Part shown: one piece after another, positions 1 through 32,002 of the stretch
Layout of the letters: each line of letters opens with the position of its first letter
Position numbering within the stretch: position 1 is the first letter of the stretch
Assembly (NCBI GenBank): GCA_013140455.1
Contig: JABFSU010000120.1
Location: forward strand, 1-32,002
Source of the DNA: Nitrospira sp.
GTDB taxonomy: Bacteria > Nitrospirota > Nitrospiria > Nitrospirales > Nitrospiraceae
DNA length: 32,002 bases
Direction of reading: 5' to 3'
Made by a program: the position numbers and the translations under genes
The notes under the pieces: generated by a model
Seen by the model: the letters and a program-made list of their open reading frames with translations, nothing else
Told to the model about the DNA's origin: nothing
The model's database searches: none

Positions 1-1280
1 TCTTGGGCGCTATTCTGCTGGACAATCAGGCCATGCCGAAAGCGATGGAACTGCTCGTTGAAGAGAATTTCTACCGCACGGCCCATCGCAAAGTGTATCG
101 GGCGATGCTCGACTTATCCGATGTCGGGGAAGTCATCGACCAGATCACGTTGACTGAGCGGTTGAAAGCGAAGGGGGAGCTGGAATCGATCGGCGGCGCC
201 GCCTTTCTTGCGGAGTTGGTCCAGTCGGTATCCAGCTCCGCGAACATCCGGTATCACTGCAAGATTGTGCGCGACAAAGCGGTCGCGAGGGAGCTCATTC
301 ACACCTCGACGGAAGTGCTGACGAAAGGCTATGAAGGGACGACCTCCATCGACGATCTGCTCGATTTTGCCGAGCGTTCGGTGTTCAGCATTGCCCAAGG
401 CAAATTGGAACGGTCGTTTACGCCGATCAACGACATCATCAAGGAGAGTCTTGATCTTGTCGATAAGCTGTCGAAGCGGAAAGAGCATGTCACGGGAGTC
501 CCGACAGGGTACTACGATCTCGACGATCTGACTGCAGGACTTCAGCCGTCCGACCTTGTAATTGTGGCGGCCCGTCCCAGTATGGGCAAGACCAGTCTGG
601 CCTTGGGGTTTGCGACGCATGCCGCGATCCATGCCAAGGCGGTGGTCGGTATTTTCAGTCTCGAAATGTCCAAGCCGCAAATCGTGTTGCGCATGTTGAG
701 TTCAGAAGCGCGGGTCGATTCGCATGGGCTCCGGACAGGCAAGCTGCAAAAAGAAGACTGGTGGCGGCTGGCCGAAGCCGCCGGAAGGCTGGAGCAAGCG
801 CCGATCTATATTGATGATACGGGTGGGATTACCGTACAGCAGATGCGCGGGAAAGCACGCCGTCTCAAAGCTGAAAAGGGGCTGGATCTCCTGATCGTCG
901 ATTACCTGCAACTCATGCAGGGGCGGAGTGATTCGGAGTCGCGGCAACAAGAAATCTCCGACATCTCCCGGTCACTCAAGGCGTTGGCGAAAGAACTGAA
1001 TGTGCCGGTGGTGGCGCTCTCGCAGCTCAGCCGAGCAGTAGAGGCGAGAAAACCTCCGATCCCCATGTTGGCCGACTTGCGTGAGTCCGGCGCAATCGAG
1101 CAGGACGCCGACGTGGTGATGTTTATCTATCGCGAAGATGTCTATGACCAGAACTCTGAGCGGAAGGGCATTGCTGAGATTATTATCAGCAAGCATCGAA
1201 ATGGTCCGATCGGAAAGCGGGATCTGTTTTTCCATGATCGGTTTGCCAAGTTTGAAAGTCTCGACAATCGCGAATCGTGA
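1..1280 (+). CDS. dnaB: Replicative DNA helicase DnaB (5' end outside window)
   Basis: DnaB is the hexameric 5'-3' helicase that unwinds DNA at the replication fork and recruits primase. The reading frame is already open at the left edge, with its first whole codon at base 3, so roughly the first 30 residues of a usual 450-470 aa protein are missing. Numbering from that codon, the N-terminal DnaB domain covers about 1-110 and the RecA-like ATPase about 160-425. Walker A is ARPSMGKTS (190-198), followed by FSLEMS. Walker B is LLIVDYLQLM (about 296-305), followed by LSQLSR and the arginine-finger region ADLRESGAIEQDAD. No intein interrupts the Walker motifs. The next gene begins within about 50 bases on the same strand. 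The family call is very secure. Confidence 0.97.
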   Translation, partial: LGAILLDNQAMPKAMELLVEENFYRTAHRKVYRAMLDLSDVGEVIDQITLTERLKAKGELESIGGAAFLAELVQSVSSSANIRYHCKIVRDKAVARELIHTSTEVLTKGYEGTTSIDDLLDFAERSVFSIAQGKLERSFTPINDIIKESLDLVDKLSKRKEHVTGVPTGYYDLDDLTAGLQPSDLVIVAARPSMGKTSLALGFATHAAIHAKAVVGIFSLEMSKPQIVLRMLSSEARVDSHGLRTGKLQKEDWWRLAEAAGRLEQAPIYIDDTGGITVQQMRGKARRLKAEKGLDLLIVDYLQLMQGRSDSESRQQEISDISRSLKALAKELNVPVVALSQLSRAVEARKPPIPMLADLRESGAIEQDADVVMFIYREDVYDQNSERKGIAEIIISKHRNGPIGKRDLFFHDRFAKFESLDNRES

Positions 1281-1331
1281 AGTCGTTTGACGGGTCTTTT
1301 CTCCTGTCGGTATAATTCCTTCCAGCTGACG

Positions 1332-3221
1332 ATGCACTCCGAGTCCTTTTTCCACAAGGCTATTGTGAATATACGACGCTGGTCTTCGGTCGCCTCCTCA
1401 TTGTCATTCCCTGATCATCTGCTGCTGTGCGCGGGGCCCAGACTCTTGGGGATCCTCATTCCTCTCGTGGTGGTGGCCTGCGCGGCGGCGCCGCATCCGC
1501 AGGAAGCTGCGTCAGCCGGCGCAGCACCGAAAAAGCCAGCCGCCGTTCCGGCTGTGGATGCCTCAGCGTCGTATCATTTCATGCTGGGATATCAAGCCGA
1601 GCTGGCCCAAGACAATGAGAAAGCGATTCAGGAATATCGGACTGTGCTCAAAACCGATCCGAACTCGCGCTCGGTCAAAGCGCGATTGGCCGGGATCTAT
1701 TTCGGCTTAGGTGACCTGGCCAATGCGGCTCGTTATGCGGAGGAAGTCGGCGAAGGGACCGGTCAGGATGCCCAACAGCTGACGCAGATGGCCGGCATTC
1801 TCGCCAGCGCAGGCAAGCCGGATCGAGCGCTTCGACTGTTAGATCTGGCGATTGAACGTGACCCAGCACAGGGCGATGCTTATTTCCCCAAAGCAATTAT
1901 CCTCGTCAATCAGAAGCGGCTGGCGGAAGCCGAGCAGACCGCGAAGCAAGGATTGAAAGTCTCGCCGGAGTCGCCGATCGGCCACTATTATCTCGGGCGG
2001 ATTTTTCTCGAATCAGGAAAACAGGACGAGGCGTTGGCAAGCTTCGAACGGGCCATCGCGGTCAATGCGGCGTTTGAACCGGCGTACCTTGCTCAGGCCT
2101 CACTGTACGAAACCCGGCAGGAGCGAGAAAAAGCGATTGCGGTGCTCAAGCGGTACCTTGAGCGGGTGAACCCCAATAATAAGGATATCCGCCAGCATTT
2201 GATCCAGCTCTACGTCAATACCAAGGACTACGCCGGTGGCCTCGCGGAACTCGACAAGATGTTGGCAGAAGAGCCTGGCGACCTTGATGCGCAGCTGCGG
2301 ATGGCACTGATCTACGGAGAGAAAAATGAATTTCCCAAGGCCATTGAGTTGCTCCAGGCGGTGCTGAAAGCGCGGCCTGCCGAACTCAAAGTGCGCGACT
2401 ATCTCGGCTATCTCTATGAGGAGACGAAGGAATTCCAAAAAGCGGTGGAAGCGTATCAGTTTAACGTTCAGCTCGATTCTTCCTATGCTGACAGCCACAT
2501 GCATCTTGGAGTGTTACAGTATCGGCTCAAAGCCTATCCTGCTGCGATCACTCACTTGACGGAGGCTACGCGGATCAATCCCAAGCAGCCGGAACCCTTT
2601 ATTGTGCTGGGGCTCGCGCACCTCCAAGCCGAGCAATTCGAGACAGCCTTGAGCGCCTTTGAAGAAGGGATTCGCCATCATCCAAAGAATGCGGATCTGC
2701 ATTTCAACTTGGGGACTGCCTACGATAAGCTCAATCGATTTGACGATGTGGTGAAGTCGATGGAGTTAGCTCTGAGTCTGGATCCGCACCATGCCGATGC
2801 CTTGAATTATCTCGGGTATAGCTATGCAGAGCGAGGCGTCAAGGTGGAGCAGGCCTTGTCATTGACCAGGCAGGCTGTCGCACTCAAGCCCGACAACGGA
2901 TACTATGTCGACAGTCTTGGGTGGGCGTTCTATAAGGCCGGGCAATTCAATGAGGCGCTGACCGAGATCAAGCGCGCAGTCGCGCTGGTGGGTGACGATC
3001 CAGTGATCTATGAGCATCTTGGAGAAATCTATGTGAAGCAGCAGAAGCTGCCCGAGGCGAAGGAAGCCTGGCTCCATTCACTGGAACTTGATCCCTCCAA
3101 TGACAAGCTCTCCCAGCGATTTCGTGAGCAGGGCCTCGGTGATCCCGCCAGCGAGGATCGTATCCAGCAAGCCAAGCGCCGCGTATCAGAGAAGATACAG
3201 TCTAAGCAATCTGCCCCATAG
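1332..3221 (+). CDS. TPR-repeat lipoprotein
   Basis: This is a protein of about 629 aa made almost entirely of tetratricopeptide repeats from about residue 75 to the C-terminus, with typical endings such as LKTDPNS, LDPHHADALNYLGYSYAERG and LELDPSN. Such proteins are protein-protein scaffolds, and in this form often serve outer-membrane or secretion assemblies. A hydrophobic stretch LLGILIPLVVVAC ends in a lipobox-like Cys (residue 50 with this start), which suggests export and lipidation. The leader is long for a lipoprotein, so the true start may be the TTG at 1446; a TTG at 1287 is also in frame. It follows dnaB closely on the same strand. The partner is unknown, and the pilus genes 0.5 kb downstream are one possibility by position only. 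Confidence 0.85.
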   Translation: MHSESFFHKAIVNIRRWSSVASSLSFPDHLLLCAGPRLLGILIPLVVVACAAAPHPQEAASAGAAPKKPAAVPAVDASASYHFMLGYQAELAQDNEKAIQEYRTVLKTDPNSRSVKARLAGIYFGLGDLANAARYAEEVGEGTGQDAQQLTQMAGILASAGKPDRALRLLDLAIERDPAQGDAYFPKAIILVNQKRLAEAEQTAKQGLKVSPESPIGHYYLGRIFLESGKQDEALASFERAIAVNAAFEPAYLAQASLYETRQEREKAIAVLKRYLERVNPNNKDIRQHLIQLYVNTKDYAGGLAELDKMLAEEPGDLDAQLRMALIYGEKNEFPKAIELLQAVLKARPAELKVRDYLGYLYEETKEFQKAVEAYQFNVQLDSSYADSHMHLGVLQYRLKAYPAAITHLTEATRINPKQPEPFIVLGLAHLQAEQFETALSAFEEGIRHHPKNADLHFNLGTAYDKLNRFDDVVKSMELALSLDPHHADALNYLGYSYAERGVKVEQALSLTRQAVALKPDNGYYVDSLGWAFYKAGQFNEALTEIKRAVALVGDDPVIYEHLGEIYVKQQKLPEAKEAWLHSLELDPSNDKLSQRFREQGLGDPASEDRIQQAKRRVSEKIQSKQSAP

Positions 3222-3719
3222 CCGTATTTATTCTGATCGGTTCGTAGAAACGCCGGATTACTGCGCTCCTTATCCATCAAGAGAGCGATCAGTCATGCCA
3301 GGCAATCGACTATTCTTCGGCGATCATCCGTCAAAGTTCATCAATGGTTTCAAGGAGATCATTCTCTATGAAACCACCTCAATCACTCATACTCTATAGA
3401 GCCCAGGTTCCCAGTAGGAATCGACCAGACGCATGAACTCGGTCCATATTCTGTGCAGAAAGAAATGGCGAAATGCCAATTCTCGGCAGTTTTGAGCAGA
3501 TTGCGGAATGGCTGTCCACCGTGGAGCATAAACGCGCAGTCGGACCATTTCTTCTATCTTGTTGATTTCAAGAGAGATGGTGATAGGTTCGTCTTTAGCA
3601 CTGACCGGCATCAAACCTGCTATAGCCCTGGTAGGCGCCAACACGAGCGCCTCGGGTAGCGAGAAGAAGCAGAGTGTGAAAGCGGGCAGTCAGTGAACCA
3701 TCAACCAGGAGGCAGTACG
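3222..3719. other. Gene-poor spacer upstream of the pilin gene
   Basis: No convincing full gene was found in about 500 bases. Two tiny overlapping frames begin at 3368 (22 codons, preceded by AAGGAG) and 3433, and a 30-codon frame at 3473-3565 has a cytochrome-oxidase-like stretch. None is long enough to call as a gene. The right part holds a GG-N10-GC sequence and the pilin ribosome-binding site AGGAGG at 3707-3712. The spacer may be the decayed remains of a gene plus the pilin leader region. Confidence 0.5.
3584..3600 (+). promoter_or_regulatory. Possible sigma-54 promoter for the pilin gene
   Basis: AGGTTC (from 3585) followed by TTAGCA gives the invariant GG (3586-3587), ten bases, then GC (3598-3599) of the -24/-12 class, in the correct orientation and about 110 bases before the pilin start. 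Only part of the TGGCAC-N5-TTGCA consensus is matched. Pilin genes are often sigma-54 dependent, which makes the match plausible but not proven. Confidence 0.25.
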
Positions 3720-4337
3720 ATGTTTAAGGCATTCCGTAAACAAGAGGGTTTCACCCTCATCGAGTTGATGATCGTCGTGGCGATCATCGGCATCTTGGCG
3801 GCTATCGCCATCCCGAACTTTCTGACGTACCAGATCAAGTCTCGGCAGTCAGAAGCCAAAGCGAATCTGATGGCGATTAAGACCTCCGAAGTGTCGTGGC
3901 AGGGTGAGCGGGGTTGTTTCTTGACCACCGCCGCCTGGCCAGCTGCAGCTGCACCGGTTGCCGGTACCAAGAATACGCCGTCGAGCTGGTTCCTTCCGGC
4001 TGCCCCTGCGGTGACGGCCGCTCCTACCTGGTGTGTGGGTGCCGCTGGTGCGGGTGTGACGGCGGGTACCTTTGCCGACCTTGGCTTCGTGCCCAGTGGT
4101 CTCGTGATGTTCCAGTATGCGACGGGTACCTATGCCCTATCGTATAGTTCATGCATGGGTCCTGTTTCGGCCCCTGCGGCATTCATCACCCGCGAACCAG
4201 GGACAACCGATAACGGTGTTGCTTCGTCGGGGATGAGGGCGACGGCTGCCACCAACCTGGATGGGGATGGAGCCATCTCTGTGTGGGCGTCGTCTGATGG
4301 TCAGGGTGCGCAGGACTGCGTCACGGGCGTCTACTAG
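3720..4337 (+). CDS. pilA: Type IV major pilin (PilA-like prepilin)
   Basis: This is a prepilin of 205 aa. The short charged leader MFKAFRKQEG ends at the prepilin peptidase site, followed by the mature N-terminus FTLIELMIVVAIIGILAAIA, a near-perfect type IV pilin helix with Glu5. The rest is an Ala/Gly/Pro-rich globular domain with four Cys residues (RGCF, WCVG, SSCM, QDCV) that could form two disulphides, and a C-terminal NLDGDGAISVWAS stretch like that of delta-proteobacterial PilA proteins. The ATG at 3720 is chosen because AGGAGG lies 7 bases before it; an upstream GTG at 3693 lacks such a site. The product is assembled into surface fibres for adhesion, twitching or DNA uptake. A hairpin follows the stop codon, so the pilin may be made in excess over the downstream genes. 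Confidence 0.93.
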   Translation: MFKAFRKQEGFTLIELMIVVAIIGILAAIAIPNFLTYQIKSRQSEAKANLMAIKTSEVSWQGERGCFLTTAAWPAAAAPVAGTKNTPSSWFLPAAPAVTAAPTWCVGAAGAGVTAGTFADLGFVPSGLVMFQYATGTYALSYSSCMGPVSAPAAFITREPGTTDNGVASSGMRATAATNLDGDGAISVWASSDGQGAQDCVTGVY

Positions 4338-4366
4338 CCGCAGCCAGATCCTGTGCTGAGTGAGGC

Positions 4367-4406
4367 GTCCCGCCGGCTGGAAACAGCCGGCGGGACATCC
4401 TGTTTT
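4367..4406 (+). terminator. Hairpin after the pilin gene
   Basis: A perfect 12-bp stem, GTCCCGCCGGCT (4367-4378) with AGCCGGCGGGAC (4385-4396) around a 6-base loop, is followed by ATCCTGTTTT. It lies 29 bases after the pilin stop codon and has the look of an intrinsic or attenuating terminator, or a 3' stabilising structure. The start of the next gene is only 22 bases further on. Confidence 0.7.
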
Positions 4407-4428
4407 AAGGAGATACATAGGTTCCAAC

Positions 4429-5355
4429 ATGTCTGTCAGTTCTTCTTTCATCTCATCAGACCAATCAACATCTGCGACCTCGGTGAAGCTAGTCTATCCT
4501 TTAGTTTTTGCCACACTAATCGTACTCCTTGGCCTGTTGACCTATCTTCAACAAGATCTAGATCACCGTTCTGATCGAGTCGCAGAGAAAATAGAAGAGC
4601 TGTCACAACTCCCGCGTGGTGAGGCCCTGCGGCCAGCTCTGCTGGGTTACCACCATCTTGGGGCGGATATTCTCTGGCTCAGGACGCTCCAAGTTCTCGG
4701 TAAGAAAAAGAACTCTATAGACGAACACGTGTGGCTATACCACGCGATGGATGTGATCACCACCCTCGATCCCCTCTATGCCTATGTCTATTATGTGGGA
4801 GGAGTGGTATTGACTGATATGGCAAGCCGGGTTGATTTGAGCAATCAGCTGTTGGAGAAAGGCCACGCCGCGAATCCGAACGAATGGAATCTGCCTTTTC
4901 TGCTTGGGTACAACCACTATTTTGTACTTGGTGATCCGGCAATGGGGGCTGACTATATTGGTCGTGCAGCAAGGACTCCAGGTGGTCCAGGATTTCTGCC
5001 TGGATTGGCAACCAGGATGTATGCAGAGTCGGGAAATCCCGATGTGGCATTGGAGCTTCTTGAGGCAGTACGGAGAGAGAATCCCGATGTCGCCGCTCGC
5101 GAGAAACTGAAGGAACGAGCAAGTGAGGTTATGATCGAGAGAGATCTCAGGCGCCTTGATGCGGCGATTCAGCGCTATCAACAGACACAACACAAATATC
5201 CAAAAACGTTGTCGGACTTGATCTCGTCCGGCATACTGCCAGCAATTCCAGAAGAGCCGTTCGGAGGCGCGTATCTGCTAGATTCCGGAACGGGGCAGGT
5301 ATCTAGCAGCAGTCATCCCAAACGGCTTAAAGTATTCAGGTTGGATAAGGGGTAA
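4429..5355 (+). CDS. Membrane-anchored TPR-like protein, positional PilG equivalent
   Basis: This is a protein of about 309 aa with one N-terminal membrane helix (about residues 18-40, VKLVYPLVFATLIVLLGLL) and a periplasmic or cytoplasmic alpha-helical domain with TPR-like helices (for example LLEKGHAANPNEWNLPF and ALELLEAVRRENPD). It lies between the pilin gene and an ABC ATPase/permease pair. In Myxococcus xanthus, pilA is followed by pilG, pilH and pilI, which are needed for pilus biogenesis, and this gene takes the pilG place. The assignment is by position and general architecture; no diagnostic PilG motif is known to me. The ATG at 4429 is preferred because the frame upstream of it runs through the hairpin; the AAGGAGA before it is rather distant (16 bases). 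It ends 10 bases before the ATPase gene. Confidence 0.7.
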   Translation: MSVSSSFISSDQSTSATSVKLVYPLVFATLIVLLGLLTYLQQDLDHRSDRVAEKIEELSQLPRGEALRPALLGYHHLGADILWLRTLQVLGKKKNSIDEHVWLYHAMDVITTLDPLYAYVYYVGGVVLTDMASRVDLSNQLLEKGHAANPNEWNLPFLLGYNHYFVLGDPAMGADYIGRAARTPGGPGFLPGLATRMYAESGNPDVALELLEAVRRENPDVAAREKLKERASEVMIERDLRRLDAAIQRYQQTQHKYPKTLSDLISSGILPAIPEEPFGGAYLLDSGTGQVSSSSHPKRLKVFRLDKG

Positions 5356-5365
5356 GGGTCTCGAT

Positions 5366-6331
5366 ATGCTTCCTGTCACTGACCACGTTGTCCAGATTGA
5401 AAACATCCGCAAAGTGTTTCGTGTCGGATTCTGGGGCAGGCGCGTCACGGCGGTCGATCAGCTGTCTTTGGATGTTCGCCGGGGTGAAGTCTTCGGTTTT
5501 CTTGGCCCTAACGGAGCCGGGAAGACGACCACGCTGAAGATGTTGATGGGGCTCATCTATCCCACGAGTGGGCAGGCCAAGATCTTTGGCCATCTGGTGG
5601 GCGATCCGGCTGCGAAAGCGAAGCTTGGATTTCTTCCGGAGTCGCCGTATTTCTATGACTACCTGACAAGCCGCGAGTTCCTCAACTTCTATGGCCATCT
5701 CTTTGGGCTATGGGGGGTAAGACTCAACAAGCGTGTGGATGAGTTGCTTGAGTTGGTGGGTATGTCTCATGCGAAAGACCTGCAACTCAGAAAATTCTCA
5801 AAAGGGATGTTGCAGCGGGTTGGAATCGCGCAAGCCTTGATCAATGATCCGGAGCTGGTCGTGCTGGATGAGCCGATGTCCGGGCTTGACCCGATCGGAC
5901 GGAAGGAGGTGCGCGACCTCATCTTCCGTCTCAAGGAGTCCGGCAAGACAGTCATGTTCAGCTCGCACATTTTGCACGATGCCGAGTTACTCTGTGATCG
6001 AGTCGCCATGATCATGAAAGGCCGATTGGTGGCTTGTGGACAGGTATCTGAGTTGATCCAACAAGGAGCCACGCAAGAAGTGGAGATGGTTATCGATCGG
6101 CTCTCGCCGGAAGGTCTGGAGCATCTTCGTGTCTTGGCAACGAAGGTGGTGTTGAACGGGGAGCGAGTCATGGTCGTGTTGAGTAACCAGCGTCAGGTCG
6201 ATGAGTCTCTTGAAGTTATTAGGGCGGCTCATGCCAAGCTGGTCTCGTTGACTCCTCATAAGGCGTCGCTGGAGGATCTGTTCATTCGTGAAGCCAACGG
6301 TGTGCAGTCACCTGTGGAGGCGCGCGTATGA
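5366..6331 (+). CDS. ABC transporter ATP-binding protein (Myxococcus PilH-like by position)
   Basis: This is a cytoplasmic ATPase of 321 aa that powers the membrane protein encoded next. Seen directly: Walker A GPNGAGKTT (47-55), Q-loop region FLPESPYFYDYL, signature FSKGMLQRVGIAQ (144-156), Walker B LVVLDEPMSGLDP (164-176) and H-loop SSHILHD (H201). A C-terminal extension of about 90 residues is typical of the CcmA/YhaQ-type ATPases that pair with ABC-2 permeases. The stop overlaps the permease start, so the two are translationally coupled. In M. xanthus, PilH is an ABC ATPase encoded after pilA and pilG, so a pilus-related role is likely. The name should not be confused with the chemotaxis protein PilH of Pseudomonas. 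Confidence 0.9.
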   Translation: MLPVTDHVVQIENIRKVFRVGFWGRRVTAVDQLSLDVRRGEVFGFLGPNGAGKTTTLKMLMGLIYPTSGQAKIFGHLVGDPAAKAKLGFLPESPYFYDYLTSREFLNFYGHLFGLWGVRLNKRVDELLELVGMSHAKDLQLRKFSKGMLQRVGIAQALINDPELVVLDEPMSGLDPIGRKEVRDLIFRLKESGKTVMFSSHILHDAELLCDRVAMIMKGRLVACGQVSELIQQGATQEVEMVIDRLSPEGLEHLRVLATKVVLNGERVMVVLSNQRQVDESLEVIRAAHAKLVSLTPHKASLEDLFIREANGVQSPVEARV

Positions 6332-7089
6332 AGGTCCTATCGATTGCGCTCAATACGTTCCGTGAAAACTTGCGCGACAAGTTGCTCTATAACCTGTTGG
6401 TGTTTGCGCTGCTGCTGATCGGGAGTTCGTTGCTGCTGATGCGGCTGACGCTGGGAGAGTTTCATCGCTTGTTGCTGGATGTGGGGCTTGGGAGTATCAA
6501 TATTTTCGGGGTGCTGATCGCGATTTTTGTCGGAATTGGACTTGTCAACAAAGAGATCGAGAAGAAAACGATCTATACCATTGTGTCGAAACCCGTCGCG
6601 CGCTACCAGTTCCTGGTCGGGAAATACCTTGGTCTGACCCTGACTCTCTTGGTTAATACGCTGATTATGGCCGGGGGACTGTTACTGGTGCTCTTTGCGC
6701 AAGCTGTGCCGATTGAGAGCATGTTGTTCAAGGCGCTGGGGTTGATCTTTATGGAGTTCATGGTCATCACGGCGGTGGCCTTGTTGTATTCTACCTTCAC
6801 GAGTGCGACGCTCAGCGCCATTTTCACGCTGGCCACCTACGTGATCGGCCACCTGACGGCGGATCTCAAGACTTTCGGAGAGAAGATGGATGAAGGGATG
6901 CGCGCGGTGGTCACGGGGCTCTATTATATTCTGCCGAATTTAGAGCGGTTCAATCTCAAGGGGAATGTCATTCACCATATTGAGGTGCCTGGAACGGACC
7001 TCTTGCTCATTGTGGTGTACGGGTTGACCTATGTCGCATTTCTACTGATGGCTGCGAGTCTCATCTTCCAGCGTCGTGATTTTCGCTAG
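6328..7089 (+). CDS. ABC-2 type permease (Myxococcus PilI-like by position)
   Basis: This is an integral inner-membrane protein of 253 aa with about six hydrophobic segments, for example LLYNLLVFALLLIGSSLLLM, INIFGVLIAIFVGIGL, LTLLVNTLIMAGGLLLVL and LLIVVYGLTYVAFLLM. The cytoplasmic NKEIEKKTIYTIVSKPV motif after the second segment is typical of ABC-2 permeases. The ATG overlaps the stop of the ATPase gene (ATGA at 6328), so the two form one transporter. The substrate is not visible in the sequence. The pilA-linked context suggests a function in pilus assembly, as for PilI of M. xanthus. Confidence 0.87.
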   Translation: MKVLSIALNTFRENLRDKLLYNLLVFALLLIGSSLLLMRLTLGEFHRLLLDVGLGSINIFGVLIAIFVGIGLVNKEIEKKTIYTIVSKPVARYQFLVGKYLGLTLTLLVNTLIMAGGLLLVLFAQAVPIESMLFKALGLIFMEFMVITAVALLYSTFTSATLSAIFTLATYVIGHLTADLKTFGEKMDEGMRAVVTGLYYILPNLERFNLKGNVIHHIEVPGTDLLLIVVYGLTYVAFLLMAASLIFQRRDFR

Positions 7090-7208
7090 CTCGCGGCCTG
7101 CCAGCTCCATTCTCTACTTGCAAAGACAGTGCGTCCAAGGTATTGATGGAGTAAACGTAGCCTGTGCATTGATGACCAACGCCAGGGATTTCGGGACGAT
7201 TTGAATAC

Positions 7209-8327
7209 ATGAATATCCCTCTCCTCGACCTAAAAGCTCAGTTTCAACCTCTTCGCGCCGAGCTCATGGCGGCGGTCCAAACGGTCTGCGAGGAGCAGGG
7301 GTTTATCCTCGGCCCGCGCGTGGTGGCCTTTGAGGAGTCTCTGGCTAAGTATGTCGGCGCCCGCTACGCCATCGGCTGTGCCTCGGGAAGCGACGCGTTG
7401 CTGCTCTCGCTTATGGCGATGGGAGTGGGGCAAGGCGACGAAGTGATCACGGTTCCGTTTACGTTTTTTGCCACAGCTGGCGCCGTGTCTCGATTGGGCG
7501 CGAAGCCGGTTTTTATCGATATTCAGCCGGACACCTTCAACCTTGATCCAGCCCAGTTAGAACGGGTTGTGACGTCGCGGACTAAGGCAATCATTCCTGT
7601 TCATCTATTCGGGCAATGTGCCGATATGCCGGCCATCAATCAGATTGCTAAGGCAAAGAGGCTGCATGTCATCGAAGATGCCTGTCAGGCCATCGGAGCC
7701 GGACAGGGCGGTCAGCGCGCCGGGGTGTTGGGAGATACCGCCTGCTTCAGCTTTTTCCCTTCGAAGAACCTTGGCGGGTTCGGCGATGGCGGGATGATCA
7801 CGACCAATGATCAGGGGCTCGCGGATGCGCTGGCCATGTTGCGTGTGCATGGGAGCCGGGTCCGCTATCTTCATGAAGCGGTCGGGATTAACAGCCGGTT
7901 GGATGCGTTACAAGCCGTCGTGCTCGATATCAAGCTCAAGTATCTCGATCAGTGGGCTGAAGGCCGCCGGCGCAATGCCGCCCGCTATGACCAGTTGTTT
8001 CGAGCGGCGGGTTTGCTGGATCGCGTGACATTGCCATCGACGAAGGCGGGCAATTTTCACGTCTACAATCAGTATACCGTGCGGGTCTCGAAGCGAGACG
8101 AACTTCGGGCTCATCTGAAGGAGAAGGGCGTCGGGACCGAGATCTATTACCCGCTCCCTATGCATTTGCAGCACTGTTATCAGGACCTTGGCTATCGGAA
8201 GGGGGCCTTCCCCTTATCCGAACGGGCGGCCGAAGAAGTGATGTCCCTTCCCATCTATGCCGAACTCAGCGATGCGCAACTGACCTACGTAGTTGAGATG
8301 GTTGCCGACTTCTTCAATCGCCAATAG
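7209..8327 (+). CDS. DegT/DnrJ/EryC1/StrS family sugar aminotransferase
   Basis: This is a PLP-dependent enzyme of 372 aa that makes an amino sugar by transamination of a nucleotide-linked keto-sugar. Seen directly: N-terminal NIPLLDLKAQ, cofactor phosphate site GCASGSDAL (56-64), VIEDACQAIGA with Asp157, which contacts the pyridine ring, and the Schiff-base Lys186 in FFPSKNLGGFGDGG. Length is normal for the family. It stands alone between the pilus-type transporter and the protease, without other sugar-nucleotide genes, so the sugar cannot be named. Products of this family go into O-antigen, glycoprotein glycans or natural products; a pilin or surface glycan is one inference from the neighbours. 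Confidence 0.92.
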   Translation: MNIPLLDLKAQFQPLRAELMAAVQTVCEEQGFILGPRVVAFEESLAKYVGARYAIGCASGSDALLLSLMAMGVGQGDEVITVPFTFFATAGAVSRLGAKPVFIDIQPDTFNLDPAQLERVVTSRTKAIIPVHLFGQCADMPAINQIAKAKRLHVIEDACQAIGAGQGGQRAGVLGDTACFSFFPSKNLGGFGDGGMITTNDQGLADALAMLRVHGSRVRYLHEAVGINSRLDALQAVVLDIKLKYLDQWAEGRRRNAARYDQLFRAAGLLDRVTLPSTKAGNFHVYNQYTVRVSKRDELRAHLKEKGVGTEIYYPLPMHLQHCYQDLGYRKGAFPLSERAAEEVMSLPIYAELSDAQLTYVVEMVADFFNRQ

Positions 8328-8378
8328 GGCGTTTCTCGAGTTTCCCCACTCGCTGTCGTATTGTCCGCTGGTCAACGC

Positions 8379-8408
8379 TTGGCGGCTCTGTCCGTTGAGC
8401 CATATAAT
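8379..8408 (+). promoter_or_regulatory. Candidate sigma-70 promoter for the protease gene
   Basis: TTGGCG (8379-8384), an 18-base spacer and TATAAT (8403-8408) form a good -35/-10 pair. The site lies about 95 bases before the ATG of the protease gene and is the only strong match in this spacer. Confidence 0.45.
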
Positions 8409-8504
8409 ATTGGGCATCGATGGGTCTGTTGTAGATGTAGCGGGCAAGGGCAAGAGGGCGGTTCTCTCTCCAATATGACGACTCGTGGAAGATAGGAGAT
8501 ATTG

Positions 8505-9524
8505 ATGAAATATATACTGATCCTCCTTGCGGCTCTGATTGGCCAGGGGCAAATGACAGTTGAAGCGAAGGAGCTGACACCGCGCGAGATCTATGAACAG
8601 GCCTCACCGGCAGTCGTCATGGTCATGGGCCATTCCGACAGCGGAAAGGGTGGCAGTGGAGGAACTGGCTCCATCATTCAGACCGACGGTATGGTGTTGA
8701 CGAATGCGCATGTGGTCATTGAAGAGAAAACTGGAAAGCCCTATCCGCGACTTTCCGTGTTTTTGAAGCCGGCCCGCGTGAGCGGTGATACCAAAGCCGA
8801 CCTGGCCCGCATGGTGCGCGCCAAACTGGTGGCCTATTCCGCTCAGTTGGATTTGGCGTTGCTCAAGCTTGAGGGCGTGGCTGCTCCGCTTCCGGTCATT
8901 GATCTGCGCGACTCGGACCGGACGAAAATCGGAGACCGCGTGATCGCGATCGGCCACCCTGAGCAGGGCGGGCTGTGGACCCTGACGACGGGAGTGATCA
9001 GCGCCGAAGTTGATAATTTCAACGGCGTAAAAGGGAAACATGTCTTCCAAACGGAAACCAGTTTGAACCGGGGGAACTCCGGCGGCCCTCTCGTCGATAG
9101 TGAAGGACATATGATTGGGGTCAATACGGCGATCGCCCGGGTGGCGCCTGACGGCATGCCGATCACCAGCATCAGCTTCTCGCTCAAGTCGTCTGTGGCC
9201 AGACAGTGGTTGCGTGAGCAGAGTGCGGTGGCTGGCCAGATGCCTGTTCCATCCATGTCGGCACCGACTCGTGCGGCGGCCGAGGCTCCGATGGTTCCGG
9301 CCCTGATGCAACAGCCCATCCCGGCTCCTCGTCCGGTTCCCAGCCAGACTCCGGCACCCAAGATGGCTGGGCCGGGAAACCAGGCAGTGCCAGTCCTGCC
9401 GCTCGCAACTCTCCCCTCGCCTCGTGCCTATAATTTTGACGAATTAGTCAATGATCGAAGCAAGGCTGAGGCCGATCTGGACGGTATGATTTCTGAGATG
9501 CGCGGGCGTATGAAGGAACGGTAG
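8505..9524 (+). CDS. Secreted trypsin-like serine protease (HtrA-like catalytic domain, no PDZ)
   Basis: This is an exported protein of 339 aa. A short signal peptide (MKYILILLAALIGQGQMTVE) precedes a chymotrypsin-fold protease domain of the HtrA type, about residues 30-230. The triad is visible: His69 in TNAHVV, Asp116 in LDLALL and Ser192 in NRGNSGGPLVD. In place of the PDZ domain expected for DegP/DegQ there is a Pro/Ala-rich linker (about 235-300) and a short charged C-terminal helix. The ATG at 8505 follows GATAGGAGAT, a good ribosome-binding site. It probably cleaves damaged or specific envelope proteins in the periplasm; without PDZ, substrate choice and oligomer form must differ from DegP. 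The family call is firm, the substrate unknown. Confidence 0.9.
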   Translation: MKYILILLAALIGQGQMTVEAKELTPREIYEQASPAVVMVMGHSDSGKGGSGGTGSIIQTDGMVLTNAHVVIEEKTGKPYPRLSVFLKPARVSGDTKADLARMVRAKLVAYSAQLDLALLKLEGVAAPLPVIDLRDSDRTKIGDRVIAIGHPEQGGLWTLTTGVISAEVDNFNGVKGKHVFQTETSLNRGNSGGPLVDSEGHMIGVNTAIARVAPDGMPITSISFSLKSSVARQWLREQSAVAGQMPVPSMSAPTRAAAEAPMVPALMQQPIPAPRPVPSQTPAPKMAGPGNQAVPVLPLATLPSPRAYNFDELVNDRSKAEADLDGMISEMRGRMKER

Positions 9525-9584
9525 GAACTCCCGTCTTCGGGAGTACCCCCACTGAAGCAAGCAGTGTATGATGCGCCCACCTGC

Positions 9585-10421
9585 ATGCTGACTGATCTCA
9601 CAAGGTCGTTCCGAGTCCTGGTTATAGTCGCCGTCTTGATATGCCTCGCCGCCCGATCCGCGCCCGCTGCCTCGACGAACGATCTGTCGAAGCAAGAACT
9701 GACGGGACCCGTGAAGACCGCGGTGACCCGCCATCCCCAACTCCGTACCATCCATCATTACGACCGTGGCGGGCGCCTGACGAAGGTTGAACTCTTCCCC
9801 ACACAAGAAACCGATTCGGTGCAGTATCACCTGTCCTATGATGACGCCGGTCGAGTGACGGAAGAGCAGACGATCAAGCCGGACGGCCATGTCCTGTACA
9901 AGAAGATGTACCGGTATGGGTTTGACGAGCAGGGCCGGCAAGTCGCCATGATTGCGGCAACCGACGATGGCGAGCTCGCCCATGCAGAATTCAACCAATA
10001 TGACGAAGGTGGCGTTCTCACAGAGGACCTCGCGATTACCGGAAATGGGACCGTCGAGAAATCGCTCTATGATATCAGCGGGAAACTGGTCTATCTCGCA
10101 CGATACTTTCAAGGGCGGCTGGTGCTGGAGTCGACGCATCATCACGGAGTGTTAGGTCGGCTCAAGGAAAGTCGTTTCTATTCAGGGGACGGGACGTTGA
10201 TGCGGAAAGATGTCTATCGATACAACGACGCCGGTCTACGGGTCGAACAGCAGAGTGAGTTCTTTCGGAGTGCGCATCTCCGCAAGTCCGTCGTGACGTA
10301 TGCGTTCGATACGGTGGGCAATTGGACGAAGGAAACGATCCAGCGGTGGACTGAGAAAAATGGAACGCTCTCGCTCCTGGAAACAGTGGTCAGCCGGGAA
10401 CGCCAGATCACCTACTACTAA
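9585..10421 (+). CDS. Exported protein with YD/RHS-like beta repeats
   Basis: This is a protein of about 278 aa with a signal peptide (hydrophobic VLVIVAVLICLAARSAPAAS) and then a run of short repeats of the form 'YDxxGRLxxxxxY', for example YDRGGRLTKVEL, YDDAGRVTEEQT, YDEGGVLTEDL and YNDAGLRVEQQS, ending with FDTVGNWTK. These resemble single YD repeats of the RHS/toxin beta-cocoon family, but there are few of them and there is no RHS core or toxin tip. A role as a small cell-surface or periplasmic beta protein is likely, function unknown. The start at 9585 is a choice; a GTG at 9564 would add seven residues. The gene ends 5 bases before a strong hairpin shared with the convergent ilvD operon. 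Confidence 0.75.
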   Translation: MLTDLTRSFRVLVIVAVLICLAARSAPAASTNDLSKQELTGPVKTAVTRHPQLRTIHHYDRGGRLTKVELFPTQETDSVQYHLSYDDAGRVTEEQTIKPDGHVLYKKMYRYGFDEQGRQVAMIAATDDGELAHAEFNQYDEGGVLTEDLAITGNGTVEKSLYDISGKLVYLARYFQGRLVLESTHHHGVLGRLKESRFYSGDGTLMRKDVYRYNDAGLRVEQQSEFFRSAHLRKSVVTYAFDTVGNWTKETIQRWTEKNGTLSLLETVVSRERQITYY

Positions 10422-10425
10422 CGCA

Positions 10426-10460
10426 ATCGGGGCGGAACACGTTAGGTGTTCCGCCCCGAT
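10426..10460. terminator. Hairpin between convergent genes
   Basis: A perfect 15-bp stem ATCGGGGCGGAACAC (10426-10440) pairs with GTGTTCCGCCCCGAT (10446-10460) around the loop GTTAG. It lies between the ends of the YD-repeat gene (+) and ilvD (-), so it can act for both strands. No clear T-run follows on either strand, so it may be a transcript-stabilising end rather than a textbook intrinsic terminator. Confidence 0.65.
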
Positions 10461-10484
10461 GTCACACGCACAAACTTCGATCTG

Positions 10485-12158
10485 CTAGCTGGTGACTGCT
10501 CCCTCTGAAGCCGACGAGACGTGTCGCGAGTATTTCCCCATGACTCCCGTCGTATATCGCGGCTTGGGATGTTTGACTTTCTTGAGGCGCGCTTTGATTT
10601 CTTTGTCCGTGAGCGCCACATCCAGTCGCCGTTTGGCGATATCGAAGGTAATCGTATCGCCGTTTTTCACCGCACCGATCGGGCCACCCTTGATCGCTTC
10701 CGGTGCCACATGGCCGGCCATCAGGCCGTGCGTTGCGCCGGAGAAGCGTCCGTCGGTCAGCAAGGCCACGGAATCCCCCAGCCCGGCTCCCACAATGGCC
10801 GCCGTCACACCCAGCATCTCGCGCATTCCCGGTCCGCCTGACGGACCTTCATAGCGGATCACGACCACATCACCGGCTTTGATTTTTCCTGCTTTGACGG
10901 AGGCGAAGGCGTCCTCTTCCCGCTCAAATACTTTCGCCGGGCCTTGGAACTTCATGATCGAGTGGCCGGCGACTTTCACCACGCAGCCTTCCGGTGCCAG
11001 GTTGCCCTTCAAGATCACCAGACCGCCCGTGGGCTTGATGGGATTTGAGAGCGGCCGCAACACCTGCTGCCCGGCTGTTTCCTTCGCATCAGCGGCTTCT
11101 TCGCCGATGGTGCGGCCGGATACGGTCGGTTGGTTCGGATGCAAGATGCCGGCATCCAGCAACCGCTTGGCGACAAGAGTGGTCCCGCCCGCGGCAAAGA
11201 GGTCTGCTGCGGTGAATCGACCGCCTGGTTTGAGATCCGCGAGGAGCGGAACTTTCCGGTTCAACTTGTCGAAATCGTCGATGGTCAACTTCACGCCCAT
11301 CTCCCGGGCCACTGCCAGCAAGTGGAGCACGGCATTGGTCGATCCGCCGGTCGTCGCCACAGCGGCGATCGCATTCTCCAGTGATTTGCGGGTGATGATC
11401 TGCTTGGGGCGAAGATCCTTCTTCAGGAGCTCCATCACCATCTTGCCGCTTTCGAAGGCGACATCGTCTTTGTGCTGATCCATGGCCGGCACGCCGTTGC
11501 GGCCCATAGCCGACATACCCAGGAACTCAAACGCGATGGCCATGGTGTTGGCAGTGAACTGGCCGCCGCAAGCCCCTGGTCCGGGACAGGCATGGTCTTC
11601 GAGGTCTTTCAACTCGGCGTTCGTCATCTTGCCTGACGCGTGTTTGCCTACCGCTTCAAAGACATCCTGAATGGTCACATCGTGCCCTTGGAAATGGCCC
11701 GGCATGATCGACCCGCCGTACAGCATTAATGACGGGACGTTCAATCGTGCAAGCGCCATCACGGTGCCGGGAATGGTCTTGTCGCAACCGGACAGAGCGA
11801 CGACCGCATCGAATAGGTGGCCGCGGGCCACCAGTTCAATCGAGTCAGCGATGACTTCGCGGCTGATCAGCGAAGCTTTCATCCCTTCGGTGCCCATCGA
11901 AATACCGTCGGAGACGGCAATCGTGTTGTACTCGATCGGCGTCCCGCCGGCGGCGCGGATGCCGGCTTTGACTCGCTCCGACAACCGCCGGAGGTGAAAA
12001 TTGCAGGGCATGACCTCGATCCAGGTATTGGCCACTCCGACGATCGGCTTGGACAGGTCCTCGTCGGTAAATCCGACGGCTTTGAGCATGGCTCGCGCCG
12101 GCGCCCGGCCTGGACCAACGAGGAGATCGTGACTCTTGAGCTTCAATTCCTTGGGCAT
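10485..12158 (-). CDS. ilvD: Dihydroxy-acid dehydratase
   Basis: IlvD dehydrates 2,3-dihydroxy-isovalerate and 2,3-dihydroxy-3-methylvalerate to the keto acids of valine, isoleucine and leucine synthesis in the cytoplasm. The protein has 557 aa, the shorter form of the family. Iron-sulphur Cys residues are visible at C52 (EVMPCNFH), C125 ([11 protein letters not shown]) and C197 (PGACGGQF). The C-terminal region carries SGGPGMREM and [13 protein letters not shown] motifs. The ATG at 12158 is preferred over an upstream extension because AGGAAAG lies before it and [11 protein letters not shown] is the expected N-terminus. It begins 7 bases after the PepSY gene and is the last gene of a co-directional run. 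No other ilv/leu gene is in the window. Confidence 0.97.
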
Positions 12159-12165
12159 GGTGCTG

Positions 12166-12519
12166 TTACTTTCCTTTCTTCCCCTCTTTCTTCTTCTCGT
12201 CCTTCTTGTCTTTGGCTTCTGTCCCAATCACGTCTCCGGTCACGGCGTCGATACAGACTTCTGTGACTTTCCCGTCCGCGCCGAGCACTTCCACTTCCCA
12301 GGTGGTTTTGCCGTGCTTCTTTTCAAGCTCCGCCTCGACGACCGTGCCGGGCACTTTCTCCACTGCGGTTTTCACCGCCTGCTCGATCGTGATCTTGGCT
12401 TCTTTGGCCAGGGTGGCAATATCGCCTTCCTCGCCCTTCTTCTTGTCGCTCCAGGCGGGAGTCCCGAGTGCCAGCACTGCTCCAACTGCGAGCGTGAGGA
12501 TAAGCGTGAAAGATTTCAT
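12166..12519 (-). CDS. Small periplasmic PepSY-domain protein
   Basis: This is a protein of 117 aa with a signal peptide ([24 protein letters not shown]) and one PepSY domain (about 30-100): [26 protein letters not shown], then [27 protein letters not shown]. The Lys-rich tail is of low complexity. PepSY domains occur in periplasmic inhibitors and sensors; the exact role here is not known. AAGGAGGTGACCT before the ATG is an ideal ribosome-binding site. The gene follows the Spy-like gene by 23 bases and precedes ilvD by 7, so it is probably co-transcribed with both. Confidence 0.85.
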
Positions 12520-12542
12520 AGGTCACCTCCTTCAAAAATAGG

Positions 12543-13169
12543 TTATTGCACTGACATGTTGCCGGGAGCCGACGGGGTTCCGGCGCCTTTGTGGGGATTG
12601 GCTCCACCGTGGGGATTCACCGCACCACCGCTATGGGGCGTGCCATGTCCCCTGCCGGCGCCTTTGTGTTCTTGCATCACTTTATCGTGCTCGGCCTTTT
12701 CTTTGGCGCGCTGTTCAGGAGTCAACCGGCCCAGGACCTCGCGCTTGGTCTTGATAGAGGTTAAGCGCAGGCCGACCTGCATATCTTCACTCTGTTTCAG
12801 CTTGGCTTCGATGGCTCCGAGATCGGACTTTTCGTCGTCGGTCAGCGCCTTCAGCTCGCGTTCCGCGACCTGGATATCCGCTTCCGCTTTGATCCGGGTC
12901 TTGTCCAGATTGAGTTGGATGTCCTTCAGTTTGGCGACTTGGTCAGCCGTGAGGCCGATGTCTTTTTCGTGTTTGAGGAGATGGCGGATCAAGTGGCCGG
13001 TGCTGCTGTGCATCATGCCGCCCATGCCATGCCCACCCATGGCGCTGTGTCCGCCGCCGGCATGTCCTTCCTTGCCGTACCCTTCGGCCCAGGCGCCGGA
13101 CGTACCCAGCATCAGGCTTACCACGGCCGTGAGAGTCAAAGTCATGATTGCTGCACGGGATCGTTGCAT
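12543..13169 (-). CDS. Spy/CpxP-like periplasmic protein
   Basis: This is a protein of 208 aa with a signal peptide (cleavage near GAWA-EG), a Gly/His/Met-rich stretch (GHAGGGHSAMGGHGMGGMMH, about 35-54), a helical core (about 60-165) with an LTADQVAKLKDIQ motif and the second LTPEQRAK motif, and a disordered His/Gly/Pro-rich tail. The paired LTxxQ motifs are the hallmark of the Spy/CpxP/ZraP/CnrX group of periplasmic chaperones and metal sensors. The His/Met-rich segments suggest copper, zinc or nickel binding, which is inference. GAAGGAGGACAC before the ATG is a strong ribosome-binding site. It heads the Spy-PepSY-ilvD part of the run, which may reflect envelope or metal stress control. Confidence 0.8.
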   Translation of the reverse strand: MQRSRAAIMTLTLTAVVSLMLGTSGAWAEGYGKEGHAGGGHSAMGGHGMGGMMHSSTGHLIRHLLKHEKDIGLTADQVAKLKDIQLNLDKTRIKAEADIQVAERELKALTDDEKSDLGAIEAKLKQSEDMQVGLRLTSIKTKREVLGRLTPEQRAKEKAEHDKVMQEHKGAGRGHGTPHSGGAVNPHGGANPHKGAGTPSAPGNMSVQ

Positions 13170-13216
13170 GTGTCCTCCTTCGGTTAAACTCGCGTGTAAT
13201 GACGATGAAGATTGCG

Positions 13217-13852
13217 CTATTGCTGTAACAGCCCGCCTTCGCCCTTGAGTCCGTTAAACAAGAACTGCACGGCGAGGGCAGCCAGCAACAGCCCCATGAG
13301 GCGCGTCATAATTTTTTCAGCCATCGGGGTCAGCCATTTGGCTCCCTTCGCACCGAGCGCCAGGATAATGTAGCTTGCCAGACCGACTACCGCAAGGCAA
13401 GCGAGCAAGATGCCGCGTTGAGCCCACCCGGCTGCTTGGGCGTCCAGCAGGATGACGGTCGAAATGGCCGCAGGCCCAGCCAGCATGGGGATTGCCAGGG
13501 GGGTGATGGCGATATCGTCCTTTCCGCTGGCTTCCGCTGTTTCTGCGGCGGTTTCCATGACCGGTGAACGCTGGGCGCGGAGCATGTCCAACGCCACCAG
13601 GAGCAGCACTAGCGCTCCGGCGACCTGCACGGCGGGGAGGGTAATGCCCAATAAGTGAAAGAGTGATTGCCCGACCAGCGCAAAGCCGGCCAGTACCGCG
13701 ACCATCACCAGGCAGGCAACGCGGGCCATGCGCAGGCGCTGCTGTACCGTATCGCGCGGGGTCATGGCGAGAAAAGCCGGCACTGTTGCGAGCGGATCAA
13801 CGATCACGAACAGAGAGCTGAAGGCGAGCAGAGCGTATTCGGCGAGCGGCAT
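13217..13852 (-). CDS. MarC family integral membrane protein
   Basis: This is an inner-membrane protein of 211 aa with six hydrophobic segments. The N-terminal FVIVDPLATVPAFLAMT stretch is the MarC/UPF0056 signature, and LAIPMLAGPAAISTVILL carries the second conserved repeat of the family. Length is normal. The family has no proven biochemical role; the old link to multiple antibiotic resistance was not upheld. It lies between dnaJ (32-base gap) and the Spy-like gene (47-base gap), all on the same strand. Confidence 0.9.
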   Translation of the reverse strand: MPLAEYALLAFSSLFVIVDPLATVPAFLAMTPRDTVQQRLRMARVACLVMVAVLAGFALVGQSLFHLLGITLPAVQVAGALVLLLVALDMLRAQRSPVMETAAETAEASGKDDIAITPLAIPMLAGPAAISTVILLDAQAAGWAQRGILLACLAVVGLASYIILALGAKGAKWLTPMAEKIMTRLMGLLLAALAVQFLFNGLKGEGGLLQQ

Positions 13853-13884
13853 GCAGGGACCTGTATCAGGAACGGTGGAGAAGA

Positions 13885-14904
13885 CTAGCTTCGTTGGGCG
13901 GCGGCCAGTAACTCCGCGCGCGGATCGCCCGTCCGCAAGTGGCTCAGTTGTTCGTACAGCTTTTGTTCCCCCTCAGTCAAAGGGGACGGCAAGACAATCT
14001 GCAGCGTGAGGAACAGGTCGCCATGGCCTCCGGCCGCAGTCGGGAGCCCTTTCCCCTTCAAGCGTAGTTTGCCTTCGGCACGGCTTCCGGCGGGAATTTT
14101 CACACGGACCGGCTCGGTCAATGTGGGCGCCATGACTTCGGCGCCGAGGGCGGCTTCCCATGGCCACACCGGCAGATTGGCATGCAGATCACTGCCTTGC
14201 TGCCGAAAGACCTTGTCCGGCATGAGAGTGACGTGCAGGTAAAGATCGCCGCGCCGGCCGCCGTTCATGCCGAGCTGGCCTTTTCCCGGCACGCGGACTC
14301 TCGTCCCGTTCTGGACGCCTGCGGGAATTTTGACCTCGATGGAATTGGATTCCATCCGATGGCCTGATCCCAGACAAGCCTGGCAAGGCCGGTTCTTTAC
14401 CGCGCCGCTTCCGCGGCAGGTGGAGCAGGGGACCGGCTCCATGAGGTTGATCCGTTTGGTGACGCCGATCAGGACTTCCCGGAGAGACAGATCGACTTCC
14501 GTTTCAAGATCTTCTCCGGATGCCGAGAATTCATGCTGGCCGGCTGCTCGTCCGCGGCCTCCGAAGAGGTTCTCAAAGATATCGGAAAATCCCTCGCCGC
14601 TAAATGAGTGAGTCTGGCCACGGCCTTGAGCTCCGGCGGCCTGGCGGGCTCGTTCATAGGCCTCGGCCTGCTCCCATTGGGCGCCGTGTTGATCGTACTT
14701 TTTGCGCTTGTCAGGATCGGAGAGGACCTCATGCGCCTCATTCATCTCTTTGAATTTCTTCTCCATCTCGGCTTTCTTGCCGCCACTGTGCATATCGGGA
14801 TGGAACTGGCGGGCGAGACGGCGATAGGCCTTTTTGATCTCATCGGCCGAAGCCGTGCGCGGGATGCCGAGAACCTGATAGTAGTCGCGACCAGAGTTTG
14901 CCAT
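13885..14904 (-). CDS. dnaJ: DnaJ-type co-chaperone with a half zinc finger
   Basis: This is a protein of 339 aa that stimulates DnaK. The J domain covers 7-72 with HPD at 35-37. It is followed by a Gly/Phe-rich linker (about 88-130) and two C-terminal beta domains, with [23 protein letters not shown] and [18 protein letters not shown] as expected. The central zinc module has only two CxxCxGxG motifs, CSTCRGSG (160-167) and CQACLGSG (174-181), where classical DnaJ has four. It is thus intermediate between DnaJ (type I) and CbpA (type II). No dnaK or grpE is in the window. Another DnaJ with the full finger elsewhere in the genome is likely. The gene leads a run of five genes on the minus strand. 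Confidence 0.92.
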
Positions 14905-15144
14905 GGTCCAGTGCTTTCGTGTCGAGTGTTCTGAAAGAAGAGATAATTCTACAGCTTACGGGGTCAATCCCCGCTTTGCAAGGGAGGACCCGTCCTATAC
15001 GGCTCTGGCGTGCAACGATCGTGATCAGATCCGGGCTCTTTTAGGGGGAGCTAATCCAGGGCAGTGTGACATAGAGGAGGACTCACGGGAGAACTCGGAC
15101 CGTGTCGCAGTGCAGGACGAGTCAACGTTGCCGGAATCGAGACG

Positions 15145-16119
15145 CTAAGGGATTTCATTGAGTAAAGGCGTGATCACGATATTGCGGAAGGATACACGAC
15201 CATGATCTCCCTGCAGCATGATGGGGCCTGGTCGGCCTTCATCACTGTCAAGGGCGGCACCCGTGGGTCCTGGAATTTGTTCGTTGGCAATCACGACGTG
15301 ATTATTCAGCCGTACGGTCACCTCTCTCCCGATGAGAGTGACCTCAAGGGTTTGCCATTCGCCTGGTTTCTTTCCGGCCGACAGGATCGGAGCGATATGC
15401 CCAAAGATGGCGCCGGTCGAGCGAGGGCTAGGCTGCCCGTTCCCATCGTTGGCGATTTGAACCTCGTATCGGCCTCGAAGGTACACTCCGCTCCCGCCTT
15501 CGTCATCCAGCCGAAATTCTAGACGGAGATGAAAATTCATGAAGTCGACGTTCGATTTCAGATCAGCGCAGGATTGATCGTTGAATAAGATGCCCTCTTC
15601 GGTATGCCAACAATAGGGCGAGGATCCGTTACGCAAGGTCCACCCGGAGAGGGTGTGGCCGGTAAAAATGTCCAAAGGCGGTCCTTTCCGCAGCGCGGTA
15701 GGTGTCCGCAAATCCGGCGCACGAACTCCGATCCATCTAATGGATGAACTGTGGTCCGTTGCCGTTCCAGATAGGCTGTCTTCTGCATATCTGGCGGTGA
15801 AGTGTAGCCGTTTCCCCATGAACGGGTGAGAGAACGTCAGAACGTTTTCTGCGATCGAAACGTCCTCCAGGGGCTCAGCCCCGCCGAAAATCCATACCAG
15901 CTGACCGCTCTTGTTCTTGCTTACATGAGGCTTAATTTCCAGCCAGGCAGAAGCATAGCCATCCACTTCGAGAAGGGTGAGGTTCCAACGGCCGATGAAA
16001 TCAGATTCGGCAGCGAAGACAGATTGAGTGAAAATGGCGATAGCTACAAAGAGCGATAGGGGAAGGACAACAGAAAGCAGAAGGGTCGGACTCTTTCTCT
16101 GGATCGGGTTTCCCAGCAT
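15145..16119 (-). CDS. Exported DUF1080 (3-keto-disaccharide hydrolase-like) protein
   Basis: This is a protein of about 324 aa with a signal peptide (LLLSVVLPLSLFVAIAIFTQSVFAAES), an N-terminal beta domain (about 40-155) and a C-terminal DUF1080 concanavalin-like domain. The latter includes FTGHTLSGWTLRNGSSPYCW, SNVDFMNFHLRLEFRL, GSGVYLRGRYEVQI and, near the end, GPIMLQGDHGRVSFRNIVI, all typical. The family binds or cleaves sugars outside the cytoplasm; the sugar here is unknown. The ATG at 16119 sits just before the signal peptide; a GTG at 16230 would overlap the upstream gene and add an unusual leader, so it is less likely. It is downstream of the interrupted SGNH hydrolase gene, and the insertion may be polar on it. 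Confidence 0.8.
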   Translation of the reverse strand: MLGNPIQRKSPTLLLSVVLPLSLFVAIAIFTQSVFAAESDFIGRWNLTLLEVDGYASAWLEIKPHVSKNKSGQLVWIFGGAEPLEDVSIAENVLTFSHPFMGKRLHFTARYAEDSLSGTATDHSSSIRWIGVRAPDLRTPTALRKGPPLDIFTGHTLSGWTLRNGSSPYCWHTEEGILFNDQSCADLKSNVDFMNFHLRLEFRLDDEGGSGVYLRGRYEVQIANDGNGQPSPRSTGAIFGHIAPILSAGKKPGEWQTLEVTLIGREVTVRLNNHVVIANEQIPGPTGAALDSDEGRPGPIMLQGDHGRVSFRNIVITPLLNEIP

Positions 16120-16180
16120 GGGATCATAGTAAGGAATTAGGCTTGCCGTGGCGTTGTCTCTTTCGTGCGCCGTCTCACCT

Positions 16181-16515
16181 CTAGGGCCGTGAGGCTGGAG
16201 AAATGTTGCGGACCTCTTGGATTGACTCACGTACTGCGGGAAGGAGCGCCTTAGCTTGAATCAGGTACCCCATCTTATTGGCGTGTCCATCGTACGGTAA
16301 ATGATAGAGTTCTTCCTTGGTCAGCCCGGTTTCTCGGAAGGAAGGGAGGAGCGAAACCGTGGTAATTCCCATATTTCTGGCCAAGGTTTCAGCCCGGCTG
16401 AGTTGAACGCGACTCCGATCGTCCGTAAATGTGTCGGCTCCGATCCGTTGATGTGTCGGATAGCCATTGAAGATAAAGCGGACATTTCTGCTGGATAGAG
16501 ACTGAAGCATTATCT
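16181..16515 (-). pseudogene. SGNH hydrolase gene, 3' fragment (split by IS)
   Basis: This is the C-terminal third of a GDSL/SGNH-type hydrolase. It contains LSSRNVRFIFNGYPTHQR and the catalytic YDGHANKMGY motif with the Asp and His of the triad. Its reading frame continues exactly that of the 5' fragment at 18052-18805 once the IS and one copy of the CTAG duplication are removed; the join reads ...SHHLEIMLQS. A start codon near the IS end (about 16543) would give only a 120-aa piece without the nucleophile Ser, so no active enzyme is expected. Confidence 0.88.
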
Positions 16516-16519
16516 CTAG
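16516..16519. repeat. Target site duplication CTAG, left copy
   Basis: The four bases CTAG directly precede the left inverted repeat and are found again at 18052-18055 directly after the right one. Removing one copy with the element restores the SGNH reading frame. Confidence 0.85.
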
Positions 16520-16536
16520 GAGCCTGTCCGAGTAAT
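16520..16536 (+). repeat. Left terminal inverted repeat of the IS
   Basis: The 17 bases GAGCCTGTCCGAGTAAT are the exact reverse complement of 18035-18051. Confidence 0.93.
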
Positions 16537-16585
16537 CCCGCATTTTTGTGTGGACAGACGCATGGCACTATGGTTTTTAGGGCGC

Positions 16586-17905
16586 ATGAGCAAACTATTT
16601 AAAACGTGGTCCGTCGATCAGCTGATGTTGTTGCCCCCCTCGATTCAAGAACTGGTGCCGGCAGGGCATCTGGCCCACTTCGTCCGGGACACGGTCCGGG
16701 ATTCGCTGGACCTCTCCGCGATCCTGAAGACCTATACGGAGGAGCGCGGCTTCCCGCCGTACCACCCGATCATGATGACGGCGCTGTTGTTGTATGCGTA
16801 CTGCCAAGGGCTCTACGCGTCGCGGCGGATTGCGAAGGCCTGCGAGGAGCGAGTGGACTTCATGGCGCTGACCGCGCTGCAGCGCCCGGACTTTCGCACG
16901 ATCAGCGATTTTCGGAAGCGGCATCTGACGGCGCTGGGCGGGCTGTTCACGCAAGTGCTCAAGCTGTGTCAGGCCGCGGGGTTGGTGCAGCTGGGGCATG
17001 TGGCCCTCGACGGCACCAAGCTCAAGGCCAACGCCTCGAAGCACAAGGCGATGAGCTATGGCCGCATGCAGAAGACTGAAGCCGAGTTGGCGGCGACGGT
17101 GCAGGGATGGCTGCAGAAGGCGGAGACGCTCGATGCGCGAGAGGATGCCGAGGTGGGGCGGGACCGTCGAGGCGACGAACTGCCAACGTGGGTGGCCGAC
17201 AAACAGGCGCGGCTGGACAAGATCCGGCAGGCCAAAGCGGCGCTGGAAGCCGACGCGAAGGCGGAGGCCACACACCCGTCCCCCGTGGCGGCTTCGCCCC
17301 AGCGGGGCCGACCGCCGACCCGGCCACCCGGCGTTCCACACGAGAAGGCGCAGCGTAATTTTACGGATCCCGAGAGTCGGATCATGAAGACCGCGGAGGG
17401 TGTTGTGCAAGGGTACAACGCGCAGGCTGCCGTGGATGCCGCCAGTCAGATTATCGTGGCCCAGCACGTGACCCCTGCGCCCAATGACCAGCAGCAACTC
17501 GTGTCCCTGCTGGCGCAGATCAAGGCGAACACCGGGCGACAGGCTCGCGAGGTATCGGCCGATGCCGGCTACTGCTCGGAAGCCAATCTGCGGGAATTGC
17601 GGCGGCGGCATATCTCGGGCTACGTGGCCACCGGCCGGCAACACCATGGACAGGCCGCGGCCACCGGACATTGTCCGGCCCCAGCTGGGGCTCGTACCCG
17701 GGCCATGCGCCTGAAGCTCCGGCGCGGCGGCTATCGGAGTCGGTATCGATTGCGCAAGCAGACGGTGGAGCCCGTCTTCGGACAGATCAAACAGGCTCGC
17801 GGATTTCGGCAAGTGTTGTTGCGCGGGCTCTCGAACGTGGCGCAGGAGTGGAGCCTGGTGTGTCTGGCCCACAACTTCTTGAAGTTGGCGAAGGCGCTCG
17901 CCTGA
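16586..17905 (+). CDS. IS1182-like DDE transposase
   Basis: This is a transposase of about 439 aa. The N-terminal part (DUF772-like, about 1-130) has the typical LPPSIQELVPAGHLAHFVRD and RTISDFRKRHL motifs. The catalytic residues are visible: Asp142 in ALDGTKLKANASKHKAM, Asp326 in SADAGYCSEANLRELR and Glu395 in KQTVEPVFGQIKQARGFR. The ATG at 16586 gives the MSKLFKTWSVDQ start usual in the family; an ATG at 16550 would add 12 residues. The frame is complete with no stop or shift. It cuts and pastes the surrounding element. Confidence 0.95.
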   Translation: MSKLFKTWSVDQLMLLPPSIQELVPAGHLAHFVRDTVRDSLDLSAILKTYTEERGFPPYHPIMMTALLLYAYCQGLYASRRIAKACEERVDFMALTALQRPDFRTISDFRKRHLTALGGLFTQVLKLCQAAGLVQLGHVALDGTKLKANASKHKAMSYGRMQKTEAELAATVQGWLQKAETLDAREDAEVGRDRRGDELPTWVADKQARLDKIRQAKAALEADAKAEATHPSPVAASPQRGRPPTRPPGVPHEKAQRNFTDPESRIMKTAEGVVQGYNAQAAVDAASQIIVAQHVTPAPNDQQQLVSLLAQIKANTGRQAREVSADAGYCSEANLRELRRRHISGYVATGRQHHGQAAATGHCPAPAGARTRAMRLKLRRGGYRSRYRLRKQTVEPVFGQIKQARGFRQVLLRGLSNVAQEWSLVCLAHNFLKLAKALA

Positions 17906-18034
17906 GGGGGGCGCCACGGCCCGACCGTGTCGGCATGTCATCTGGGTTCTCCTCGTCTCTTGGCTCTCACGGACTCCCCCCGCTACGAAATCGGCTAGTC
18001 CATCAGAAGGCCGCCGTCAATCGCAGCTCAGACA

Positions 18035-18051
18035 ATTACTCGGACAGGCTC
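18035..18051 (-). repeat. Right terminal inverted repeat of the IS
   Basis: This is the exact reverse complement of the left repeat and is followed by the second CTAG copy at 18052-18055. Confidence 0.93.
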
Positions 18052-18805
18052 CTAGGTGATGTGAGTAGTTTGCCCATAGCTGTTCATGCCGGGTTTCCGA
18101 GTCCTCAGGACTTGAAATGAGTACACCGGTTGATACATGGGGCGCCGAGTAGGTATTCCATGTCGCTCTGACTTTTAAGAAGTAATTGAAGAGGGCCGTG
18201 TCTCGAACGAGTTCATAGACGGTTTTCAGCCCTGTCCGCCCCTTGACGCGTCGGTTCTCCGCAAGGGCCGCGAATTGAGAGGGCTCCGCTTCCAAGTCGG
18301 TAATATCATTTTCGCTGAATGTGAGAATAACGATGTCCGGCGCGAGGCTGAGGCCCCGTTGAAGTATCTCTACTTGATCCACGATGGTTGTGCCGGGTAC
18401 TCCCCCATTGATGACCTCGACGGAAATTCCTTCTTGCTGCAGCATCCGTTCCAGATTTGCGGAGAGCGTTTCTTCATCATTCACAAACTGACCGAATGTT
18501 CCGGAATCCCCGAGGCAGAGGATTCGAACAACGTGAGGAGGCCTGATTCGTTGAAATTCTGGCCCACGATAGCCGAGCGAGTTGATGGTCGCATGGTAAT
18601 GAAGTTTGGGATGAGGTGTCTCCTCTACTGATTGGTTCGGTTCGAACATGCCCGGCACCCGCACAAAGTCCGCGTTTGAGATGGCGTGGATACTGGCGGT
18701 GGAGATGTGGCCTGAGATTCTCAATGCCAGTTCAGAAGCTACGGCCGTGACGGCGAGGAGGAGACCTGCAAAGCAAATCACTAGGAATGTTTTTCTGGCG
18801 CGCAT
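18052..18805 (-). pseudogene. SGNH hydrolase gene, 5' fragment (split by IS)
   Basis: This is the N-terminal two thirds of an exported or membrane-anchored SGNH/GDSL hydrolase. It has an N-terminal hydrophobic segment (FLVICFAGLLLAVTAVAS), then block I RILCLGDSGTFG with the nucleophile Ser, VINGGVPGTTIVDQ (block II Gly) and VILTFSENDIT (block III Asn). The intact gene would have coded for 362 aa together with 16181-16515. The frame now runs into the IS and stops after about 262 codons with the IS-encoded tail GACPSNCLSCD. Such enzymes remove or add acyl groups on polysaccharides and lipids outside the cytoplasm; the AlgJ/DltD-like position in a glycan cluster is suggestive only. Confidence 0.88.
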
Positions 18806-18903
18806 TGAGACCTTCCTAATTTGTGGTGAGGAGCATGAGCTCTCCCCGACGGAACGTACAACGCAGTTCGGTATCAGGCGGTCTGCGCTGAAGGGCTATG
18901 CTC

Positions 18904-19800
18904 CTAGTGCCTTAAAAGATTTCTGGCCTTGGCCAGAGCCCTCCGAGGATAATAGAGGGCTTGGTTTATCTGTAGTGAGGATCCTAGAAGGGATCGGCTG
19001 ATCCCTTCTAGGAATACATGGCGACGCCGGCGTTCGAAGCCGTGCTGATAGTTTCTCTTGTCGCCAAATCCCAAGACCCGTTGTCCTTCCGGTGTGAGGT
19101 TTCCCAGAAAAGCCGCATTGAGGAGGAGAGGGTGGTACCGATAATACTCAATGTCCTCTTGCTGGAGCGGGATACTGGGGTCGTGATAATTCAGGAACAC
19201 CGCTTGTCGGGGCTCTAAGACGGGAGTGGCCTGCCGGTGGATTCCAGAGGTGTCAAACAGGACAGCCGAGCCGGCAGTCCCCGGAACTTCCATGATCCGC
19301 TCTCTAGGAACTTGTGAGAGCTCATGACTCTGAACAAGCCGGGGGTGTTGTTTGCGGTGGCTCCCCTTGATGTAGGTGAACGCGCCTGAGCGAACATCGG
19401 TCAGGTAAATGGCAAGCTTCACTTCTCTGGGTATTGTGGAGACGGTGTGTTGATCATACCAGGCATCGCCGTGCCATCCGTGAAAGTTTTTCTTGGTCGG
19501 GAGAGATAACCACCCCTTTGCTTCGACAAGCTGGAACTGAGGACCGATATATTCCTGGAGCACTTGGAGGACAAGCGGGTGCAGGGCGACGTCGAGAAAT
19601 CCTTGGTCCAGAATAAGCACATCCTGGATCATGTGGCGATACATCTCGGTACGTTCATACCCTATCGTGTCGTTCCATGCCATGTGCCGCAAGCGAGCTT
19701 CAAAGGCCTGTTGCATTCCCCGTAGTTGAGGGCCCGCGACAAATTCAGGGAGTATCACAATGCCGTCACGGTCAAGTTGGTTCGTTAGATCATGCGCCAT
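18904..19800 (-). CDS. Phytanoyl-CoA dioxygenase (PhyH) family protein
   Basis: This is an Fe(II)/2-oxoglutarate oxygenase of 298 aa. The iron-binding triad is visible as His110-x-Asp112 in GWHGDAWY and His188 in TSGIHRQATP, with Arg198 (LEPRQAVFLNYHD) placed for 2-oxoglutarate binding. The N-terminal LDRDGIVILPEFVAG start is typical of the family. Bacterial members hydroxylate small molecules, lipids or sugars; the substrate here is unknown. The ATG at 19800 overlaps the stop of the glycosyltransferase gene (TGATG) and has GAGGTG before it, so the two are coupled and probably act in one pathway. The C-terminal region contains a perfect 14-bp inverted repeat in its DNA. Confidence 0.87.
   Translation of the reverse strand: MAHDLTNQLDRDGIVILPEFVAGPQLRGMQQAFEARLRHMAWNDTIGYERTEMYRHMIQDVLILDQGFLDVALHPLVLQVLQEYIGPQFQLVEAKGWLSLPTKKNFHGWHGDAWYDQHTVSTIPREVKLAIYLTDVRSGAFTYIKGSHRKQHPRLVQSHELSQVPRERIMEVPGTAGSAVLFDTSGIHRQATPVLEPRQAVFLNYHDPSIPLQQEDIEYYRYHPLLLNAAFLGNLTPEGQRVLGFGDKRNYQHGFERRRRHVFLEGISRSLLGSSLQINQALYYPRRALAKARNLLRH
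18982..19013. repeat. Perfect inverted repeat inside the PhyH gene
   Basis: TCCTAGAAGGGATC (18982-18995) and GATCCCTTCTAGGA (19000-19013) form a 14-bp stem around a 4-base loop. It codes for part of the protein's C-terminal region (about residues 263-273) and has no T-run after it on either strand. Confidence 0.75.
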
Positions 19801-20930
19801 CACCGCACCTCAAGGCATGTTGTATGGTAAATAGCGACAGCGTCGGAGATCCGTGATTCATGGGAAAACTGTGAGACAGCCAGGGCTCTGGCCTTCACTT
19901 GCATCTCTTCCCGTTCGGTCTCTGATGAATAGAGCCGGCAAATATGGGCTGCGAGTGCCACATGATCTCCTGCTGGAACCAGCGATCCGGTTTGGCCAGG
20001 CTGAATAAATTCAGGGATGCCTCCGACCGCACTTCCGATCACTGGCAGACCGCAAGCCATCGCTTCAAGGATAACAAGGCCTGCCGCTTCTTTCCATAAG
20101 GAAGGGCAAACGAAACAGTCAGCGGCCTGCATGAACGGACTCACTTCAGCTTGCAGGCCGCAGAACCTGATTCGGTCACGGACCCCGAGAGATTCGGCTG
20201 TGCGCTCAAGAGCCATTCGTTCCGGCCCGTCTCCGACAATCCAAAGTACAACATTGGATGGCAGGTCCTTGAGAGCTTGGATGGCAACATGCACGCCTTT
20301 TTCCCGGATGAGGTGTGCCACGACGAGGACTATAAACACTTTCTCAACCCCTTGGGAACATCGCATCGTTGAACGTGTGGCTTTGTCGGGCTGGAAACGG
20401 CCTGTATTGACGAAGTGGTGATATCTGCCAAGGTTAGGCCAAATAGCTTGTCGCTCTAACTCCTCTAAGACATAGTCGCTGACAGCAAGAACTTTGGAGT
20501 AGCCTCCAAGCATCAGTTTCTTGCATGCGCTTGAGAGCGCATGACGGGTGCGACGAAAAGAGGTTGGTCTGGAGTTGTGATCAGTAAGGTAATGCCGCAA
20601 CCTGGGTCGTATGACACGCAAGACGGCCGCGTATCCGTTGAGGGGATGGTAGAGATTCCAATGGACCACGTCAATGCGATGCTGGTCGATCAAATGCAAC
20701 AGCTTGCGAAGAGTAAGGATGTTGAATCGTCCGAGTGGCAACGATGTCGCTGCCAGTCCTGCAACCCTGTACCGCTGTTCTTCCTTCTTCGGAAGCGCTG
20801 CGACAAAAACAGGTATGAAGACCCCTCCCTCTTTAGCAATGGCTTGGCTTGTAAGGAAGATCTGCTCCTCCAGCGATCCATATTTGCTTGAAGGATCGAG
20901 GTTCACTGCATATAGGACGCGCTCGAACAT
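19800..20930 (-). CDS. GT4-family glycosyltransferase
   Basis: This is a GT-B fold glycosyltransferase of 376 aa. The N-terminal domain begins FERVLYAVNLDPSSKYGSLEEQ. The C-terminal domain has VAHLIREKGVHVAIQAL, LWIVGDGPER and the EX7E donor-site motif in EAAGLVILEAMACGLPV, then GSAVGGIPEFIQPG. These are the marks of family GT4. It transfers a nucleotide-activated sugar to a lipid or glycan acceptor at the inner membrane; neither donor nor acceptor can be named. The ATG at 20930 is chosen because MFERVLYAVN fits the family start and AAGGCAGGT lies before it; the frame extends 43 codons further up without such support. It is the first gene of a cluster with PhyH, SGNH hydrolase and DUF1080. 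Confidence 0.92.
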   Translation of the reverse strand: MFERVLYAVNLDPSSKYGSLEEQIFLTSQAIAKEGGVFIPVFVAALPKKEEQRYRVAGLAATSLPLGRFNILTLRKLLHLIDQHRIDVVHWNLYHPLNGYAAVLRVIRPRLRHYLTDHNSRPTSFRRTRHALSSACKKLMLGGYSKVLAVSDYVLEELERQAIWPNLGRYHHFVNTGRFQPDKATRSTMRCSQGVEKVFIVLVVAHLIREKGVHVAIQALKDLPSNVVLWIVGDGPERMALERTAESLGVRDRIRFCGLQAEVSPFMQAADCFVCPSLWKEAAGLVILEAMACGLPVIGSAVGGIPEFIQPGQTGSLVPAGDHVALAAHICRLYSSETEREEMQVKARALAVSQFSHESRISDAVAIYHTTCLEVR

Positions 20931-21154
20931 AACCAGACCTGCCTTGTGGTGCCAGTGGGTGATGTAAGTGCTTCTGCCAGCGAGTCCGATATCATCACAC
21001 TTTCTGAAGAGTTGCCACACACCAAAAGAGGGGGGCTGTCCCAGCATACTACGATTCATTCACGGTAAGTGTTCAATTTTGTAGAGGATACCTTGCGGGA
21101 GCTGGAGCAGCTGTTCGGAAGGCGTAGAGGGCCGCGTTCAGGAAGGGAAATAAA

Positions 21155-21781
21155 TCAGAACCTTTGATAAGTCAGGCCAATAAAGGGGAGTCCGAAATTG
21201 AGTCCCGAATTGGGGGAGCGAGTTCCTGCGTTGGAGATGTGCATGATGCGATAACCCGCTTGAACGGCCCATCCAGGCATAAAGTAGTACGCGCCGCCGA
21301 CGCCGCCCCACACGAGAAAATTGAACTGTCCCGGCTGTTCAGGAATCCGGCCGCCCAGATCTGTCCACACCGGTCCTGCGCCTCCTTCGATGAAGGGGCG
21401 CAGCCGTCCAAACGCCGTAGAGGTGTAGACCATTTTCGGAGTAAGCCCGATCCCATAGGCGGTAATCGGACTATGAGTATGGAAGGCGACGAGTTCTGCG
21501 CCGAGAGCCAGTTCGCCTTGGTACCAGCTCGAACCGATGGGTTCCGTGAGTGTCACCATCCACGAAGGCATGATGGTTTCTCCGAACAGCTTTGACGTTT
21601 GGCTAATCCCAACACGCAGGGGAAAGAATGGGCCGGTTGTGAACCCTATAGTTTGAGTGCCGATCGGTGTTGATGCGGGCTCATCAGTCGCGGCGGCGAC
21701 TGAGAAGGGCAGGAGGTGCGCGGTGAGGAGCAGTGGCAGGGCAAGACTGAGGATGTGAATCAAAGAAGATCGTTGGATCAT
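21155..21781 (-). CDS. pagL: PagL-like lipid A 3-O-deacylase (acyloxyacyl hydrolase)
   Basis: This is an outer-membrane beta-barrel protein of 208 aa with a signal peptide (LSLALPLLLTAHLLPFSVAAA). The motif GYRIMHISNAGTRSPNSGLN near the C-terminus matches the PagL active-site region, with the catalytic His and Ser in HISN. The protein ends in LTYQRF, with a C-terminal aromatic residue as in outer-membrane barrels. PagL removes the 3-O acyl chain from lipid A, changing surface charge and recognition. Length is slightly more than typical PagL (about 170-190 aa). It follows the tRNA thiolase gene by 22 bases. The gene symbol is a family name; activity is inferred from the motif. Confidence 0.8.
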   Translation of the reverse strand: MIQRSSLIHILSLALPLLLTAHLLPFSVAAATDEPASTPIGTQTIGFTTGPFFPLRVGISQTSKLFGETIMPSWMVTLTEPIGSSWYQGELALGAELVAFHTHSPITAYGIGLTPKMVYTSTAFGRLRPFIEGGAGPVWTDLGGRIPEQPGQFNFLVWGGVGGAYYFMPGWAVQAGYRIMHISNAGTRSPNSGLNFGLPFIGLTYQRF

Positions 21782-21803
21782 GAGTATATAAATCGTAAAG
21801 AAT

Positions 21804-22742
21804 TTATGAGGCAGAATGGACTTTGGCTCGTGCCATCATCTTGCAGTAGGAGCAGACTTCGGCGGTGGTCGGTTGCTGACAGACGGAGCAGGGGTGCAGC
21901 ATGGCCTGGTCTTTCTCGGCCATCGTGGTCGGGGAGGCTTGCGGTTTGCGCTGTTTATCGAGAAATCCGCAATAGAAGGCCTGCTTGGTGCCGGGTGACT
22001 CCGTTTCGAGCCGGTTCAACACCTCCTTGTAGAGCAGCGTCCGGGCGCCTTTCGCCATCGGGCATTCTTCGACGATGTAGTCGATCCGGTTCAAGACCGA
22101 GTAGGCGGCTAATTCGCGCTCGGACAGGCGAAAGAGCGGTTTCACTTTCTTGGCGAACCCGTCGAGCGAAGCCGGCAGGTTGGGGGACTGCTTGTCCAAA
22201 TACTCTTCCTGCCAGCGGAGCACGTTGCCCAGCAGACGGGCCGCTTCATCGTCGAGATTGTGGCCTGTCGCCATCACATCGTATTTATGTTCCAGCGCCA
22301 CGCGATTGAACTGGTAGCGTTTGATGGTTCCACATGTACTACAGGTCGGGCGGTGAATCAGCATGGCCAGTTCCCGAATACCGGCGCCGGCTTCCTGCTC
22401 GACGGTGTGGACGTGCAGGGCCGCGCCATGCGGGGCGGCTACGGTTTCAGAAAACTTGACCACTTTGGCATGGGACACTTCCGAATAGCCGCCGATGCCG
22501 AGGTTCACGTACAGCGCGTCGGCCTTGTAGCCCATCTTGAGGAGCACATCCCAGAGCGCCAGGCTGTCTTTCCCGCCCGACACGGCCACAAGGATGCGAT
22601 CATCCTTCCCGAACATTTTTTCAGACTTAATGGCCCTGCCGACCTGGTCATGCACATAGTAGTTGAAGCAGTCTTTGCAGAAGGCGGCATTGTGGCGCGG
22701 CAGATCGATCACCGCTCTGGTTTTGCATTTCGTGCAGTTCAT
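21804..22742 (-). CDS. TtuA/CTU1-like tRNA 2-thiolation enzyme (TtcA superfamily)
   Basis: This is a tRNA sulphur transferase of 312 aa. It has an N-terminal zinc ribbon (C3, C6, C22, C25), PP-loop ATP pyrophosphatase motif SGGKDS (55-60), the iron-sulphur/catalytic Cys pair in PTCSTCGTIKR (C134, C137) with a third Cys in EECPMAKGAR, and a C-terminal zinc ribbon (HPCSVC and VCSYCKM). Two zinc ribbons around the core distinguish the TtuA/NcsA/CTU1 group, which thiolates U54 or U34, from plain TtcA, which thiolates C32. The exact tRNA position cannot be told. It uses ATP to activate the uridine and a sulphur carrier as donor. It stands upstream of pagL on the same strand with a 22-base gap. Confidence 0.87.
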   Translation of the reverse strand: MNCTKCKTRAVIDLPRHNAAFCKDCFNYYVHDQVGRAIKSEKMFGKDDRILVAVSGGKDSLALWDVLLKMGYKADALYVNLGIGGYSEVSHAKVVKFSETVAAPHGAALHVHTVEQEAGAGIRELAMLIHRPTCSTCGTIKRYQFNRVALEHKYDVMATGHNLDDEAARLLGNVLRWQEEYLDKQSPNLPASLDGFAKKVKPLFRLSERELAAYSVLNRIDYIVEECPMAKGARTLLYKEVLNRLETESPGTKQAFYCGFLDKQRKPQASPTTMAEKDQAMLHPCSVCQQPTTAEVCSYCKMMARAKVHSAS

Positions 22743-22975
22743 TGAAGGATCGTAAAGTAAGAGAATTGGGCCGATCTTATCGGAGATATGACCCCGCCGG
22801 CCTTTACGTGTTGATGCGTCTGGATTTGCATGGAGGCCGATGATACGGCTGGCTGTGCGCTGATTGCAAATCAGCTCCTACCGGGGATTTCTCTGTGCTT
22901 CCCCTGCGCCGTCCGGCGACTTCGTCAGAAAGGCTGGCAGAAGGGATGATTCCGGCATTATTCCGCTCAAGCCCG

Positions 22976-23482
22976 CTATGGTCTCTCCTGGATATCTGTC
23001 AGCGCTTTCAGAATATCCGCCGGACGCGGAGGGCAGCCGGGAATGCGGACATCGACCGGAATATGCCGGTCGACCGGCCCGGTCACCGCATAGCTCCCTT
23101 TGAAGGCGCCGCAGTTGATAGCGCAGTCGCCCAGCGCAATCACCAGTTTCGGATCAGGTGTCTGTTTATAGACATCCTTCAAGGCGCGCTCCATGTTGAC
23201 GGTGACCGGTCCTGTGACGACCAGGGCGTCCGCATGGCGCGGCGAGGCTGCGATGTGGATACCGAACCGTTCGACGTCATAGACCGGATTGGTCAAGGCG
23301 TTCATCTCCATCTCACAGGCATTGCAGGAACCGGTGTCGACTTCGCGAATGGCCAGCGACCGATTGAAGGCGGAGGCTTTCTTACGCACCTCCGGCGCCG
23401 GTGGTTCGGAGGGCTGTATGGCGGGAGGGTGCCGGCCCGTCACCACCCCGGTCTTGAGGCTTTTTTTAAGAATACGAAACAT
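22976..23482 (-). CDS. hyfI: NuoB/HyfI-like iron-sulphur subunit
   Basis: This is a peripheral subunit of 168 aa of a complex-I-like or hydrogenase-4-like assembly, holding the [4Fe-4S] cluster next to the large subunit. Cluster Cys residues are visible: C53 and C56 in GSCNACEMEM, C120 in LGDCAINCG (C124 is extra) and C150 in PGCPPRP. The spacing CxxC fits the hydrogenase small-subunit type rather than the CC pair of true NuoB. The N-terminal 40 residues are basic and Pro-rich. GAAAGGAGGCCC before the ATG is a strong ribosome-binding site. The gene is last in the operon, after the large subunit and an unusually long spacer of 96 bases. Confidence 0.92.
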   Translation of the reverse strand: MFRILKKSLKTGVVTGRHPPAIQPSEPPAPEVRKKASAFNRSLAIREVDTGSCNACEMEMNALTNPVYDVERFGIHIAASPRHADALVVTGPVTVNMERALKDVYKQTPDPKLVIALGDCAINCGAFKGSYAVTGPVDRHIPVDVRIPGCPPRPADILKALTDIQERP

Positions 23483-23504
23483 GGGCCTCCTTTCGTCAGC
23501 GGGT

Positions 23505-23527
23505 ACGAGGCTAGAGGCACGAGGCTA
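23505..23527. repeat. Short direct repeat in the hyfG-hyfI spacer
   Basis: The 9-mer ACGAGGCTA occurs at 23505-23513 and 23519-23527, separated by GAGGC. The spacer is the only long gap between the hyf-like genes from hyfB to hyfI. Confidence 0.6.
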
Positions 23528-23578
23528 TGGGGGGACGCTTTCCACTTCTTGCCCCTAGCACCGCGCCGCTCGCCCGCT

Positions 23579-25171
23579 TCATAGGTCATTTCCGGCATAC
23601 GAGAGATTGAAACTTTTATTGATCAGCGGAAAGTCAGGGATGATATTTCCGATGACGGCCCACTGAATCGCGGGCCAATTCACAAAGGACGGGTCACGGA
23701 CTTTACAGCGCTGAATGGTTCCGTTTTCCCCTGCCGTCACCATGTATAGAATTTCACCGCGCCAGCCTTCAACGGCTGACAAGGCCCATTCACCGGTTTG
23801 TGCCACGCGACTGGGTTCGCCGGCGACCGGCCCTTGCGGAATCTTCAGGCGAACCTCTCTGACCAGCCGCATGGACTCGTGGATCTCATCCATGCGAACA
23901 CGCATCCGCGCCCGCACATCGCCATATCGATAGTTCACCACCTTGACGGGAAGTTCGTCGTAGGCGGCAAAGGGCCGATCGCGCCGGAGGTCTTGATCGA
24001 GGCCCGACGCCCGTCCGACGACTCCCACCACCGCATGATCCCAGGCTGTGCGTTCGGTCAGGACACCGGTGGTCTCCAGACGGTCTATCAGGGAGGCGTT
24101 GTGGGCGATGATCGATTCCAGTTCCGAGAAGTCCTGTTCGATGCGGTCCATTTCAGCGACAATCTCGGCCAATTGTGCCGCCGTGAGATCGATGGCGACT
24201 CCACCCACCCTGGTGACTCCACGGAGAAATCGTGAGCCGGTCAGCCGGTCGTTGAGCTGCATGATCTGCTCTTTCATCCGGCTGCAATGGGCATGGGGCA
24301 AGGCATAGGCGGTATCGTTACAGATGGCGCCCACATCGCCGAGATGGTTGTGGAGTCGCTCCAATTCGAGAAACAGGCTCCGGAGGTATCGTCCACGGCG
24401 TGGCACCTCGAGATGGAGTAGTGATTCGACCGCCTGGCAGTAGGCGAGGCTATGGCCGATGGTCGTATCACCGGATACCCGTTCGGCTAAGGGAACTGCT
24501 GCGGTCAATGTTTGTTGCTCGAACAGCTTCTCCACGCCGCGATGTGTCCAGAAATGATGCAGCTCGAGTTGCATGATGGGTTCACCAGCCACGGAAAATC
24601 GAAAATGGCCCGGTTCGATGATCCCGGCATGGATCGGCCCCACCGGTACTTCAAACACCCCTTCCCCCTCAATGCGGCGGAAGTGATGTTCGCCTTGCTG
24701 CCGACCCAATACGTGGTCCCAGAGGAAGTCTTTTTTGAGCGGGTGGGTGCCTTTGGGCCAATGTTCGTGCCGAACCAAACGTCGCAAGTCCGGGTGCCCC
24801 TGTGGAATCAATCCGAACATGTCGCGAATCTCTCGCTCATACCACTGTGCGGCATGAATGTGCGGCGTGATGGAGGGGAATAACCGGTCGTTTCCCGCAA
24901 GTTCAGCGGATAACAGCATCCAGCGGTGGGAGGGCTCCAGGGTGAACAGGTAGTGCAATCCATAGGTGTTGCGTGTGGGGCGATTGTCGACAGCCCATAA
25001 GAGCGTGAGCCTGCCATGCAAGCCCGGTTGGGTATGGAGGTACCGGGTGATCGCCGGCAGGAGATCTTTGGAGACGAGAAAATGAGAGAATTCCTTCTGC
25101 ACCTCGTCCTTTTGTACGATGGACGGGAACGCGGCTTTGAGTACTTCGTCGCAGGACCTCGACTCTGCCAT
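23579..25171 (-). CDS. hyfG: HyfG/NuoCD-like large subunit lacking Ni-Fe ligands
   Basis: This is a 530-aa fusion of a NuoC-like domain (about 1-150, with IHAAQWYEREIRDMFGLIPQGHPDLRRL) and a NuoD/hydrogenase large-subunit domain (about 170-530). In [NiFe] hydrogenases this subunit carries RxCxxC and DPCxxC. Here the first motif reads ERVSGDTTIGH (230-240), with Ser and Thr in place of Cys, and the second reads PDFPLINKS with no Cys. The protein therefore cannot hold a Ni-Fe centre and probably couples a quinone-like or other redox site to the membrane part, as in complex I. ATG 25171 is chosen because GGGGGAT lies before it; the frame extends upstream into the end of hyfF, which is 13 bases away. 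Confidence 0.93.
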   Translation of the reverse strand: MAESRSCDEVLKAAFPSIVQKDEVQKEFSHFLVSKDLLPAITRYLHTQPGLHGRLTLLWAVDNRPTRNTYGLHYLFTLEPSHRWMLLSAELAGNDRLFPSITPHIHAAQWYEREIRDMFGLIPQGHPDLRRLVRHEHWPKGTHPLKKDFLWDHVLGRQQGEHHFRRIEGEGVFEVPVGPIHAGIIEPGHFRFSVAGEPIMQLELHHFWTHRGVEKLFEQQTLTAAVPLAERVSGDTTIGHSLAYCQAVESLLHLEVPRRGRYLRSLFLELERLHNHLGDVGAICNDTAYALPHAHCSRMKEQIMQLNDRLTGSRFLRGVTRVGGVAIDLTAAQLAEIVAEMDRIEQDFSELESIIAHNASLIDRLETTGVLTERTAWDHAVVGVVGRASGLDQDLRRDRPFAAYDELPVKVVNYRYGDVRARMRVRMDEIHESMRLVREVRLKIPQGPVAGEPSRVAQTGEWALSAVEGWRGEILYMVTAGENGTIQRCKVRDPSFVNWPAIQWAVIGNIIPDFPLINKSFNLSYAGNDL

Positions 25172-25184
25172 GGTAGCTATCCCC

Positions 25185-26723
25185 CTAGTGAACCAGGATG
25201 ATTCGCGTCGCTTCTTCCAATAGTTGCCGGATGGGCTGAGGGAGGAAGAACCCAAATCCCACCAACGCCGCAGCGAGCACGATGATCGGCAGATGGCCCA
25301 AGGTCCAGGCTTCTCCCCGGACGATTCCCTCAGGCGGGGTGCCCCAGACCATATTGGTGATGCGATAGAGCAAGCCACTGAATGCAAGTACGGAGCAGAG
25401 CAGAAACAGTCCAGTGAGGCTCAGGCTGGTGAATCGGTTCGAGAAGGCAACGGTCACCATCCCGCCGCTGTTGCTCAACCATTGTCCCGGAATCCCTTGT
25501 GCAGCCAGGGCTGTGACGATTTGCACCTCGCTGACAAATGAGGCGAAGGGAGGAAGGGCCGATAAGGCCAGTCCCGCGATCATCAAGGCCATGGCGGTCC
25601 AGGGCTGCGCAATGGCCAGCCCCTGCACCTGACCGATCTCCACCGTGTGAAAGCGACGGTGAATGTTGCCTGCGGCAAAAAACGCCATCGACTTGGCGAA
25701 TGCATGATTCAGCAAATGAAACAGCCCACCGAAGGCTCCCAGCGGACCCCCGACCCCGAAGCCGATCATGGCGATCCCCATATGCTCGATGCTGGAGTAG
25801 GCGAACAGCCGTTTATAGTTGTGCTGAATGAGGATGAAAAACGCGGCCGTCACAAACGAGGCAAACCCGAGCAAGGCTAGCAGTCCGCCGGTGAAGGCAG
25901 GGGAGACGGCGTGGTCGACAATCATCTTCATGCGGAGAATGGCATAGACTGCGACAATTTCGAGCACACCGGCCAGCATCGCCGCTACCGGAGCCGGCGC
26001 CTCGGTATAAGCCTCCGGCAGCCAGCTATGCATGGGCACGAGTCCCACCTTGGTGCCATAGCCCACTAGGATGAAAATGAAGGCCAACTTCAATACATGC
26101 GGATTTAACTGGTCGGCCACAGGCAGCAACTGTGTCACGTTCAGCGCTTCGCTGACGTCCCCCAGCACATGCAGCGAGGAATAATAGGTGAGCACCACGC
26201 CGAAGAGTGCGAGGGAAATTCCGACCGAACACAAAATGAGGTACTTCCATCCGGCTTCCAGGGACTCTCGCCGTCGCCAGAAGGCAATCAGGAAGGTTGT
26301 GGCGAGCGTCGTCGCCTCGATGGCCACCCATTGCACCCCGACACTGTTTGCGACGGTCGCAATGACCATCGCCAGCAGGAACATGTGAAAGAGGAAAAAA
26401 AAGAGGTTGAGCCTCGTGGGGGCGATCACTCCTCGCGCCACCTGGTCGTCCATGTAGGAACGCATGTAGAACGAACAGGCCAGCCCGACCGCCCCGATGA
26501 TGAAGAGAATGAACACCGACAAGGCGTCGAGATAGACCAACTGTCCCAGCGCCGTGAACGGGCCATCCTTCAATACGGTCCTGGTGATCATGATTTCTGC
26601 CCCCACGAGCAAACTCATACTCGTGAGGTTGATCGCGTGGAGGAGCGAAGACCGATGAATAAGCAAGCTCAACCCCCCCGCGAGCAGCGGGGAGATCAAC
26701 AACACAAGGACTTCGATTATCAC
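25185..26723 (-). CDS. hyfF: HyfF-like antiporter-type membrane subunit
   Basis: This is an integral membrane subunit of 512 aa related to NuoN/MrpA-type antiporters, with about 14 hydrophobic segments. The conserved Glu136 (WVAIEATTLATT) and Lys225 (GYGTKVGLVPMHSWLPEAY) of the ion channel are present, then EAPAPVAAMLAGVLE and LFAYSSIEHMGIAMIGFG. These subunits move protons or sodium ions across the inner membrane, driven by electron transfer in the peripheral arm. The start is the GTG at 26723: it follows GAAGGG and gives the hydrophobic N-terminus expected. The open frame continues 213 codons upstream, but that part is the antisense-like shadow of the hyfE gene and is not hydrophobic. Gap to hyfE is 14 bases. 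Confidence 0.9.
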   Translation of the reverse strand: MIIEVLVLLISPLLAGGLSLLIHRSSLLHAINLTSMSLLVGAEIMITRTVLKDGPFTALGQLVYLDALSVFILFIIGAVGLACSFYMRSYMDDQVARGVIAPTRLNLFFFLFHMFLLAMVIATVANSVGVQWVAIEATTLATTFLIAFWRRRESLEAGWKYLILCSVGISLALFGVVLTYYSSLHVLGDVSEALNVTQLLPVADQLNPHVLKLAFIFILVGYGTKVGLVPMHSWLPEAYTEAPAPVAAMLAGVLEIVAVYAILRMKMIVDHAVSPAFTGGLLALLGFASFVTAAFFILIQHNYKRLFAYSSIEHMGIAMIGFGVGGPLGAFGGLFHLLNHAFAKSMAFFAAGNIHRRFHTVEIGQVQGLAIAQPWTAMALMIAGLALSALPPFASFVSEVQIVTALAAQGIPGQWLSNSGGMVTVAFSNRFTSLSLTGLFLLCSVLAFSGLLYRITNMVWGTPPEGIVRGEAWTLGHLPIIVLAAALVGFGFFLPQPIRQLLEEATRIILVH

Positions 26724-26737
26724 AATAAACCCTTCAC

Positions 26738-27403
26738 TTATTCCTTCAGTACGGTGAGGTGGTTGGTGTCGACATTGTCGAACGCGTCTTGCAAACGATT
26801 CGTATAGATTCCCGCAATTAACGCCGCGATGAGCACGTCGAAGAACACTCCCAGTTCCACGATTAAGGGCATCCCGTAGGTGGCGGCGGTGGCTCCCAAA
26901 AATAAGCCGTTCTCCATGACCAGAAAGCCCACCAGCTGCGTGACGGCCTTTTGCCTGGCAATCATCGTGAAAAATCCGATGAGTACGATGGCCAGGGCGA
27001 TGGCCAGAGAATCGCGCGTGAGCAGAAAGCCCAGCGGAATGATGGGCTGCGTGATGAAGAAGGCCAGCATCACCAGCGCGCCGCAGATCAGCAGGCCGGC
27101 CGGTACGTTGACGTTCATCACCAATTCTCGCTTGACGTTCAGACGCTCGATGACTTTCTTGAGCACCCTCGGGATGATGACCACTTTGATCACGCCGGTC
27201 AGCGCCGCCGCGATGTAGATGTGATGGTTTCCGGTCAGGAAGGCCACCACCGCTGCCGTTAGGACGAGAAAGGCCGACTGCAGCGCAAACAAGTCGACGC
27301 AGGCGGAGAGCCGCCGCTGTGCCACGATGGCGAAACAGGTGAGCAAAAGTAAGGCTGAGCACAAGTCAACGAGCTGCGATCCGGTGTGGGGAGAAATCTG
27401 CAT
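26738..27403 (-). CDS. hyfE: HyfE-like membrane subunit
   Basis: This is a protein of 221 aa with about seven hydrophobic segments; the C-terminal half resembles NuoK. Recognisable parts are FLTGNHHIYIAAALTGVIKV with VIIPRVLKKVIERL, and ARQKAVTQLVGFLVMENGLF with a conserved membrane Glu, followed by FFDVLIAALIAGIYTNRL. This is the usual pattern of hydrogenase-4 component E. The gene lies 4 bases after hyfC and ends just before the hyfF start. It sits in the membrane arm between the antiporter-like subunits and the NuoH-like subunit. Confidence 0.9.
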   Translation of the reverse strand: MQISPHTGSQLVDLCSALLLLTCFAIVAQRRLSACVDLFALQSAFLVLTAAVVAFLTGNHHIYIAAALTGVIKVVIIPRVLKKVIERLNVKRELVMNVNVPAGLLICGALVMLAFFITQPIIPLGFLLTRDSLAIALAIVLIGFFTMIARQKAVTQLVGFLVMENGLFLGATAATYGMPLIVELGVFFDVLIAALIAGIYTNRLQDAFDNVDTNHLTVLKE

Positions 27404-27407
27404 CGGC

Positions 27408-28367
27408 TCAGCTCCGAAGAATGTAAAAGAACAGCAGTCCGAGCAACGCCAGGATAAAGGCGACGCCCAGGAGATCCGTCACGCGGAACAGCCGCAATTT
27501 TGCGAACATGCACTCGAGGACCCCGATCAGCACCGCAAGCCCTGCGATTTTCACCGCGTAGACCAGGAGCCCGATCCCCATCGCGGTCGGCGCCAGCGTG
27601 GTCGCGATGCCCCAGGGCGCGAAGACGTTGGCGATCAGCGAGAGAAATACGGCCAACTTCAGGCCGGCGGCCCATTCGATTAAGGCGAGATAGCGGCCCG
27701 AGTATTCTAGGACCATCGCCTCATGGATCATGGTCAGTTCCAGATGCGTGGCCGGATTGTCGACCGGCACCCGCCCGGTCTCGGCGAGCGCTACGATGAA
27801 CAGGGCTGCCAGTGCCATCAGATGCGGGGATGGATCGGTCGCGATCCCTTCCAACAACGCGGTCTTATGGACAATGGTGCTGAGATTGGTGGAGCCGGCG
27901 GTCAGTGCGATGGCAAAGATGGAGAGGATCATGGCCGGTTCTGTCAGCGACGCGACGATCGCTTCACGGCTGCTGCCCATCCCGCCGAACGCGGATCCGG
28001 CATCGAGTCCTGCGAGGATCAGAAAAAATGTTCCCAGTGCCAGGAGATACACGAGCGCGATGATGTTCCCAGAAAAGTTTAACGGTGTCTGTGAGATGAA
28101 CGTGGGAACCAGCAGACCCGCGGAGAGTGTGGAGGCGAACAGAATGTACGGTGTCGCAGGGAAGATCCAGGAGGTCGTTGTCGAAATTACCGGCTGCTTT
28201 CGGAAGAGTTTGGCGATATCGGCATAGGGCTGGAAAACGCTGGCGCCTTGCCGGCATTGGAATCGTGCCTTCACCTTGCGGATGAGCCCCACGAGGAAGG
28301 GAGAGACCGTGAGCAGCACGATGACCTGTGCCGTCACGAGCAACAGTGATTGAATGATAGGCGACAT
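27408..28367 (-). CDS. hyfC: HyfC/NuoH-like membrane subunit
   Basis: This is a 319-aa integral membrane subunit that links the peripheral arm to the ion-translocating arm. The family signature KARFQCRQGASVFQPYADIA (33-52) is followed by KLFRKQPV, and later by the conserved loop GRVPVDNPATHLELTMIHEA with acidic residues that line the quinone/proton path. About eight hydrophobic segments are visible. AGGAGA before the ATG overlaps the end of hyfB (14-base gap), so translation is probably coupled. Confidence 0.93.
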   Translation of the reverse strand: MSPIIQSLLLVTAQVIVLLTVSPFLVGLIRKVKARFQCRQGASVFQPYADIAKLFRKQPVISTTTSWIFPATPYILFASTLSAGLLVPTFISQTPLNFSGNIIALVYLLALGTFFLILAGLDAGSAFGGMGSSREAIVASLTEPAMILSIFAIALTAGSTNLSTIVHKTALLEGIATDPSPHLMALAALFIVALAETGRVPVDNPATHLELTMIHEAMVLEYSGRYLALIEWAAGLKLAVFLSLIANVFAPWGIATTLAPTAMGIGLLVYAVKIAGLAVLIGVLECMFAKLRLFRVTDLLGVAFILALLGLLFFYILRS

Positions 28368-28381
28368 TTTGCGTACTTCTC

Positions 28382-30406
28382 CTAGACGGCGAACAGCAAC
28401 AAGATCACCAGCGTCACGAAAATATAGGCCAGGTACAGATGGAGGCTGCCAGCCTGAAGAATACGCAGGCGGTCCGCGATTCTCATAAAGATATGGATCA
28501 CCGGATCGTAGAGGTACTTCTCAAAGACCGGCTCGATGTGAAACTCAAACTTCCGTTGTTTGGCGAAGTAGCGGGACTTTTGCAGAAACTCAGTTTCGAG
28601 CTTGATGGTCGGCTGGTAAATGGTGCTGAAGACTCGCTTAATCGGTTGGACAAATCCCGTGGCCGTGTACTCCATCCGTGGGGAGAGATTGATCCCGCAG
28701 CCCCAGGTCTTGTATGAGCGTGTCATCAGGCGGCCACCGAAGAGGAATGCCAAGAGGAGGCCAAGGAGGCCGCCCAGGATCAGCATGGCCGCCAACATGG
28801 GCGGTGAGATGCTGGAGAACTGCACGTCCCCTGGTGCCACGGCCCAGCCATCGAGTGCGAGGACCTTGTCGGTGATCGATACGCCGGTCAGCGGTGCGGT
28901 AATCCGGTCGAGGAGCGGCACGACGATCATGGGGGCGAGGCCAAGTCCGACGCACAGCAGGGCCAGGATGCCCATCCCGATCCGCATGGCAACCGGGACT
29001 TCTTCGGCATGGCGTGCATGGGCACTTCGTGGGAGAGCCAAGAAGGAAATGCCGAAAGCCTTGGCAAAGCAGGCCAGCGCTAAGACGCCGGTCAAGGCCA
29101 GCAGGGCCGCAGCGATCGGCAGCATCAACTTGAGGAATAGAGCCGGGAGTTGAAAGCTCAGAAAGAGTGTTTGGAACACCAGCCATTCGCTCACGAATCC
29201 ATTGGTCGGGGGGAGGGCCGAGATCGACACGGCGCCGATGAGAAAGAACAGACCGGTCCAGGGCATGCGACGCAGCAGCCCGCCGTACTCTTCCATATTG
29301 CGCGTATGGGTGGCGTAGAGGAGCGAGCCTGCTCCCAGGAAGAGTAAGGCCTTGAACATGGCATGGTTGATCGTGTGGTAGAGCCCGGCCAACAGGCCCA
29401 GCGCAGCAAATTCATTGAGCCCGTAGGTGTGAAAGATCATGCCGGCGCCGATGCCGAGCAAAATGATGCCGATGTTTTCCACGCTATGAAACGCCAGGAG
29501 ACGCTTGAGGTCATGTTCCATCAGCGCATACATCACACCCAGTATGGCCGAGAGGGTCCCGGCGAGCAGCACCACGAAACCCCACCACCAGGGGAATTGT
29601 CCCCCAAGGAAATCGAAGTAGACCCGGATGAGCGCATAGATGGCCGTCTTGATCATGACGCCGGACATGAGGGCCGAGACATGCGACGGCGCGGCCGGAT
29701 GGGCGTAGGGCAACCAGACATGCAACGGCACGATGCCGGCTTTTGTGCCGAAGCCGATCAAGGCGGCGAGAAAGACCAGGGTTCGCATCCCTTCCGGTAA
29801 GGCCTGCTCCGGATGACGAAAGGCATCAAACGAGAACGATCCAGCGGATTGAAACAAGATCAGATAGGTCAGGACCACAAAGGCGGTGCCGACGTGCGTC
29901 ATGACCAGGTAGAAGAATCCGGCGGGGCGGACGTCCGCCTTCTCATGTTCTGTGACGACCAGAAAGTAGGAGGCGAGAGACATCAGTTCCCAGACCATCA
30001 AAAAGAAAAGTCCGTTGTCGGCGAGCACGACGAGAGTCATGGAGAGAAGAAATCCGTTGAAAAGCGCTCCCAGCGCCGCGACAGAGACGCGTCCCTGGAA
30101 ATGCCGGACATACCCGACGGCATAGATCGCAGCGGCGAGGCCGACCAGCGAGATCGTGAAGACGAATAACGCCGCCAGGGGATCGAGACGGATCGCGAAC
30201 GTGAGCAGTGGGACGGTCGAGGCGATGGAGAGAGTGACCGGTTCAGGCGCAATGAGCCCAAGGAGTCCCAAGGCGATACCTGCACAAGTCGCGACGATGG
30301 CACAGATGCTGGCCGTGAGACTCTGTGTATTCAGCTGCCGCGGATAGAGCGGCAGAACCATGCCGGCCGCATAACCTATGAGAAGGACCCACAGTACATT
30401 CAGCAT
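28382..30406 (-). CDS. hyfB: HyfB-like antiporter-type membrane subunit
   Basis: This is a 674-aa integral membrane subunit related to NuoL and Mrp antiporter proteins, with about 15 hydrophobic segments. The key ion-channel residues are present: Glu140 (FLMVWELMSLASYF), Lys222 (GFGTKAGIVPLHVWLP) and Lys253 (SGVMIKTAIYALIRV). A hydrophilic stretch (about 570-640, SYKTWGCGINLSPRMEYTAT) and a last membrane helix close the protein, as in HyfB. It is the first of the hyf-like structural genes and follows two small genes on the same strand. The start ATG is clear but its ribosome-binding site is weak. Confidence 0.93.
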   Translation of the reverse strand: MLNVLWVLLIGYAAGMVLPLYPRQLNTQSLTASICAIVATCAGIALGLLGLIAPEPVTLSIASTVPLLTFAIRLDPLAALFVFTISLVGLAAAIYAVGYVRHFQGRVSVAALGALFNGFLLSMTLVVLADNGLFFLMVWELMSLASYFLVVTEHEKADVRPAGFFYLVMTHVGTAFVVLTYLILFQSAGSFSFDAFRHPEQALPEGMRTLVFLAALIGFGTKAGIVPLHVWLPYAHPAAPSHVSALMSGVMIKTAIYALIRVYFDFLGGQFPWWWGFVVLLAGTLSAILGVMYALMEHDLKRLLAFHSVENIGIILLGIGAGMIFHTYGLNEFAALGLLAGLYHTINHAMFKALLFLGAGSLLYATHTRNMEEYGGLLRRMPWTGLFFLIGAVSISALPPTNGFVSEWLVFQTLFLSFQLPALFLKLMLPIAAALLALTGVLALACFAKAFGISFLALPRSAHARHAEEVPVAMRIGMGILALLCVGLGLAPMIVVPLLDRITAPLTGVSITDKVLALDGWAVAPGDVQFSSISPPMLAAMLILGGLLGLLLAFLFGGRLMTRSYKTWGCGINLSPRMEYTATGFVQPIKRVFSTIYQPTIKLETEFLQKSRYFAKQRKFEFHIEPVFEKYLYDPVIHIFMRIADRLRILQAGSLHLYLAYIFVTLVILLLFAV

Positions 30407-30472
30407 GCGGTCGGGCTATCAGTAGAAATGGTACCGCTCCTCTTCCGTAGCATTAGGCAGTTGCTTTCTGAG

Positions 30473-30712
30473 TCACAACCGAGATTGCAACGGTCGGCCG
30501 GTTCGATTCCGGCAGCGGGCCATGCCTTCGCGGGCTTTGAGATTATTCGGGTCAGTATCCAGCACTGCCTTCCAGTTGAAGTGAGCCTCTTCGTACTGGT
30601 CCAGTCTTTCGAGTAAGAGCGCCAGATCGCACCGTGCAAGGAGATCGGTGGGACAGACTGTCAGCAGCTGCTGCAATTCAACCAGTCGTGTGATCCAAGA
30701 ATCATTCAACAT
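30473..30712 (-). CDS. Small TPR-type protein
   Basis: This is a short protein of 79 aa with one to two TPR-like helix pairs: DLLARCDLALLLERLDQYEEAHFNWKAVLDTDPNNLKAREGMARCR. The charged Arg-rich tail is encoded by a stretch that on the other strand resembles a tRNA T-arm. It lies 12 bases after a small membrane protein gene and 66 bases before hyfB, so it is probably co-transcribed with the hyf-like genes. It may be an assembly helper, but no function is known. Confidence 0.65.
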   Translation of the reverse strand: MLNDSWITRLVELQQLLTVCPTDLLARCDLALLLERLDQYEEAHFNWKAVLDTDPNNLKAREGMARCRNRTGRPLQSRL

Positions 30713-30724
30713 CGGAAGACTTGC

Positions 30725-30994
30725 TCACTTTCTGGGTGGAGATGAACCTGCAAGCCGGTCACGCGATGCTCGGTTCACAGATGTTGGCGAGGCGGTAAAC
30801 TCATTCCGAGCGGGCAACCGAAGGAGCGCCCGCACATCCCGTAACACTCCATACACAGCGACCAACACAATCAGTGTCATGGGGATGTTGAACGTCCAGA
30901 GGCCGATCGCGGTGCCGAGGGCCAGAGACAGGGCCGTGATGAAACAGATGATCTCCAGCCGTCCACTCAAGCTTGTACGCGCGGGCCCGCTCAT
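30725..30994 (-). CDS. Small membrane protein, two helices
   Basis: This is a protein of about 89 aa with two hydrophobic segments (LEIICFITALSLALGTAIGLW and IPMTLIVLVAVYGVLRDV) and a basic, hydrophilic C-terminus. I do not recognise a family. Another start (TTG at 31024) would add ten residues. It is the first gene after the spacer that follows the sigma-54 activator gene and appears to head the hyf-like operon. Real coding is supported by the amphipathic pattern and the 12-base gap to the next gene. Confidence 0.55.
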   Translation of the reverse strand: MSGPARTSLSGRLEIICFITALSLALGTAIGLWTFNIPMTLIVLVAVYGVLRDVRALLRLPARNEFTASPTSVNRASRDRLAGSSPPRK

Positions 30995-31153
30995 CTGCTC
31001 ATGCCATACTGCAACGCCTGTCAAAAGACAGTGCAGGGAAGATGCCCGCGGTCCGGTTGTGCGGACATTCGATGATGGCGTGAAAGAAATAGCGTACTTA
31101 CGAGCGAGAGGGGGTTCCCTTTACAAATTGTCCGGGCAGGTCTTCAGCGCTGT

Positions 31154-31168
31154 CTGCAAGACTTGCAG
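31154..31168. promoter_or_regulatory. Short palindrome in the spacer before the hyf-like operon
   Basis: CTGCAAG-A-CTTGCAG is a perfect 7+7 inverted repeat around one base. It lies in the 265-base spacer between the activator gene and the first small gene of the operon. It could be an operator or activator site; there is no direct proof. Confidence 0.3.
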
Positions 31169-31259
31169 GTGATCCTGAATTGACGGCGGTAGAGTCCCGC
31201 AAATATTGCAGCACGACATTAGATCTGCCCATGTGTTGGAGAGCAGAACGCGGTGGCGG

Positions 31260-32002
31260 TTAGGCGCGGATGCCGTATTCCTTGATTTTGTACTGGAGTG
31301 TCCGGAGGCTGATGCCTAAGAGCTTGGCGGCGTTTTCCCGATGATTGGTGACTTCAGCCAATGTCCGTTGGATGACATCTTTTTCGATCTGCTCCAAAGA
31401 AGTTCCTAATGTGACCAGCAATGTATGTGCGTTTTCCTTGCTGGCCTGGATCTCCTCGGGGAGGTGCTCCGGCTGAAGGGTTTTGTCCCGTACCGTCACG
31501 ACGAGGCGTTCCATCAGGTTGCGCAGTTGGCGAATGTTTCCCGGCCATCCATATAACCGAAACAGGCGCATGGCTTCCCGTGACACGTCTTTCGGTTCAC
31601 GGTGATGCTGCGTCGCGCACTCCGCGAGAAACCGGTCCACCAGCAGGGGAATATCATCCGCTCGATCACGGAGCGGTGGAAGGCGAATCGGCACGACATT
31701 CAGACGGTAATAGAGGTCTTCACGAAAGTCTCCCTGCTTGACGGCTTCCTCGAGATTGCGGTTGGTGGCCGCGATGATACGGACATCGACGGTGATCAGC
31801 TTGGTTCCCCCCAGTCGCCTGAATTCCTTCGTCTCCAACACACGCAGAAAATCGACTTGCGACTTGAGGGACAGTTCACCCACCTCATCCAACAACAGCG
31901 TGCCGCCGTTGGCCAGTTCGAACCGCCCGACTTTGGTCGCCATTGCGCCGGTAAAGGCCCCTTTTTCATAGCCGAACAACTCGCTTTCGAAGAGATTGTC
32001 GG
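31260..32002 (-). CDS. Sigma-54-dependent transcriptional activator (5' end outside window)
   Basis: This is the C-terminal 247 residues of an NtrC-type enhancer-binding protein. Visible are DNLFESELFGYEKGAFTGA (the GAFTGA loop contacts sigma-54), Walker B GGTLLLDEVGEL, the RxDLYYRLNV sensor region, arginine-rich LPPLRDRADDIPLL, YGWPGNIRQLRNLMERLVV and a C-terminal Fis-type DNA-binding helix-turn-helix (RENAAKLLGISLRTLQYKIK). Walker A and any N-terminal receiver or sensor domain lie beyond the window edge, so the signal it answers to cannot be told. It is on the same strand as the hyf-like genes and directly upstream of them, so it may regulate them. Confidence 0.93.
   Translation of the reverse strand, partial: DNLFESELFGYEKGAFTGAMATKVGRFELANGGTLLLDEVGELSLKSQVDFLRVLETKEFRRLGGTKLITVDVRIIAATNRNLEEAVKQGDFREDLYYRLNVVPIRLPPLRDRADDIPLLVDRFLAECATQHHREPKDVSREAMRLFRLYGWPGNIRQLRNLMERLVVTVRDKTLQPEHLPEEIQASKENAHTLLVTLGTSLEQIEKDVIQRTLAEVTNHRENAAKLLGISLRTLQYKIKEYGIRA

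Follow-up and report, generated by a model that had tools for sequence, protein, structure and literature searches.

The window, by which we mean the whole stretch of DNA analysed, comprises 32,002 nt from Nitrospira sp. (GCA_013140455.1, contig JABFSU010000120.1, positions 1-32,002, forward strand). On its minus strand, at 30406-22976, Pfam and NCBIfam matches identified six genes in the order hyfB-C-E-F-G-I, encoding HyfB, NuoH/HyfC, HyfE, HyfF, a fused NuoC-NuoD/HyfG and NuoB/HyfI, in agreement with the preliminary description of this DNA. The features of the locus are as follows.

31260..32000, minus strand: sigma-54 response regulator, C-terminal part, cut by the contig end (Pfam Sigma54_activat and HTH_8)
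30473..30712, minus strand: small TPR protein, 66 bp upstream of hyfB (Pfam TPR_17, E=6e-8)
28382..30406, minus strand: HyfB-like antiporter subunit, 674 aa (NCBIfam hydrogenase 4 subunit B, E=3.5e-222, over the curated cut-off)
27408..28367, minus strand: HyfC/NuoH-like subunit, 319 aa (Pfam NADHdh, E=4e-46)
26738..27403, minus strand: HyfE-like membrane subunit, 221 aa (NCBIfam hydrogenase 4 membrane subunit, E=3.8e-29)
25185..26723, minus strand: HyfF-like antiporter subunit, 512 aa (NCBIfam HyfF, E=6e-126; GTG start inferred from homologue length)
23579..25171, minus strand: HyfG-like large subunit, a NuoC-NuoD fusion of 530 aa without Ni-Fe ligands (Pfam Complex1_30kDa and Complex1_49kDa)
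24464..24481, minus strand: RVSGDT, the RxCxxC counterpart, large-subunit residues 231-236 (Ser at the first Cys position in 69/72 Ni-less relatives)
23591..23608, minus strand: NLSYAG, the DPCxxC counterpart, large-subunit residues 522-527 (phmmer alignment with DPCYSC of 7z0s)
22976..23482, minus strand: HyfI/NuoB-like small subunit, 168 aa, with one [4Fe-4S] site (Pfam Oxidored_q6, E=1e-33)
23426..23482, minus strand: relic of a HyfH/NuoI-type ferredoxin subunit, small-subunit residues 1-19 (MFRILKKSLKTGVVTGRHP)

The six-gene set and its motifs recurred in 41 Nitrospirota large subunits of a first set and in 72 Ni-less relatives over many phyla, and dN/dS values of 0.03-0.21 across all six genes indicate purifying selection. 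The gene set is therefore not a chance arrangement. The TPR and regulator genes upstream, both conserved, had been overlooked in the preliminary description. By synteny, the TPR gene was found again upstream of the energy-converting-hydrogenase-related (Ehr) genes of other Nitrospira. The regulator of locus L042, used as a query, gave an 87% match in the window and a 78% match at the equivalent place in N. moscoviensis (L084).

The four Cys positions that would bind Ni-Fe in the large subunit are now Ser233, Thr236, Ser524 and Gly527, so that, as had been claimed, no Ni-Fe ligand remains. The RxCxxC motif is indeed replaced, by RVSGDT, in which the Gly beside the Ser at the first Cys position is present in 72/72 Ni-less relatives. 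The proposed equivalence of DFPLIN and DPCxxC did not hold: in the phmmer alignment to 7z0s, the E. coli HycE residues opposite DFPLIN are DAPLII, which precede the DPCxxC motif, and the counterpart of that motif is NLSYAG. Among the same relatives Ser524 is kept in 71/72, Tyr525 in 72/72 and Gly527 in 70/72, and N518, K519, S520, Y525 and D529 are invariant. The AlphaFold model of this subunit (pLDDT 89.3) matched E. coli HycE best (7z0s_E, Z 47.3, rmsd 1.9, 519 aligned residues) and complex I with Z up to 42.4. At the positions of the complex I quinone-headgroup residues, His224 and Tyr273 of E. coli NuoCD, each of the 72 Ni-less relatives has Ile and Gly instead. A classical quinone site is thus disfavoured, which weakens the earlier suggestion of coupling to quinone.

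Together, these features make the complex an Ehr, an already-known class, and preclude a Ni-Fe hydrogenase. The large subunit is homologous to those of group 4 hydrogenases and to NuoCD and has none of the four Ni-Fe Cys; NuoB-, NuoH- and Mrp-antiporter-like subunits are co-encoded in conserved order. In a tree that did not include the Geobacter and Mycobacterium Ehr, the large subunit grouped with other Nitrospira and with N. moscoviensis, whose described Ehr has a large subunit 75% identical to that of the window. The assignment to the Ehr type in the preliminary description was therefore correct. Ehr complexes have been described in Nitrospirales (PMC10284858 and PMC12342949), where they occur in about half of the genomes (PMC12342949); we found them in 65/120 Nitrospiraceae genomes. 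These Nitrospirales complexes, hyfBCEFGI in PMC5596200 included, have identical genes, gene order and ligand loss, with no essential difference from the window. Like subunits without a Ni-Fe site are also reported for Mycobacterium Rv0082-Rv0087 (PMC6728331) and Geobacter (PMC7894505), according to these papers and the preliminary description. At the sampled loci of the actinobacterial/Rokubacteria branch, those of M. tuberculosis and Geobacter not being among them, the small subunit gene can precede the other genes, and there is an ArsR gene close by. A Cupriavidus paper on "hydrogenase-related" genes was set aside as a source on Ehr, as it concerns real hydrogenases.

The window's complex resembles the E. 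coli Hyf and formate hydrogenlyase (FHL) complexes in fold (Z 47.3 and 21.6), in its membrane subunits and in the NuoCD fusion, but the E. coli complexes possess Ni-Fe ligands and hyp maturation, HyfA/HycB and HyfH/HycF as separate ferredoxin subunits and, in the case of Hyf, HyfD. No ORF matching HyfA, HyfD or HyfH was found inside the operon. In a family-by-family search of the window's genome, which is 95.5% complete, no HypD match was obtained, whereas the E. coli control was positive; the genome therefore has no [NiFe] maturation. With complex I the operon shares the NuoB/C/D/H/L/M-type core, but it encodes no NuoE, NuoF, NuoG or NuoI and lacks the quinone His/Tyr. The two complex I copies of the genome are located elsewhere, and a check for a stray HyfH/NuoI found NuoI-type Fer4 matches only in these two operons.

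The small subunit retains the cluster residues C53, C56, C120 and C150, as the preliminary description had noted, together with an additional C124. The four Cys are present throughout the aligned Nitrospira small subunits, and its model (pLDDT 89.9) matched the FHL small subunit best (7z0t_G, Z 21.6). We compared residues 1-19 with the starts of small subunits fused to a ferredoxin domain, and the match exceeded all 5000 shuffles. The same residues matched E. coli HyfH (p=0.0002) and gave no match to the starts of HyfI and NuoB. By sequence comparison, the small subunit opens with the N-terminal helix from a ferredoxin subunit of HyfH/NuoI type, whose cluster-binding core has been lost. This relic had also been overlooked, so that the absence of HyfA, HyfD and HyfH stands for the genes of the operon and not for this helix. 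In relatives with the four Ni-Fe Cys, a HyfH/NuoI-type ferredoxin is fused to the small subunit. Such complexes from Firmicutes and Planctomycetota (nine loci), probably of group 4f, have like genes in the same order, the DFPLINKSF stretch and 41-42% identity, but unlike the window they retain RxCxxC and CxxC and the fused ferredoxin domain. Since the ferredoxin core is gone and the first helix present, the cluster that would feed the ferredoxin arm should be exposed.

The charged residues of the ion path are 90-100% conserved overall among relatives in HyfB, HyfF and HyfC. In HyfB, E140, K222, K253, K352 and E407 are kept in 98-100%; in HyfF, E146, K170, K235 and K354 in 100%; and in HyfC the acidic E143, E196, E210, E216, E221 and E285 in 99-100%. 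Judged from this residue conservation, the complex is very probably an ion pump, as had been proposed. Our preferred reading, at a probability of roughly 0.42, is that the Nitrospira Ehr is an ion translocator of the complex I/group 4 hydrogenase type that is left with a single [4Fe-4S] cluster and receives its electrons from a soluble carrier, for example ferredoxin. Its ancestor would have combined a Ni-Fe site with a fused ferredoxin arm of two clusters, and a single cluster, beside the former Ni-Fe cavity, would be left today. Electrons would be exchanged directly between this cluster, bared by loss of the arm, and a soluble carrier of single electrons, for which ferredoxin is the likeliest candidate. 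The redox change, together with a small acceptor or donor in the Ser/Thr/Lys/Tyr-lined cavity, would drive the HyfC-HyfE-HyfF-HyfB chain and move H+ or Na+. In reverse, the ion gradient could be spent to push electrons to low potential.

The pump residues, purifying selection, four Cys, exposed cluster and FHL/complex I folds favour this ferredoxin-fed pump, as do the neighbours of the operon in part of the group. In several Nitrospiria lineages, a gene for a 2-oxoacid:ferredoxin-oxidoreductase-like alpha subunit and PF02552 (CO_dh) genes lie upstream on the same strand, with a TPP-binding beta gene also nearby at one locus. This points to ferredoxin chemistry in that part of the Nitrospiria. 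Upstream, the window keeps only the regulator and TPR genes, and N. moscoviensis only these two and the kinase that belongs to the regulator. Across the neighbourhoods of 121 loci no redox partner recurred family-wide, and the reading is weakened because no oxidoreductase is consistently linked to the operon. Also counting against it, with the classical quinone residues absent, no site is recognised for the second redox half-reaction. Two sets of neighbours were rejected as candidate partners: Saganbacteria proteins of 870 and 572 aa, FDH/NuoF-like by size, are helicases, and the KamA and ATP-grasp genes beside a type-2 Thermodesulfovibrionia-like set are confined to that lineage.

Nearly as likely is a redox-gated or non-redox translocator (Mrp-/DAB-like), in which the driver would be an ion gradient, or else the binding or conversion of a non-redox ligand within the cavity that once held Ni-Fe, and the cluster would be only a gate, sensor or structural element. 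In the tree of the large subunit, the window's protein fell outside the ligand-bearing hydrogenases. These were basal in a quick tree and formed one nested clade in a careful tree (89/82), and a single loss of the Ni-Fe ligands was not rejected (p-AU 0.32). A sister clade, mostly Patescibacteria/CPR, has replaced cluster Cys, with Asp, Asn and Glu among the substitutes, and kept the pump and cavity residues. In about 15 of its small subunits GSCNAC has become GS[TDS]NA[CE], GDC has become GDD or GDG, and PGCPP has become PG[DN]PP. A Methanosarcina MAG has likewise replaced its cluster Cys and kept the cavity motif and pump residues; an independent loss of its cluster has weak support (p-AU 0.039, on a long branch). 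The cavity motif is identical in the cluster-less sister complexes, suggesting that its conserved function may not need electrons, a further point against the ferredoxin-fed pump. In five sister-clade genomes atpC and the start of the operon are on the same strand, 8-258 bp apart, with atpC first. Like the lost quinone residues and the want of a conserved donor gene, this favours a redox-gated or non-redox translocator. Against it, the four Cys are kept in the window's clade, where the one exception is a Rokubacteria sequence with a PNCC variant, so the cluster matters in this clade.

As read from their sequences, the Ehr relatives show a series losing redox centres step by step, of which the window's complex is one stage. 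One could go further and regard the whole family as a redox enzyme decommissioned stepwise to a non-redox ion machine: a group 4 hydrogenase with Ni-Fe, two ferredoxin clusters and one proximal cluster would have lost the Ni-Fe ligands, then ferredoxin clusters, then the whole ferredoxin core (Nitrospira and allies) and, in the sister clade, the last cluster. The shared function, also in the window's complex, would then be to translocate ions, with the drive or the gating coming from a source other than electrons passing through the complex, since the sister clade keeps the ion path and conserved cavity with no known redox centre. We consider this extension to the whole family rather unlikely.

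Clearly less probable is that the small subunit relays electrons coming from formate dehydrogenase (FDH), as proposed for Saganbacteria and Riflemargulisbacteria (PMC6349859) and, with the complex taken as a hydrogenase, for Nitrospira (PMC5596200). Ehr and FDH co-occur above expectation, with both in 37 of 120 Nitrospiraceae genomes (Fisher p=0.0016, uncorrected for kinship), but 28/65 Ehr genomes have no FDH match above the curated cut-off. The FDH of the window's genome lies on a separate contig, and HyfA and HyfH, the ferredoxin-type links of FDH to Hyd-3/4, are absent. A decaying, non-functional remnant, as a 2026 paper suggested for the Geobacter Ehr (PMC13194489), would fit the lost redox centres and the presence of Ehr in only about half of Nitrospiraceae, but is very improbable given the low dN/dS of all six genes, the invariant replacement motifs and frames intact across several phyla. 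The 2017 annotation of Nitrospira hyfBCEFGI as hydrogenase-4/formate hydrogenlyase, which hyf-like gene order and similarity would support (PMC5596200), is refuted by the replacement of all four Ni-Fe Cys, with hypD missing here and in 40/65 Ehr-bearing Nitrospiraceae genomes and no induction of the N. moscoviensis Ehr by H2 (PMC12342949).

The ferredoxin relic, the stepwise loss of redox centres with a cluster-less sister clade, and the missing quinone residues in 72 Ni-less relatives are new. The accessible portions of the earlier Nitrospirales Ehr literature mention neither the relic nor the sister clade, and a cluster-less Ehr was not found described in the open-licence literature, which misses most subscription journals. 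Ehr complexes are widespread and, to our knowledge, no function has been assigned to them from their naming onwards. With the relic, the cluster-less clade and the invariant motifs that took the place of the ligands, the sequence of events in this class becomes testable, and the question of whether a complex-I-like machine can move ions without redox chemistry becomes a sharp one. For Nitrospira, a hydrogenase/formate hydrogenlyase annotation that is still in the literature is removed for the hyfBCEFGI-type set. If true, very small genomes with a redox-free complex beside the ATP synthase would offer a natural experiment in the coupling between the soluble arm of complex I and ion movement.

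The complex encoded in the window is of a known kind, the energy-converting-hydrogenase-related (Ehr) complex. In 2017 the same operon, from both comammox and nitrite-oxidising Nitrospira, was named hydrogenase-4 (PMC5596200), a hot-spring comammox operon was recognised as an Ehr without CxxC motifs and Ehr was placed near group 4f in 2023 (PMC10284858), and a 2025 survey recorded Ehr, with function unknown, in about half of Nitrospirales genomes (PMC12342949; see also PMC12542776) and no induction of the N. moscoviensis Ehr by H2 (PMC12342949). Of 120 Nitrospiraceae genomes, 65 carry Ehr by our count. The window spans the whole contig, so that readable DNA ends at 32002, and its relevant features are:

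30406 to 22976, minus strand: hyfB, hyfC, hyfE, hyfF, hyfG and hyfI, in that order, by family profile matches; the hyfG product is a NuoC-NuoD fusion
21804-22742: TtuA-like tRNA 2-thiouridine synthetase gene adjoining hyfI, as also in N. moscoviensis and two close relatives (L038, L055)
last gene before the contig end, same strand as the hyf operon: sigma-54 response regulator, C-terminal part

Gene positions and family matches bear out the ordered, one-strand hyfB-C-E-F-G-I set of the preliminary description. The window has one hyfF-like gene, whereas some Nitrospiria (L044, L050, L051, L053, L082, L086) have two in a row, giving a third antiporter subunit. All six genes were under purifying selection in the comparisons made (dN/dS 0.03-0.21). 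The hyfG product is closest to that of L037 (96%; window:22976-25171 compared against L037 and L055), whereas the small subunit is far nearer L055/L038 (dS 0.25-0.30) than L037 (dS 1.5), which suggests a mosaic operon that may have arisen by recombination between hyfG and hyfI.

The large subunit, modelled, matched formate hydrogenlyase best (Z 47.3) and complex I next. As described previously, it has no Ni-Fe ligand: the four Cys positions are Ser233, Thr236, Ser524 and Gly527. DFPLIN, which the preliminary description gave as the DPCxxC counterpart, is not that motif: aligned with E. coli HycE (7z0s), it pairs with DAPLII, and the true counterpart of DPCYSC is NLSYAG. The lost-ligand positions are not random, with a conserved REPLACEMENTS among 72 Ni-less relatives from many phyla. 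The Cys1, Cys3 and Cys4 positions are Ser in 69, Ser in 71 and Gly in 70 of these; the Gly adjacent to Cys1, Tyr525, Asn518, Lys519, Ser520 and Asp529 are invariant (72/72). At the positions of E. coli NuoCD His224 and Tyr273, the established quinone residues of complex I, all 72 have Ile and Gly, respectively.

The small subunit retains the four cluster Cys reported for it (C53, C56, C120, C150), and its model likewise matched formate hydrogenlyase best (Z 21.6), then complex I. Its N-terminus reads MFRILKKSLKTGVVTGRHP. The ligand-bearing complexes of Firmicutes and Planctomycetota have small subunits with the same start, followed by a two-cluster ferredoxin domain and a NuoB-like domain (L105, L108). 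The match of the 19-residue start to these ferredoxin-fused starts beat all of 5000 shuffles; by the shuffle test it also matched E. coli HyfH (p=0.0002) and did not match the starts of E. coli HyfI and NuoB. The most likely origin of the window small subunit is thus a HyfH-HyfI fusion that has lost its cluster-binding core.

Redox centres counted from Cys patterns fell into five classes; the related loci, mostly MAGs with mechanical ORF calls, did not include the M. tuberculosis and Geobacter Ehr copies.

Classes of complexes by redox centres.
(a) All four Ni-Fe Cys and a fused ferredoxin arm: nine complexes; by pattern, seven have two full cluster motifs and two have one
(b) Ni-less, two ferredoxin clusters kept: a few Firmicutes and one Vicinamibacteria
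(c) Ferredoxin domain with a Cys pattern that fits one cluster: Acidobacteria, Verrucomicrobia, one archaeal MAG, L052
(d) Proximal [4Fe-4S] cluster only: Nitrospira and many others
(e) Proximal Cys replaced (GSCNAC to GS[TDS]NA[CE], GDC to GDD/GDG, PGCPP to PG[DN]PP): mostly Patescibacteria/CPR MAGs

The ligand-bearing group is presumably 4f, in line with the published placement of Ehr near 4f. One Desulfosporosinus copy (L126) retains two Ni-Fe Cys. In the small subunits of L091, L104, L110, L116 and L052 (L052:8031-8873) the fused ferredoxin domain has partly lost its Cys; those that remain, the fourth of motif 1 and three of motif 2, would make up one [4Fe-4S] site. The root of the large-subunit trees was unstable; we read the series as running from ligand-bearing forms because regaining four ligands is implausible. 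In the careful tree class (e) is a single clade (17 large subunits, support 99/98). Its sister is the larger clade that holds the window (99/97), and the two together have support of 92/86.

Nine cluster-less complexes kept the charged residues of HyfB, HyfF and HyfC, with isolated exceptions at positions variable elsewhere too, such as HyfF E409; the cavity motif RxSGD..NKSFNLSYxG was also kept in them, varying only slightly. In five genomes (L094, at L094:3791-11587; L098; L117; L125; and the L102 genome, as L184) the complex lies directly behind the ATP synthase genes atpA-G-D-C on the same strand, its small-subunit gene 8-258 bp behind atpC. In L087 atpC is close and on the opposite strand, and it is absent upstream in six other cluster-less loci with readable upstream DNA. 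We found no description of such complexes in the open-licence literature. About 4% of sampled genomes of the clade's phylum match (12/287); L182 and L183, two of the weakest of the 12, keep the Cys and are of another kind. An Ehr small subunit without cluster Cys (GSDNST, GDDAC, PGNPP) also occurs in a Methanosarcina-labelled MAG (L153:4766-12056). Since its grouping with the CPR clade was weakly rejected (p-AU 0.039), this loss was possibly independent.

Several Nitrospira lineages share a one-strand gene order upstream of the Ehr:

shared order: histidine kinase, sigma-54 regulator, PF02552, TPR, 2-oxoacid:ferredoxin-oxidoreductase-like alpha, second PF02552, secreted protein, then hyfBCEFGI
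L213:2901-7687, also L212, L215, L216, L219, L077, L086: conserved upstream set of PF02552, TPR, oxidoreductase-like alpha and secreted-protein genes

The PF02552 proteins are CO dehydrogenase/acetyl-CoA synthase epsilon-like, and the oxidoreductase-like gene is weakly conserved (PFOR_II E=4e-6 to 9e-4; PDB 6n2n E=6e-17). N. moscoviensis keeps only the kinase, regulator and TPR gene of this set; in the window the regulator and TPR gene are seen before the contig end. This neighbourhood favours ferredoxin as a partner in part of the Nitrospira group, but cannot hold for all of it. Ehr and formate dehydrogenase are found together in more genomes than expected (p=0.0016, without correction for kinship), yet 28 of the 65 Ehr genomes have no formate dehydrogenase. 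In Thermodesulfovibrionia-like genomes (L065, L074, L075, L135) a second type of Ehr adjoins lysine-2,3-aminomutase-like and ATP-grasp ligase genes.

By its residues, the window complex holds one possible cluster and lacks a Ni-Fe site, an input module and the classical quinone residues. Electrons would reach this exposed cluster by way of a soluble carrier, with ferredoxin the likeliest, a reading to which we give a probability of roughly 40%. A rival reading, an ion translocator of gated or non-redox kind, is nearly as plausible, and the cluster-less sister complexes mean that it has to be taken seriously. To the extent that sequence allows, hydrogenase activity is excluded because the Ni-Fe ligands and maturation genes are missing: hypD had no match in the window's genome (E. 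coli control positive) and is missing from 40 of 65 Ehr-bearing Nitrospiraceae. The membrane arm of the window complex is intact, predicted to translocate ions and under selection.
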